Shown: piece after piece, positions 1 through 54,360 of the stretch
Layout: the number at the start of each line of letters is the position of its first letter
Position numbering within the stretch: the stretch's first letter is position 1
From: Gammaproteobacteria bacterium
GTDB taxonomy: Bacteria; Pseudomonadota; Gammaproteobacteria; UWMA-0217
Length of the DNA: 54,360 nt
Assembly (NCBI GenBank): GCA_026981985.1
Contig: JALSHZ010000098.1
Coordinates: forward strand, 1-54,360
Direction of reading: 5' to 3'
Translations under genes and position numbers: made by a program
Notes under the pieces: generated by a model
The model's database searches: none
What the model was told of the DNA's origin: nothing
The model's input: the letters and a program-made list of their open reading frames with translations, nothing else

Positions 1-101
1 ACCTCTTCCGGGCTCTCTCCGTCGAGTACGCGTGCCACGGCGCGCTTGCGAATTTCTTCCCGAACAGAGTGTGAGAGTGCTCTTCCATCTTGTTTGTTCA
101 T
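1..101 (-). mobile_element. IS630-family transposase, N-terminal fragment cut by window edge
   Basis: The minus strand starts with ATG at 101-99 and reads MNKQDGRALSHSVREE..., then KRAVARVLDGESPEEV, to the window edge. This is the typical start of IS630-type transposases (DGR-LSH, RAV...GESPE before the helix-turn-helix). Only about 34 residues are visible, so whether the gene is intact beyond the window is unknown. The element appears to sit inside an older ISL3 remnant: the ISL3-like reading stops at a TA near 150, and IS630 elements target TA. Confidence 0.7.
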
Positions 102-149
102 GGTGCTGAATTATAGCACAGGATGTCTGGTGCGTTTTTGCCGAGTTAG

Positions 150-245
150 TAATTCAAGAGATTTGGCAAATGGGATTTGAGCATCCAGGCTTTTTTCTTG
201 ATCGGTCCCAAACGGCTGCGTATTGCCCAAGCTATACCAACGTTC
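150..245 (-). pseudogene. ISL3-family transposase, C-terminal half fragment
   Basis: The minus strand reads ERWY, then after a one-base shift AWAIRSRLGPIKKKAWMLKS and HLPNLLNY. This matches the late region of ISL3 transposases (WY-WA-RSRL-PIKK-A--LK-HL). It breaks off at a TA dinucleotide, where IS630 sequence begins. It is separated from the N-terminal ISL3 fragment by about 170 bases that do not encode transposase. Probably part of the same dead element as the 420-1120 fragment. Confidence 0.6.
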
Positions 246-325
246 AGGTCACGGTAGGAACACCGGTCACGCGGTACTCCCATACAGTTCCGTACCTTCG
301 CTACTAACACATACGGCTCCTACTT
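240..325 (-). other. Possible group II intron 3' end remnant (domain V/VI-like)
   Basis: On the minus strand there is GAGCCGTATGTG..., then GTACGGAACTG, and further on GTGTTCCTACCGTGAC. This resembles domain V of bacterial group II introns (GAGCCGTATG...GTACGGTTC) followed by a domain VI/3' end (CCTACTCGAC-like). Two bases of the domain V closing stem differ from consensus, so it would be degenerate. No reverse transcriptase is visible. The call rests on motif resemblance only and chance similarity is possible. Confidence 0.3.
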
Positions 326-419
326 GGACTATCTGCGGCAAAATCGCCCTTCAGTATAAGCATTAACAACACGTACCTTGGGAAGTTCCCGTCGGATCCA
401 AGGGCTTGTCATGCAAGAT

Positions 420-1120
420 TTATGCGTGTGGCAGTAGCTCTAAAACTGCGTTGGCATAGTCCGGCCACATGTCCAGTGCGAGCGTTTGAATCTGCTGCCT
501 TTGTTGCTCACTTAGTGCCCTTGTTATCAACCGCTTGCAGGCTTTTTCTGTTTGCTCTTCGACAATTTTCAGCACACGTCCGCCTTCGAGGTCATAGAGG
601 CTGCTGATGTAACGATGACCACGGCGGAACTGTTTTTCATCAATACCCAGGTAGGGATTTCGCTCTCAGCCCGGTGCGCCAAACCACGTTCGACAGCACG
701 CGCTTTGATGGCATCGACCTGGTGCCAGTTCAGGCTCAATAGCTTGCGTGCTTCTTCGACACCACGCGCTGCTTTTAACACACGAATGGCGAAAGCCTCG
801 AACAGCAAGGTGAATCGGCTATTCTTACCTACCCAGGCGATGGAGACGGTCTTGACGCCATGGGTCTTGCATCGAATCCTTGGTGCTGCGCAATGAAGAT
901 AGGTCGAGAACTGTATGGCATCCACGTGTCGCCAGGTCCTTTCCTTGCGGTCATCTCACTTCTGGACACATGCGCTGCATTCTGGGCACAGGCCTTCATC
1001 ATCAATGTATTCGATGACAATATCGACCCGCTGTTCTTCAAGCTTCAGATCAACGCTAGATATCTCCCACCAGGGTTACGGGATTCCCAACAGGGCAGCG
1101 TTGTGTTCTTCGACTTCCAT
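420..1120 (-). pseudogene. ISL3-family transposase, N-terminal part, broken by stops and a frameshift
   Basis: Starting at 1120 the minus strand reads MEVEEHNAALLGIP, stop, PWWEISSVDLKLEEQRVDI, then a zinc-finger-like CPECSAC, another stop, then RHVDAIQFSTYLHC and FTLLFEAFAIRVLKAARGVE. After a frameshift near 660 it continues YLGIDEKQFRRGHRYISSLY and ends LDMWPDYANAVLELLPHA. These are ISL3 landmarks (CPEC finger, FTLLFE, DEKQFRRGH, D-W-DYA). Two in-frame stops, one frameshift and loss of the middle/C-terminus make it non-functional. It lies just downstream of kpsD, where further capsule genes might be expected. Confidence 0.8.
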
Positions 1121-1247
1121 TAGCTTACACCTCCGCGTGAGTCTAAGGGTCTGGATACTGGAGAACGTATTTTACCTGTTGTTTCACTTAGCTCTACGAG
1201 GAGCCCGTGATTTTTTGTCCGGAAAAGTCTTACGATATCAATCTAGG

Positions 1248-2942
1248 CTACAACGCCAACACCACACCTGCCGCGACTGCGATCTGATATAACACTTGAG
1301 TTACATCTTTGCTGATCTGGAGCCTCTTTAGATCAATCTTCGGGAGGACCAGAATCTCATCGCCAGGCCTAATTTTTGCTGCCATATGCATCCCCCAACC
1401 TGGTTTTTTAACCTTCGTGAATGCACCACCCTGATGAAGAACTACTACTCTCGCCAACTTTTCATTTTGTACAAATCCACCGGCACGGTCGATATAGTCA
1501 AGCAATTTTAGCTCAGGGTCGAATACTGAAGCAGTAGGGAAAAGCACCTCACCACTGACCATCACCAAGTTTGATTTACGTGGCACCCGAATGACGTCAC
1601 CATTTTCGAGTACCGTTTCGTTTGCACGTGCACGGTTCCCGAGTACAACCTGGCCCTTTGGCTCTATAGACTTTGCCCGTTCGATCCATTGAAGAACGAG
1701 ATCAGCCTCACCTTTTCTAATTTCTACTTCACCGCTCGTCGCGGAATGTGCGGTTAGCACCGAAGATTCAAGCGTTTTGAGCGATTGCTGCAGCATCGCC
1801 TTCTGTCGCTCGCGAACAGATTCGCGGAACAGTGATATGGAGCCGACAGCCGTGTTGTCGGTATATGAGATTTTCGCAAGCAGATCTCCAAGCCGCGAAC
1901 CGTAGGGTAAGACGTACTCTTGAGGGCTACCGTGTTCACCCTCAACACGAACCGATATCGTTCCAGGCTTCTTATCCGCAGTCACGATCACGCGATCGCC
2001 ACTGTAAAGTAGTACACCCTTTATTGCATCTAACTTCAGGTAGTCGATATTACGATAGTTGCCCGTATTCCTCGCGATACGAACATGCGTCGCTTCGGGC
2101 GCAACTTTCGCTAGATCAAGCAGGTCGGTGAGCCGAAGTACGGAACTCCTAAATTCAAAGCGGTTCGCATTTTGAACCAACCCGCCTACCTCAACCATAT
2201 TGAGACGCGGCTTGACGACGATCGTATCGCCATCCTGAAACTGGTGCTGGATCCGAGTCCCTTCGAGGACGAAGCGATAGAGGTCCGCATTCGTTAAGAC
2301 TTGGCCACTACGTGTTATTTCGATATCGATGAAGCTTCCGCGCTCCGGATCAATACCTCCTGCCTGGTCGAGGAAATACAGCAAGCTGTCCGACGAAAGC
2401 CCGGAATACATCCCCGGCTGAGACACAAATCCGGTCACGAAGACTTTTACAGGTTGTGCTGCCGTGAGGTTGACATAACTACCCACGTTTGACTTGTAGA
2501 CCGACTTTATCTTCGTACGCACAACCCGTGCCAAATCAGCATTCCGAATCCCTTGGACCTTGATTGGGCCAACCCTAGGTACAAAGATGTTACCTTGGGC
2601 ATCGACGGTCAAGGCCGCTTCAAACTCGTAGGCACCCCACATCTTCAGCTCGACCCTATCGCCGATATTGATCACATAGTCGGGATTGAAACCGGTAAAT
2701 GAGTCGGTAGAGAATGCACCACTGAACAGGTTCTCTCCAAATACCGGCACCTTCGCTGGGTTCGACTTGCTTACGGCTCGACCAGGTGTCGAAGCTGCTT
2801 TCTGTCCCGGCTTGATGATTTGTCTAGCTGACTCCTCGGCCTGAGATCCGGTTGCCATGCCGACATCGAGCGCAAGTACTCCCGTCGAAGAAAGCATCAC
2901 CAACATGGCGAAGACGCCCGAAATCCATTTCAATCGTTTCAT
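1248..2942 (-). CDS. kpsD: Capsule polysaccharide export protein KpsD-like (periplasmic/outer membrane, SLBB domains)
   Basis: A 564-aa exported protein with an N-terminal signal (MKRLKWISGVFAMLVMLSS, cleavage near ALA). Residues ~85-160 form the polysaccharide export domain (YVINIGDRVELKMWG, ...GNIFVPRVGPIKVQG). SLBB-type repeats follow (VFVTGFVSQPGMYSG; VEVGGLVQNANRFEF; VMVSGEVLFPTASVF), as in KpsD/Wza proteins that carry capsule across the periplasm and outer membrane. It ends with a hydrophobic tail (VLYQIAVAAGVVLAL), as in KpsD. It is the last gene of a five-gene kps operon, three bases after kpsE. The following kpsC/kpsS-type genes of a classical group 2 locus are absent; IS debris begins about 130 bases downstream. 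Confidence 0.85.
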   Translation of the reverse strand: MKRLKWISGVFAMLVMLSSTGVLALDVGMATGSQAEESARQIIKPGQKAASTPGRAVSKSNPAKVPVFGENLFSGAFSTDSFTGFNPDYVINIGDRVELKMWGAYEFEAALTVDAQGNIFVPRVGPIKVQGIRNADLARVVRTKIKSVYKSNVGSYVNLTAAQPVKVFVTGFVSQPGMYSGLSSDSLLYFLDQAGGIDPERGSFIDIEITRSGQVLTNADLYRFVLEGTRIQHQFQDGDTIVVKPRLNMVEVGGLVQNANRFEFRSSVLRLTDLLDLAKVAPEATHVRIARNTGNYRNIDYLKLDAIKGVLLYSGDRVIVTADKKPGTISVRVEGEHGSPQEYVLPYGSRLGDLLAKISYTDNTAVGSISLFRESVRERQKAMLQQSLKTLESSVLTAHSATSGEVEIRKGEADLVLQWIERAKSIEPKGQVVLGNRARANETVLENGDVIRVPRKSNLVMVSGEVLFPTASVFDPELKLLDYIDRAGGFVQNEKLARVVVLHQGGAFTKVKKPGWGMHMAAKIRPGDEILVLPKIDLKRLQISKDVTQVLYQIAVAAGVVLAL

Positions 2943-2945
2943 CTA

Positions 2946-4058
2946 TCAATCCCTGTGGTCTCTGACTGTGGCAACACCTAGCTTTGCAATCCAGTAAAGC
3001 AGTAGCGTTATACCTATAAAGGTGACCATGTTATAGAGCTTGCGCGGGTACATCGCCTCTTCCGGCAATGCCGGTGACTCTATAACCACAAGATGCTTCA
3101 GCTTATGGCTCGCCTCGATTTTCGCGGTTTCCAGCACTGTCAATGCTGAACCATAGGTATCAGCACGGAACTGTGCTTCGAGCTTCAATTTCTCGAACTC
3201 TGCATTCAGGGTGTTAAGCTTATTCCCCTCACTGGTTCCCTGAGACCCGCCCACGAGTTTACTGTTTTCGCGTCTAATCTGTGCACGCAAGGCACGGACC
3301 TTTGCACGGGCTGCGACAACCTCCTGTGCACTATCACTTAAATAGGAGGTTAGCGAATTCAGTTTCGTCCTCGCTGCCGCCAGCTCGCTTTCAAGCGTCG
3401 AGATAATCGATGTGACCGACTTGCTTTTTATCTCGGGTGACAGAACCCCATTATTATTCTGGAACTCCAAGACGGCTTCCTTTGCATCTTCCAGTTGGCG
3501 ACGCGTTTCCGTCAGTTGCAGTGCCGCAAAATCGACCTGTTCCCGCGCGAGGCGATACCCCACATTATTAATAAACGACTCGCTCTGATGGACGATGTAA
3601 TCAACTATTTGACGGGCCATCTGCGGGGAATAGGCTTCGGCCGACACGGAGATCACCGCCGAAACATCATCAAACGCTACCGAGATATGTTCATCCATGT
3701 AGCGGTAGTACTCTTCACGGGGAGCGTGACTCGTTAGTCGTGACAGGGGGTCACGCGAGCTGTCACTATAGTGCTCGCGCAATCCGAGCTCCTCATCCAG
3801 TAATTCATAGATGTCTACGGACTTGATATACTCTTTTAGCATCAGCGCATCGCTGCTCGCGACGGCGCCGCCCCCTCCGAGTAGAGAAGCAACCGAAAAA
3901 CCTGAACCACCTTCACCACCGCTTCGCTGGACAACGAACTTCGCCTCGCTCACAAAGCGATCTGACGCCGCCACAAACCAATAGGCAGCCCCCAGCAGCC
4001 AGCTTATCAGTAGCAGTATTAGGCCCAAGTATCTACCAATGCGCATTGTCGTTCTCAC
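2946..4058 (-). CDS. kpsE: Capsule export inner-membrane protein KpsE-like (polysaccharide co-polymerase fold)
   Basis: A 370-aa protein with one transmembrane segment at each end (residues ~9-30, YLGLILLLISWLLGAAYWFV, and ~340-360, VTFIGITLLLYWIAKL) and a long periplasmic coiled coil between (~170-320). That is the topology of KpsE/CtrB/BexC adaptors linking the KpsMT ABC exporter to KpsD. A conserved PALPEEAMYPRKL motif precedes the second membrane segment, typical of the family. A Gly-rich stretch (GGEGGSGF...LLGGGG) sits after the first beta region. Seven bases separate it from kpsT and three from kpsD, so one operon. Confidence 0.88.
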   Translation of the reverse strand: MRTTMRIGRYLGLILLLISWLLGAAYWFVAASDRFVSEAKFVVQRSGGEGGSGFSVASLLGGGGAVASSDALMLKEYIKSVDIYELLDEELGLREHYSDSSRDPLSRLTSHAPREEYYRYMDEHISVAFDDVSAVISVSAEAYSPQMARQIVDYIVHQSESFINNVGYRLAREQVDFAALQLTETRRQLEDAKEAVLEFQNNNGVLSPEIKSKSVTSIISTLESELAAARTKLNSLTSYLSDSAQEVVAARAKVRALRAQIRRENSKLVGGSQGTSEGNKLNTLNAEFEKLKLEAQFRADTYGSALTVLETAKIEASHKLKHLVVIESPALPEEAMYPRKLYNMVTFIGITLLLYWIAKLGVATVRDHRD

Positions 4059-4065
4059 TCATGAA

Positions 4066-4719
4066 TCACCCATTCCTGTATCGCTCAATGGCCTCTTCGA
4101 GATCATCGAACCAGACCGCCCTTCCCTGCTCAAGATAGACGGCAGCATCACAATGCTGTCTTAGCGTCTGCATATCATGAGAGACCATGATTAGCGTCGC
4201 CCTCCCCTTCAAATCTTCGAACGCCTGTTTAGCTTTGCGACGAAAATTCTGATCACCAACAGCGGTCACCTCATCGACCAGATAGACATCAAAGTCGAAG
4301 GCAAGTGATAACGCAAACGCGAGGCGCGCACGCATACCGGAGGAATAACTCTTGACTGGCTCATAAAAATAGTCGCCGAGCTCAGAAAAGCTGTGAACGA
4401 ACGCCAACCGTTCATCTATTTCGTCTCCAGCCCCGAACGTACGGCAGACAAACTTGACATTGTCCTTGCCGCTCAGTGAGCCCTGGAACCCACCAGCAAG
4501 TGCCAGCGGCCAGGAAAGCACCTGATCGGTCACGACCTGTCCTCGGTCTGGAAAGTCGATGCCACCTAGCAAGCGCATCAAGGTGGACTTGCCAGCACCA
4601 TTCTTGCCGAGCAGCGCGACATTCTTCGCCTTGGGGAACTCCATGGAGAGATCGCGAAACACGTACCTCCGACCACCACGAGTCCGATAGCTCTTCGTGA
4701 TATTTTCCAGGCGTATCAT
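4066..4719 (-). CDS. kpsT: Capsule polysaccharide ABC exporter ATP-binding protein KpsT
   Basis: 217 aa, the size of KpsT/CtrD ATPases. Visible motifs are Walker A GKNGAGKST (residues 38-46), ABC signature YSSGM (125-129), Walker B DVYLVDE (144-150) and the switch histidine in VSHD (181). It energises export of the lipid-linked capsule chain through KpsM. Its ATG overlaps the kpsM stop (ATGA), indicating translational coupling. The short C-terminus, lacking a Wzt-like carbohydrate-binding domain, fits group 2 capsule rather than O-antigen export. Confidence 0.92.
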   Translation of the reverse strand: MIRLENITKSYRTRGGRRYVFRDLSMEFPKAKNVALLGKNGAGKSTLMRLLGGIDFPDRGQVVTDQVLSWPLALAGGFQGSLSGKDNVKFVCRTFGAGDEIDERLAFVHSFSELGDYFYEPVKSYSSGMRARLAFALSLAFDFDVYLVDEVTAVGDQNFRRKAKQAFEDLKGRATLIMVSHDMQTLRQHCDAAVYLEQGRAVWFDDLEEAIERYRNG

Positions 4720-5504
4720 GTAGCGATCAGTCGGTTTGTGGTTTGCCGGTATATTGCCAGTCCCAGCGCAAGAAAAATCACAGCAAGCATAAAAACATAG
4801 GTGATATTAATTTCGTTGCTCGACTGATAGGCCGGAAAGACATCGTTCCTGACCGATTCAATCACATGAAGAACCGGGTTCCAGACTAGATAGGGGTGAT
4901 ACTCGTGGGGAACGGATGCCAACGGCCAAAATATACCGGAAACGAAATACAGAGGGCGCATGACCATAGGGATCACCTTACCCAGCTCAGGATAAAGCGT
5001 TGCCACAATGCACAGGCATATTGCAATAGCAGCGGAAAATATAACCAGGGCGGCAAGCGCGGCTATCACATTGAACGGATCGAATATCCTAAAATCAATT
5101 CCAATCCATATTGCTACAACAACAATGAGGGCAAAGACAAATAGTTGCACCAGCGTTTCCAAAATCACACGCGCTACTATCGTATCCATCGGCTTTACCT
5201 GACGGTAACTGAACAGCGTGGCGTTTGATGTCACCGCAACCATACCGCGATTCACGATATTGGAAAAAAGCAGCCACGGCATGATTCCAGTGACGAGAAA
5301 CATTGGATAATTTACTCCTGGCATCGTTCTATCCATGATGACACCAAAAATGACGACAAACACAGCCACATGGGACAGAGGCTCCAGCACTGCCCACAAA
5401 TAGCCCAGACGGTAGTTGCCGAATCTTGTCTTCAACTCCCGCATCAGCAGAGCAAAAATGACGCTTCGCTGAATTTCCCATGAAGAACGTTTCCTGCGTT
5501 CCAT
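4716..5504 (-). CDS. kpsM: Capsule polysaccharide ABC exporter permease KpsM
   Basis: 262 aa with about six hydrophobic segments and the ABC-2 permease pattern. The N-terminal amphipathic stretch (VIFALLMRELKTRFGNYRLG, then YLWAVLEPLSH) is characteristic of KpsM/BexB/CtrC. Later segments include VTGIMPWLLFSNIV, VQLFVFALIVVVAIWIG and the C-terminal VFMLAVIFLALGLAIY. It forms the membrane channel with KpsT. Its ATG overlaps the kpsF stop in TGATG form. Confidence 0.9.
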   Translation of the reverse strand: MERRKRSSWEIQRSVIFALLMRELKTRFGNYRLGYLWAVLEPLSHVAVFVVIFGVIMDRTMPGVNYPMFLVTGIMPWLLFSNIVNRGMVAVTSNATLFSYRQVKPMDTIVARVILETLVQLFVFALIVVVAIWIGIDFRIFDPFNVIAALAALVIFSAAIAICLCIVATLYPELGKVIPMVMRPLYFVSGIFWPLASVPHEYHPYLVWNPVLHVIESVRNDVFPAYQSSNEINITYVFMLAVIFLALGLAIYRQTTNRLIAT

Positions 5505-6496
5505 CAGTCGAAGATCTCCAGCAACCCTACGACAGCACTTTCGTCCTCGCGCGTACCGGTAACAACAAGAACCCTTACCTTCTGCTGTCGCATTAGCTCC
5601 TCGGCCTCGACCAAAAGCGCATTCGCATCGACACAGATGGGTTTCGTTGACGCAAAATCAGCGACGGATTTTCCCAAGAGGTTATTCTCCCGAAGCATTG
5701 CACGACGTAAGTCGCCGTCAGTTACAATACCAACGAGGTGGCCTTCCTCCATCAACAGTGCCAAACCCATGCGCCCCGAAGTCATCGTAAACAGACATTC
5801 ATGAACCGCGGCACTCGGCTTCACAATCGGCAGCTGGGTAGTCATCGCATCGCGCACCCGCGTCAAAAGGCGGCGGCCGAGGCTGCCCCCAGGGTGGTAT
5901 CGAGCAAAGTCCATGGGCTTGAAATTGCGTGCTTCAATCAGCGCGACAGCCAGTGCATCCCCCATCCCCATTGTTGCCATGGTCGATGTGGTCGGTGCCA
6001 AATTATTAGGGCAGACCTCTCTTTCAACTGCGATGTCGAGTACCACATCCGAGTGTTCGGCAAGCGTCGACTCATGGTTACCGAGCATGGAGATAATCGG
6101 GTTGCCAAAACGCTTCAGTGAAGGCAGCAACTGCGTTACTTCTGCGGTCTCGCCACTGTAGGAGATGAGGACAACGACGTCGTCTGGAGTAATCATTCCA
6201 AGATCGCCATGAAACGCTTCGGCGGGGTGCAGGAAGAAGGAAGGTGTCCCAGTCGATGCCAGGGTGGCGGCAATTTTCTTGCCGACCAGCCCGGATTTAC
6301 CCATGCCGCAGATAATCACACGCCCCGAGCAGCCCAAAATCAAATCCACCGCCGCATCGAATTCGCTGCCAAGTCGTTCCGACATAGACATCAGCGCTTG
6401 CGACTGGGCCCTTAGAGATTCGACTGCAATACCGTGAAATGCAGTGACTTCTGTTCCAGCAGCCACGGGTTCGGCGCCCTGTAGTGGTCCATTCAT
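5504..6496 (-). CDS. kpsF: Arabinose-5-phosphate isomerase (KdsD/KpsF), SIS plus two CBS domains
   Basis: 330 aa. The SIS isomerase domain spans ~45-200, with IICGMGKSGLVGKKIAATLA, the SYSGETAE sugar-phosphate loop (~112-119) and the family signature PTTSTMATMGMGDALA (~168-183). The HPGGSLGRRLL linker (201-211) leads into two CBS domains (~215-270 and 280-330). It converts ribulose-5-phosphate to arabinose-5-phosphate for Kdo, the sugar linking group 2 capsules to their lipid anchor. It is first in the kps operon, the position of kpsF in E. coli region 1. A second kdsD elsewhere for LPS is likely but not visible. Confidence 0.9.
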   Translation of the reverse strand: MNGPLQGAEPVAAGTEVTAFHGIAVESLRAQSQALMSMSERLGSEFDAAVDLILGCSGRVIICGMGKSGLVGKKIAATLASTGTPSFFLHPAEAFHGDLGMITPDDVVVLISYSGETAEVTQLLPSLKRFGNPIISMLGNHESTLAEHSDVVLDIAVEREVCPNNLAPTTSTMATMGMGDALAVALIEARNFKPMDFARYHPGGSLGRRLLTRVRDAMTTQLPIVKPSAAVHECLFTMTSGRMGLALLMEEGHLVGIVTDGDLRRAMLRENNLLGKSVADFASTKPICVDANALLVEAEELMRQQKVRVLVVTGTREDESAVVGLLEIFD

Positions 6497-6759
6497 GCGA
6501 ATACATCCTTGTATCAGTGATCTAGCCCGATCCCCCTGGATTAGCGAGACATCCGGGCCGGGTTCCCCGTATCGGGGATGACGGCGTCAGGCGTGACAGC
6601 CGACTCCGCCGACTCACTCGCTGCAAGTCAGGGAGCGCTACTTTATGGCGACAAGTATCGCCCTCTGCATGGCATGGCTCACAGTTTGGGTATCGCCTCG
6701 GCACTTTCCGCCGAGGATCCCGACCAAATGAATAGTTTCCCTTGCAAGTGGCCTAAATC
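6497..6759. other. Divergent intergenic region between kpsF and an exported protein; partial palindromic repeat
   Basis: 263 bases that must carry the kps operon promoter (leftward) and possibly one for the rightward gene. I cannot pick convincing -35/-10 boxes. At about 6560-6584 the sequence GGTTCCCCGTATCGGGGATG resembles one arm of the inverted repeat at 26391-26491, so this is probably a half copy of the same dispersed repeat. Confidence 0.4.
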
Positions 6760-7281
6760 ATGTCCTGGCTCCATACCTCGCCTACGTCAAGAGTGATAAG
6801 CAAGGCCGCTATTGGCTGCTTGCTTGCCGCCCTCGCCTCTACGTCAACTGGGGCCGATGAAGCAGATGATTCGATGTATGTCGTGTTCCAAACGCTGACC
6901 CTGCATTTCGACAACTTCTCCGAGCGCAATGGCGTTAACACGACACTTGGTATCGAGAGATCACCAATCAACCAATGGGGATGGCAAACCGGAATCTTTC
7001 GCGATAGTTTTGGCCGAATATCTGGCTACGCTGGCCTCAATCGCAGCCTTTATGAAACACGGATCAGGAACCGCGCGTTACGTGTATTGCTTACCGCGAA
7101 TGTGGTACACAAGCAGTTTCACAAGAACAGGAACCGTGAAACAAAATTCATTCCACTCCCAACGCTGGAGCTATCTGCAACGAAAGCATTGTTCATTAAT
7201 ATGGGGGTTGTTCCGGAAACACCTGATGGTCGCAACCACACCAATGGGCTTCTTTTTGTGCAGATGAAGCTAAAACTCTAG
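6760..7281 (+). CDS. Exported protein of unknown function, possible small outer-membrane beta-barrel
   Basis: 173 aa with an N-terminal signal-like segment (VISKAAIGCLLAALASTSTG, cleavage near TGA/DEA). The mature part is short alternating strands with aromatic residues (TLHFDNFSERNGVNTTLGIE, WGWQTGIFRDSFGRISGYAG) and ends LLFVQMKLKL. This resembles small eight-stranded barrel proteins of the PagP-like/OmpX size class. The G-F-DSFG--SGYAG pattern is seen in uncharacterised proteobacterial proteins. I do not recognise a catalytic motif. It is the first of three consecutive genes for exported proteins beside the capsule export operon. The start at 6760 has only a weak ribosome binding site. Confidence 0.55.
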   Translation: MSWLHTSPTSRVISKAAIGCLLAALASTSTGADEADDSMYVVFQTLTLHFDNFSERNGVNTTLGIERSPINQWGWQTGIFRDSFGRISGYAGLNRSLYETRIRNRALRVLLTANVVHKQFHKNRNRETKFIPLPTLELSATKALFINMGVVPETPDGRNHTNGLLFVQMKLKL

Positions 7282-7740
7282 CAAGCCAAAGCTTCTCCTG
7301 CTGGCCAAATAGAGGAGCATCAATTGTGAAACCCATCAGATATCGACAAATTATTATCTGAGAACACCATGCGCATGGGGGTCAAACGGCTACAAAAACG
7401 AAACCTTGCAGCGACGAGCCAGGGACACTTAACCCTTATTTTCAATCACTTATGCGGATTAAACGACGGTAAAACCCAGCTTCTTTTCGCAACAACACCT
7501 CAAAAACCGGACTAAATTCCCGACCAATAACACCTCGACCAAACCTGCAAACAAAATGATCTGTAGAAATCAATCGACGAGCGGCACCTCTATGTGCCCT
7601 CGCGCATCAGCACACCCTTCTTCCGTTTTCGGAAAAGCGTTAGTCTCGTCCCACTGAGACGAAAGGACTCATTGGGAAACCCACAGGATAGTTTGTCCCG
7701 GGATCTAACAAAGACTAACCAAACACTTACAGGTCTGTAT
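7282..7740. other. 459-base gap with several small hairpins upstream of the lipoprotein gene
   Basis: No credible gene. The last 160 bases contain three short perfect stems in series: GGCAC/GTGCC (7583-7598), TTCCG/CGGAA around TTTT (about 7621-7634) and GTCTC/GAGAC (about 7643-7660). They may form a structured 5' leader for the lipoprotein mRNA or include a terminator for the upstream gene. They match no riboswitch family that I know. Confidence 0.35.
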
Positions 7741-9249
7741 ATGTCACAACATTCAACCACGAAACGGATATTCACTCATTCAGCATTGCTGGCGGCAATC
7801 GTTCTGGCGACCGGATGCTCATCCAGCGGCAACAAGGAAACCGACTCCAACATCTACCAACAAGCGATCGATGGTTACATTGTTGGCGCTCAGGTCAGCT
7901 GTGATGGTGCTGCAAGTGGTAGCACCACTGGTGCAGCGGGGCGCTACAGCTGTCCTGCTGGAACAAAGCTTGCCAGTATATCGGGCGGGCAGGACGTAGG
8001 TTTTGATGCAGCCGCCACATCAGGCGGAACAGCATTTATCGGCGCACTTTCCGGGCCAACTTCGGCAGCATTTATTACGCCGATCTCGACACTTGTTGTT
8101 GAGCTTGCAAAAAATGAGAATGGCGAATACGACCCCACCAGGCTTGATGCAGCCAAGGAAACGGTCAAGAAGGCGCTCGGCCTGACGACACTCAACTTGG
8201 ATGCTGACCCTGCCGCCGATGTCGCCACCGCCCGTTTGAATGCTCAGGTTCACCAGATCGTGTCAGGTTTTGCGACGACCAGCAGCGAGTACAAAACTGC
8301 TATGGCATCGTTCGCAGAGCTGGCCCGCGAAAAAGCCGCCGCGGGTGAAACGGTTCCCGTAGCCCAAGGTCTTGGCCCGACGCTAAGGGCATTGAACGAA
8401 AAACTGGGACGCACATTCACCCCTTCTGATCTCAACGATGTCATCCAGACTGTTGAAAACACCAACACCGGCATCCAGAATGCGACGGATCCGTCGAGCA
8501 TCTCAGATCAGTCGGCAACAGCGACCAACGCACGCAAAGACTTTGTCATTGCCATCGACAAATACAAGGGCCCGGTTATTTTTACCGATGCAACCGGAAC
8601 CAACTTCACCTACACGACGATTCAGTACGAGACGGATACCAAGACCAATGGCAAGTACACGGCGCAACTCAACCGTGGAATCAAGCGGATTGCATATGAT
8701 CCAAGCGCCATTCGCGTTGGCAAGACCGTTACAGATGTGCCTGTATCCGTTGGCATCGCGATCGAAGGCGCTGATGATGGTGACAGCCGCATTCTCAGCG
8801 TTATCGGCACGGGCCTGAAGCTTTCCGCAACCAAAGATGACCCAACCAGTATCAAGTTTGAGGTCCCTGCCGGGTCGGAATGGAGCTTCCATGGCGTGAC
8901 AGCGGCAGGCGCCCAAGTTGACGTCACCAAGCTGAAGAACGATACCCGCGTATTCGATGCCAACAACAACGGCATTAACATCAACTTTGACAAGATTTCG
9001 GAGGCGATCAAGAATCGCGGTTACCCAGACCTGACGCTTGCTGAAGGGAACTTCAAGGTCACTCTGATCATCAATGGCATCCGCGTCAACCGCATCAGTG
9101 GTGACGAGCCCAACCGGAATATTTTTCCGGCGTTCATCTATGGTGTCGAAGTCGATGATAACCACGAGCTCTCAGGCCCCGGGTTCCAGGGATACGTAAC
9201 AGTGCTTCCTAGCAACAACCCGGACGACAACTCAGACGACATTTTCTAA
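7741..9249 (+). CDS. Secreted lipoprotein of unknown function
   Basis: 502 aa when started at ATG 7741, which gives MSQHSTTKRIFTHSALLAAI followed by the lipobox LATGC (Cys at residue 29). The frame is open upstream to 7594, but that extension would bury the signal peptide. After the lipobox come IDGYIVGAQVSCDGAASGST and a stretch with PISTLVVELA and AKETVKKALGLTTLNLDADP, a pattern of surface lipoproteins whose N-terminal domain begins DGY--GA-V--D. The C-terminal half is beta-rich and Asp/Asn-rich (FDANNNGININFD; SNNPDDNSDDIF) and may bind Ca2+. No enzyme motif recognised. The neighbouring outer-membrane barrel at 9396 could be a partner. Confidence 0.6.
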   Translation: MSQHSTTKRIFTHSALLAAIVLATGCSSSGNKETDSNIYQQAIDGYIVGAQVSCDGAASGSTTGAAGRYSCPAGTKLASISGGQDVGFDAAATSGGTAFIGALSGPTSAAFITPISTLVVELAKNENGEYDPTRLDAAKETVKKALGLTTLNLDADPAADVATARLNAQVHQIVSGFATTSSEYKTAMASFAELAREKAAAGETVPVAQGLGPTLRALNEKLGRTFTPSDLNDVIQTVENTNTGIQNATDPSSISDQSATATNARKDFVIAIDKYKGPVIFTDATGTNFTYTTIQYETDTKTNGKYTAQLNRGIKRIAYDPSAIRVGKTVTDVPVSVGIAIEGADDGDSRILSVIGTGLKLSATKDDPTSIKFEVPAGSEWSFHGVTAAGAQVDVTKLKNDTRVFDANNNGININFDKISEAIKNRGYPDLTLAEGNFKVTLIINGIRVNRISGDEPNRNIFPAFIYGVEVDDNHELSGPGFQGYVTVLPSNNPDDNSDDIF

Positions 9250-9274
9250 AACACGGACCCATCACGAAGGGCAT

Positions 9275-9299
9275 CATCTCCGGATCTGATCCGGAGATG
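9275..9299 (+). terminator. Strong hairpin between lipoprotein and outer-membrane barrel genes
   Basis: CATCTCCGGAT and ATCCGGAGATG form a perfect 11-bp stem around a 3-base loop, 26 bases after the lipoprotein stop. There is no clear T-run after it, so it could be a transcription attenuator, an mRNA-stabilising hairpin or an imperfect terminator. Confidence 0.45.
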
Positions 9300-9395
9300 G
9301 TGATAGGTTAGACAACACAACCAACTAGATAAATCGTTGATGTAGAAAACACGGCACATTTTTTTCATCCTGCTCAATAACAATTAGAAAAAGGC

Positions 9396-10502
9396 ATGGA
9401 TAGTCACCTCACTAAAGCCATTGCGCTATTGGCGATTCAGTTTCCCGGATCGCTCCATTCAATGCCAATGGATAATTTCCTCTCTACCTACTCTGCAAAA
9501 GACCAGCTTATCCAGCTCGAAGTCGAAATCAGCCAGGACTTTACCACCGACAAGGTTGACTACGCTCCCAATACGAGCGACGGCGGACAGGCTCAACCTG
9601 AAAGCAGGTTACGGTACCTCGGCCAACATATTGGAGTTCGACTAGGCATCACACCACAGATCACCGTTGATGGCGGCCTCTGGAAACGCCAAGTGACATC
9701 GCTACGTGACAGCTACAGCCTAGACTCATTCCATGGTGCAATCCAGTACAATTTCAACCGGAAAATCGTGAAGACGTCTTTTGCACTCCGCTTGGGGGCA
9801 TGGCGGAATTCAGCCGACGTCTTCGACAAAAACTCCTATACAAGACAAGGTGAGTACCTTTTCACCTCTGCTTCGGTAGTCAACCCCAACGACCTGCAAA
9901 CTCAGGTCAATCTCATTGGCGCCCGAAAATTTAACTCGGAAATTCAAGGGTCCCTATTTACCGGCGTCGGGATCAGCACCGTCGATTTTGAGGCGCTGTC
10001 AGCCAGTTTTCGATCAGACGAAGGCTGCAACTACCGTTTCGATTACCGACAAGGCTCCGCAGAAATCAATCAACTGGGGCGCTGCGGGTCAACCACACGT
10101 TTTCGCATGGTGCTGCCCAACCAGGAGGTCATCAAGGACGAACTGGGTATCTCCCCGGAAGACGAACTTGGCTACACCTCGCGCTACTGGCAGTTGGGCG
10201 GGTCTGTTCAGTGGCAGCGCGCCGAGTGGCAAACACGACTGGGCTATCTCTACCAGAAATTCGACCGCGGAGCTCTCGACGATCTTATTCGGCAACGGGG
10301 AGATCAGGTATCGACCACCAGCCACAATTTACAGGGCGAGGTCAGATTTCAGTTTTCGCGGCATCTCGGGTTCTTTTTTCGCAGCGAATACATGAGCAAT
10401 CGCCTTCTCGATATGGTGCCCTTCACCTACAACGCCTATACCGCGAACAAGTTCGGGAAATCGGGACTACTGTTCAACAGCGGGGTGTTGGTTCGGTTTT
10501 AG
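9396..10502 (+). CDS. Putative outer-membrane beta-barrel protein
   Basis: 368 aa, beginning MDSHLTKAIALLAIQFPGSL (short hydrophobic export signal) and ending in aromatic FNSGVLVRF, the typical C-terminal strand of outer-membrane barrels. Alternating polar/aromatic strands are visible throughout (HIGVRLGITPQITVDGGLW, YWQLGGSVQWQRAEWQTRL, FQFSRHLGFFFRSEYMSN). One extracellular-loop-like region carries two Cys (DEGCNYRF and LGRCGSTT). RBS AAAAAGG lies a few bases upstream of the ATG. The substrate or role is not evident. It lies between the lipoprotein gene and the T2SS operon, about 227 bases before gspG. Confidence 0.6.
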   Translation: MDSHLTKAIALLAIQFPGSLHSMPMDNFLSTYSAKDQLIQLEVEISQDFTTDKVDYAPNTSDGGQAQPESRLRYLGQHIGVRLGITPQITVDGGLWKRQVTSLRDSYSLDSFHGAIQYNFNRKIVKTSFALRLGAWRNSADVFDKNSYTRQGEYLFTSASVVNPNDLQTQVNLIGARKFNSEIQGSLFTGVGISTVDFEALSASFRSDEGCNYRFDYRQGSAEINQLGRCGSTTRFRMVLPNQEVIKDELGISPEDELGYTSRYWQLGGSVQWQRAEWQTRLGYLYQKFDRGALDDLIRQRGDQVSTTSHNLQGEVRFQFSRHLGFFFRSEYMSNRLLDMVPFTYNAYTANKFGKSGLLFNSGVLVRF

Positions 10503-10586
10503 ATACGTATATTGCAGCTGCCCAGTCCATCCAGGCAACGGATGGGTGGTTATCAAGAGCGGCGACTTGAAATCCACCGCACTGTC

Positions 10587-10618
10587 GTTGGGCACGCTCC
10601 GGTTTGCCCAACCTACCC
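10587..10618. repeat. Dispersed repeat copy (TTGGGCACGCTCCG...GCCCAACCTACC)
   Basis: GTTGGGCACGCTCCGGTTTG followed by CCCAACCTACCC recurs almost exactly at 46635-46664 inside a MITE-like element. The stretch contains the short palindrome TTGGGC/GCCCAA. Confidence 0.6.
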
Positions 10619-10650
10619 ACTGGCCACGGCCGTTCGCACACCCCCTAACG

Positions 10651-10659
10651 TGATACAAT
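10651..10659 (+). promoter_or_regulatory. Possible extended -10 promoter for the gsp operon
   Basis: TGATACAAT is a good extended -10 element (TGN plus TACAAT) 70 bases before gspG. The best -35 candidate (TTCGCA, 10633-10638) is weak and has a 15-base spacer. This is the only promoter-like signal I see in the gap before the tightly packed operon. Confidence 0.3.
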
Positions 10660-10728
10660 TCAGCGACGAATCAGGCATTTCCGGCTAGGCTGTTGCGCCG
10701 GAGTTTTCGAAAGGAAGGAGTCCCCGTC

Positions 10729-11178
10729 TTGAAAGCGAACAACGCAAATTCATCTGCACTGCAGAAAGGTTTCACCTTGATCGAGGTGATGGTCGTGGTG
10801 GTCATTCTCTCAATTCTTGCTGCCGTGGTGGTGCCCCGGATCATGGACAACCCCGACAAGGCGCGGGCAGCAAAGGCGAAGCAGGACATCCGGGCGCTGG
10901 AGGCTGCGCTCAATCTCTACAAGCTGGACAATTTTCAGTACCCCACCACCGATCAAGGGTTGGATGCGCTGGTGGAAAAACCCAGCTCTGACCCAGAGCC
11001 GCGCAACTGGAAGGCCGGTGGCTACATCGCCCGTCTGCCGAAAGACCCCTGGGGTGGTGACTACCAGTATCTTAGCCCCGGCGAACACGGCGAGATCGAC
11101 ATCTACACGCTGGGCGCAGATCAGCAGCCTGGGGGCGAAGGCGTGGCGGCTGACATCGGCAACTGGACGCTCGATTAA
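10729..11178 (+). CDS. gspG: Type II secretion major pseudopilin GspG
   Basis: 149 aa from TTG 10729, chosen because AAGGAAGGAG (10711-10720) lies 8 bases upstream; an upstream TTG at 10693 would lack this. Leader MKANNANSSALQKG is cleaved before FTLIEVMVVVVILSILAAVV, with Glu at +5. The C-terminal part has the GspG hallmarks: NLYKLDNFQYPTTDQGLDAL, LPKDPWGGDYQYLSPGEHGE, and Asp/Gly residues forming the Ca2+ site (IDIYTLGADQQPGGEG). It polymerises into the pseudopilus that drives protein secretion through the outer membrane. First gene of the gsp block. Confidence 0.93.
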   Translation: MKANNANSSALQKGFTLIEVMVVVVILSILAAVVVPRIMDNPDKARAAKAKQDIRALEAALNLYKLDNFQYPTTDQGLDALVEKPSSDPEPRNWKAGGYIARLPKDPWGGDYQYLSPGEHGEIDIYTLGADQQPGGEGVAADIGNWTLD

Positions 11179-11196
11179 CCACCAGCCCATCAGGCT

Positions 11197-11700
11197 ATGA
11201 CCCACAATACCCCCCGCACCCAGCGCGGCTTCACGCTGCTGGAGATCCTCGTGGTTCTGGTCATCATCGGCATTCTTGCCAGCATGGCCGTACTCAATAT
11301 TGGTGATCGCCGCGGCGACATGCTCAAGAAGGAATCGCTGCGCATCACCACGCTGATTGATCTGGCCCGCAATGAGGCCATTCTTGAGGCACGGGAATAC
11401 GGCCTCGGGCTATGGCGCGGGCACTATCAGTTCTATGAGCTGGATGAGTCAACCAATCAGTGGGCACCGTTGCTGTCTGATACCCATTTGCACCCGCGCG
11501 AACTGCCCGAAACGATCGAACCGCTGCTGGAAATAGAAAACCAGGAAATCGTGCTCGACGCCAAGGCGCCCGACAAACCACAGATCCTGATCCTGTCGAG
11601 CGGGGAGACCACCGCCTTCCGGCTGACGCTGGAACCCGAAGACGATGAGCAAGATCCCGTCGTCATCGAGCTCGATCAACTCGGCAGACCGGTTTCATGA
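11197..11700 (+). CDS. gspH: Type II secretion minor pseudopilin GspH
   Basis: 167 aa. Leader MTHNTPRTQRG precedes FTLLEILVVLVIIGILASMA (Glu +5). Then come LIDLARNEAILEAREYGLGL and a beta-rich head (FRLTLEPEDDEQDPVVIELD, LGRPVS), as in GspH. It caps or connects the G pseudopilus to the IJK tip. It starts 18 bases after gspG, and its stop overlaps gspI by four bases (ATGA). Confidence 0.88.
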   Translation: MTHNTPRTQRGFTLLEILVVLVIIGILASMAVLNIGDRRGDMLKKESLRITTLIDLARNEAILEAREYGLGLWRGHYQFYELDESTNQWAPLLSDTHLHPRELPETIEPLLEIENQEIVLDAKAPDKPQILILSSGETTAFRLTLEPEDDEQDPVVIELDQLGRPVS

Positions 11701-12083
11701 AGCATGCTGCGTCGTCAAAAGGCTTTTCCCTGATCGAAGTGGTCATTGCGCTGGCGGTACTTGCCATTGCCTTGTCGGCCTTGATCAACAGCACCAGCAA
11801 CGCCACGGCCAACACCATCGGCCTGCGCGACAAGACCATGGCCCACTGGGTGGCGATGAACAAAATGGCACAGATCAGGCTCTCGGGGAAATGGCTGGAG
11901 CCCGGCATCAAGAAAAGCAAAAGCGAACTGGCTGAACGCGAATGGGAAGTCGAAACCACCATCGGCGGCACACCGGAACCCAGCATTCGCCGTGTCGATA
12001 TCCGGGTTCGGCAACCGGGCGACCCCAAAGAAACCAGCCTGACCCTGCTCACCGGCTTTATCCACAAGCGCAGCCAGCAATGA
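11697..12083 (+). CDS. gspI: Type II secretion minor pseudopilin GspI
   Basis: 128 aa, usual size for GspI. Leader MKHAASSKG precedes FSLIEVVIALAVLAIALSAL. The conserved GLRDKTMAHWVAMNKMAQIR and REWEVETTI stretches are typical of GspI, part of the I-J-K tip complex that starts pseudopilus assembly. Its stop overlaps the ATG of the long gspJ frame (ATGA). Confidence 0.9.
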   Translation: MKHAASSKGFSLIEVVIALAVLAIALSALINSTSNATANTIGLRDKTMAHWVAMNKMAQIRLSGKWLEPGIKKSKSELAEREWEVETTIGGTPEPSIRRVDIRVRQPGDPKETSLTLLTGFIHKRSQQ

Positions 12084-12835
12084 TTCACGTTCACAGCAAT
12101 CCCGGCTCTGCTATTGAGCAGCGTGGACTACGCCCCAAGAAGGATGGAAAACCTCGGGGCATGCAGCAAGCTCCGGGAAATCCCCCTCGATCTCCCTTTG
12201 ACAAAGGGGGAAGCTGTCAATCTGGTAACGTGCACACACAAACCAGCCGCCAACGTGGATTTACGCTGCTCGAAATCATTATCGCCGTCGGCATCTTCGC
12301 GGTGATTTCAGCGCTCGCCTATGGTGGCCTCAACACCGTACTGCGCAGCGCGCACAAGACCGAAGCCGTCGCCGCCGACTTGCAACAGCTGCAACTGGCC
12401 ATGAGCATCATTCAGCAGGATCTGTCGCAAATCACCAACCGGCCGGTACGCAACGAGTTCGGAGAACGTGAAGGCGCGGTACTCAGCCCCGGCACCTTTG
12501 GCCGCCTCATCAGCTTTACCCGGCGCGGCTGGAAGAACCCGGCTGAACGTCCACGCTCGACCCTGCAGCGGGTTGCCTACCGGCTCGATGACACCACGCT
12601 GGTGCGCGAATACTGGCCACAGCTGGATGCTTCTCCTGGCGTTGAAACTCTGCAATTGCCGCTGCTCGAAGGCGTCACCGAGGTTCGCTTCCGCTTTATG
12701 GACGAGCAGAAAAAGTGGCGTAGCGAATGGCCGCCGATCAGCGCGACGAAGAAGGTTCTGTCGCCACCGATTGCGGTGGAAATTACGCTGGTCACCGAAA
12801 AATGGGGCAGCATTCCGCGGCTGTTTGTGTTGTGA
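12080..12835 (+). CDS. gspJ: Type II secretion minor pseudopilin GspJ with repeat-derived leader
   Basis: 251 aa from ATG 12080 (ATGA overlap with gspI). This gives an unusually long 60-residue leader that includes repeat-encoded PGNPPRSPFDKGG. A GTG at 12230 would give the canonical leader MHTQTSRQRG, but has no good RBS, so the start is uncertain. The mature part is FTLLEIIIAVGIFAVISALA and then GspJ features: QLAMSIIQQDLSQITNRPVR, FTRRGWKNPAERPRSTLQRV, VTEVRFRFMDEQKKW. It forms the pseudopilus tip with GspI and GspK. The repeat lies at 12160-12220. Confidence 0.85.
   Translation: MIHVHSNPGSAIEQRGLRPKKDGKPRGMQQAPGNPPRSPFDKGGSCQSGNVHTQTSRQRGFTLLEIIIAVGIFAVISALAYGGLNTVLRSAHKTEAVAADLQQLQLAMSIIQQDLSQITNRPVRNEFGEREGAVLSPGTFGRLISFTRRGWKNPAERPRSTLQRVAYRLDDTTLVREYWPQLDASPGVETLQLPLLEGVTEVRFRFMDEQKKWRSEWPPISATKKVLSPPIAVEITLVTEKWGSIPRLFVL
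12159..12220. repeat. Dispersed palindromic repeat within gspJ leader / gspI-gspJ junction
   Basis: About 60 bases ending in CTCCCTTTGACAAAGGGGGA and AGCTGTCAA. This matches the reverse complement of 23791-23851 (downstream of the fimT-pil operon) with only about eight differences. The core CCCTTTGNCAAAGGG is palindromic. Confidence 0.75.
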
Positions 12836-13869
12836 GCGTGGGTCATTCCAGATTGAGGTGTTTGAGGTATCGGCCTGGGGCCGATTGCACCCTCTCCCCA
12901 ACCCTCTCCCCCTGGGGGGAGAGGGGGCTTTTTGCCTGGCTTCCTCGTGCAAGGAAAAAGCAAGGTGGGGTGGCGCTGATCAGCGCCTTGCTGGTGGTGG
13001 CGCTGGCGACGACAGCGGCAGCTCAGTTGATGTCCAGTCAGTACCTCAATCTGCGCTATAGCGGCAATCTGTTCATGCGCGATCAGGCATGGCAGTACCT
13101 CAAGGGCAGCGAAGCCTTTGCCATGGTGTTGATCGACAAGGCGATTCGCAATAATCGTCTTTACGACCTGCTGGGCCAGGAGAGCGCCTTTCCCGTCGAG
13201 GGCGGTGTGCTTACCGGCAAGATCACCGATCTGCAAGGCCGTCTCAACATCAATGCCATCGTAGATGACAAAGGCAAGATTGTTGGCAGCAGTTACGAAC
13301 GCCTGCAAAATTTGCTGAGAGCACAGGGTCTCAATAGCGGACTCGCCGATACCATAACGGACTGGCTCGACCCCGATAGCACACCCGTGTCACAGGCTGG
13401 TGCCGAGGACGACTATTACCTGAGCCTGTCCCCCCCTTATCGCGCCGCCAATACCCGGATGGTGAGCCTCAGCGAAGTCATGCTGCTACGTGGCTATCGC
13501 AAGCTGCCGGAAGAAAAACGTGCAGCGCTGGAACAAAATCTCAGCACCCTGCCTGCCAGCACCAGTATCAACATCAACAGCGCCAGCGAAGACCTGCTCA
13601 AGGCCATTGGCTTAAAGGCCGACGGTATCAGCACCATTCGCAATCGCCTCAGCGCCGATGGCGGCGGGCCATTTCAGTCGCTCGACGAACTCAAGCAGCT
13701 GAAATTGCTACCCGAAGACAAGCTCGAAGGTTTGAGTACGACCACGGAGTACTTTCAACTGACCACTACAGCGCAAATAGGTCGCACTCGGCTGAAGCAG
13801 TACAGTATTATTCACCGTTCGCAAAAGGGAGCCTTGCGGGTGATAGCGAGAAGCCTGGGAACACCATGA
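12832..13869 (+). CDS. gspK: Type II secretion minor pseudopilin GspK with repeat-derived leader
   Basis: 345 aa from GTG 12832, which overlaps the gspJ stop (GTGA). The processed segment is VALISALLVVALATTAAAQL after ARKKQGG; GspK lacks the usual Glu+5, as here. The tip-complex body contains KGSEAFAMVLIDKAIRNN, LQGRLNINAI, the GspK motif ITDWLDPDSTPVSQAGAEDD with Ca2+-binding acidic residues, and a helix-hairpin-helix-like NINSASEDLLKAIGLKADGI. No ATG, GTG or TTG lies in frame between the repeat at 12888-12930 and the prepilin cleavage site, so the repeat-encoded TLSPTLSPWGERGLF must be translated in the leader (at least 36 residues long). Confidence 0.88.
   Translation: MSVGHSRLRCLRYRPGADCTLSPTLSPWGERGLFAWLPRARKKQGGVALISALLVVALATTAAAQLMSSQYLNLRYSGNLFMRDQAWQYLKGSEAFAMVLIDKAIRNNRLYDLLGQESAFPVEGGVLTGKITDLQGRLNINAIVDDKGKIVGSSYERLQNLLRAQGLNSGLADTITDWLDPDSTPVSQAGAEDDYYLSLSPPYRAANTRMVSLSEVMLLRGYRKLPEEKRAALEQNLSTLPASTSININSASEDLLKAIGLKADGISTIRNRLSADGGGPFQSLDELKQLKLLPEDKLEGLSTTTEYFQLTTTAQIGRTRLKQYSIIHRSQKGALRVIARSLGTP
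12888..12930. repeat. CCCTCTCCCCAACCCTCTCCCC dispersed repeat inside gspK leader
   Basis: CACCCTCTCCCCAACCCTCT followed by CCCCCTGGGGGGAGAGGG. The inverted arms CCCTCTCCCC/GGGGAGAGGG flank a short loop. A related copy lies at 30597-30637 after the FIST gene. Confidence 0.7.
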
Positions 13870-15065
13870 ATTACTTTCTGATCCAACCTTCAGCCGACGA
13901 TAGCGGGCAAGCCAGCTGGTTGCTGACGGGTACGGCCAACGCGGCGCTACAGCACGGCACACTCGACGCAGCGATCGAGGCCGCCGCGGGCCACCCCGTC
14001 ATCCTGCTCGCACCGGCGGAAAACGTGGTGCTGACCACTTCCGAGCTGCAAATCCGGCAAAAAGCCAAGCTTCGCAAAGCCATCCCTTATGCGCTGGAAG
14101 AGCAGCTCGCCGGCGACGTCGACGAGCTGCATTTTGCACTGGGGCCGGTCGAAACCGGCAGGCAAACAGTGGCTGTGATCGAGCACAAGCTACTCCGGCA
14201 GTGGCTCGAGGCCTGCAATCGCCACCAGGTCGTCCCGCGGGCCGTGGTGCCCGATGTGCTCGCCCTCCCCTGGCAGGAAGGCGACTGGTTTGTCGCCTGC
14301 GACCAACAACGCGCCCTGGTCCGCACCGGCGCGGCCAGCGGCTACGCTTGCGATCGAGGCAACCTCGCTATTCTCCTGCAAGCAAGCCTCGACAGCGCGG
14401 CAGAGCCGCCCGCCAATGTTCATCTCTGGCAATGTGGCGACAGCGGCACATTGGCATGGCCTCATGAGCAGCCCCGGCTGCTGCGCCACCGCTGTGATGG
14501 CGACCTGCTGCAACTACTCGCCGAAAGCATCGACCTGAACAACGCCATCAATCTGCTGCAAGGCGACTACAGCGTCCAGACCGATCTGGTCAAATCCCTC
14601 AAGCCCTGGCGCTGGGCTGCCGGGCTGGCACTGTTGCTGTTTGGCCTGGCTTACACCGGCAAGGTAATCGAACGCAACCAACTTGCAAGCCAGCAACAAG
14701 CCCTGCAGCAGCAGGCCGAACAGATCTACCGCCAGACCTTCCCCGATGCACGCAAGGTCGTAAACCCCCGGGTACAGATGGAGCAACGGCTCAAGCAGCT
14801 GCGTGGCGGTGGGGAAAGCAGTGAAGACAGGTTCCTCGAACTGCTCGCCACCAGCAGCAAAGTGCTCAGTGCCAACAAGGATAGCCGCGTGGAGAGCATC
14901 CGCTACCGCAACAAGCGCCTCGATCTCAAAATCAGCGCCGCATCGCTGAGCAAGCTCGACAGCCTGAAAAACCAGATGATGCAGGCGGGTCTCGATACCG
15001 AATTGACCAATGCCGATTCGGCACAAGGCAAGGCCGTGGGCAACCTGAGGATCAAGCAGCGATGA
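13866..15065 (+). CDS. gspL: Type II secretion inner-membrane platform protein GspL
   Basis: 399 aa. The cytoplasmic actin-like domain (~1-240) contains VILLAPAENVVLTTSELQI, RKAIPYALEEQLAGDVDELH and VVPDVLALPW, then INLLQGDY. A single membrane helix follows (~WRWAAGLALLLFGLAYTGKV), then a periplasmic coiled/ferredoxin-like domain with QTFPDARKVVNPRVQMEQRL. GspL anchors the GspE ATPase to the membrane and pairs with GspM. Overlaps gspK and gspM by four bases each. Confidence 0.92.
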   Translation: MNYFLIQPSADDSGQASWLLTGTANAALQHGTLDAAIEAAAGHPVILLAPAENVVLTTSELQIRQKAKLRKAIPYALEEQLAGDVDELHFALGPVETGRQTVAVIEHKLLRQWLEACNRHQVVPRAVVPDVLALPWQEGDWFVACDQQRALVRTGAASGYACDRGNLAILLQASLDSAAEPPANVHLWQCGDSGTLAWPHEQPRLLRHRCDGDLLQLLAESIDLNNAINLLQGDYSVQTDLVKSLKPWRWAAGLALLLFGLAYTGKVIERNQLASQQQALQQQAEQIYRQTFPDARKVVNPRVQMEQRLKQLRGGGESSEDRFLELLATSSKVLSANKDSRVESIRYRNKRLDLKISAASLSKLDSLKNQMMQAGLDTELTNADSAQGKAVGNLRIKQR

Positions 15066-15547
15066 AAGACTGGTTTGCCACACTCCAACCGCGCGAACGC
15101 CTGATACTGATGGCGGCTGCCCTGCTACTTGTTCCGCTGCTGATCTACCTGCTGATCTGGGAACCCGTCAGCAAGGAGGTGGGCAGCCTGCGCACCAGCG
15201 TCAATGCCGGCCAGCAGCAGGTCGCCTGGCTGCAACAGGCGAGCAGCGAAGCCCGTGCGTTGCAGGCCAGCGGCAACGCCGTGACACCGGCCAGCAACGT
15301 GTCGCTGATTACCGCAGTCGAGACATCCGCGGCGGAACGAAACCTGCGCAGCTACCTGAAACGCATCGAGCCACAAGGCAGCAACAAGATCTCCATCGAT
15401 ATCGATGACGCCGCTTTCGACGACATCATTCACTGGATCAGTGAATTGCAGACACGCTATGGCGCCACGGTGGCGCAGTTCAACGCCTCCCGCAGCGATC
15501 AGCCCGGCCGGGTGCAGGCGCGGCTGGTGATCACCAGGGGGCAATGA
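15062..15547 (+). CDS. gspM: Type II secretion inner-membrane protein GspM
   Basis: 161 aa, one N-terminal membrane helix (LILMAAALLLVPLLIYLLIW), then a short coiled coil and a ferredoxin-like periplasmic domain containing VSLITAVETSAAERNL and ISIDIDDAAFDDIIHWISEL, the usual GspM layout. It stabilises and dimerises with GspL. ATGA overlaps at both ends show tight coupling. Confidence 0.9.
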   Translation: MKDWFATLQPRERLILMAAALLLVPLLIYLLIWEPVSKEVGSLRTSVNAGQQQVAWLQQASSEARALQASGNAVTPASNVSLITAVETSAAERNLRSYLKRIEPQGSNKISIDIDDAAFDDIIHWISELQTRYGATVAQFNASRSDQPGRVQARLVITRGQ

Positions 15548-16302
15548 TGAAAAAGCTGCTTGCCGGACTGTTGCTGTTCATTGCCGCTTTCGCGATCTTT
15601 CTCATCGCCACCGTACCCGCAGGTTTTGCACTGCAATACCTGCCCGCCAACATGCCGCTACGGCTCGCCGGTATCGACGGCAGCATCTGGAACGGCAGCG
15701 CCGCCCGGGCAAGCTGGCAAAACCAGCCCATCGGGCGTGTGCAGTGGCAGCTCTCGCCCTTCCCGCTGCTGCTCGGCAAGCTCAAGGCTGATGTCGATAT
15801 TGCCGGGGAAGGGGTGAGCGCCCATGGCCGGCTCACAGCATCGCGAGATCAGGTCATTGTGCTCAACGACACCACCATCGATGCCGACCTGGCCAAACTT
15901 CCACTGCCACCAACGCTGATGGCCACCCCGGGCGGCAAGGCCCACGCCATCATCGAGCACGCGCGCATCGAAAACCGCTGGCCCACCGAACTAGACGCCG
16001 ACATCACCTGGCAACCCGCCAGACTGCTGGCGCCATTCGAACTCGATGCCGGCAAGGCCACGCTCAAAGTCAGCAGCGCCAATAACCAGCTCAATGGTGA
16101 TCTGCGCACCGAGGGGGCGCTGGACGCCAAAGGCAAACTCACGCTCTCGCGCAATGGCGCCTTTAGCGCCAATATCAAAGTCGCGCCGACCCAAGACACA
16201 CCACGCGAGCTGCGCGACATGCTGCCCATGCTGGGGCGGCCTGACAGCAAGGGCGCGGTCACCGTGCGCCAGTCACTACAGCTACGCGGCTTTCCACCAT
16301 GA
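15544..16302 (+). CDS. gspN: Type II secretion protein GspN
   Basis: 252 aa with an N-terminal membrane helix (LLAGLLLFIAAFAIFLIATV) followed by a periplasmic beta-rich body. Typical GspN features are LRLAGIDGSIWNGSAA, QWQLSPFPLLLGKL, and the C-terminal APTQDTPRELRDMLPMLGRP. GspN is an accessory, often dispensable T2SS component related to AsmA-like periplasmic proteins. Its stop overlaps the next gene's ATG (ATGA). Confidence 0.88.
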   Translation: MMKKLLAGLLLFIAAFAIFLIATVPAGFALQYLPANMPLRLAGIDGSIWNGSAARASWQNQPIGRVQWQLSPFPLLLGKLKADVDIAGEGVSAHGRLTASRDQVIVLNDTTIDADLAKLPLPPTLMATPGGKAHAIIEHARIENRWPTELDADITWQPARLLAPFELDAGKATLKVSSANNQLNGDLRTEGALDAKGKLTLSRNGAFSANIKVAPTQDTPRELRDMLPMLGRPDSKGAVTVRQSLQLRGFPP

Positions 16303-16703
16303 CGAAAGTGATTCCGATCGCAGCCGACACCAGCCGCATCAACCCGGACAACAAATGCGATTTCTGCGAAGGCTCCAAGTGCTGCACCTACATCACCCAG
16401 CACATTGACACGCCGCGTAGCAAAGCCGATTTCGAAATGCTGCTGTGGCAGGTCTCCCACGAGAATATCCGCATCTACCAGGACGAAGACGGCTGGTTCC
16501 TGCTGATCGACGCCGCCTGCGAACACCTGCAACCCGATGGCCGCTGCGGCATCTACGAAACCCGGCCACCGATCTGCCGCGAATACAGCAACGACTATTG
16601 TGAATTCGACGCCCCCGCCGAAAACGGCTTCAAGCGTTATTTCCCCGACTACGACAGCCTACTGGCCTACTGCCGCAAACGTTTCAGAAAATGGGGCTAT
16701 TGA
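16299..16703 (+). CDS. YkgJ-family cysteine cluster protein
   Basis: 134 aa with cysteines at 20, 23, 28 and 29 (CDFCEGSKCC) and a second group (AACEHLQPDGRCGIYETRPP, then ICREYSNDYC). This is the zinc- or Fe-S-binding YkgJ/Fli-B-like cysteine cluster pattern. The molecular role of the family is not established. It overlaps gspN by four bases and the nuclease gene by one (TGATG), so it is co-transcribed with the T2SS genes. Probably cytoplasmic, as no signal peptide is visible. Confidence 0.85.
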   Translation: MTKVIPIAADTSRINPDNKCDFCEGSKCCTYITQHIDTPRSKADFEMLLWQVSHENIRIYQDEDGWFLLIDAACEHLQPDGRCGIYETRPPICREYSNDYCEFDAPAENGFKRYFPDYDSLLAYCRKRFRKWGY

Positions 16704-17344
16704 TGAGCCGCCTGCTGGCACTCCTCGTTGCAGCCGTGCTGCTCAGCGGCTGTTTCGGCCAACCCGGCACCGCCCGCGATGTCAGCCGGGCAGCCGCCAC
16801 CGGTGCTGATGCACTGATCTGCAATCAGGGGGAACCGGCCACATTGGTGAAAGTGGTCGATGGCGACACCATCGATGTCAAACTGGCAAACGGCAAGCAA
16901 GAACGCATCCGGCTGATCGGCATCGACACGCCGGAGCGCGGCGAAACCTGCTTTACCGAAGCAACTGATAGGCTGAAGGCCTTGCTGGCTGACGGCCAGG
17001 TAACGCTGATGAAAGACAAAAGCGAGCGTGATCGCTACGGCCGGTTGGTTCGCTATGTGTGTAGCGCCGGCGGCATCTTCACCGAAGGCCGGCTGGTGCG
17101 CGAAGGCTACGCTGTGCCCTACCGCTACTACCCCGACGTCTACTACGCCGACTACTTGCAAGAGCTGGGGGCGGAAGCAACCGCCGACGCCACCGGCTGC
17201 CTGTTCAGAGATGCCATGCGCGACAGCTCGGCCAACGGCACCACCTGCTGCCTCATCTGCCGAAACGGCAAAGCCTGTGGCGACAGCTGCATCCCCCGCG
17301 ATGTCACCTGCCGACTCAAAACCGGCTGCGCCTGCGACGGGTAA
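16703..17344 (+). CDS. Lipoprotein thermonuclease (SNase-like) with Cys-rich tail
   Basis: 213 aa from ATG 16703 (TGATG with the upstream stop). The signal MSRLLALLVAAVLLSGC ends in a lipobox (Cys 17), so it is probably membrane anchored. The staphylococcal-nuclease fold shows VVDGDTIDVKL, RIRLIGIDTPERGE (catalytic Arg, Asp, Glu) and RYGRLVRYV (second catalytic Arg). The last ~40 residues hold about nine Cys (TTCCLICRNGKACGDSCIPR and CRLKTGCACDG), suggesting disulfides or metal binding; such tails are known in proteobacterial SNase proteins. Last gene of the gsp block. Probably degrades extracytoplasmic nucleic acid. Confidence 0.85.
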   Translation: MSRLLALLVAAVLLSGCFGQPGTARDVSRAAATGADALICNQGEPATLVKVVDGDTIDVKLANGKQERIRLIGIDTPERGETCFTEATDRLKALLADGQVTLMKDKSERDRYGRLVRYVCSAGGIFTEGRLVREGYAVPYRYYPDVYYADYLQELGAEATADATGCLFRDAMRDSSANGTTCCLICRNGKACGDSCIPRDVTCRLKTGCACDG

Positions 17345-17378
17345 CGCATCCGCTGCTCTACGGATGTTGCGTTACGAG
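17343..17378 (+). repeat. Palindromic hairpin after the nuclease gene (possible terminator)
   Basis: TAACGCATCCG and CGGATGTTGCGTTA pair around a short loop immediately after the nuclease stop. It ends the long gsp transcript region but lacks a T-run. Similar GTAACGCATCC palindromes occur as dispersed repeats in proteobacteria. Confidence 0.45.
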
Positions 17379-17426
17379 GCGCTAAATGAATATTGCTGTT
17401 ACTTATCCCATCGACCACCACGCCGT

Positions 17427-17491
17427 GGGGGCGAATTCATTCGCCATACCACCGCAGTAGGGGCGAATTCATTCGCCGTACCACCGCAGTA
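17427..17491. repeat. Two tandem copies of a 32-33-base unit with palindromic GGCGAATTCATTCGCC
   Basis: The unit GGGGCGAATTCATTCGCC plus RTACCACCGCAGTA occurs at 17427-17459 and again at 17460-17491. Each contains the palindrome GGCGAATTCATTCGCC. It lies between convergent operons. Confidence 0.75.
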
Positions 17492-17499
17492 GGTAGACC

Positions 17500-17946
17500 T
17501 CACCGCCCCCAGCAAATATCCGTTGTATCCCTGCCCGCACCATCGTTTGCGGACTCCTTACCCGTATGATCCAGGGTAAACACACGACAATCCTTGTCCC
17601 GCGCCGCCGCGGGCTCACCAGCCACCGGGGTAGCCTCAATCAAATAGCCAGTACCGTTCGGTTTCACGTCAATCTTGTACATGCCGTGCTCAGAGAGAAT
17701 ATCTGCAGCCGTATCACCTCGAAACTGCTTGACTGCGTCATCGCCATGCAAATACTTGTGGTAAGCAGAAAAATAGCGTTCTTCTTTCTGCGCAATTTCC
17801 GACATCACCACCTTGGCCTCAGCGCGATAACCCCGAACAATAAAGCTCGAATATGACGTCACCGCAATCATCCCCAACACGGTGATCACCGCAAGGGTGA
17901 TCAACAACTCTAGCAAGGTAAACCCGGCACCTGCCCAACGGCTCAC
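17500..17946 (-). CDS. pilE: Type IV pilin-like minor pilin PilE
   Basis: 148 aa from GTG 17946, which overlaps the pilY1 stop (GTGA). The upstream ATG frame would give a longer leader. Leader MSRWAGAG precedes FTLLELLITLAVITVLGMIA (Glu +5). The globular domain contains YRAEAKVVMSEIAQKEERYF and the C-terminal pair DKDCRVFTLDHTGKES...ICWG with two Cys for the disulfide loop. PilE-type minor pilins prime type IV pilus assembly. Last gene of the fimT-pilV-W-X-Y1-E operon. Confidence 0.88.
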   Translation of the reverse strand: MSRWAGAGFTLLELLITLAVITVLGMIAVTSYSSFIVRGYRAEAKVVMSEIAQKEERYFSAYHKYLHGDDAVKQFRGDTAADILSEHGMYKIDVKPNGTGYLIEATPVAGEPAAARDKDCRVFTLDHTGKESANDGAGRDTTDICWGR

Positions 17947-20900
17947 TTGGCGACCTCCCAGTACCATTTATTCAGGCCGCTGAAGGTCGGCGATTCCAGC
18001 CCTTTGAGCTTACTGTCGAGAATATCGAACTTGACCCCTTTGACTACCTTTTTGCCAGCAACAGTTTTTTCGTAACGCGATGCGACGAGCACCACTTCAG
18101 AAGGGATATCCGAAGTCGTGTATTCGATGCTTTGTTTCGGATCTTCGATATCGGCGAATTTCAGCGCTGGTTTGGCTGTACGCACATCCAGGCCATATAC
18201 CCGCCCGGTGTGCGAGGCATTGGAACAGACATCCGCAGCCGGTTTTGTTTCAGGCTCGAAGGTGGTGAAATAAACGGTATTTTTCAGCGTGACAGCCTTG
18301 GCCAATGCCTTTTCACCACCCGTCCTGTTCAGCGCGAGTTTCCAACCATATTGAGAAGGCTGAGGCTCTTCCTCCAGCCCAGGCTTACCGGCATTCAGAT
18401 TCGGAATATCGCCAAGGTCGTCAGGCTTAATCAGGTGGTAACTCTCATCGTTCGTCTCCAGCGGAAGCTGATAGACATGCCTATCCTTAACCACGAACAG
18501 GTAATCCTGATCGATATCCTTGTCCTTCATCAACGGGTGCGCCCGATATCCGGAACCCAGCGACAAGGTGATAAAGCGGATGCCATTTTGCACCACCAGT
18601 GCCGCGTCCGGCTCGTTGTAGAATCGTCTTGGCACCCCCAGGCTGGTACTGCTCAGATCAGCGAGCAAAACGGTTCTGATCTCTTTGACCTTTTCGCTGA
18701 CGGGCATCAATGTATTTCCGGGATCGGGCAGGTCGATGCGGAATATATGGCCTTCGATATCGACCAAATAGATACGGTCGGCGATGCCATTGTTGTCGAT
18801 GTCGATAATGCGGGGATTGGCTGGAATGCTGGCGCTAACCTCTCCGAGATTCACTTGCTCCACTTTTTCTCCGGTGCGCGCGTCGACGATAAACAGCGCA
18901 TTACCCTCCCCTCCCCGGATCTTCTCTGCAAAGCGACGCTGCGGGTCAGGTTGATCGTATTCTGGATCATAGCCTCCCGAAAAGATGAATACCGACTGCG
19001 GCGTATCCTCCAATTGGACAACTGCAGGAAATACACGAGACCAGGTTTGGCCCAACTTTTCAAAATCCGACGCGCCACCACGAATCATCCAGGCAAGCTC
19101 CGGCTTGTCCGGATCCGTAATATCAAGCGCATAGTAGTTAAGCCCGCCACGACGCATGCCGACAACAAGAAAGGTTTTTCCAGTTGGGTCGTCGTTTTCA
19201 CCCACAGGGAGATCGTCGCGCCATACGGTTATATGCCCATCAAGACCATAGGGATGCGGCTCGTCGAGATCGTTGTCCTTGCGAATTTTGATGACCGGCA
19301 GCAGTTCTTTGGGAATAAAGGCAAACTTTTCAATACCGGTCGCCGTATCGATGGCGTGCAGATAGCCTTCATTGGTGGCAACGAAAACCAGATCAGGGCC
19401 ATCTTCATAGGGCACCAATACCGGCGCGGAATGCAGAATATCGCCCATTTCCTGGCGATATTCTAGCTCGCCAGCTGCTGCTGTCGTATCGATGCCGCGC
19501 GCGTAATCGATCAACTCAGCGAGGTCACCACCACCGAACCAGTCGGCTTCCACCGTATCGGCATTGAGCGCGATCAGCTTGTTACTATCACTACTGGTAA
19601 ATATCGTCCTGCCCGCGCCCAACAAGCGTGCAGCCCCACCCGAGGCAATATCAGCACCATCCGCCGGGTCCGCATCCGGCAACCAGTAGCTGCGGCTACC
19701 CTGCACAGGCTTACCGTCCTCATCATAAATGGGCGCTCCGCTCGCATCGACAACCCGGATACCCTCATCACTGCGCTCCAGCTTGTACTTTTTCAGATTG
19801 CCAGGCCAACGCGGCGAAATGCCGGGTCGAAAGAAAGGGAAAAAAACCTCGTCGCCGTGAGTCAGCCCGGTTTCAGGGTCAACCGAAATGGAAGGGATCG
19901 CCAGATCGTGATTGACCACGGCAATGTTGCTGACGATGTTATTGAAAACCTCTTTCAACTGCTCGCGATTGTTTGCAGTAAAAAAGCCTTGCTCACCGTT
20001 TGCCTCAGCCTCCTCGCCCAAGTTCGCAAGCTTACGCAAATACTCCTGACCTTCAGGCTCTACGGCAAAGGCGATGGCGTAAGTGGATACCAGTTGATCA
20101 CCTTCCAGCGATTCTCTCTGATCCTTGGTCGCCAGGAAACGGGTCAATTCCGGTCCGCACTGTCCATCCCCCAGATTCTCGCAGGCAGCAATATCGAAGG
20201 AATCTGCCAGCTTGCCGAGAATAGCCGGATCGTGCTCGACAGGATCACCCGCCGAAATCAGCAAGCCATCGTCAGGCTTTCCATCCGACATCAATACCAG
20301 ATAGTTGGTCTGGCACTCCTTTGTAATGGGCGAACGGTAACGCGCATCCTCAATGCTGTATTTGGCCTTGGTAGGATCTTCGTAAGTGCAAAACTCTTGA
20401 GGGCAGTTGTAGTTGACGTGGGCTGCAACCTGCACAGTCCTTTCACCGTAGCTTGAACAGTTCCCGGCTTCATCAAGCGTTCCATTACAAAATTGTTCCG
20501 TATACTCTCCGGCTGGTATCTCCTGTCGCTCGCACCCCAACACCCCTATTGGCGGACAGTTCAAATCCCCCTCGGTGCAGTAGTATTCAACACGAGTCGT
20601 CGGATTGCAGCTTGCCAGCACGTCTGCTGGGCACTCATTCCGCGTTTTATTGCACTCTATAGTCCCTCCAGAACCGGGGTCGAGCGGCACTTTTGTGCCC
20701 GAGACATAAGAGTCCGGATGTGCAATCTTTTGTTGTGTTCCAGTCGCCCCGTAATCCACTCCCTCGCCACGAAAATAGAGCGCGGCCTCATACAACGATT
20801 GAACGATAGGGGTATAGCCTTCCACCTCGAACTTGTCGATTTCAGCCAGTATGTCAGCACGAACATCCTTGTTCAGAGGCTTGCCATCTGCATCAACGGC

Positions 20901-21269
20901 GGACAACGAGGTGACCGGATAACGAATGCCATTAGCCTGGGCTTTTTCACTGTGGCCACCATAATTCAGCAAACCAACATTGACTGTATCAGGAATGGTC
21001 GCCAAGACCTCCTCCAACACCTCCTTCATTAACAGATACTTACTTTTCCCAAGTTGACCATCACCACTAAGCGTCAACCCATCATTCATACTTCCCGAAC
21101 TGTCCAACACGAAAAGAATATTCGGCTGCCCGGCGGCGGCATAGGAGGTGAGGTAAATTTCAGTATCATCCGCAACGGACATTGCCGGCAGCAAACATGT
21201 GACCAGCCCAACGCCAAGTCGCTTCATGTAACGCGATATTCGGCGCATGTTTTCTGCAAGTTCAGGCAT
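17943..21269 (-). CDS. pilY1: Type IV pilus tip/adhesion protein PilY1
   Basis: 1108 aa. Signal peptide region MKRLGVGLVTCLLPAMSVA (an internal Met at residue 15 is an alternative start; the first Met overlaps the pilX stop as TAATG). A von Willebrand A-like domain near the N-terminus carries the MIDAS motif DSSGS (56-60). A Cys-rich insert follows (~205-300). The C-terminal beta-propeller (Neisseria PilC/PilY1 domain) has APVLVPYEDGPDLVFVATNE and a Ca2+ loop DIDNNGIADRIYLVD near residue 821. It caps the pilus, aiding adhesion, surface sensing and twitching. Confidence 0.92.
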   Translation of the reverse strand: MPELAENMRRISRYMKRLGVGLVTCLLPAMSVADDTEIYLTSYAAAGQPNILFVLDSSGSMNDGLTLSGDGQLGKSKYLLMKEVLEEVLATIPDTVNVGLLNYGGHSEKAQANGIRYPVTSLSAVDADGKPLNKDVRADILAEIDKFEVEGYTPIVQSLYEAALYFRGEGVDYGATGTQQKIAHPDSYVSGTKVPLDPGSGGTIECNKTRNECPADVLASCNPTTRVEYYCTEGDLNCPPIGVLGCERQEIPAGEYTEQFCNGTLDEAGNCSSYGERTVQVAAHVNYNCPQEFCTYEDPTKAKYSIEDARYRSPITKECQTNYLVLMSDGKPDDGLLISAGDPVEHDPAILGKLADSFDIAACENLGDGQCGPELTRFLATKDQRESLEGDQLVSTYAIAFAVEPEGQEYLRKLANLGEEAEANGEQGFFTANNREQLKEVFNNIVSNIAVVNHDLAIPSISVDPETGLTHGDEVFFPFFRPGISPRWPGNLKKYKLERSDEGIRVVDASGAPIYDEDGKPVQGSRSYWLPDADPADGADIASGGAARLLGAGRTIFTSSDSNKLIALNADTVEADWFGGGDLAELIDYARGIDTTAAAGELEYRQEMGDILHSAPVLVPYEDGPDLVFVATNEGYLHAIDTATGIEKFAFIPKELLPVIKIRKDNDLDEPHPYGLDGHITVWRDDLPVGENDDPTGKTFLVVGMRRGGLNYYALDITDPDKPELAWMIRGGASDFEKLGQTWSRVFPAVVQLEDTPQSVFIFSGGYDPEYDQPDPQRRFAEKIRGGEGNALFIVDARTGEKVEQVNLGEVSASIPANPRIIDIDNNGIADRIYLVDIEGHIFRIDLPDPGNTLMPVSEKVKEIRTVLLADLSSTSLGVPRRFYNEPDAALVVQNGIRFITLSLGSGYRAHPLMKDKDIDQDYLFVVKDRHVYQLPLETNDESYHLIKPDDLGDIPNLNAGKPGLEEEPQPSQYGWKLALNRTGGEKALAKAVTLKNTVYFTTFEPETKPAADVCSNASHTGRVYGLDVRTAKPALKFADIEDPKQSIEYTTSDIPSEVVLVASRYEKTVAGKKVVKGVKFDILDSKLKGLESPTFSGLNKWYWEVAK

Positions 21270-21826
21270 TATCTATTCCTCAAGCCAACTGGCGCGACAA
21301 GCAGGTCGTGTACGGCAGCGGCGCTTCCGTTGCGATCGTTCCCCGTTACCGCACGTATCCGCACCAGTCGCCCGGCAACCGATGTATCAACACCGATGCT
21401 GTTGCCGAATACATTCACATCGCCTTCATGTTTCATCCCCGCGATGGCGGGGATGGTTTCACCACCCGCCTCCACATCCGGGCCAAATGGATAGGCACGG
21501 CTCAGTGCATACCCCTCGGTTTCACAGTTCTCCTGGTCGGCAATGACGTAGACATTATCTTTATCCGGATTTTTATCCGGCAGGCAATCGCATTTTTCAT
21601 GTGAGCAGGACAGTACTTTGTCGTACACAGCGGCCTCCTTGAGCACGGATTCTGCGGCCTGAAAAGTACCAAGGCGCTGCTGCGCATTGCCGGCGATACG
21701 TTCATCCAGCGTTGTCAGTTTCATTGCCGTCACCCCGATCAATGTCATCGCCACCAGCAGGACGAGGCCGACCACCAGGACTGCACCCTGCTGCCTGTTT
21801 CGATCGTTGTTGAGTTCGTACTTCAT
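21269..21826 (-). CDS. pilX: Type IV pilus assembly protein PilX
   Basis: 185 aa. N-terminus MKYELNNDRNRQQGAVLVVG continues into a PilX-type hydrophobic helix (LVLLVAMTLIGVTAMKLTTL), followed by the conserved DERIAGNAQQRLGTFQAAES. PilX lacks the Phe+1/Glu+5 signature but is processed as a minor pilin. A Cys pair (SCSHEKCDC) lies in the middle. Two bases after pilW, and its stop overlaps pilY1. Confidence 0.87.
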   Translation of the reverse strand: MKYELNNDRNRQQGAVLVVGLVLLVAMTLIGVTAMKLTTLDERIAGNAQQRLGTFQAAESVLKEAAVYDKVLSCSHEKCDCLPDKNPDKDNVYVIADQENCETEGYALSRAYPFGPDVEAGGETIPAIAGMKHEGDVNVFGNSIGVDTSVAGRLVRIRAVTGNDRNGSAAAVHDLLVAPVGLRNR

Positions 21827-21828
21827 TA

Positions 21829-22680
21829 TTAAAAAATTGGCATCCGGTTTCGCAGCGGGATCGTGGTCTGAAACACACGATAGAGTTTCCTGTCATTTTC
21901 GCTGTTCAAGGTCACTTGCTGCCCCGCCAGCGTAAATATCTGCGGCTCATTCACTGGTTCATCGAGCACATCTTCACCGCTGCTGATCAGTAACCCAACC
22001 CGGATGGCGACGACCTTGTTCCAGTCACTCACGTCAGCCACCCGCAAATATTTATCGGCAAAACCATCGCTATTCGAATCTTCACCGTATTCGACTTGCA
22101 TCGCGACAACATTGTCTACCAACGGCTGAGTTCCGCCACCGCTTCCCAAGCACATCAATCTTGCGATTCCAGTCCTGTTATCAATATTGAGAAACAACTT
22201 GCTAATCACCCGATCGGAGAGTTGGCTGCTACTCCCTAAACAATCATCCCCTCGTCGCCAACTGCCTTCGGTAATCGCCTGATACTGGACAGTCAATATA
22301 TCGCCAGCGACTTGTTTTACTCTTCCATTTGAAATAATGACTTCCAGACTGTCACTGTCTTGCGCCCCCAACTCCTTAAGTGGCTCCATCGTTTCTTCGA
22401 GTTGCGTTTGCAGCGAAACCAGCGACAACCCGCTCTTCGGCGCTACGATGACCGGCTGAACCTCCGCAAACATCGGGTACCCCGCCCGCACTACCGTCTG
22501 CTCGATAATACGAATCGCGATGCGGCCATTCTCCTGCAACAGCGACAAGCCATCGCGCGCCTGGTAGCTACGCTTGCCGGTAATGTACACCGAGCCAACG
22601 CCCGCCAGCACGAACAGGCCGATGACCAGCGCCACCATCATCTCGACCAAAGAGAAACCTTGTTGCCTGCACCGCTTCAC
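21829..22680 (-). CDS. pilW: Type IV pilus minor pilin PilW
   Basis: 283 aa from GTG 22680, which overlaps the pilV stop (GTGA). The frame is open upstream, but that would give an implausible leader. Leader MKRCRQQG precedes FSLVEMMVALVIGLFVLAGV (Glu +5). Typical PilW stretches follow: LSLLQENGRIAIRIIEQTVV, VIISNGRVKQVAGDILTVQY and the C-terminal VFQTTIPLRNRMPIF. It works with PilV, PilX, FimT and PilE in priming the pilus. Confidence 0.88.
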   Translation of the reverse strand: MKRCRQQGFSLVEMMVALVIGLFVLAGVGSVYITGKRSYQARDGLSLLQENGRIAIRIIEQTVVRAGYPMFAEVQPVIVAPKSGLSLVSLQTQLEETMEPLKELGAQDSDSLEVIISNGRVKQVAGDILTVQYQAITEGSWRRGDDCLGSSSQLSDRVISKLFLNIDNRTGIARLMCLGSGGGTQPLVDNVVAMQVEYGEDSNSDGFADKYLRVADVSDWNKVVAIRVGLLISSGEDVLDEPVNEPQIFTLAGQQVTLNSENDRKLYRVFQTTIPLRNRMPIF

Positions 22681-23192
22681 GGCACCACCTCCAAAGCAAC
22701 AACGCCGTTGCTGTCGCCAGGCGCTTCTGCCTCGCTCCAGCAGACTTCGATGCGACAAACCTTCTCGCCGCTCGCCAAATCATTGCAGCGTACCCGCATG
22801 CCGCCGTCAGGCAGCAGGTCGTCGACACCCAACTGGTCACCCTCTCCTGTCACACCGCAGGCCAGTTCATTGAGGTCAAACGCCGCCAGCTCCTCAGGCT
22901 CACAACTCTCCCCACGGCAATCGAGCTGCGAAATGGGACAAACCGCCGGTTTGCAGCCATCAGGATTCAGTTCGTAGCTGCCACCCGCAACACCAATCGG
23001 GTTGGCCCGCAGCCGCTCCACTGTTTCACTGGCGACCTGTGTGGCCTGGGTTCTAAAGTAAGCACTGCCGGTATGACGCACCCCCCAGAATTGCAGCTTG
23101 GCCAACCCCAGCAATCCAATCGACAGCAACACGACGGCCACCAAGACCTCGACCAGGGAGAAGCCGCTATTTCTTGTCGACACAGTCACCAT
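22677..23192 (-). CDS. pilV: Type IV pilus minor pilin PilV
   Basis: 171 aa. Leader MVTVSTRNSG precedes FSLVEVLVAVVLLSIGLLGL, then AKLQFWGVRHTGSAYFRTQA and ASETVERLRANP, the PilV hallmark. The middle is Cys-rich (CKPAVCPISQLDCRGESC). Overlaps the fimT 3' end by 26 bases. GTG codons a few residues in are alternative starts. Confidence 0.87.
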   Translation of the reverse strand: MVTVSTRNSGFSLVEVLVAVVLLSIGLLGLAKLQFWGVRHTGSAYFRTQATQVASETVERLRANPIGVAGGSYELNPDGCKPAVCPISQLDCRGESCEPEELAAFDLNELACGVTGEGDQLGVDDLLPDGGMRVRCNDLASGEKVCRIEVCWSEAEAPGDSNGVVALEVVP

Positions 23193-23694
23193 CCTTATCG
23201 GCGCGACAGCTGGAAACGGAGCCGGCGAGCGTTAATGCAACGCTACGACGGAAACTGGCCTTTTGAATAATGATCCGACGCTCTTTCTCACTGGGAGCGG
23301 CGGCGTCTTCCGCTTCCGATTTCTTGACCATGCCCTCACCATCAAAGACCAGCTGCGAGGGCGCCGAAGAAATGCTCATCAGCTGATCCGCCACATCGAC
23401 AACCTGCAACACCTCACTTCCGGCGACCACCATCCACCCCTTGCGCCAGTCCTGCCCACAGATAGCACCTTCACCCAATGGGCACAATTTGACCGCGCCA
23501 TTGCGCTTGACGGCTTCGGATCGGGCCAGATGGATGCTCGATACCAGTTGGTTGGTTTGCGTTGTGACGCGGTTGTTCTCCAGCAGCGATGTCAGCGATG
23601 GCACGCCGAGAAACGCAATGACGCCAATCACTGCGATGGTGATCATCAACTCGACCAGCGTGAAGCCTGTGATGCTGGATGATTGATTTTGCAT
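23167..23694 (-). CDS. fimT: Type IV pilus minor pilin FimT/GspH-like
   Basis: 175 aa from ATG 23694 (a TTG at 23703 is in frame). Leader MQNQSSSITG precedes FTLVELMITIAVIGVIAFLG (Glu +5). The FimT/GspH stretch NNRVTTQTNQLVSSIHLARS, EAVKRNGAVKLCP is clear, followed by DWRKGWMVV. First gene of the operon. FimT proteins in some gammaproteobacteria bind DNA for natural transformation; I cannot tell whether this one does. Confidence 0.87.
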   Translation of the reverse strand: MQNQSSSITGFTLVELMITIAVIGVIAFLGVPSLTSLLENNRVTTQTNQLVSSIHLARSEAVKRNGAVKLCPLGEGAICGQDWRKGWMVVAGSEVLQVVDVADQLMSISSAPSQLVFDGEGMVKKSEAEDAAAPSEKERRIIIQKASFRRSVALTLAGSVSSCRADKDGDCVDKK

Positions 23695-24158
23695 AACGAT
23701 CAAGCCCGGTAACGCACGGTTTTAATACTTAAGTCTCGGAATGCATCAACGGCACTGTCCGCACCATCCCTCTAGACATTGCTGCCTCAGTTGACAGCTT
23801 CCCCCTTTGTCAAAGGGGGATTGAGGGGGATTTTCAGGGGCTTGCTGCTAACGCATAGCCGTTCAAATCCCCCCTAATCCCCCCTTTGCGAAAGGGGGAA
23901 CTGCTAAGCCTGCTCACTCGCACTCCGAGACCCGAATTCATAGTTTACGAGAAAACCCGACGCACTGCGCAGAAGCACGTCAGAAATCAGAAGCTTCCCG
24001 ATATACGGTAGCAACAACGTTCAGACGCGCTCGATCGTTGAAAACAGCCATTGATCGACGCCAGCGTGAGCAACGTGGCAGATTGAGCGCAAACGATCTA
24101 CCGGCTTCGCTGAGACGCGGATAGGCTAACGGGCACTCATCCACGCAAGGAAGCCGCG
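23695..24158. other. 464-base divergent gap between two fimT-like genes
   Basis: No gene recognised. It contains the repeat pair at 23791-23902 and about 250 bases of unassigned sequence that should hold the leftward pil operon promoter and the promoter for the rightward fimT-like gene. Confidence 0.5.
23791..23902. repeat. Inverted pair of dispersed palindromic repeats (CCCCCTTTGNNAAAGGGGG)
   Basis: The left arm (23791-23834) contains TTCCCCCTTTGTCAAAGGGG. The right arm (about 23865-23902) reads AAATCCCCCCTAATCCCCCC then TTTGCGAAAGGGGGAACTG. The arms are inverted relative to each other around about 30 bases. The left arm is near-identical to the reverse complement of 12160-12220 in gspJ. 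Confidence 0.75.
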
Positions 24159-24707
24159 ATGATCCACCGAAGCCACCGGGGCTTTACCCTGGTCGAGATG
24201 ATGGCCACGCTGGCAGTGGCCACGACACTGATTCACACCGGTATCAGCTCATTCCAGGCATTGCTCGGCAACAACCGCCTGACGACCCAGGCCAACCTGC
24301 TGATGCACAGTATCGTGCTGGTGCGCAGCGAAGCCATCAAGCGCAATACTCGTGTCACGCTGGCGAAAACGGGAGAACATTGGGAAGAAGGCTGGATTGG
24401 CTTCGTCGATGGCAATGCCAACGCACGGCTCGATGAGGGCGAGGAACTGCTGGTCACTCAGGGCGCGCTACCGGGGCATCTGCTGCTGACGGGTAACCGC
24501 AATGTGCGTGACTATATCTCCTACACCAACCTGGGTCGCTCGGAGAAGATCAACGGCGCATTTCAGGCCGGTCGGCTGATGCTCTGTGACCGCCATGCCG
24601 ATGCCAGCCCTGAACATGCTCGGGCAATCGTTATCTCCAGCACTGGAAGGCCGCGGATTTCGCGCAAGAAAAGTGATTTGCGGGATTGTTTGAAGGGTCG
24701 TGCCTGA
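24159..24707 (+). CDS. Orphan GspH/FimT-family pseudopilin
   Basis: 182 aa with a very short leader MIHRSHRG before FTLVEMMATLAVATTLIHTG (Glu +5). NNRLTTQANLLMHSIVLVRS and EAIKRNTRVTLAK are the FimT/GspH signature, followed by EEGWIGFVDGNANARLDEGE. Good RBS AAGGAAG 6 bases upstream. Divergent from the pil operon and paralogous to its first gene, apparently a monocistron. Confidence 0.83.
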   Translation: MIHRSHRGFTLVEMMATLAVATTLIHTGISSFQALLGNNRLTTQANLLMHSIVLVRSEAIKRNTRVTLAKTGEHWEEGWIGFVDGNANARLDEGEELLVTQGALPGHLLLTGNRNVRDYISYTNLGRSEKINGAFQAGRLMLCDRHADASPEHARAIVISSTGRPRISRKKSDLRDCLKGRA

Positions 24708-24722
24708 AGCCTTGCTTTGCGG

Positions 24723-25157
24723 CTAAGCGTTCTTGACCCTGACGACGATATCGACGCCGGTGATTTCGATGCTTTCGTCTAGCACCGGCAGACCGGACAC
24801 GACGAGATCGGCAGACTCGATATCCTTCAGCTCACCGGTATCCGTGTTGTAGACATGATGATGCGGCGCCGTATTGGTATCGAAAATCTGCTTGCCAGGA
24901 TCGACCACCACTTCGCGTAACAAGCCTTTCGACGCAAACAGCCCCAAGGTGTTGTAGACCGTCGCCTTGGAAACTTCGTGTCTGCCCTGGTTGACCAGCT
25001 CCAACAGTTGGTCAGCGGTAATGTGTTTGTCGCAATCGAACAGGCACATGCCAATCTCGACGCGCTGCCGCGTTGGATTGATGCTGTTTTGCGCCAGCCG
25101 CGCGATCACACGCTGACGAAGTTGATCAGGATACAGATTCATGCCCAAAGCATACAT
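24723..25157 (-). CDS. Fur-family transcriptional regulator, Irr-like
   Basis: 144 aa (an internal Met at residue 6 is an alternative start). N-terminal winged helix with the Fur pattern NPTRQRVEIGMCLFDCDKHI and EVSKATVYNTLGLFASKGLL. Dimer domain has FDTNTAPHHHVYNTDTGELK, DIESADLVVSGLP and ITGVDIVVRVKN. It lacks the CxxC structural zinc motif and has HHHVYN in place of Fur's HHDHLIC. This combination resembles Irr, the haem-responsive iron regulator best known from alphaproteobacteria. The regulated genes are not evident; thiO lies downstream in the same orientation's upstream side. Confidence 0.75.
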   Translation of the reverse strand: MYALGMNLYPDQLRQRVIARLAQNSINPTRQRVEIGMCLFDCDKHITADQLLELVNQGRHEVSKATVYNTLGLFASKGLLREVVVDPGKQIFDTNTAPHHHVYNTDTGELKDIESADLVVSGLPVLDESIEITGVDIVVRVKNA

Positions 25158-25213
25158 CCTGAGCGGATCGAAGCGAAAATTGCCTCACAGTTTCACAGCC
25201 ATTGACAACCACA

Positions 25214-26308
25214 TCACGTAGGTTTGTAGGGGAACGGATCAAGAAACGGCGCTTCACCGGTGATCATTTGAGCGGCCAGCAATGCCGACCCCAGGCCCAT
25301 GACAATACCATTACGGAACTGCCCCGCATTGACGAACAGCCCCTCGACCCCGGCACATTCACCAATGTACGGAATGCCTTCTTTTGTTCCCGGTCGCAAA
25401 CCGGCCCACTGATTGACCACGGGCTTGTCTGCCAGCGCGGGTAATAGAGCAATAGCCGCAGCCTGCAAATCCTCCAGCGCCGATGTGGTCGTCTGCTTGT
25501 CGAAATCCTCGAATTCCAACGTGCTGCCAATCAGAATCAGGCCATCCTTGCGCGGAATCAGGTAGCGGCTATTGAGCATGACCATGCGCGTCAACAGACC
25601 CGGCTCGGCCTTGAACTGAACGATCTGGCCTTTCACGGGCTGAATCTCTGCCGGCGCGGGACAAGCGTCAGGCATCAGCCGGCCAGTCCAGGCACCCGCG
25701 GTCACCAGCACGCAGTCCGCCGACAGGATTTCACCCTCTTCCAGCCGGACAGCCTCGACCTTGTCACCAGCAAGCATGATTTCTGCAACCGGAGATTGCT
25801 CCCTGATTTCAATCTGTTGCGTATGCCGCGCCCGCGCCGCCAGCGCTTTCGCCAGTCGTGGGTTGCGCACCTGATGGATGTCTGGCATCCACAACCCGCT
25901 GGTAAAGCGGGGATCAAGGCCAGGCTGGACGGCGTCCAGCGCATCGCGGGAGGTCAGCGGTTCGATTCGCGCATGCCATTTCTCCGCCCACGCCCACATC
26001 TCCGGCTCGGCCTCATCGAGCATCAACATGCCGGAAGGCAGCAACTCGGGATCGATACCGGTCTCTTCACGCAACCCGCCAAGGAAAACCGGATAGTGTT
26101 GCTGGCCGTAGCTGGCCAACTGGTTGACCGCATCGCTATAGCGCCACGGATACATCGGCGAAACGATGCCGCCACCGGCCCAGGATGACTCGCGCGCCAG
26201 CTCGCCTTTTTCCAGCAGCAAAACGCGCATGCCCCGCTCGACGAGAAAATGCGCCGACAGCAGCCCAATGGCGCCGCCACCGATGACAATGCAATCCGGG
26301 CTGGTCAT
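25214..26308 (-). CDS. thiO: Glycine oxidase ThiO (FAD-dependent amine oxidase)
   Basis: 364 aa. N-terminal dinucleotide fold DCIVIGGGAIGLLSAHFLVE (GxGxxG), then the DAO-family SSWAGGGIVSPMYPWRY motif. Later it has PVKGQIVQFK, RYLIPRKDGLILIGSTLEFE and the C-terminal AGLRPGTKEGIPYIG and NAGQFRNGIVMGLGSA, all typical of ThiO. It oxidises glycine to the imine (iminoglycine) used for the thiazole ring of thiamine. Divergent from thiS/thiG across a 229-base gap. Confidence 0.9.
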   Translation of the reverse strand: MTSPDCIVIGGGAIGLLSAHFLVERGMRVLLLEKGELARESSWAGGGIVSPMYPWRYSDAVNQLASYGQQHYPVFLGGLREETGIDPELLPSGMLMLDEAEPEMWAWAEKWHARIEPLTSRDALDAVQPGLDPRFTSGLWMPDIHQVRNPRLAKALAARARHTQQIEIREQSPVAEIMLAGDKVEAVRLEEGEILSADCVLVTAGAWTGRLMPDACPAPAEIQPVKGQIVQFKAEPGLLTRMVMLNSRYLIPRKDGLILIGSTLEFEDFDKQTTTSALEDLQAAAIALLPALADKPVVNQWAGLRPGTKEGIPYIGECAGVEGLFVNAGQFRNGIVMGLGSALLAAQMITGEAPFLDPFPYKPT

Positions 26309-26390
26309 TTTCGGTACAACCCTCTGAAAACCGTGGGCTGCCAGTATATAGGGATCACCCTTGGGATCACAGCAGCGGTGACTTAACCGC

Positions 26391-26491
26391 TGTCATCCCC
26401 GCGGGATACGGGGATCCAGCCACAAGAACGTATGCCACCGGCGGTGGTTGCCCTCCCTGGTACTGGATTCCGCTATCCTGCTGGAATGACA
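26391..26491. repeat. Inverted-repeat element between thiO and thiS
   Basis: TGTCATCCCCGCGGGATACG... (26391-26419) pairs imperfectly with the segment ending CTGCTGGAATGACA (26463-26491), giving a long imperfect hairpin with CTGGAT ends around about 45 bases. This is the common GTCATTCCCGC...GGATCCAG type of dispersed proteobacterial repeat. A partial copy is at 6560-6584. No TPP riboswitch was found in this gap. Confidence 0.65.
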
Positions 26492-26537
26492 ATGGGCGAA
26501 TACCCTACAATACGTTTTTTCAAACGACGCCCCAGCC

Positions 26538-26738
26538 ATGCAGATCATTGTCAACGGCGAGCCTGTGGAAACCCCGGACGGTCTGACGGCAGCCGAGCTG
26601 ATTCGCCATCTTGGCCTCGAAAACGAGCGTCTGGCGATGGAAATCAACCAGGAAATCGCGCCGCGCAGCCGTCACCACGAAATTGTGATCAACCCGGACG
26701 ACAAGGTTGAGATCGTCCGCGCGATCGGCGGCGGCTGA
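26538..26738 (+). CDS. thiS: Thiamine biosynthesis sulfur carrier protein ThiS
   Basis: 66 aa of the ubiquitin-like ThiS type: [20 protein letters not shown] at the start and an exact GG C-terminus ([10 protein letters not shown]), which is adenylated and thiocarboxylated. Donates sulfur to ThiG for thiazole formation. 34 bases upstream of thiG. Confidence 0.93.
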
Positions 26739-26772
26739 GCCCCTTACCCCCCTACTCCAGCAGAGAACATCG

Positions 26773-27561
26773 ATGAGCATTGCAGCCGACACCCTGAACA
26801 TCAACGGCAGAATCTTCCATTCCAGACTGCTGGTTGGCACCGGCAAATACAAGGATATGGAGGAGACGCGATTGGCCATCGAAGCCAGTGGCGCCGAGAT
26901 CATTACCGTGGCCATCCGCCGCACCAATATTGGCCAGAACCCCGGTGAGGCGAACCTGCTCGACACACTGCCGCTGGACAAATACACCTACTTGCCGAAC
27001 ACCGCCGGCTGTTACAGCGCGGAGGATGCGGTGCGTACCTGTCGCCTGGCGCGGGAACTGCTGGATGACCACACGCTGGTCAAGCTCGAAGTGCTCGGTG
27101 ACGAAAAAACCCTGTTTCCGCATGTGACAGAAACACTGAAGGCCGCTCAAACGCTGGTCGATGAAGGCTTCGAGGTCATGGTCTACACCAACGACGACCC
27201 GATCATCGCCCGTGAACTGGAGCAAATCGGCTGTGTCGCGGTCATGCCGCTGGCGGCGCCGATCGGCTCCGGGCTTGGCATTCGCAACCCATACAACATC
27301 CTCGAAATCGTCGAGAACGCAACGGTGCCGGTGATCGTCGATGCAGGGGTTGGCACGGCCTCCGATGCCGCCGTGGCGATGGAACTGGGTTGCGACGGCG
27401 TGCTGATGAATACCGCAATTGCTGCTGCACAGAACCCAATACTGATGGCCTCGGCAATGAAAAAAGGCATCGAAGCCGGACGCGAGGCATTCCTGGCAGG
27501 ACGGATGCCACGCAAGCGCTATGCATCGGCTTCGTCCCCCATCGACGGCACGTTCTTCTGA
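26773..27561 (+). CDS. thiG: Thiazole synthase ThiG
   Basis: 262 aa from ATG 26773 (frame open upstream to 26707, but [20 protein letters not shown] is the normal start). Key features: [17 protein letters not shown], the Schiff-base Lys in [15 protein letters not shown] (about K104), and the phosphate-binding [15 protein letters not shown] plus [20 protein letters not shown]. It joins dehydroglycine, DXP and ThiS sulfur into the thiazole phosphate. Confidence 0.95.
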
Positions 27562-27567
27562 ACCGCA

Positions 27568-28281
27568 GTGAGCAGCGAGACCGTCAAGTCCATTCCCGCC
27601 ATTGCACATCCTCGTCAGGTAAAAACCTTCGTGCAGCGCCAGGGACGCCTGACCAAGGGTCAGGCCCAAGCCATCGAGCAACTGTGGAAACACTTTGGGC
27701 TGGAGCTGAGAGATGAGCTGCTTGATTTTCGGGCAATCTTTGGCACCGATCTACCGGTGACACTGGAAATTGGTTTCGGCAATGGTCAATCGCTGGCCGA
27801 TATGGCACAAGCGGAACCACAGCGAGGCTTCATCGGCATCGAGGTTCACCGCCCCGGCGTTGGCCAGCTGCTGCAACGCATCCAGAAAGACAAGCTGGAG
27901 AACATCAGGGTAATCAGTGCTGACGCACATGACGTGTTACAACAGATGGTTCCGGCAGAATCACTCGATCACATCCAGCTGTTCTTCCCCGATCCCTGGC
28001 CGAAAAAGAAGCACCACAAGCGTCGTATTCTCAACGAAGCATTCGCTACCCTGGCTGCCAGCCGGCTCATTCCCGGTGGACTGCTGCACATGGCGACCGA
28101 CTGGGAAAACTATGCCCACGCCGCCCTGGCGGTACTGGAACAGCATGCCGACTTCAGAAACACGGTCGAAGACGGTTTCTGCCCGCGCCCCGAGTGGCGC
28201 CCCCAGACGAAGTTCGAACGGCGCGGGGAAAGGCTCGGGCATGAGGTGTGGGATCTGATCTTTGCCAAACGCACGGAATGA
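27568..28281 (+). CDS. trmB: tRNA (guanine-N7-)-methyltransferase TrmB
   Basis: 237 aa from GTG 27568, six bases after thiG. SAM motif LEIGFGNGQSLADMA, the TrmB motif DHIQLFFPDPWPKKKHHKRR, and the C-terminal TKFERRGERLGHEVWDL are diagnostic. It methylates G46 of tRNA variable loops. The thiS-thiG-trmB order is common in gammaproteobacteria. Confidence 0.94.
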   Translation: MSSETVKSIPAIAHPRQVKTFVQRQGRLTKGQAQAIEQLWKHFGLELRDELLDFRAIFGTDLPVTLEIGFGNGQSLADMAQAEPQRGFIGIEVHRPGVGQLLQRIQKDKLENIRVISADAHDVLQQMVPAESLDHIQLFFPDPWPKKKHHKRRILNEAFATLAASRLIPGGLLHMATDWENYAHAALAVLEQHADFRNTVEDGFCPRPEWRPQTKFERRGERLGHEVWDLIFAKRTE

Positions 28282-28484
28282 ACGGTGCCTACCCTCTCGG
28301 GGAGCGCCAGCATCCTGCTGGCCTTGCCGGCGGGACGCCAGCGGTCACAGAGTGATCTGATTCGCACTCACCCCGCAACACGGTTAGAATAGCGCCAGTT
28401 TACAATTCAGCATGAAGCCCGTCCGGCGGATAGCGGCGCCATTTCGTGCTTTTCGAATCGAAACCAGACTATGGGGAACAACCT

Positions 28485-29375
28485 ATGTCCAAGAAACATC
28501 CCGTCATTGCCGTAACTGGCTCTTCCGGTGCAGGCACCACCACCGTCAAGCGCGCTTTCGAGCACATCTTCAAGCGCGAGAACATCACCCCAGTCGTTGT
28601 TGAGGGTGATAGTTTCCATCGCTACGACCGCGCCGCGATGAAAGAGGCCATGGCCAAGGCCGAAGCCGCCGGCGACAAGACATTCAGCCATTTCGGCCCC
28701 GAGTCCAACGTCTTCGACAAGCTCGAAGAACTGTTCCGCACCTATGGCGAGACCGGCAAGGGTCAGAAGCGCTACTACCTGCACAGCCACGAGGAAGCCG
28801 AACAGCACAACGAACGTCTGGGCACGAACCTGGAACCTGGCCAATTCACGCCGTGGGAAGATATCGACGAAGGCACTGATGTCCTATTCTACGAAGGCCT
28901 CCATGGTCTGGTGAAAGGTGACGGCTACGATGTCGCCCAGCATGTCGACCTTGGTATCGGCGTGGTGCCCATCGTCAATCTGGAATGGATTCAAAAGATC
29001 CATCGCGACAGCGCCGAGCGCGGCTACTCTGAAAAGGTGATCGTCGAGACCATCCTGCGCCGCATGCCCGACTACGTGCAGCACATCACGCCGCAGTTCT
29101 CACGTACCGACATCAACTTCCAGCGCGTATCGACCGTCGACACCTCCAACCCCTTCATCGCCCGCGACATTCCGACGCCCGATGAAAGCTTTGTCGTCAT
29201 TCGCTTCGCCGACCCAGTGAAGTTTGATGTGGACTTCCCCTACCTGCTTGCGGTCTTGCCCGGTTCGTTCATGTCGCGGCGCAACACGATTGTCGTTCCT
29301 GGCGGCAAGATGGGGCTGGCCATGGAAGTCATCCTGGCACCGATCATTCACCGGATGATTGCCGCCAAGGGATGA
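28485..29375 (+). CDS. Phosphoribulokinase (class I, PrkB/CbbP type)
   Basis: 296 aa from ATG 28485; GGGGA lies 8 bases upstream and the longer frame adds only a non-homologous prefix. P-loop GSSGAGTTT (12-20), then VVVEGDSFHRYDR, FTPWEDI, DVLFYEGLHG, and QFSRTDINFQRVSTVDTSNP, all as in proteobacterial phosphoribulokinases. It phosphorylates ribulose-5-phosphate to RuBP. No RuBisCO or other Calvin-cycle gene is nearby, and prkB homologues occur in heterotrophs, so the role is uncertain. A hairpin terminator follows. Confidence 0.9.
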   Translation: MSKKHPVIAVTGSSGAGTTTVKRAFEHIFKRENITPVVVEGDSFHRYDRAAMKEAMAKAEAAGDKTFSHFGPESNVFDKLEELFRTYGETGKGQKRYYLHSHEEAEQHNERLGTNLEPGQFTPWEDIDEGTDVLFYEGLHGLVKGDGYDVAQHVDLGIGVVPIVNLEWIQKIHRDSAERGYSEKVIVETILRRMPDYVQHITPQFSRTDINFQRVSTVDTSNPFIARDIPTPDESFVVIRFADPVKFDVDFPYLLAVLPGSFMSRRNTIVVPGGKMGLAMEVILAPIIHRMIAAKG

Positions 29376-29405
29376 GCGCCTCGGCCCAATAGTCTCGACC
29401 TGATA

Positions 29406-29435
29406 CAGCCCCGCTCGCGGGGCTGTCTTGTTTTT
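29406..29435 (+). terminator. Rho-independent terminator after the phosphoribulokinase gene
   Basis: CAGCCCCG and CGGGGCTG form an 8-bp GC-rich stem around CTCG, followed by TCTTGTTTTT. Confidence 0.85.
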
Positions 29436-29458
29436 ACGCAATACAACCCACACCGCCT

Positions 29459-30580
29459 ATGAATGCATTTCAGCATGGCCTTGCCATCGGCTCCGACCCC
29501 CGCGAAATCGTCAACCTCTGCCTGGCCCAAATTGGCGATATCGACCCCGCCGCCAATGCTGGCTTCATCTACATTACCGACGCACTGAGCAGCGAGCTGG
29601 AACATGTGCTGCACTTGTTGCAGCACGGCACCGGCATCGAACACTGGTATGGATCGACCGGCGTGGCGTTGATCGGCAGCAACCAGGAGATCTACGATCA
29701 GCCGGCACTTAGCGTGATGCTGGCCAGCTTTCCGGAAGATGGCTTTCGCACCATCGACTCCATTCGCAGCGACACGAAAAAATCCTTCACCACCACCCAG
29801 GATTGGATCGATACGCACCAAGCCCGATTTGCGATCATTCATGGCGATCCGACCAACCCGAATGTGCCGAAATTGGTCGCAGAACTCGCCGAGGGACTCG
29901 ACGGTGGTTTCTTCTGCGGCGGACTGACCTCATCGCAGACCCAGTACCTGCAAATCGCGGACACCATCACCGATGGCGGCCTCAGTGGCGTGCTGTTTGC
30001 ACCTGAAGTCGAGGTTCTGGTCAGCCACACCCAAGGCTGCTCGCCGATCGGACCAGTGCGCACGATTACCGAAGCCGCCGCCAATATCGTCATGCAAATC
30101 GACGACATGACTGCGCTGGATGCCATTCGTGAGGATGCCGGCGAAGTGCTGTCGCGCGACCTCAACCGGCTGGCTGGATTCATCTTCGCCGGGCTACCGA
30201 TCCGCGGCTCCGACACCGGCGACTACATGGTTCGCAACCTGCTCGGCATCGACCAGCAGGAAGGCCGCATCGCCATCGGCGACCGCATCGAGCCCGGCGA
30301 TCAGATCATGTTTTGCCGCCGCGATGGCAACACCGCGCGCGAAGACATGCTGAAAATGCTCGAAGGCCTGAAACAACGCTGCAAGGGCCGCACACCCCGT
30401 GGCGGCATCTATGTCTCCTGCCTCGGGCGTGGCCGCTATCAGTTTGGTGACAATGCCGAAGAAGTGAAAATGATCAGCGAAGTGCTCGGCGACTTCCCGC
30501 TGACCGGATTCTTCGCCAGCGGCGAGATCTTTCACGACAGAATTTATGGCTACACGGGTGTATTGACGCTGTTCGTTTGA
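29459..30580 (+). CDS. FIST-domain sensory protein
   Basis: 373 aa with a FIST N-terminal region (GSDPREIVNLCLAQIG, HWYGSTGVALIGSNQEIYDQ, PNVPKLVAELAEGLDGGFFC, GGLTSS) and a FIST C-terminal region (GIDQQEGRIAIGDRIEPGDQ, SCLGRGRYQFGDNAEEVKMI, LTGFFASGEI, YGYTGVLTLF). FIST domains bind small molecules, possibly amino acids, and are often linked to signalling proteins; here the protein stands alone and is cytoplasmic. It is separated from phosphoribulokinase by a terminator. Confidence 0.88.
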   Translation: MNAFQHGLAIGSDPREIVNLCLAQIGDIDPAANAGFIYITDALSSELEHVLHLLQHGTGIEHWYGSTGVALIGSNQEIYDQPALSVMLASFPEDGFRTIDSIRSDTKKSFTTTQDWIDTHQARFAIIHGDPTNPNVPKLVAELAEGLDGGFFCGGLTSSQTQYLQIADTITDGGLSGVLFAPEVEVLVSHTQGCSPIGPVRTITEAAANIVMQIDDMTALDAIREDAGEVLSRDLNRLAGFIFAGLPIRGSDTGDYMVRNLLGIDQQEGRIAIGDRIEPGDQIMFCRRDGNTAREDMLKMLEGLKQRCKGRTPRGGIYVSCLGRGRYQFGDNAEEVKMISEVLGDFPLTGFFASGEIFHDRIYGYTGVLTLFV

Positions 30581-30596
30581 AGGGGGTGGAGGGTCT

Positions 30597-30637
30597 TCCC
30601 CTCTCCCCAACCCTCTCCCCCGTGGGGCGGAGGGAGT
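30597..30637. repeat. CCCTCTCCCCAACCCTCTCCCC dispersed repeat
   Basis: CCCCTCTCCCCAACCCTCTC followed by CCCCGTGGGGCGGAGGG, inverted arms around a short loop, 16 bases after the FIST stop. Same family as 12888-12930 inside gspK. Confidence 0.65.
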
Positions 30638-30657
30638 TCATCGCGCAGCCACATTGC

Positions 30658-30733
30658 GGTAGGGTGTGCGCCGCCAAGGTGCGCACCAGAATGCCAACAA
30701 TGGTGCACACACTCATCGCACGCACACCCTACC
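30658..30733. repeat. 76-bp inverted-repeat element with 13-bp ends
   Basis: GGTAGGGTGTGCG (30658-30670) and CGCACACCCTACC (30721-30733) are perfect inverted ends, with internal GGTGCGCACC-like palindromes. No flanking direct duplication is obvious. It sits between convergent genes. Confidence 0.65.
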
Positions 30734-30741
30734 CCTGGGAG

Positions 30742-31725
30742 CTACCGAAAGCGCAGGGGGATGATCAGCGACAGCAACATTGGCATCCAAAGCATGCCAC
30801 CACCACCGGACCGCGGCTGTACCGGGACATCGGGCGTATCGGTGACGGCACCGGCCACCCGCACATCTCCAGCATCCACGTTCAGATCAGTCAGTTCGCT
30901 GATCCAGTCTGCATAAGATGCCACCCGCGTGTAGACGCCATAGCGATCGGGCTTGGCGCAGCCGTCACCAAAGCTGACGACCCCGACCTGGCGGAATGCA
31001 CCATCCTGCTCGACCAGCAACGGTCCACCGCTGTCACCGAGACAACTATCGACGCCGCCGTCACGAAAACCGGCGCAGATCATGTTGTCCGAGATATTAC
31101 CGCTGCCCATTGCCGCACGGCATACATCGGCGCTGACAATGGGCAAATCGGCTTCACGCAGCTCGTCGGACAAGCCTGCGGTGGCCTTTGGCGTTCCATC
31201 CAGACCGACCTCGGTGACGCCCCAACCAACCACGGTGGCCATATCACCCGTTGCCGGATTGCGCCCAAGCAGCTGAAAGACCTGATTTTCGACTGGATAG
31301 GCCAGCTCGACCAACGCCAGGTCACTGTCATAGTAGCCGGAGGCGGCATTGAAACCCGGATGAATATGGATTCCAGTTACCGGCAAGCCGAATTCGGGAT
31401 TCAGCACTTCGGAGGAAATCGTTGCACGATCGATGAACACCGTCGTATTGTCGGCGCGTGCATCCGGCACAATGGCTGCACCACTTTCGGGAAAGAAACA
31501 GTGTGCCGCGCTCAGTACCCAACGTGGCGCCACGAGGGTGCCAACGCAGCGTCGCTCGGACAGGCGGCCAGCTGTGTTGCGGACTTCCATGCGGATGGCG
31601 ACAACCGCCGGCCAGACAGTATCTTCGACCAGCGTGCCACCGATGATCCGTGGCTGGATCTGCACAACCGCCCAGGCGGGCGTGATTCCAATCCACAGCA
31701 GCAGCGTTATTAGTATTGTTCTCAT
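30742..31725 (-). CDS. Trypsin-like serine protease with GlyGly-CTERM-like anchor
   Basis: 327 aa. Signal peptide MRTILITLLLWIGITPAWA, then a short propeptide and the activation sequence R26-IIGG. Catalytic triad His75 (LSAAHC), Asp135 (YDSDLALVEL) and Ser232 (CLGDSGGPL); Asp226 at the S1 position predicts trypsin-like Arg/Lys specificity. The C-terminus is SGGGGMLWMPMLLSLIIPLRFR: glycine motif, hydrophobic helix, basic end. That is the GlyGly-CTERM pattern of proteins exported by T2SS and cleaved by rhombosortase (e.g. Vibrio VesB). A likely substrate of the secretion system partly encoded here. No rhombosortase gene is visible. Confidence 0.88.
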   Translation of the reverse strand: MRTILITLLLWIGITPAWAVVQIQPRIIGGTLVEDTVWPAVVAIRMEVRNTAGRLSERRCVGTLVAPRWVLSAAHCFFPESGAAIVPDARADNTTVFIDRATISSEVLNPEFGLPVTGIHIHPGFNAASGYYDSDLALVELAYPVENQVFQLLGRNPATGDMATVVGWGVTEVGLDGTPKATAGLSDELREADLPIVSADVCRAAMGSGNISDNMICAGFRDGGVDSCLGDSGGPLLVEQDGAFRQVGVVSFGDGCAKPDRYGVYTRVASYADWISELTDLNVDAGDVRVAGAVTDTPDVPVQPRSGGGGMLWMPMLLSLIIPLRFR

Positions 31726-31845
31726 GCTGAGGTGTTACTCCGCTGGCCTGACCGATGAATGGTGATGATTCTAGAACAGACGGTAGTATTGTCCAGACAG
31801 AAACCCACAGCATGCGAAACAGGAGACATTTTCCGGTAGGCGACG

Positions 31846-32637
31846 ATGCAGGAACATGAGCTCATAGACAGCCACTGCCACCTCGACGATCCGCGTTTTG
31901 ATGGGGATCGCGACGCCGTATGCCAGCGCGCCGAAGCGGCGGGCGTCAGCGAGATCATCGTCCCGGCAGTCAGCCGACGCTACTGGCCGCGATTGCAACA
32001 GATCACCTCGTCAACTGCGCATGCCTGGCCAGCATATGGCCTGCACCCCATGTTCATGGCAGAACACGACAAAGGTGATGTAGAGGCACTGGAAGCATGG
32101 CTGGAACAGGAACCCGCAGTTGCCGTCGGCGAATGCGGGCTGGACTACTACAGCGATCGGGACACACGCATGCAGCAGCTCGAACTGTTTGACGCACAGC
32201 TGGCCATCGCCCATCGCCATCAGCTGCCGGTCATCGTCCATGCACGAAAATCGGTCGAAGACGCTATCCAGCGGATACGTCAGTATCCCGGCCTGCGGGG
32301 TGTTTTTCACAGCTACTCGGGCAGTCTCGAACAGGCCCGGCAACTGGCCGACCTGGGCTTCATGTTCGGTATTGGCGGCCCGTACACCTGGGAAAACGCG
32401 CGCAAACTGCATGCACTGCTGCCAAAGCTGCCACTGGACGCCCTGTTGCTGGAAACGGATGCACCGGATCAGCCGGATGCCACCCACCGGGGCCAGCGCA
32501 ACGAACCCGCCTTCATTTTGGACATTGCGACGGCCGTCGCCGCTCGCTTGAAGATCGATATCGAAACGCTCGCCACACAGACCACGCACAATGCGACCTC
32601 ACTGTTTTCACTCACACCCTTCCGTCACAGAACTTGA
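31846..32637 (+). CDS. TatD-family metal-dependent hydrolase / DNase
   Basis: 263 aa with the TatD landmarks DSHCHLDDPRF, YGLHPMF, VAVGECGLDYY, LPVIVHARKS, GVFHSYSGSLEQA and LLLETDAPDQ, which supply the metal-binding His/Glu/Asp residues. TatD enzymes act as 3'-5' exonucleases on DNA and have been linked to DNA repair. Divergent from the protease gene. Confidence 0.88.
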   Translation: MQEHELIDSHCHLDDPRFDGDRDAVCQRAEAAGVSEIIVPAVSRRYWPRLQQITSSTAHAWPAYGLHPMFMAEHDKGDVEALEAWLEQEPAVAVGECGLDYYSDRDTRMQQLELFDAQLAIAHRHQLPVIVHARKSVEDAIQRIRQYPGLRGVFHSYSGSLEQARQLADLGFMFGIGGPYTWENARKLHALLPKLPLDALLLETDAPDQPDATHRGQRNEPAFILDIATAVAARLKIDIETLATQTTHNATSLFSLTPFRHRT

Positions 32638-32864
32638 ATGAAGGCGGCAAATCATTGCCGCCAATAGAAACACCCTGCCCTTCCCTGGCCACCCGCATCA
32701 ACAGGATTCAGATCTCATCGCCAAAACGCCACCACCGGCATCTGCTTTTTCCATCGGCATGCAACTTGCTTGACAAATATCAAAAGCGGGGAATTAACCC
32801 AACCATAACAAAATCGAAGCCAACCCAAAGCCAAGCTTCAACCCCAAGCAATGGGTAATAAACA

Positions 32865-35150
32865 ATGCTGAAAAACCGACTGAACACCATACCACTACGC
32901 CTCAAGCTCGCGCTGATCATCGTTCTGGCCGCGAATATTCCCTTGATTATTACCGGTCTGACCTTGCTCGACTCCGCCAATGCGTCGCTCGACACCCAGG
33001 CCATCCACTACCTGAAATCGATACGCGATAGCAAAAAAGCACAGATCGAAGAATATTTTGCAGATTTGCAGAACCTCGCCACTAGAAAAGCCAATGATCT
33101 GGCGACCATTACCGCCATCAAATCGCTGACCGATGCTGTCACCACGCTGGAAGAAGACCTCGAAATGGATGAGGAGGAGATAGGTCGCATCACCACAGAA
33201 ATGAAGCGTTTCTACAGCACGACCGTCGCCGAGCAGATGAAAAATGGCACTGCTTCGCCACCCAAGACAGCCTTCGGCATCTATGCCCAGTACTATTACA
33301 TCAAGAAAAACACACATCCCTTTGGCGAAAAGGGGAAACTGACGGCAGGTGATGACACCAGCACCTACAGCACCTTTCATGAGCAGTTCCATCCGCAGCT
33401 CAGTGCATACCTCAAGACTTTCGGGCTCGCCGATCTGAAATTCGTCAACCACGATGGACTGGTCATCTACAGCGTCAACAAGGAACTGGACTTTGGCACC
33501 AATCTGCTGACCGGGCCTTACCGGGAAAGCAGTCTCGCCCAGGCCGTAAAATCCGCCCTCAAAAGCCGTGAGCCCGATCAGTCGGTCATCGTCGATTTCG
33601 TAAAATTCGCCCCTGCACTGGGAAAACCACGACTGTTTCTGGTCAACCCGGTTGTCGATGCCTGGGGCAATCATGTCGGCGCTATCGTTTTCGAGCTATC
33701 TGATGAGCGCATCGACAGCATCATCTCCAGCCGGGGGGAAGCCTACGAATCGGAACGCAGCTTCATCATTGGCAAGGACATGCGTCTACGAAGCAGGCTA
33801 CCCATCACGCAACAGGAAATACTCAACGAGGCTCCTGCAACCGATGCAGCCACAGTAGCACTGACCAAGGAACAGGGGATCATTACCTATTATGACGAGG
33901 CGACAGGGGAGGTTTTCTCTACTTTCTCCCGTATCGATATCCCCATGTTGCAATGGTCATTACTGACTGAGGTGAATGGTGCCGAAGTCAAGGCGCCTAA
34001 TCTTGCACTCAGCCACTTACTCTATATCAGCAGCGCACTGACATTCATACTCGGGATGGTGCTCGCCATGCTGTTCTCACGCGGGGTCATCAAGCAGCTC
34101 GGTGGGGAGCCCAGAAAAATCGTCAGCCTGGTCTCCACAATGGCGGCGGGCGATCTCACGGCGACACCAGAAAAAGACTGTGAGCCAAGCGGTGCCGTCG
34201 CTGCCATGTTCACCATGAAGGAGAAGTTCACCGGCATCTTGCAACATATTCAGCAGGCTTCGGAAACCGTCTCTCGAGGCGCCCAGGAAATCACCCAGGT
34301 GACCGAAGATCTTAGCGAACGCACCAATGAACAGGTGGCGAGCATTGAAAGCACCTCACGAGAGCTACACGCGATCACCGAAATCGTGCGCCAGACACGT
34401 GATAGTACGCAGACAGCGAGGGAACTCACCGCACAATCGAGCAAACACGCAAGCGAAAGTGGCGAGATCAACACCAAAACACGCGAGGCCATGCAGGAAA
34501 TCATCGAGGCCAACAATGAAATCAAGCAAATTGTCGACGTTATCGACGATATCGCCTTCCAGACCAACCTGCTGGCATTGAATGCCGCCGTCGAGGCTGC
34601 CCACGCGGGCGATCAGGGCAAGGGTTTTGCCGTCGTCGCCACCGAGGTGAGAACCCTGGCTCAACGCAGTGCCAGTGCAGCCCGGGAAATCCAGACGCTG
34701 ATCGACAATAGCAACATGAAAACCCAGAACGGCGCAGACCTCGTCAACAAGTCCAGCGCAAGCCTGGAGAAGATCGTCGCCTCGTCCGCAAAAATCGACG
34801 CGATTGTCTCTGACATCTCAGAGCGAAGTGTGAGGCAGGCAGAACAAATCGCCGCCGTTACTGAGGCCGTCAGCAGCATTGAAGAGCTCGCCCGGCGCAA
34901 CTCTGAGGTCGTGATTCAAAGCACCGCAACGAGCAAGCAAATGGCAAACCAGGCCAGCAATCTGAAACAGCAACTTGACTACTTCAAGATTGAATACCCT
35001 GACGCTGCATCAACGACAGATAGCAATGAGAAGCCATCGACAGAACGCCGGAGTGCCAATCGCCCATGGCAAGGCAAGACCATCAGCGACCCGGCAGCAG
35101 CAGATCGGCAACCAGATTCTGTTACGGTGTCCGGCTACCAGCATTGGTGA
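32865..35150 (+). CDS. Methyl-accepting chemotaxis protein (periplasmic sensor, first of three)
   Basis: 761 aa. TM1 near 14-36 ([20 protein letters not shown]), a large periplasmic sensor with dCache-like features ([40 protein letters not shown]), TM2 near 386-406, a HAMP segment ([20 protein letters not shown]) and a cytoplasmic signalling hairpin with [40 protein letters not shown]. The C-terminal tail carries [10 protein letters not shown] and ends GYQHW, fitting the x-[HFYW]-x-x-[HFYW] CheR-binding pentapeptide. The ligand is unknown. Followed by two paralogues in the same direction. Confidence 0.92.
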
Positions 35151-35333
35151 CAGTGCGAGCCCATCACTACCGCTATTGAGCGCGAACTATTCCCGGTTTT
35201 GGCCGATACCAAGCCAAAATCCAGGCAGATGACAGACTTTTGCCATGGATGCACAGCCTTGCAGCGGCTTGACGATGTATAAGTTCGCAACCGGGTTAGA
35301 CGGTACACAGGACAACAGGGCAAGGATTCCCCA

Positions 35334-38141
35334 ATGACTGACATGGATGCCATTTTCGACACTGCCGACAAGGCAGTGCCAACCGCCTCTTCCAGTGGCA
35401 ACAAGCGCCTGCGCAGCATGAGCATCAAGGCACGGCTCTGGAGCGGGTTTGGCCTGGTCGCACTTTGCATGCTGGGATGGAATATTGCAGCCATCTATCT
35501 GTCAGCACCGCAAGCCCAGCAAGGCGAAATCACCGCAGCCATAAACACGAGTGTTGATACATCACCATCGCATGAACTCCAGCTGAGCAGCGAACGCCTC
35601 GGCGGTTATCTCGGTCACTTCTTGCTCACCAGTAGCGCTGATGCCAAATCTCTGTTCAACGGTGAAATGGAGCGGGCCAACACCCTGCTTGCCCAGCTGG
35701 AAAAAACCGGGCTTGTCGATTCCGCTACTCTGAGCAGTCGCTTCGTATCACTGAACAAACTCGCGCAGCAACTCATTGCATTGCACGAAGACGAGCAGAG
35801 TAACTACCCTGCACGTGAGTTCATCGACAGCAATATCAAAACGGACAACGCTGAACTGGAGGCAAGGCTACGCCAACTCATCACACTGGAGAAGCAACGT
35901 AGTCCCATCGATGGCGCATTACTTGCGCTGAGCCACGATTTGAATAATCACTGGCTTCGCGCCTCATCTTCGTTCTACCAGCTCATCAGCGATCGCGAGT
36001 TGGCAAGCCTGGAGGCGTTCAAACAAAATGCGAACCAATTCAGCGACACACTGAATGTTTTGAGGGCGCATGCCAGCGACCTGACACCCACCCAAGTCAG
36101 CCTGCTCGCCACCATTGAAGATCAGCAAAAAAATATTGCAACCAATATTCTCGACCTGGCGACCATTCAGTTGAGCGACAAATGGCGCACCGACAGCTAT
36201 CTGTTCGAGAAAAAAGTGGCCCCGTTGCTGAGCGATATTCGCAGCACATTGGCGGGGATTGAGCTACCACAATCCACAGCACCAGCAGCCCCCATCGCCA
36301 CACAACAGTCGGCAGAAAACATCGCCCCCTATATCCGCCTGGCATTGGTGCTTATAGCGATCGGCATCATGGCAGGATTGACATGGCTGCTGTCTCGATC
36401 AGTACTTTCGGGTATTGATACGGCCCGAAACCTGGCCACCAATATTGCCAATGGCAAACTGGACAACCGCATCACCATCGATACCGACGATGAAATCGGC
36501 GAGCTGTTGCAGGCCATGATGACGATGCAGGAAAAACTGAAGCACGAGACCGATAGCAGAAAAATCGAACTTCGACGCATCAGCCGTATCACCCATGCGC
36601 TAGACCAAGTGTCATCGAGCATTATCATCACCGGCACAGACCATTGTATCCGCCATGCCAACCGTGCAGCGTTGCAGTTATTTGACAACGCACGGGAAGA
36701 TATCGCACAGCAGATTCGCAATTTCGACCCTGCAACACTCACAAACCTGAACATCGGCATGTTCCACGACAATGCTGCCGAGCACATCCAGAAAATCAGC
36801 AACCTCAGCAACCCGCTACATCTCGAACTCCATATTGGCACGCGGGTTTTCGACTATCGTGCCAGCCCTATCTTTGGCAAGCAGGGGCAGCGGCTGGGTA
36901 CCGTCATCGAATGGCAGGACAAAACGAATTCAATCGCCGTTGAGCAGCATATTACCGAGGTTGTAAAAGCTGCTCGTGATGGCCAGCTCCACCGCCGCCT
37001 GACCATGAGCTGTGAAAACGAGTATTACAGCCTGCTTGAAGAGCAGCTCAACGCCCTGCTCGGCACCAACGAACAAATCATTGAAGATGCCATTCGCGTG
37101 ATGGGCGCTATTGCCAATGGCGACCTGACCCAGACGATTACGACCAGCTACAAGGGCGATTACCTGGAGCTGAAAAACAATATCAACCAGACGGTCAGCA
37201 AGCTGACATCGATCATTGGACATATTCACGAAACAGCAGAGACGTCGAAGCAGAATGCCCATGAAATCAAGCAGAGCAACATGGAGCTCAGCATTCGCAC
37301 CGAGCAACAGTCTGCGGCCATTGAAAAAACCGCTGCATCCATCGAGCAAATTACCGGGATCGCGCGTCAAAACCTCAGCAATACGCAGTCGGTCAACAGT
37401 CTGGCCGCCGAAGCGCGTGACGAAGCACGCGATGGTGGCAAGGTCGTTACCCATACGATCGAGGCAATGACTGCGATAAGCGAGTCCAGCAAAAAGATTT
37501 CGGACATCATTCACGTGATCGATGAAATTGCCTTTCAAACCAACCTGCTGGCACTGAATGCATCAGTGGAAGCAGCACATGCGGGGGATCTTGGGCGCGG
37601 CTTTGCCGTTGTCGCAACCGAAGTGCGAAACCTCGCCCAGCGCAGCGCGGAAGCTGCCAAGGAAATTACCGCTCTGATCGAGGACAGCAGCCAAAAAGTC
37701 GAAGAAGGGGCGCGACTGGTCGATGAATCTGGTGAAACACTCGACCAGATCATCACCTCAGTCAGCAAGGTGAGCGAGATTATTTCCGAAATATCACAGG
37801 CAAGTGAAGAGCAGGCCTCGGGTATAGAACAAGTCAACAGGGCAGTTCTCGAGATCGACGAGACCACGCAGCAAAATACGGCAATGGTCGAAGAGACCGC
37901 TGCCGCCAGCGAAGCCATGGAACGGCAGGCCGATGAACTCGCACGGCTGGTCGGCTATTTCAAAATTCCGGAGCAAGCACAAGAAAACAGTACAACGCCA
38001 ACAGAGGGTTTCACCGAACGGCGGCGTGCCGGACGCCCATGGAAAGATGAAAAGGTTGTGCTTTTCGATGAAGACCCAGAAATGGAGCCAACCAGCGGAC
38101 CAGCAGTGCGTGCCGACAATGGCGGGTGGCAGGAATTTTGA
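35334..38141 (+). CDS. Methyl-accepting chemotaxis protein with internal PAS-like domain (second of three)
   Basis: 935 aa. TM segments near 39-59 ([20 protein letters not shown]) and 330-352; the periplasmic part is helical with no clear Cache. HAMP ([20 protein letters not shown]), a PAS-like domain ([20 protein letters not shown] ... [20 protein letters not shown]), a second HAMP-like unit ([20 protein letters not shown]) and the signalling hairpin [20 protein letters not shown] (Ser replaces the usual Ala). The tail has [10 protein letters not shown] and ends GWQEF, a CheR-binding pentapeptide. AAGG lies upstream of the ATG. Confidence 0.9.
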
Positions 38142-38314
38142 ACAAAGCTCGGAAACTTCAGTTTCGGCGCCCATAAGCGCCTCGCCCCCAGGCGGAAGGT
38201 ACGTGGCAAGTCTACAGCCAATCCGTTTGGCGACGCTTTGTGAGCGTTAAAACTGATTCAAAAACATAGCAACATGGACAACATCAAACCCAGTACCAAG
38301 GCGGGACAAAAACG

Positions 38315-40711
38315 ATGAAAAACAACCAACCAGTGACACAGAACGAAGTGCAGATGAAAGAAGGCACCATCCTGGTTTCCAGGACAAACCTCAAAGGCAT
38401 TATCACTTACTGTAATGAAGACTTTATCGAGATTAGTGGCTTCACCGAGCGGGAACTGATCGGCAAGAGCCATAATGTTGTCCGCCATCCCGATATGCCA
38501 CCCGCTGCTTTTGCCGATCTGTGGCGTACCGTAAAAGCTGGAAAACCCTGGCATGGCGTCGTCAAGAATCGCGCCAAAAATGGGGACCACTACTGGGTGG
38601 AGGCAAACGTTATCCCCATCATCAAAAATGGCAAGGTGGTCGAATACATGTCGGTGCGGACCAAACCCAGCCGCGCGATGATCGACAAGGCCGATGCCTT
38701 ATATGCCCGCATGAACAGCGGCGAAAAACTGCCACGACCCGGCATCGTCAAACGTGCCATTCGCCGCGTGCAGAACATGGAGCTGACCACAAAAATTACG
38801 CTTGGCATGGCAGCGGCGATCATCATTCAGATTATCGTCGATGCCATTTTCAGCCAAGGGATCACCCTGGAACACCTGGCGGTCTCAGCGCTGGTGGGCG
38901 CTGTATCGCTCACAACACTGGCCCTGCTGCTGTCGAAAACATTCAAGAAGCGGTTAAAGAATATCGATGCCAAACTTCGGCAGATGTCCCACGGAGAATA
39001 TTTCGATTGGCTGCCAGTCGATGGCACCGACGAAATCGGGCGCCTCAAGGAGGCGGTTCGGATGACCCAAATTCGCCTCGGTTTCGACGTGATGCATGCA
39101 CGCGAAGAAGCTGCAAAAGCGCAGCGTATCAAGACCGCGCTGGATGCCGTTGCAACCAATGTCATGATTGCCGATTCGCGACTCGATATCATTTACGCCA
39201 ACGGCGCTTTGCAGAAAATGTTCAAGGAGGCCGAGCAGGATCTGAAGGCTGAATTGCCCAACTTCGACGCAGACGCGCTGATTGGCACCAATATCGATGT
39301 TTTCCACAAGAATCCTGCGCACCAGCGCGGCATCGTCGAGCACCTCGCACAACCATTGACCACACAAATCGAGGTGGGCGGTCGCACCTTCCGCTTTACG
39401 GCGACACCAATCATCGACAAACATAAAAAGCGCATTGGCACTGTCGTTGAGTGGTTGGATCGCACAGCGGAAGTTGCCACCGAAAAGGAAGTCGACCAGC
39501 TCGTTGCCAACGCACGCAGAGGCAAGCTGGATTCTCGAATCAACACCGAGAATAAAGACGGTTTTTTCAAAGTGCTCGGAGAAAATCTGAATGCCTTGAT
39601 GGAAAACACCCAGTCCGTAGTCAATGACCTGTCCAGAGTGCTTGGCGCATTTGCCCACGGTGATTTGACGCAACGCATCAATGCCGACTATGAGGGCGCC
39701 TTCCTCGAACTGAAAGAAAGCGCCAATGAAACCGGCGACCGCCTGACCCAGGTCATCAACGACATTCACGAAACATCAGACTACGTTTCGCAAAATGCAC
39801 AGGAAATCGCCCGCGGCAATATGGATCTGAGCACCCGCACCGAGGCGCAGGCTTCCAGCCTGGAGACCACGGCATCGAGCATGGAGGAAATCAACGGTAC
39901 GGTACGCAACAACGCTGCCAATTCCATGGAGGCCAGCAAGCTCGCCGCGCAAACTCGTGAGCAGGCGGAAAAAGGTGGGGAAGCGGTCAACCTGACCATC
40001 AGCGCTATGTCAGAAATCAGCACGTCGAGCAAGAAGATTGCCGATATCACCAATGTCATCGACGAGATCGCCTTCCAGACCAACCTGTTGGCGCTGAACG
40101 CCGCAGTGGAAGCCGCGCATGCCGGCGACCAGGGTCGTGGTTTCGCCGTGGTTGCCAGCGAAGTCCGCATCCTCGCACAACGCAGTGCCGAGGCGGCCAA
40201 GGAGATCAAGCAGCTGATCGATGAAAGCGTGCAGAAGGTTGACGATGGCTCGCGCCTGGTCGATGAGTCTGGCGAAACACTGACCGAGATTATCGAATCG
40301 GTGAAAAAGGTCAGCGATATCATTCAGGAAATGAGCCACGCGAGCAATGAACAGGCTGCGGGTATCGACATGATCAATCAGTCGATCATCAAGATCGATG
40401 AGACCACGCAGCAAAATACCGCCTTGGTGGAAGAAACCGCCGCTGCAAGCCAGTCCCTAGGCGAGCAGGCGCGCAAGCTGGCCGAGCTAGTCTCTTTCTT
40501 CAATACTGGCGAGGCTTTCCTGGGCGGCAAAACATCCACGCCAGCATCAGACTACCAGTCCACGGCAGTCACTGACGCCAGCACGAGCGCCGAGCCCTTC
40601 GTTGAACGACGCTCCGCCGACCGGCCATGGAACGCGCCAACAGCCAACGGCCCAGACACCGCCGCAGCCCAAAGCATGAGCGATGTTGGCGAGGCGTGGG
40701 AAGAGTTTTAA
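38315..40711 (+). CDS. Aer-like chemotaxis/energy-taxis receptor with two PAS domains (third of three)
   Basis: 798 aa. The N-terminal PAS is Aer-type ([60 protein letters not shown]), suggesting FAD-based redox or oxygen sensing. Two adjacent membrane segments (~168-185, ~190-210), HAMP, a second PAS-like domain ([20 protein letters not shown]), a second HAMP-like unit ([20 protein letters not shown]), then methylation helices and [20 protein letters not shown]. The tail carries [10 protein letters not shown] and ends AWEEF, a CheR-binding pentapeptide. Highly similar to the second receptor over the PAS-to-tip region. Confidence 0.92.
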
Positions 40712-40738
40712 GTAAACGTCACCCCGCCCACTGAAACT

Positions 40739-40775
40739 GCCCCCAAGCCCTCCGGGTTTGGGGGCTTCTTTTTGT
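40739..40775 (+). terminator. Rho-independent terminator after the receptor cluster
   Basis: GCCCCCAAGCCC and GGGTTTGGGGGC form a long stem around TCCG, followed by TTCTTTTTG. Confidence 0.85.
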
Positions 40776-40828
40776 CTGCAATATGGAAAAAAGCGATACT
40801 TGCCTTCCCCACCCAACTGCGAGCAACA

Positions 40829-41653
40829 ATGCCTGAGGGTCCTGAAATAAGACGCGCCGCTGATGAGGTGGCGGCGGCGATTCAAGGGAAAATCGCGACA
40901 CGTGTCACCTTTGGCCTCGACCACCTGAAGCCAATGGAGAAGCTGTTGTCAGGGCACAAGGTGGTTGCTGTGGAAACCCACGGCAAGGCGATGCTGACCC
41001 GCTTCGAGCACGGGCAAAACATCTACAGCCACAATCAGCTTTATGGGCGATGGTACACAGCGCCAACTGGCCAGCGCCCCGATATCTCGCGCCAACTCCG
41101 GCTGAGCATTGAAACAGCAGACCGCTGGGCATTGCTCTACAGCGCTTCCGATATTGCGGTGCTACCCGACGCGGCGCTCGCCGAGCACCCTTTTCTCAGC
41201 ACGCTGGGACCAGATGTGCTCGATTCGTCGGTGACGGTCGAAACCATCGAAGCAAGGTTGTCGAGCCCTCGCTACCGCAACCGGCGTCTGGGGAATTTCC
41301 TCACCGAACAGCGATTCGTCGCCGGACTGGGTAATTACTTGCGTTGTGAAATACTGTTTTGTTCCGGATTGGCAGCGAATATCAGACCCGCCGATCTGGA
41401 TGGCGCGCAACGGCACCAATTGGCCGAAAATATTCTTGCCCTGCCACGCCAGTCCTATCGCACTGGCGGCATCACCAACACACTGGATGCAGCCCGGAAA
41501 CTGCTCGATGCCGGCGCGACATTCGAGCAAGCGCGTTTTCATGTCTTCCGCCGCGCCGGAAAGCCCTGTTACCGATGCGGTAACACGATAGAAAAGATCA
41601 CGTCAGGCGGACAAGCTTGTTACTGGTGTCCGGGATGCCAGCAGACTGGGTGA
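40829..41653 (+). CDS. nei: Endonuclease VIII (Nei), Fpg/Nei family DNA glycosylase
   Basis: 274 aa from ATG 40829, giving the required N-terminal PEGPE (catalytic Pro2, Glu3); the open frame upstream would hide the Pro. YSHNQLYGRWY and RNRRLGNFLTEQRFVAGLGN with YLRCEI are the DNA-binding and helix-two-turn-helix regions. A C-terminal zinc finger has four Cys (CYRCGNTIEK ... CYWCPGCQ). It removes oxidised pyrimidines and nicks the strand. QLYGRW rather than the Fpg residues supports Nei. Confidence 0.9.
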   Translation: MPEGPEIRRAADEVAAAIQGKIATRVTFGLDHLKPMEKLLSGHKVVAVETHGKAMLTRFEHGQNIYSHNQLYGRWYTAPTGQRPDISRQLRLSIETADRWALLYSASDIAVLPDAALAEHPFLSTLGPDVLDSSVTVETIEARLSSPRYRNRRLGNFLTEQRFVAGLGNYLRCEILFCSGLAANIRPADLDGAQRHQLAENILALPRQSYRTGGITNTLDAARKLLDAGATFEQARFHVFRRAGKPCYRCGNTIEKITSGGQACYWCPGCQQTG

Positions 41654-41657
41654 TGAA

Positions 41658-42842
41658 TCACAACCGCTGACTATAATCCTGCATCAAAAATCCCTGCGGC
41701 GGCGCTTCCAGCCCACGGGAAAAACCGATGACCTGAAACCGCTCACCCATTTCTGCCGGCAAGGTCAGTAATTTGATCTGCTTCGATAGCATCAAACGCT
41801 GACGTTCATCAGCCTTTTCCAGCGCCGTCTGATACAAGGTTTCCAGCCCGTTGGCCATCAAGAACCAGGCTTGGGTGGTATATCCAGCCAGCTCGAGTCC
41901 AGCCTCGATTCCCGCTTCGGCGACAGCAGTGAAATCGACGCTCGCGGTAATATCCTGGAGCCCTGGAAGCCAGAAAGGATCTTCGAGCGCGCGCTGGCGG
42001 TAGTATCCAAGCAAGGTGCCCTCGCTACGCTGCGGGTGATAATAGTCGGCGCGTGGATAGCCATAGTCGATCAACAGAATCAGCCCAGCCGCCAGGTGTT
42101 CGGACAGCATCGCCACCCATCCGGATAGTTGTGGATTGATTTCGGAATGATAGGGGCTGGGCCAGGGTCCGACATCCTGCGAACGACGCAACACCTCGAC
42201 CCGCCCCCGCAGCTCGTCATCGGCGGTGCGGTCTTGCCATGAAAACCCGTTTTGCCCGAGCGTAACGCCACGTTCCACGACCCGATCGGGGTATGCGGAA
42301 AAGCAGCTGACCGGCATGGCATCGAGCACCTCATTTGCGAGCACGACGCCATGGAGCTGCAACCCATCGAGCGCCTGCAACCAACGCACCGAGCCAACCA
42401 GATGCGGCACTTTCTCTTCCAGTGTTGCGCGCTGACGCGCCATCAGCTCTGCACTGAGTTCGAGAATGTAGTAATGATCCGGCAGGCAATCGAGCTGCTC
42501 CAGTTGCAGCAGAACATCGGCCGCCATCACGCCTGAACCGGCACCCAACTCCAGCACACAGGCAGCTGATGCCTGCTGCTGCAATACCTCGGCACATTGG
42601 CGCGCCAGACAGGATGAAAACAGCGACGAGACCTCAGGCGCAGTGACGAAATCACCCGCGGCACCGAATTTCTGCCGACCGGCCACGTAGTACCCCAGCC
42701 CCGGCTCATACAAGGCCATTTCCATATAGCGGGCAAAACTGATCCAGCCACCGGCATCGTCGATCACCTCAGCGATACGCCTCTGCAAGCGCTGGCTATG
42801 CGCTTGCTCTTGTTCATTTGGCTCGGGTAAGGTCAGGGACAT
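41658..42842 (-). CDS. MidA/NDUFAF7-family SAM-dependent methyltransferase
   Basis: 394 aa from ATG 42842 (MSLTLPEPNEQEQAHSQRLQ); the frame is open further upstream without homology. Features: GWISFARYMEMALYEPGLGY, FGAAGDFVTAPEVSSLF, the SAM motif VLELGAGSGVMAADVL, VVLANEVLDAMPV and LLIDYGYPRADYYHPQRSEG followed by TLLGYYRQR. These are hallmarks of the MidA (DUF185) family, whose mitochondrial member methylates an Arg of complex I. The bacterial substrate is unknown. Convergent with nei, 4 bases apart. Confidence 0.85.
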   Translation of the reverse strand: MSLTLPEPNEQEQAHSQRLQRRIAEVIDDAGGWISFARYMEMALYEPGLGYYVAGRQKFGAAGDFVTAPEVSSLFSSCLARQCAEVLQQQASAACVLELGAGSGVMAADVLLQLEQLDCLPDHYYILELSAELMARQRATLEEKVPHLVGSVRWLQALDGLQLHGVVLANEVLDAMPVSCFSAYPDRVVERGVTLGQNGFSWQDRTADDELRGRVEVLRRSQDVGPWPSPYHSEINPQLSGWVAMLSEHLAAGLILLIDYGYPRADYYHPQRSEGTLLGYYRQRALEDPFWLPGLQDITASVDFTAVAEAGIEAGLELAGYTTQAWFLMANGLETLYQTALEKADERQRLMLSKQIKLLTLPAEMGERFQVIGFSRGLEAPPQGFLMQDYSQRL

Positions 42843-42903
42843 CAGCAAGACTCGGTTTTTGACCGGGCAAGACAATAGCAGAATGCAGTCATAGGAGTGA
42901 GTA

Positions 42904-43644
42904 ATGACAGACACCACGAAAGTCGCCCTGGTTACGGGCTCAGCCCGCCGTATCGGTGCCCAGACCGTCAGCGTTTTGCATGATGCCGGTTTCAATGTCG
43001 TCATCCACTATCGGCGCTCCGACAAGGATGCGCGAGCACTGGAAGCGAAGCTCAATGCGCAACGCCCCGATTCCGCCACCACGGTGCAGGCCGACCTACT
43101 GGATATCCCCGCCCTGCCGCAGTTGGTTGCGAACGTCGTCAAACGCTGGGGACGACTCGACGTGATCGTCAACAATGCATCTGCTTTCTATCCCACCGAG
43201 ATGGGTGAGATCACCGAAAAGGACTGGGATATTCTGCTTGGCTCCAACCTGAAAGCCCCCCTGTTCCTATGCCAGGCGGCAGCCAATGAACTGCGCCGCA
43301 ACGAGGGCTGCATCGTCAATATGGTGGACATTCACGCCGACCGGCCACTGAAGCATTACATGGTCTACTCCGTCGCCAAAGCAGGGCTGGTGGCTCTCAC
43401 CAAGTCACTGGCGCGCGAACTGGGGCCGGAGGTGCGTGCCAATGGCGTCGCACCCGGCGCAATCCTGTGGCCGGAGGAGCCTCACCATGACGCCAAACAT
43501 CAGGAGATCATCGAGCGCACGGCGCTGAAACGCGAAGGCGAGCCGATGGATATTGCCCGCACGATCCGTTTTCTGGTGCTTGACGCGCCCTATATCACCG
43601 GACAGATCATTGCCGTGGATGGCGGTCGAACGTTGTCGAACTAA
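42904..43644 (+). CDS. Pteridine reductase (short-chain dehydrogenase/reductase)
   Basis: 246 aa. Rossmann motif VALVTGSARRIGAQTVSVLH (the TGxxxRIG form of pteridine reductases), VIHYRRSDKDA, VNNASAFYPTEMGEIT, and catalytic YxxxK in YMVYSVAKAG. C-terminal VDGGRTLSN. It likely reduces dihydropterins or dihydrofolate to the tetrahydro form. The folK and folB genes lie nearby on the other strand, supporting a pterin role. Confidence 0.88.
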   Translation: MTDTTKVALVTGSARRIGAQTVSVLHDAGFNVVIHYRRSDKDARALEAKLNAQRPDSATTVQADLLDIPALPQLVANVVKRWGRLDVIVNNASAFYPTEMGEITEKDWDILLGSNLKAPLFLCQAAANELRRNEGCIVNMVDIHADRPLKHYMVYSVAKAGLVALTKSLARELGPEVRANGVAPGAILWPEEPHHDAKHQEIIERTALKREGEPMDIARTIRFLVLDAPYITGQIIAVDGGRTLSN

Positions 43645-43763
43645 CCTCTTCAGAAAACGCCGGTCAGCCATTTTTCAACACTCAGCCGGAAGCCATCGAC
43701 AGTCAGGAGGATTTCCCGTTATAAAGACGCAGAAACATTAATAATAGTAAGGGAAGGATCCCC

Positions 43764-44180
43764 ATGACACTCACCGAGACCCCCCGTGAGCAGAACAGCA
43801 ATATCCTCAACTACGCTCGCGAGCTGACCGAGCTGATCAAAAAAGGGCAGCTCAGCCATCGTGCCTCAGATGCCGAGTTACTGATCAAGCAACTGACGGA
43901 TGAACTCGACGCCCATGTGGATGAGGAAAACGCCTATCTGCTGCCTTTTCTTTTCCAGCACCCGAATGAGCGCATCAGAGAGACGGCTCGCCGCTCAAAA
44001 AACAAGCTCAATGAGATCGTTCCGCAGATCAAGCGCTGGAGCAATGCCTGGAGAGCCAGTCAGATCGAAAACCATCCCGACGCGTTTTTCGATGAAACAC
44101 GGCAGGTTTTCATGCGGCTGAAAGCCCATATCGACGACGAGAACACGCGTCTGTTTCCACTGGTGGAGCTGGAGAAATAG
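43764..44180 (+). CDS. Hemerythrin HHE-domain-like protein
   Basis: 138 aa, helical. Two HxxxE motifs typical of hemerythrin iron ligands are clear: H51-VDEE-N with LLPFLF, and H122-IDDEN with LFPLVE. The His expected in helix 1 and the one in helix 3 are not where I expect them (ILNYARELTELI, IVPQIKRWSNAW), so metal binding may be reduced or use other residues (H32). A strong RBS, GGGAAGGA, precedes the ATG. Possible role in O2/NO or iron handling; uncertain. Confidence 0.65.
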   Translation: MTLTETPREQNSNILNYARELTELIKKGQLSHRASDAELLIKQLTDELDAHVDEENAYLLPFLFQHPNERIRETARRSKNKLNEIVPQIKRWSNAWRASQIENHPDAFFDETRQVFMRLKAHIDDENTRLFPLVELEK

Positions 44181-44193
44181 CGGCGGCTGGCGA

Positions 44194-44694
44194 TCAGCCG
44201 CCAGGCATCCATTCCACTTTACGCGCAGGCTGCATCTTGTCGGCCTCGACTGCCGCCTGCCACATTTGCAGAAAGGTCTCGCCACGGCCCGGATAACGCT
44301 TGTCGGGTTCGATTTCGGCCAGCGGCTGCAACACGAAGGCATAGCGTTCGATTTCATCACGCGGCAGCTTCAAGCCGGGACGATCAATGATCTCGTCACC
44401 ATAAAGCAGCAAGTCGATATCCAGCGTGCGCGGGGAAAATTTCGGGTCGTCGGGGTCGCGCCCCTGGGCCTGCTCGATCTGCTTGAAGCAGGCATTGATC
44501 TCTTCCGGCACCTTGTCACTGCGAAAAGCGGCCACCAGATTGTAGAACAGCTCACCCTCGAAGCCGACCGCATCCGTCTCGTAGACCGACGATAGCCTCA
44601 GGATGCCGAAGCACTCCCACAGCGCATCGATACCCGCGCTGATGCTGCGTTTCCTGTCGATGTTGCTGCCAATACTGACGAATACTTCCGGCAT
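44194..44694 (-). CDS. folK: HPPK, 6-hydroxymethyl-7,8-dihydropterin pyrophosphokinase FolK
   Basis: 166 aa. VFVSIGSNIDRKRSI, SSVYETDAVGFEGELFYNLV, RDPDDPKFSPRTLDIDLLLY and PHR-like LPRDEIERYAFVLQPLAEIE are the FolK landmarks, including the paired Asp (DIDLLLY) binding Mg2+. Transfers pyrophosphate to hydroxymethyl-dihydropterin in folate synthesis. Downstream of folB by 36 bases in the same direction. Confidence 0.93.
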   Translation of the reverse strand: MPEVFVSIGSNIDRKRSISAGIDALWECFGILRLSSVYETDAVGFEGELFYNLVAAFRSDKVPEEINACFKQIEQAQGRDPDDPKFSPRTLDIDLLLYGDEIIDRPGLKLPRDEIERYAFVLQPLAEIEPDKRYPGRGETFLQMWQAAVEADKMQPARKVEWMPGG

Positions 44695-44730
44695 CGCTGC
44701 TCCCGCGCTTGCGCCTGGTCGAGCGCCCGA

Positions 44731-45099
44731 TTATACGGCCTGATCGGGCCGCTGGCCTCGTTCGATGCGAATCCCGACCGAACGAGAGCCACGCACCGCC
44801 CCAGGCTTGTGCAGCGTCAGCTTCACCCAATCGACATCGAACTCGTCGAGAATGATCCCGGCAACCTTTTCGGCGACCGTCTCTACCAGCAGAAACCGGC
44901 TGTCACCGACAAACTGGATAATCCGTTTCGACACTGCCTTGTAGTTGAGCGCATACTGGATATCGTCAGTCTCGGCGGCCTTGCGGATATCGGTGGCCAT
45001 TTCGATATCGAATGCCAGGGTCTGCTTGATCTGCCGTTCCCAGTCGTAGATACCAATGGTGGTATCGATACGCAGATCTTCGATAAATACTATGTCCAT
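44731..45099 (-). CDS. folB: Dihydroneopterin aldolase FolB
   Basis: 122 aa. MDIVFIEDLRIDTTIGIYDW contains the FolB substrate-binding Glu region; also YALNYKAVSKRIIQFVGDSR, FLLVETVAEKVAGIIL (catalytic segment) and VKLTLHKPGAV. It cleaves dihydroneopterin to hydroxymethyl-dihydropterin, the FolK substrate. Divergent from rpmB. Confidence 0.93.
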   Translation of the reverse strand: MDIVFIEDLRIDTTIGIYDWERQIKQTLAFDIEMATDIRKAAETDDIQYALNYKAVSKRIIQFVGDSRFLLVETVAEKVAGIILDEFDVDWVKLTLHKPGAVRGSRSVGIRIERGQRPDQAV

Positions 45100-45180
45100 C
45101 TTTTGTCCCCATGCTTGTCGCCAACACTATAGTGGCTCCGCGACAGATTGCACCAGTTCTACCATGCGGCCAGGTACCGC

Positions 45181-45209
45181 TTGTACCCCATAGTCAGATC
45201 TGGTATGTT
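45181..45209 (+). promoter_or_regulatory. sigma70-type promoter for rpmB-rpmG
   Basis: TTGTAC (45181-45186) and TATGTT (45204-45209) with a 17-base spacer, about 40 bases upstream of the rpmB ATG. No competing signal in this gap. Confidence 0.5.
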
Positions 45210-45249
45210 TCGCGCCCTTCGATGCAACCGGATTACTTTGGAGTCAGTC

Positions 45250-45486
45250 ATGTCACGAATCTGTCAGGTGACAGGCAAGCGTCCTGCAGTGGGAAACAAC
45301 GTCTCGCACGCTCACAACAAGACCAGGCGTCGCTTCCTGCCCAATCTGCATACCCACAAGTTCTGGGTTGAAAGCGAAAACCGCTGGGTGAAGCTGCGGC
45401 TGAGCGCCAAGGGTATGCGCATTATCGACAAGAAAGGTATCGATGCCGTTCTCGCCGATATCCGCTCACGCGGCGAAAAGGTATAA
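45250..45486 (+). CDS. rpmB: Ribosomal protein bL28
   Basis: 78 aa. [39 protein letters not shown] and [18 protein letters not shown] match L28. Starts at ATG 45250 with GGAG six bases upstream. Pairs with rpmG as in enteric bacteria; 12 bases separate them. Confidence 0.96.
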
Positions 45487-45498
45487 CGGAGAAGCATC

Positions 45499-45666
45499 AT
45501 GGCAAAAGCAGCACGCGAAAAGATTCGTCTGGTATCCTCCGCCGGTACCGGTCATTTCTACACCACGACCAAGAACAAACGCAACATGCCTGAAAAGATG
45601 GAGATCAAGAAATACGATCCCGTCGTGCGCAAGCATGTGATGTACAAGGAAGCCAAGATCAAGTAG
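45499..45666 (+). CDS. rpmG: Ribosomal protein bL33
   Basis: 55 aa, [20 protein letters not shown] then [35 protein letters not shown], nearly identical in layout to E. coli L33. It has no Cys, so it is the zinc-free (C-) form. RBS GGAGAAG upstream. A terminator follows. Confidence 0.96.
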
Positions 45667-45691
45667 CTCTGCCTGTGTTGGACTTGTACGC

Positions 45692-45719
45692 AAAAGCCGG
45701 CCATCAGGCCGGCTTTTTT
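45692..45719 (+). terminator. Rho-independent terminator after rpmG
   Basis: AAAAGCCGGCC and GGCCGGCTTTTTT form a stem around ATCA with a T-run. Confidence 0.9.
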
Positions 45720-45812
45720 GTGGGTATCCGTATGTTGAGGCTTGATTCAAACATTGAGACACGCCTATCAAATGTAATTGCGTGACAGGCGGTGGCTGTC
45801 TGATATCCTAAA

Positions 45813-45827
45813 GTCAGATTGTCTGAC
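45813..45827 (+). promoter_or_regulatory. Palindrome upstream of mntA-hepT, possible operator
   Basis: GTCAGA-TTG-TCTGAC is a perfect 6-bp inverted repeat just downstream of a possible -35/-10 pair (TTGCGT, TGATAT, 17-base spacer) and before the GGAGG ribosome binding site at about 45834. The position suits autorepression of a toxin-antitoxin operon. Confidence 0.4.
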
Positions 45828-45844
45828 ACAAACGGAGGCTCTGC

Positions 45845-46135
45845 ATGAAGCCATCTACTGCGTACCAACATCACCGTGAAGCCATCCGGCGGATTGTAGC
45901 GGAGCACCATGCCAAAAACCCACGTATCTTTGGTTCCGTCCTCCACGGACAAGATACGGATGAAAGCGATCTCGACATCCTCATCGACACCACCGAGGAG
46001 ACATCTCTCTTCGATGTTGGCGCAATCCGCACGGAACTGACCGAACTCCTCGGGGTAGAGGTTGACGTTCTGACCCCCGGCGCATTGCCTGAGCGATGGA
46101 AAATAAAGGTACTCAACGAAGCGATGGCTATATGA
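45845..46135 (+). CDS. mntA: MntA-type nucleotidyltransferase antitoxin
   Basis: 96 aa. The minimal nucleotidyltransferase motif GSx10DxD is complete: G30-S31, D42, D44 (IFGSVLHGQDTDESDLDILI), with a third Asp at D74 (VEVDVLT). In characterised type VII systems, MntA adds AMP residues to HepT and neutralises it. RBS GGAGG lies six bases before the ATG. The stop overlaps hepT (ATGA). Confidence 0.88.
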   Translation: MKPSTAYQHHREAIRRIVAEHHAKNPRIFGSVLHGQDTDESDLDILIDTTEETSLFDVGAIRTELTELLGVEVDVLTPGALPERWKIKVLNEAMAI

Positions 46136-46518
46136 GTCCTCGGGATGAGCGCGCTCTTGGCGCTTACCTTGAACACATTCAGCACGCTATTGGCCGTATT
46201 CAACGCTATCTCCAAGACATCGATCGTGACAGGTTCCTCGTAAACGAAGAGAAACAGGATGCGGTGATCCGCAACTTGGAGATCATCGGGGAGGCGGCTG
46301 GCAATATCCAACGCCATTTTCCTGACTTTGCGGCAAAGCACCCGAACTTCCCTCTCAAAGCCGCTTATGGCATGCGAAATGCGTTGGCTCACGGGTACTT
46401 CAGTGTCGATCTGGCCGTGGTCTGGAGAACGATTGAGAGAGATTTGCCTACGTTGGAAATTCAGGTTCGGGAGATAATTCAATCCCTCAATGATGCTGGC
46501 GCATCGCCATCTACATAA
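46132..46518 (+). CDS. hepT: HepT-type HEPN ribonuclease toxin
   Basis: 128 aa from ATG 46132. All-helical DUF86/HEPN protein with IRNLEIIGEAAGNI and the active site Rx4HxY in RNALAHGY (R82, H87, Y89). The Tyr is the residue AMPylated in the Shewanella system. The end coincides with a mobile repeat: the stop codon TAA is the last three bases of the left TACATAA duplication, so the element sits immediately behind the gene and the reading frame is kept. Confidence 0.9.
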   Translation: MSPRDERALGAYLEHIQHAIGRIQRYLQDIDRDRFLVNEEKQDAVIRNLEIIGEAAGNIQRHFPDFAAKHPNFPLKAAYGMRNALAHGYFSVDLAVVWRTIERDLPTLEIQVREIIQSLNDAGASPST

Positions 46519-46727
46519 CTCAAGTTTCGGAGTTCGCGGCACTCACTCCTGCCCCCTGAATTCAGGTAGGCTGGGGAAAGGAACGATAGTGACGTGCCCA
46601 ACAACCATGTGCCGCTACAACACCAAGGCCTTCTTTGGGCACGCTCCGCTTTGCCCAACCTACCGGGAGCAGTCCGTTAGGATGTTGGTCAAATCCATGA
46701 ACTCAAGAAAGAGCTCCGAAACTTGAG
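46519..46727. mobile_element. 209-bp MITE-like element with TACATAA target duplication
   Basis: Terminal inverted repeats CTCAAGTTTCGGAGTTC (46519-46535) and GAGCTCCGAAACTTGAG (46711-46727) differ at one base. Both ends are flanked by TACATAA (46512-46518 and 46728-46734). No transposase inside. The interior carries another inverted repeat: about 46573-46613, GGTAGGCTGGGG ... TGCCCAAC, against TTGGGCACGCTCCGCTTTGC-CCAACCTACC (46635-46664), the latter also found at 10587-10618. Confidence 0.8.
46635..46664. repeat. Dispersed repeat copy inside the 209-bp element
   Basis: TTGGGCACGCTCCGCTTTGC then CCAACCTACC, differing by one base from 10588-10617. Confidence 0.65.
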
Positions 46728-46771
46728 TACATAAGTACCTACCGACAACAAGCAAAGCACTTTCTATTCCC

Positions 46772-48715
46772 CTACACCCGCCGCAACATCAGATTCCCGT
46801 AGCGATCATTCTCCGCCAGCCATCCTGGGGCAATCCAGGTCGTCGAGACATTCTCCATCATGATGGCGGGACCGGTCAGCATTTGCCCATCAGCCAGTGC
46901 TTCGCGCCGATAGACGGGAACGTCGTGTCCGACATCGGCCACGGGCGCAGTTGCAATCGGCGACGCGGCTTCAGCCATGGCCAGCACCGGCAGTGTCACT
47001 GCTGGCTCGTTCACTTCGGCCCGCAGGCGCAGGTTGACCAGTTCGATCGGAACATCCATATCAAAGCCATATTGCGCTTTGTGCAGGGCGTGGAAACGCT
47101 CGGCGAGGGCCTCGCGGTCATCGCTCCATTCGAGTTGCAGGGTGCTGGACTGGCCGACGTAGCGCAGGTCGGCCATGCGTTGAAAGCGTAACGCAGCATT
47201 CTCCGGAAATTCGCTGACGAGCTGCGCCGCCATCTTTTCGTAGTCATGGCCAACTTCCCCGCTTTCCATCAATGGCTGCAACCGGCTGTGAATGCGTTGC
47301 TGCGCCTGAGGTGCAACCACCATGCCAAGCGCCGACAACACGCCACCATGCATCGGCACGATCGCCTGGTCCATGCCCAACAGGTCGGCAAGACTACAGA
47401 CATGCAAGCCCCCTGCCCCGCCAAAACACATCAGGGCGTAGTCGCGCGGGTCATGTCCTTTCTGTATGGAGATGACGCGCAGTGCCTGCGCCATATGCTC
47501 ATCGGCAATGCGCAGGATACCGCGCGCCATCTCCTCGACAGCCAGCCCGGCTGCTGCCGCGAGCCTGCCAATCGCTGCGGCCGCAGCGGTCACATCCAGC
47601 CGCAGTGAACCACCCAATGAGGCCAGGCCGGGCAGGCGTCCCAGCAGCAGATTGGCATCGGTTACCGTTGCCCGGCGCCCACCCTGGCCATAGCAGGCTG
47701 GCCCTGGCGAGGCACCGGCAGACTGCGGCCCGACCTGGAGCATACCCCCCTCATCCAGCCACGCTATCGAGCCGCCACCAGCGCCGATGGTGTGCATATC
47801 GACCATCGGCACCGCCACGGGCCAGCCGGCAATTTCAGCATCCCCGGAGAGACGAATCTCGCCGTCGATCAAGGCCACATCGGTGGAGGTGCCGCCCATG
47901 TCAAAGGTCATCAGGCGCTCATGGCCACTGACCGCGGCCTGATACTTCGCCCCGACCAAGCCACCGGCAGGGCCGGAGAGCAGCAGTTGCACCGCATGTT
48001 CCCCCGCGCGTTCAGCCGCAATAGCGCCGCCATGGCTTTGCATCACCCGCACCGTGGCCGGCTTCAGTTCGGCGCTCAGGCGCGACAGGTAACGCTGCAT
48101 CAACGGCCCGACATAGGCGTTGAGCCAGGTCGCCATGCCACGTTCGTATTCACGAAACTCATTCATCACTGCGGAGGAGCGTGACACGAACACCCCCTCG
48201 GGCATGGCGGCGGCGATCCGCTTTTCCGCGCTGTCATCGACAAACGAGAACAGCAGGTTGATGGCAACCGCCTCGACGCCCGCCTGCTCGACTTGCTCGC
48301 GCAGGCGTTGCAGATCCTCATCCGTCAGCGGATCGAGCACTTCACCATCGAAACTGATCCGGCCACCGGTTTCAAAACAAAGCGCGCGCGGTACCGGTGG
48401 CTGCCTCGGTTCAGGGGTCAGATTGTAGAGTTCGCGGCGTGCCTGCCGCCCGATCGTCAGCACATCGGCAAAACCCCGGTTGGTGATGTAGGCGGTGCGC
48501 ACGCCCTTGCTCTCGAGTACGGCATTGGTCGCGACGGTCGAACCATGCACGATCAGCAGGTCATCGAGGTCGATGCCCATCTCGCGAATGCCCTGCAGGA
48601 TGGCGCGGTCCGGCGCGCCCGGTGTGGACAACACCTTGTGTACCAGCAAGGTATCGCCATCGCTATAGACGAAGTCGGTAAAGGTACCGCCGGTGTCGAT
48701 GCCAAGTCTTTTCAT
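46772..48715 (-). CDS. Hydantoinase/5-oxoprolinase family protein, subunit A (HyuA-like)
   Basis: 647 aa. The N-terminal ASKHA-like fold starts MKRLGIDTGGTFTDFVYSDG, then LLIVHGSTVATNAVLESKG; the central region has MQSHGGAIAAERAGEHAVQL, LLSGPAGGLVGA, TFDMGGTSTDVALIDG, TIGAGGGSIAWLDEGGMLQV and GPQSAGASPGPACYG. These are the hydantoinase A motifs for ATP-dependent cleavage of hydantoins or oxoproline. A HyuB partner subunit is normally adjacent but none is in this window. Substrate unknown. Confidence 0.87.
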   Translation of the reverse strand: MKRLGIDTGGTFTDFVYSDGDTLLVHKVLSTPGAPDRAILQGIREMGIDLDDLLIVHGSTVATNAVLESKGVRTAYITNRGFADVLTIGRQARRELYNLTPEPRQPPVPRALCFETGGRISFDGEVLDPLTDEDLQRLREQVEQAGVEAVAINLLFSFVDDSAEKRIAAAMPEGVFVSRSSAVMNEFREYERGMATWLNAYVGPLMQRYLSRLSAELKPATVRVMQSHGGAIAAERAGEHAVQLLLSGPAGGLVGAKYQAAVSGHERLMTFDMGGTSTDVALIDGEIRLSGDAEIAGWPVAVPMVDMHTIGAGGGSIAWLDEGGMLQVGPQSAGASPGPACYGQGGRRATVTDANLLLGRLPGLASLGGSLRLDVTAAAAAIGRLAAAAGLAVEEMARGILRIADEHMAQALRVISIQKGHDPRDYALMCFGGAGGLHVCSLADLLGMDQAIVPMHGGVLSALGMVVAPQAQQRIHSRLQPLMESGEVGHDYEKMAAQLVSEFPENAALRFQRMADLRYVGQSSTLQLEWSDDREALAERFHALHKAQYGFDMDVPIELVNLRLRAEVNEPAVTLPVLAMAEAASPIATAPVADVGHDVPVYRREALADGQMLTGPAIMMENVSTTWIAPGWLAENDRYGNLMLRRV

Positions 48716-48795
48716 GGCGCCGAATTTACCACGGTTTATCCTCGGGCAGAGATTGTGCGACCATTACCCCTCCCACAGCTTCCCCACCCGCTACC

Positions 48796-49323
48796 ATGTT
48801 CCGATTTCTCCCTGGCATACTCCTTGCGCAAGCCGCCGCCCTGGGGCTGATCCTGCTGTTTCCCGATATTGCCGACAACTACAACTGGGCCAAGGTCGGC
48901 GTACTGCTGCTGGTACTCGCTATTCTGGTATCGCTGTGGTTCCGCTCGATGGCACTGCACCTGAGCAAAGACGAGGTCGTCCGCTTGAAAGAGTCGTTTG
49001 CCCGCGAACGCGAGGAACTGCGGGTCAAGGCCGAGCGCGACAAGCATCGGGTGCTGCGCCAGACACACAAGGAAATTGCCAAGGAAACCCAACGCGCACA
49101 TACCCGCGCCAATGCCAAGGTGACGACAGCATTTGCCGGTGTCGCCGGGGTTGGCGCGCTGCTGCTGTTCACCCAGTTCATGACCGTCGGCCTGCTAGCG
49201 CTGTCTGGCGCCGGGGGCGCCGCTTTTGGCTATTTCGCCCGGCTGCGGCAGGAATCCCGTAACAACAATGCCTTGCCCAAAGTGGTCAATCCGACCGCGC
49301 TGGAGCAGCCAAAAAAGAAATAG
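48796..49323 (+). CDS. Membrane protein of unknown function with central coiled coil
   Basis: 175 aa. Two N-terminal hydrophobic helices (~5-24 LPGILLAQAAALGLILLF; ~31-49 WAKVGVLLLVLAILVSLWF), a charged coiled coil (~55-105, KDEVVRLKESFAREREELRV), then two Gly/Ala-rich helices (~110-150, TTAFAGVAGVGALLLFTQFM, LLALSGAGGAAFGYFA) and a basic tail. No family recognised. Divergent from the hyuA-like gene. Confidence 0.7.
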   Translation: MFRFLPGILLAQAAALGLILLFPDIADNYNWAKVGVLLLVLAILVSLWFRSMALHLSKDEVVRLKESFAREREELRVKAERDKHRVLRQTHKEIAKETQRAHTRANAKVTTAFAGVAGVGALLLFTQFMTVGLLALSGAGGAAFGYFARLRQESRNNNALPKVVNPTALEQPKKK

Positions 49324-49410
49324 CGGGAAATCTTCACCCTTGCTTTGGCTTGACGGCAGCCCATCGACCGCCAACCATGAGCCGATCCGTTTCAATGTAA
49401 AACCATCGCC

Positions 49411-49863
49411 ATGAACGCAGCTTCCATCATGGATCGTGAACACGCATCCCTGAAAGCCCACCATCGAATTCGCTCCGCCGCCGAATGCATCATGGAGCGG
49501 CGCTATCGCAGTGTGCCCGTGACCGACAACGAAGGCCGCTTCCTTGGCGTTTTCGGCGTCAACTGCCTGCTGCGGCAGGTGTTACCAAAGGCAGCCATCA
49601 TGGAAGATGGTCTCGACTGTCTCTGCTTCCTGGCCGATACGCTGGCCGACCTGCACCAGCGTTTTCGTGAGATCGAGAATGAGCCGGTGTCGATCTGTAT
49701 GACGACGGATGTCCCGGTCGTTCGTCCCGATACATCGCTGATGGAAACCCTACGCATGCTCTACGACAGCAAGATGAGCCTGCCGGTGGTGGAAGCCGAC
49801 AGTGGCAAACTGGTCGGGATGGTAACCTACTGGGGCGTCGGCAAAAAAATCCTCGAAGCATGA
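49411..49863 (+). CDS. CBS-domain-pair regulatory protein
   Basis: 150 aa consisting of two CBS motifs: HHRIRSAAECIMERRYRSVP, VTDNEGRFLGVFGVNCLLRQ and VVRPDTSLMETLRMLYDSKM, SLPVVEADSGKLVGMVTYWG. CBS pairs bind adenine nucleotides and regulate enzymes or transporters. Its stop overlaps the transporter ATG (ATGA), so it probably controls that transporter or senses energy state for it. Confidence 0.82.
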   Translation: MNAASIMDREHASLKAHHRIRSAAECIMERRYRSVPVTDNEGRFLGVFGVNCLLRQVLPKAAIMEDGLDCLCFLADTLADLHQRFREIENEPVSICMTTDVPVVRPDTSLMETLRMLYDSKMSLPVVEADSGKLVGMVTYWGVGKKILEA

Positions 49864-51206
49864 ACGCGCTGCTGCCAACGGCGGAAGCCAGCATTGTGTT
49901 CGGCATAGACCCAATGTGGTATGCAGTATCGCTGTTCACACTGACTTATTTTCTCATCATCACCGAATGGCTCAACCGCGCCATCGTCGCGCTGGCCGTG
50001 GCCTGCTTGATGATTCTCGGCGGCGTGATCACCCAGCAAGCCGCGTTCGAGGGCGTAGACTTCAATACCCTCGGATTGCTAACCGGAATGATGCTGATCG
50101 TCGGCATTGCGAAGAACAGCGGCATGTTCCAGTATGTGGCCATCTGGGGTGCCAAGAAAGTGCAGGCCCGGCCGTGGCCATTGCTGGTGGTGCTGACACT
50201 TGTCACCGCTATCTTTTCAGCGCTGCTCGACAACGTCACTACGGTGCTGCTGATCGCGCCAGTAACGCTACTGATCACCGATGAGCTGCATCTGACACCC
50301 TATCCTTACCTGTTCTCCGAGATATTCGCTTCCAATATCGGCGGCACGGCGACGCTGATCGGCGACCCGCCCAATATCATGATTGGCTCAGCGACCGGGC
50401 TCACATTCAATGAGTTTCTGCTCAATCTGGGGCCGATTGCCGCGATCATTTTCGTCCTGTTACTGCTGCCACTCTACCTTATCTGGGGCCGAAAGCTGCA
50501 TGCCGACAAGGCATTGCGCGCACGCGTCATGGCCTATGACGAGCGCGCCAGCATCACTGACACGCGCCTATTGAAACAGTCGCTTTTGGTCCTCGCACTG
50601 GTCATGACCGGCTTCATCTTTTCCCATGAAATCGGGTTGCAGCCAGCGACCATCGCGATCTCCGGGGCGGCCCTGCTGCTCATACTCGACAATCTCCCTC
50701 GTTCCGCGGAGCAGCAGTCGAAATCTGTTGGCAGAGCCTTCAACGAAGTCGAGTGGACAACAATCTTCTTCTTTATCGGGCTATTCATTGTCGTTCACGC
50801 GGTCGAAACCACCGGGGCGCTGGAACAACTCGCAGGCAGCATCATCGAACTGACCGCTGGCAACCTGACTGTGACAGCGCTCACCATCATGTGGGTTTCC
50901 GCCATCGCCTCCTCCATCATCGACAACATCCCATTCGTTGCCACCATGATCCCGATGATCGAAGGCATGGCATCGACCTTCGGTGGTGTCGAACAACTCG
51001 AGCCGTTATGGTGGTCACTGGCGCTAGGCTCTTGCCTGGGCGGTAATGGCAGCCTTGTCGGCGCCAGCGCCAATCTGATCGTGGCAGGGTTTGCCGAGCG
51101 CGTGGGTCAACCGATCCGCTTTCTGCCGTTCATGCTGATGGCCTTTCCGCTGATGTTGCTGTCGATTGTCGCCAGCTCACTCTACGTTTGGCTGCGTTAT
51201 CTGTGA
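49860..51206 (+). CDS. Ion transporter superfamily permease (ArsB/NhaD-like)
   Basis: 448 aa, about 11-12 membrane segments. Two inverted-repeat signatures of the IT superfamily are visible: FASNIGGTATLIGDPPNIMI (residues ~158-177) and SCLGGNGSLVGASANLIVAG. Segments such as VVLTLVTAIFSALLDNVTTV and IMWVSAIASSIIDNIPFVAT contain the paired D-N motifs. The family includes Na+/H+ antiporters (NhaD), arsenite (ArsB) and dicarboxylate/citrate permeases. Substrate cannot be read from sequence. Coupled to the CBS gene before it and the Rieske gene after it (GTGA). Confidence 0.82.
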   Translation: MNALLPTAEASIVFGIDPMWYAVSLFTLTYFLIITEWLNRAIVALAVACLMILGGVITQQAAFEGVDFNTLGLLTGMMLIVGIAKNSGMFQYVAIWGAKKVQARPWPLLVVLTLVTAIFSALLDNVTTVLLIAPVTLLITDELHLTPYPYLFSEIFASNIGGTATLIGDPPNIMIGSATGLTFNEFLLNLGPIAAIIFVLLLLPLYLIWGRKLHADKALRARVMAYDERASITDTRLLKQSLLVLALVMTGFIFSHEIGLQPATIAISGAALLLILDNLPRSAEQQSKSVGRAFNEVEWTTIFFFIGLFIVVHAVETTGALEQLAGSIIELTAGNLTVTALTIMWVSAIASSIIDNIPFVATMIPMIEGMASTFGGVEQLEPLWWSLALGSCLGGNGSLVGASANLIVAGFAERVGQPIRFLPFMLMAFPLMLLSIVASSLYVWLRYL

Positions 51207-51562
51207 ACAATCGGCAACAACCCGGGATTCCACTATGCACGCTGGAGCAGTTGCGCGCAAAACGCTCACTTGGCATCAGCGTCGAGATAGGAGGTCGGGA
51301 GCAGGCTGTTTTCGTGGTGCTTGACGGTGACTCGGTGCGTGGCTATATCGATCGCTGCCCACACCGCGGCACGCCACTGGCATGGATGCCCGACAACTAC
51401 CTCGACAGCCGTGGTGAGCATCTGATCTGCGCCACCCACGGCGCGCTGTTTCGCATCGGCGACGGGCGCTGTATCGCCGGCCCCTGTCAGGGCGACGCGC
51501 TGGAGCCGATCGCCATCAAGGTTTCAGGCGATACGGTAATGCTGGTTGAACGCCTCGACTGA
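51203..51562 (+). CDS. Rieske [2Fe-2S] ferredoxin-like protein
   Basis: 119 aa from GTG 51203, which overlaps the transporter stop (GTGA); a TTG at 51188 gives a longer form. Rieske cluster ligands are C52-H54 (CPHRGTPLAWMP) and C76-H79 (LICATHGALF), then GRCIAGPCQGDALEPIAIKV. Such small Rieske proteins act as electron carriers for oxygenases or as redox switches. No oxygenase is adjacent, so the partner is unknown. Confidence 0.87.
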   Translation: MNNRQQPGIPLCTLEQLRAKRSLGISVEIGGREQAVFVVLDGDSVRGYIDRCPHRGTPLAWMPDNYLDSRGEHLICATHGALFRIGDGRCIAGPCQGDALEPIAIKVSGDTVMLVERLD

Positions 51563-51578
51563 CGACAGGCACACGCCG

Positions 51579-52205
51579 TCAGACCCCGAAACTTCCCGTT
51601 TTCAGGCAGCTCACCACCGCCTCCGCCACTGGCCGTGCAAACAACATGCCGAAATGGCTGTAGGGTACTTCGAGATGCTCAGCAACTGAACGGTCGCGGG
51701 TTTCCTCCAGTGCAACGGTACCGTCGTTCGGTGCCGGAAACTCACCGGGCAGCAGTGATCCGATGCCAACTCCGCGATTACCTGCGATAACACAGAGTTG
51801 CCGGCTGCGGTTCCAGCGCGGCCCATCACCCAACAGCCCCCGAACCGTGCTGCGCCCCAGCAACGGACGCAGAATGATCGAACGATGGTAGTTGCGTGCA
51901 ACAGCGCTGCCTCTCAAGGGGGAGCCAAGCATGATCACGCGCCCCGGTTTCTGTGTCGGCTGCCTGTCGAAAAGGTGTGCCACGACAATCCCACCCAAGC
52001 TGTGCGCAACCAGATGAATCACCGTTGCATCCATTGCCTGCAAATAGCGGTGCAGGCGCTCGGCGTTTTCTGCCGGACTGCGCAGCAGGCTGTGATAGTG
52101 GAAATAGTGAACTTCAAAGCCCGCTTGCTGAATACGCCGGCCAAGCGGCCGCATTTCGATACCTGTCATCCAAATGCCATGGATCAGAACAACTGCTTCA
52201 TTCAT
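51579..52205 (-). CDS. Alpha/beta hydrolase, lipase-like
   Basis: 208 aa without an obvious signal peptide. Oxyanion motif LIHGIW (7-12) and nucleophile elbow AHSLGG (Ser69), then VIMLGSPLRGSAVARNYHRS; Asp in PNDGTV and a His near SHFGM complete a plausible triad. It resembles small triacylglycerol-lipase/PGAP1-like esterases. Substrate unknown. The RBS region is poor. Confidence 0.78.
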   Translation of the reverse strand: MNEAVVLIHGIWMTGIEMRPLGRRIQQAGFEVHYFHYHSLLRSPAENAERLHRYLQAMDATVIHLVAHSLGGIVVAHLFDRQPTQKPGRVIMLGSPLRGSAVARNYHRSIILRPLLGRSTVRGLLGDGPRWNRSRQLCVIAGNRGVGIGSLLPGEFPAPNDGTVALEETRDRSVAEHLEVPYSHFGMLFARPVAEAVVSCLKTGSFGV

Positions 52206-52266
52206 GCTTCAGTCCAGTCCGATAACGTGATCACATTTCTGCATATGAACAAGCCTATAATCAAAC

Positions 52267-52408
52267 GTAACTACTCGGCACAGGCCCGTAACTGCTCAGA
52301 TTGCCCCCGTTTTGCGTCAAATCAAGGCGGAAGCGCGCAGTTTACAAGTGTAAATGAGCACTTCCAACGCAGAGTTGGCGCAAATAAGGGGGTAAGCTGA
52401 GTAGTTAC
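52267..52408. mobile_element. 142-bp IS66-related MITE with 8-bp target duplication
   Basis: Ends GTAACTACTCGGC (52267-52279) and GCTGAGTAGTTAC (52396-52408) are inverted repeats with one mismatch. Both flanks are AATCAAAC (52259-52266 and 52409-52416). The GTAA terminus and 8-bp duplication are typical of IS66-family elements, and the right end equals the IS66 terminus at 54241. No coding sequence inside; the interior has further imperfect palindromes (TTGCCCCCGTTTTGCG against CGCAAATAAGGGGGTAA). Confidence 0.82.
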
Positions 52409-52451
52409 AATCAAACCATCAATTTCAACACACACTTTAAAGGCAAATCTC

Positions 52452-53225
52452 ATGCGCCAGATAGCACTAGCGACACTTTTTCTTGCTTGCACACTGCCGG
52501 TTTATGCCGACACTGTCATCAAAGAACGCTCTCCAGATGGCAGCAACACGACCATCAGCATCAAGGGCGAATGGGCTCGGGTGGATGAAGGCAACGAGCC
52601 CGGGTTTCATCTGTGGAACCTGAAAACAGGCGAAATGCACATGGTCGACCCGAACGAGCGTACCATCATGACGATCAACTTACGCAAGAAAGGCGTGAAG
52701 GGAAAACACCGTCCGGTCAAGGCCAACGTCAAAAAGATAGGCAAGGGGCCAAAGATTGCAGGCTACCCGACCATCGAATATCAGCTCAGCACCAATGGGC
52801 GGCAATGCGGCAAAGAATTCGTTTCGTCAGCAGCAGCAAAATCTCCCGATGTTCGCAGACTGGTTAGCAATTTCGCCGAACTGAGCAGTATCGACGAGAT
52901 ATTGCCAGGCCCGATGGGCGCCGCCGCGCAAGCCATGATGGATCCCTGTGATCGCGCAGCGATGTCGTTTGGCAAGCAGATACCCAAGCTGGGTATGCCG
53001 CTAAAAAGCCTCGACGCTTCCGGCGCCGTTGAGACTGAAGTGACCAGCATCGACACCCACGCCAAGCTCGACAAGAGACTGTTCACCCTGCCCGCAGACT
53101 ATAAGCGCACCTCTCTGGAGGAGGAAATGGGCAACGCGATGAAGGAGATGCAGCAGATGATGCAAAACGTGCCACCGGAAATGCAGCAAATGATGCAACA
53201 GATGTTTCAAAAGCCGCCGCAGTAA
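52452..53225 (+). CDS. Periplasmic protein of unknown function with Met-rich tail
   Basis: 257 aa. Signal peptide MRQIALATLFLACTLPVYA. The mature part is beta-rich (TTISIKGEWARVDEGNEPGF, LKTGEMHMVDPNERTIMTIN), with a Lys-rich region and two Cys (RQCGKEF, DPCDRAA), similar to DUF4412-type periplasmic proteins. The last 30 residues are Met/Gln-rich (EMQQMMQNVPPEMQQMMQQM), with Met repeats reminiscent of copper-binding or low-complexity regions. The promoter must lie in or next to the 142-bp mobile element that ends 43 bases upstream. Confidence 0.6.
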   Translation: MRQIALATLFLACTLPVYADTVIKERSPDGSNTTISIKGEWARVDEGNEPGFHLWNLKTGEMHMVDPNERTIMTINLRKKGVKGKHRPVKANVKKIGKGPKIAGYPTIEYQLSTNGRQCGKEFVSSAAAKSPDVRRLVSNFAELSSIDEILPGPMGAAAQAMMDPCDRAAMSFGKQIPKLGMPLKSLDASGAVETEVTSIDTHAKLDKRLFTLPADYKRTSLEEEMGNAMKEMQQMMQNVPPEMQQMMQQMFQKPPQ

Positions 53226-53261
53226 AACGTAAAGCACCAGCCGGGGCATTACCGTCCCGGC

Positions 53262-53834
53262 TCAGTCTTCGTCACGGCGAACACCAAAGTTCATTCCAAT
53301 CGACAGGCGCATCTCAGCAGAGCGGTTTTCACTGACGGCATGCGGCAGCTTTGGCGAGAAGAAGACGAACGCGCTCTCCACCGGCGGGATCGATATCTGC
53401 TCACCCGCCCGGCCCAGCAGCAAATCACCGGAATTATCGGGAACGTTCAGATAGAACACGCCTGACAGAATTTCATCATCATCATCGTGCGTGTGCAGGG
53501 TAGTCTCGTGCCCTGGCTGCATTTCATTGAACCAGAAACCAACGCTCAGCGGCACTGATACCCCCGCGATCTCCGCCGCCGCAGTCGCTGCGGTATCGAG
53601 AATCGCATCCAACCCTTCGATTCGCTCGCGTTCGATATAGATATTTTCATAGCGCCCGCCAAACAGGTGCGTCTTGCGCGTATCAGGCGCATCGCGCAGG
53701 CGCTGATACTGTTCGATTACCGTCTCACGCAACCCTGTCAATTCAGGTATGCGCAAGCGTGTTGCCTCGGCCAACGCTTCGAACCGATCCACCATTTCCA
53801 GCTTCGACAAGACTGACGCCGCATAGTCGTTCAC
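53262..53834 (-). CDS. 2-oxoglutarate/Fe(II)-oxygenase-like protein
   Basis: 190 aa from GTG 53834, chosen because GGAG sits 7 bases upstream; the longer frame (ATG 53873 or further) lacks an RBS. The double-stranded beta-helix metal site is suggested by LHTHDDDDEI (His114/His116, Asp118), GVFYLNVPDNSGDLLLGRAG and FFSPKLPHAVSENRS (His165, Arg171), ending MRLSIGMNFG. This resembles the P4H/PKHD-type or TIGR02466 oxygenases. Convergent with the Met-rich protein gene. Substrate unknown. Confidence 0.72.
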   Translation of the reverse strand: MNDYAASVLSKLEMVDRFEALAEATRLRIPELTGLRETVIEQYQRLRDAPDTRKTHLFGGRYENIYIERERIEGLDAILDTAATAAAEIAGVSVPLSVGFWFNEMQPGHETTLHTHDDDDEILSGVFYLNVPDNSGDLLLGRAGEQISIPPVESAFVFFSPKLPHAVSENRSAEMRLSIGMNFGVRRDED

Positions 53835-54240
53835 TGATTGTCTCCAATCTAATTTCGATCCGATCGGTAACATACGCCGATTCGCCTGATCTGTGAATCG
53901 GTCGTTAAATGATAACCGTAGCGATGGTACGCGTCGCTCAATAGAGCAGGCATGAAAAGGTGAACATGGAAACGGAGGGAAAGAAGGGGATAATCCAGTC
54001 CGAAGACAAAGGCCGCGAGGCAACCTACCCTTGAAGCACCAGCATCTCGTGGATGCCTGCAAAACATGGTTACGAATAACCGGAGTCGCTGCTGCTACAA
54101 GGCGGGAACAAGTTCCCTGACCAGCGCTTGAACCAAACAACCAACAAATCAGAAGGAGCAAAGAAAAGCTCGAATAGACCTTTTATCGCTCGAACTGGAT
54201 TATCTGTCTGGAAGTGTAGGTAAAACGCTAAAGTTTTTCC
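53835..54240. other. 406-base gap between oxygenase-like gene and IS66 end
   Basis: No gene that I can support. An open minus-strand extension of the oxygenase frame reaches 54161 but shows no family features. Probably regulatory or decayed sequence. Confidence 0.4.
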
Positions 54241-54253
54241 GTAACTACTCAGC
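54241..54253. mobile_element. Terminal inverted repeat of an IS66-family element
   Basis: GTAACTACTCAGC, identical to the right-end inverted repeat of the 142-bp element (52396-52408 read inverted). It marks the tnpC-side end of an insertion sequence that runs off the window. Confidence 0.75.
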
Positions 54254-54360
54254 CCATTAAATCAAAATGGGGTAATTTTCCCGCAAAAACCAACGCCAAC
54301 GCATCGGATGCACTCAGCCCTTGTTTTCGACAAGTGGATAAATAGCCCCGAATACGACAA
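54249..54360 (-). CDS. IS66-family transposase TnpC, C-terminal fragment (cut by window edge)
   Basis: The minus strand reads CRIRGYLSTCRKQGLSASDA then LALVFAGKLPHFDLMG and a TGA inside the terminal repeat. The RGYLST-RKQG---A-ALALVF-G pattern is the typical end of IS66 transposases. Only 36 residues are visible, so intactness is unknown. Confidence 0.7.
   Translation of the reverse strand, partial: CRIRGYLSTCRKQGLSASDALALVFAGKLPHFDLMG

Follow-up and report, generated by a model that had tools for sequence, protein, structure and literature searches.

The locus behind the hepT-like toxin gene of this gammaproteobacterial genome raises two questions: what kind of DNA has settled there, and whether its contact with the stop codon of the gene calls for a special explanation. 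The window, meaning the whole stretch of 54,360 nucleotides that was analysed, is contig 98 of a draft genome of 3.35 Mb in 149 contigs. The best explanation overall, to which we give a probability of about 0.93, is that a 209-bp MITE with IS4-type ends was mobilised in trans and landed at the sequence TACATAA behind hepT.

The gene pair itself lies outside the element. The mntA-like antitoxin gene, encoding a nucleotidyltransferase (45845–46135, plus strand), matches PF01909 at 3e-8 and falls below the cut-off of NF047752, and the hepT-like toxin gene (46132–46518, plus strand; PF01934, 1e-28), whose ATG overlaps the mntA stop, encodes 128 aa and has been left intact. The element sits between hepT and the convergent hyuA, a hydantoinase-like gene that takes its name from the sequence alone.

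Structure and genomic copies of the element

The element (46519–46727, without assigned strand) is 209 bp long and ends in CTCAAGTTTCGGAGTTC and GAGCTCCGAAACTTGAG, which form 17-bp inverted repeats with a single mismatch. The left terminal inverted repeat occupies 46519–46535 on the plus strand and the right one (CTCAAGTTTCGGAGCTC, 16/17 against the left) occupies 46711–46727 on the minus strand, while a repeat search scored the inverted ends at 18 nt and 94%. Both sides carry an identical plus-strand TACATAA, at 46512–46518 and 46728–46734, so that the inverted ends and 7-bp flanks of the original prediction are borne out. A chance origin is rejected because a perfect 7-bp repeat at the predicted border is expected about once in 16,000, because the 14-bp end, allowing at most one mismatch, occurs 86 times in the genome and its reversed control not once, and because the RNA fold of the stretch has a z of -3.6. 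The only open reading frame inside the element is a mechanical frame of 78 aa that begins within hepT, and searches of Rfam and of plasmids with the element returned no match.

The same 86 occurrences confirm that other copies of the ends are present in the genome, as the original prediction expected. In a BLAST comparison of the element with its own genome, three full-length relatives were found at 78–86% identity (contigs C105, C147 and C36), together with two partial ones. When the ends were paired, at least 28 short elements emerged, ranging from 129 to 377 bp; in 14 of them the flanking direct repeats reach 6 bp or more. By their interiors these elements belong to several unrelated classes, which have the ends alone in common. 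A second and more abundant class of 375–377 bp with the same ends was also observed (contigs C31, C73, C79, C126, C46 and others of this genome, G000), and several of its members have duplications of 6–7 bp. Among the full-length relatives, no copy but that of the window has a perfect 7-bp duplication, and on this ground it may be the youngest of them.

Short length, lack of coding capacity, terminal inverted repeats, a target-site duplication and multiple dispersed copies are all combined in this element. Bacterial MITEs are 70–300 bp long with inverted ends of 15–30 bp (PMC3733652; PMC6382973), and the element resembles RUP, NEMIS and Nezha (PMC3733652) and MITEAba12 (PMC6382973), which are likewise non-coding, often adjacent to genes and presumed to borrow a transposase. 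Unlike those, the element beside hepT belongs to an IS4/ISPepr1-type end family, for which no published description was found among the papers searched; a literature search for the end sequence returned no paper. The MITE-like reading is thus supported by the copies, by the duplications and empty sites of sibling elements, and by an identifiable parent family.

A probable IS4-type parent

The transposase of the parent was correctly predicted to lie outside the window, and searches with proteins and family models found no complete transposase in the assembly of this genome, an absence that we attribute to assembly collapse. Nine contigs break 121–125 bp inside one near-identical left end, because, as it appears, a multi-copy insertion sequence was too repetitive to assemble; shared breaks are the expected pattern of such collapse. 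A tenth contig end (C52) bears the opposite end, the single right-hand type found against nine of the left-hand type, and its inward peptide, terminating in DFFVQSLQLDTFTLQLEYE before a stop, resembles the C-terminus of IS4 transposases when compared by eye.

Autonomous elements with the same ends do exist in other genomes. A scan of public genomes with the 18-bp end recovered at least 116 stretches, and the matches listed come mainly from gammaproteobacteria, plus Nitrosomonas. Among these listed matches are elements of 1.64–1.67 kb bounded by the same ends (L108, L172, L222 and L176, the last at positions 519–2156 of its locus with a perfect TACTAAA duplication). Such full-length elements of other proteobacteria encode transposases of up to 492 aa; those of L222 and L108 score 268.9 and 265.5 bits with the NCBIfam model NF049925 (IS4_4; cut-off 250), and the YREK motif (Y-2-R-3-E-6-K) is present as YALRWGIEVYFKEAK in the transposase of the same-end insertion sequence of other genomes. 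An autonomous element with these ends and a 7-bp duplication, of the kind named in the original prediction, is thus seen in another genome (L176), while this assembly has no complete copy. IS1634 was considered as the parent family and rejected, with no match in the genome and 15 bits for L222 against a cut-off of 100.

The subgroup of the parent is probably ISPepr1, as judged from the end consensus, the size and the AT-rich targets. ISPepr1 elements have the end consensus YT-AA-YTT---A and AT-rich duplications of 7–8 bp (De Palmenaer et al., 2008; PMC2266710), and CTCAAGTTTCGGA matches all fixed positions of that consensus (Table 1 of the same paper). Autonomous relatives of 1.5–1.7 kb, the YREK motif and AT-rich targets are further likenesses. 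In contrast to ISPepr1, the element has 209 bp and no transposase, the duplications at these ends are mostly 6–7 bp rather than 7–8 bp, AT-rich and of the form TTNNTAA, and the subgroup is placed by the end consensus.

Empty sites, target preference and the hepT stop codon

An empty TACATAA site directly behind hepT, which the original prediction expected in relatives, was not found among those examined in the same genus, in the same family and among HepT relatives elsewhere; these relatives either do not have the gene pair at the locus or have other flanks. In a genome of the same genus, rpmB-rpmG and hyuA are conserved with unrelated DNA between them, and the interval that holds mntA-hepT and the element in the window (45723–46776) is missing between rpmG and hyuA, so that the toxin–antitoxin pair itself is a lineage-specific difference. 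Similarly, the genomes examined from the same family have rpmB-rpmG and hyuA at this locus and lack mntA-hepT, and HepT relatives elsewhere (42–76%) have no TACATAA or element ends nearby. Another genus of the family harbors an independent same-end element within the rpmG-hyuA interval (L252, G003:C76:5200-9000, at about 650–820), with TTACTAT on both sides.

It could be supposed that the element arrived with mntA-hepT as a single mobile unit and not afterwards, since the same-genus genome has neither the pair nor the element between otherwise conserved neighbors. We consider a joint arrival improbable: there is only one pair of ends, on one side of the genes, the mntA side has no matching end, and what the ends and the 7-bp duplication enclose is the 209-bp unit and nothing more.

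Empty sites are available for sibling elements with the same ends. In contig C5, a dispersed repeat is broken by a 240-bp sibling with CAAGTAA at its flanks; uninterrupted copies of the repeat (GCTTCCAAGTAACTTC) occur in C5, C12 and C37, with left-hand homology of just 12 bp in this comparison. In addition, an element of a Thiodiazotropha symbiont genome (L125) has an uninterrupted counterpart (L163), and another apparent empty site in Thiodiazotropha (L218) was set aside, as its junction fails to align cleanly. A Thiogranum MAG carries a 45-bp element with a perfect 7-bp TTACTAA duplication (L212, 2795–2839) that consists of little beyond the two inverted ends and is perhaps the shortest unit that these ends can move.

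The left duplication does hold the hepT stop TAA (46516–46518) in its last three bases, and the gene is intact, as originally proposed; the idea that the insertion preserved the toxin by supplying a stop did not stand. Since the right TACATAA is identical to the left one, hepT would have had the same stop before the insertion and nothing was rescued. HepT relatives terminate at almost the same residue as the HepT of the window, which together with the unchanged stop indicates that the insertion neither truncated nor rescued the gene.

A flank logo computed over 253 distinct element ends resembles TTNNTAA, with values of 0.76 for T(-6), 0.52 for T(-3), 0.64 for A(-2) and 0.74 for A(-1), and the preference was seen independently in this genome and in other genomes. 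The element meets the hepT stop because its ends prefer such targets, that is, sites finishing in TAA. A stop triplet ends 102 of 244 element flanks (42%), and 11 of the 244 terminate an open frame of 80 or more codons. Enrichment at stop codons, which a looser first count had hinted at with a twofold excess, was rejected, as the gene-end rate at T..TAA sites is 2/63 for elements and 59/2106 for nearby control sites (p = 0.7). The stop-codon position is what the target preference gives and needs no special explanation, and nothing points to a particular link between the element and the toxin gene.

These counts also bear on the suggestion that the element has been retained as a long hairpin serving as terminator or mRNA stabiliser for mntA-hepT. 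Its location between convergent genes, its strong fold (z = -3.6) and the independent same-end element in the same interval of another family member are consistent with such a role, and REPs and MITEs have been described as 3′ RNA elements (PMC3733652). However, no T-run terminator was found on the hepT strand inside the element, the fold is a trivial consequence of inverted repeats, dozens of further copies lie in unrelated places, and the coincidence with gene ends does not exceed that of matched motifs. We regard retention for this function as unlikely.

Nested palindromes and the proposed mechanism

The dispersed repeat that had been predicted to be nested in the element is real. The first REP-like palindrome (46566–46602, plus strand) has its GTAG tag at 46566–46569 and a longer loop, and this variant also occurs by itself in locus L008; the second (GTAGGTTGGGCAAAGCGGAGCGTGCCCAAA, 46634–46663, minus strand) has its GTAG tag outward and 16 genome matches at three or fewer mismatches, against none for the control. 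A second, solo copy of the nested repeat lies in the window at 10587–10616. Both palindromes show what distinguishes GTAG REPs, an unpaired GTAG tag at one end of a short, dispersed stem palindrome, and together they make up a GTAG-type REP pair in head-out arrangement. It is close to the Coxiella REP GTAGGTTGGGCTGAGCTTGCGAAGCCCAAC (PMC2817692), with which it shares a GTAG tag ahead of a GTTGGGC...GCCCAAC palindrome, and has the same head-out layout (PMC2817692; PMC3733652). Unlike Coxiella-type GTAG REPs, these palindromes are carried inside a transposable element. In the Thiodiazotropha symbiont genome, a uniform class of about 249–254 bp with the same ends (L116, L122, L149, L165, L170, L193, L200, L214 and L218) carries GTAGGGTGCGGC...GCCGCACC palindromes inside as REP-like cargo.

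It is very unlikely that the IS4-type MITEs of these bacteria serve as vehicles by which REP pairs are acquired and dispersed, supplying gene ends with hairpins, with the insertion behind hepT tuning the toxin mRNA; a role of the element in toxin expression is unsupported. That the whole is a REP/BIME element whose flanking repeats are fortuitous, and not an IS derivative, as two internal GTAG-tagged palindromes and solo copies elsewhere might suggest, is extremely improbable, since siblings that share the ends and the duplications differ wholly in their interiors and lack these REPs, and the ends correspond to those of IS4 elements.

For the MITE with IS4-type ends, we infer mobility from anatomy, and mobilisation in trans by a resident parent is suggested by the shared ends and the contig ends. 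The transposase of that parent, visible only as contig ends, would bind the 17-bp ends, move the 209-bp unit and insert it where TACATAA had been cut in a staggered manner; the 7 bp would then be duplicated as the gaps are repaired. Given the TTNNTAA preference, TAA stop codons would often be hit, and an element placed immediately behind a stop would do no harm and could thus persist. The head-out REP pair would be cargo that travelled with the element, and a side effect as a 3′ hairpin on mRNAs between the convergent hepT and hyuA is possible.

The unit beside hepT is a well-documented but ordinary insertion, in which the apparent targeting of a stop codon is explained by target preference, and it advises caution, as landings beside toxin genes are no evidence of regulation. 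It also draws attention to an undescribed and widely distributed group of short elements tied to an IS4/ISPepr1-type parent.
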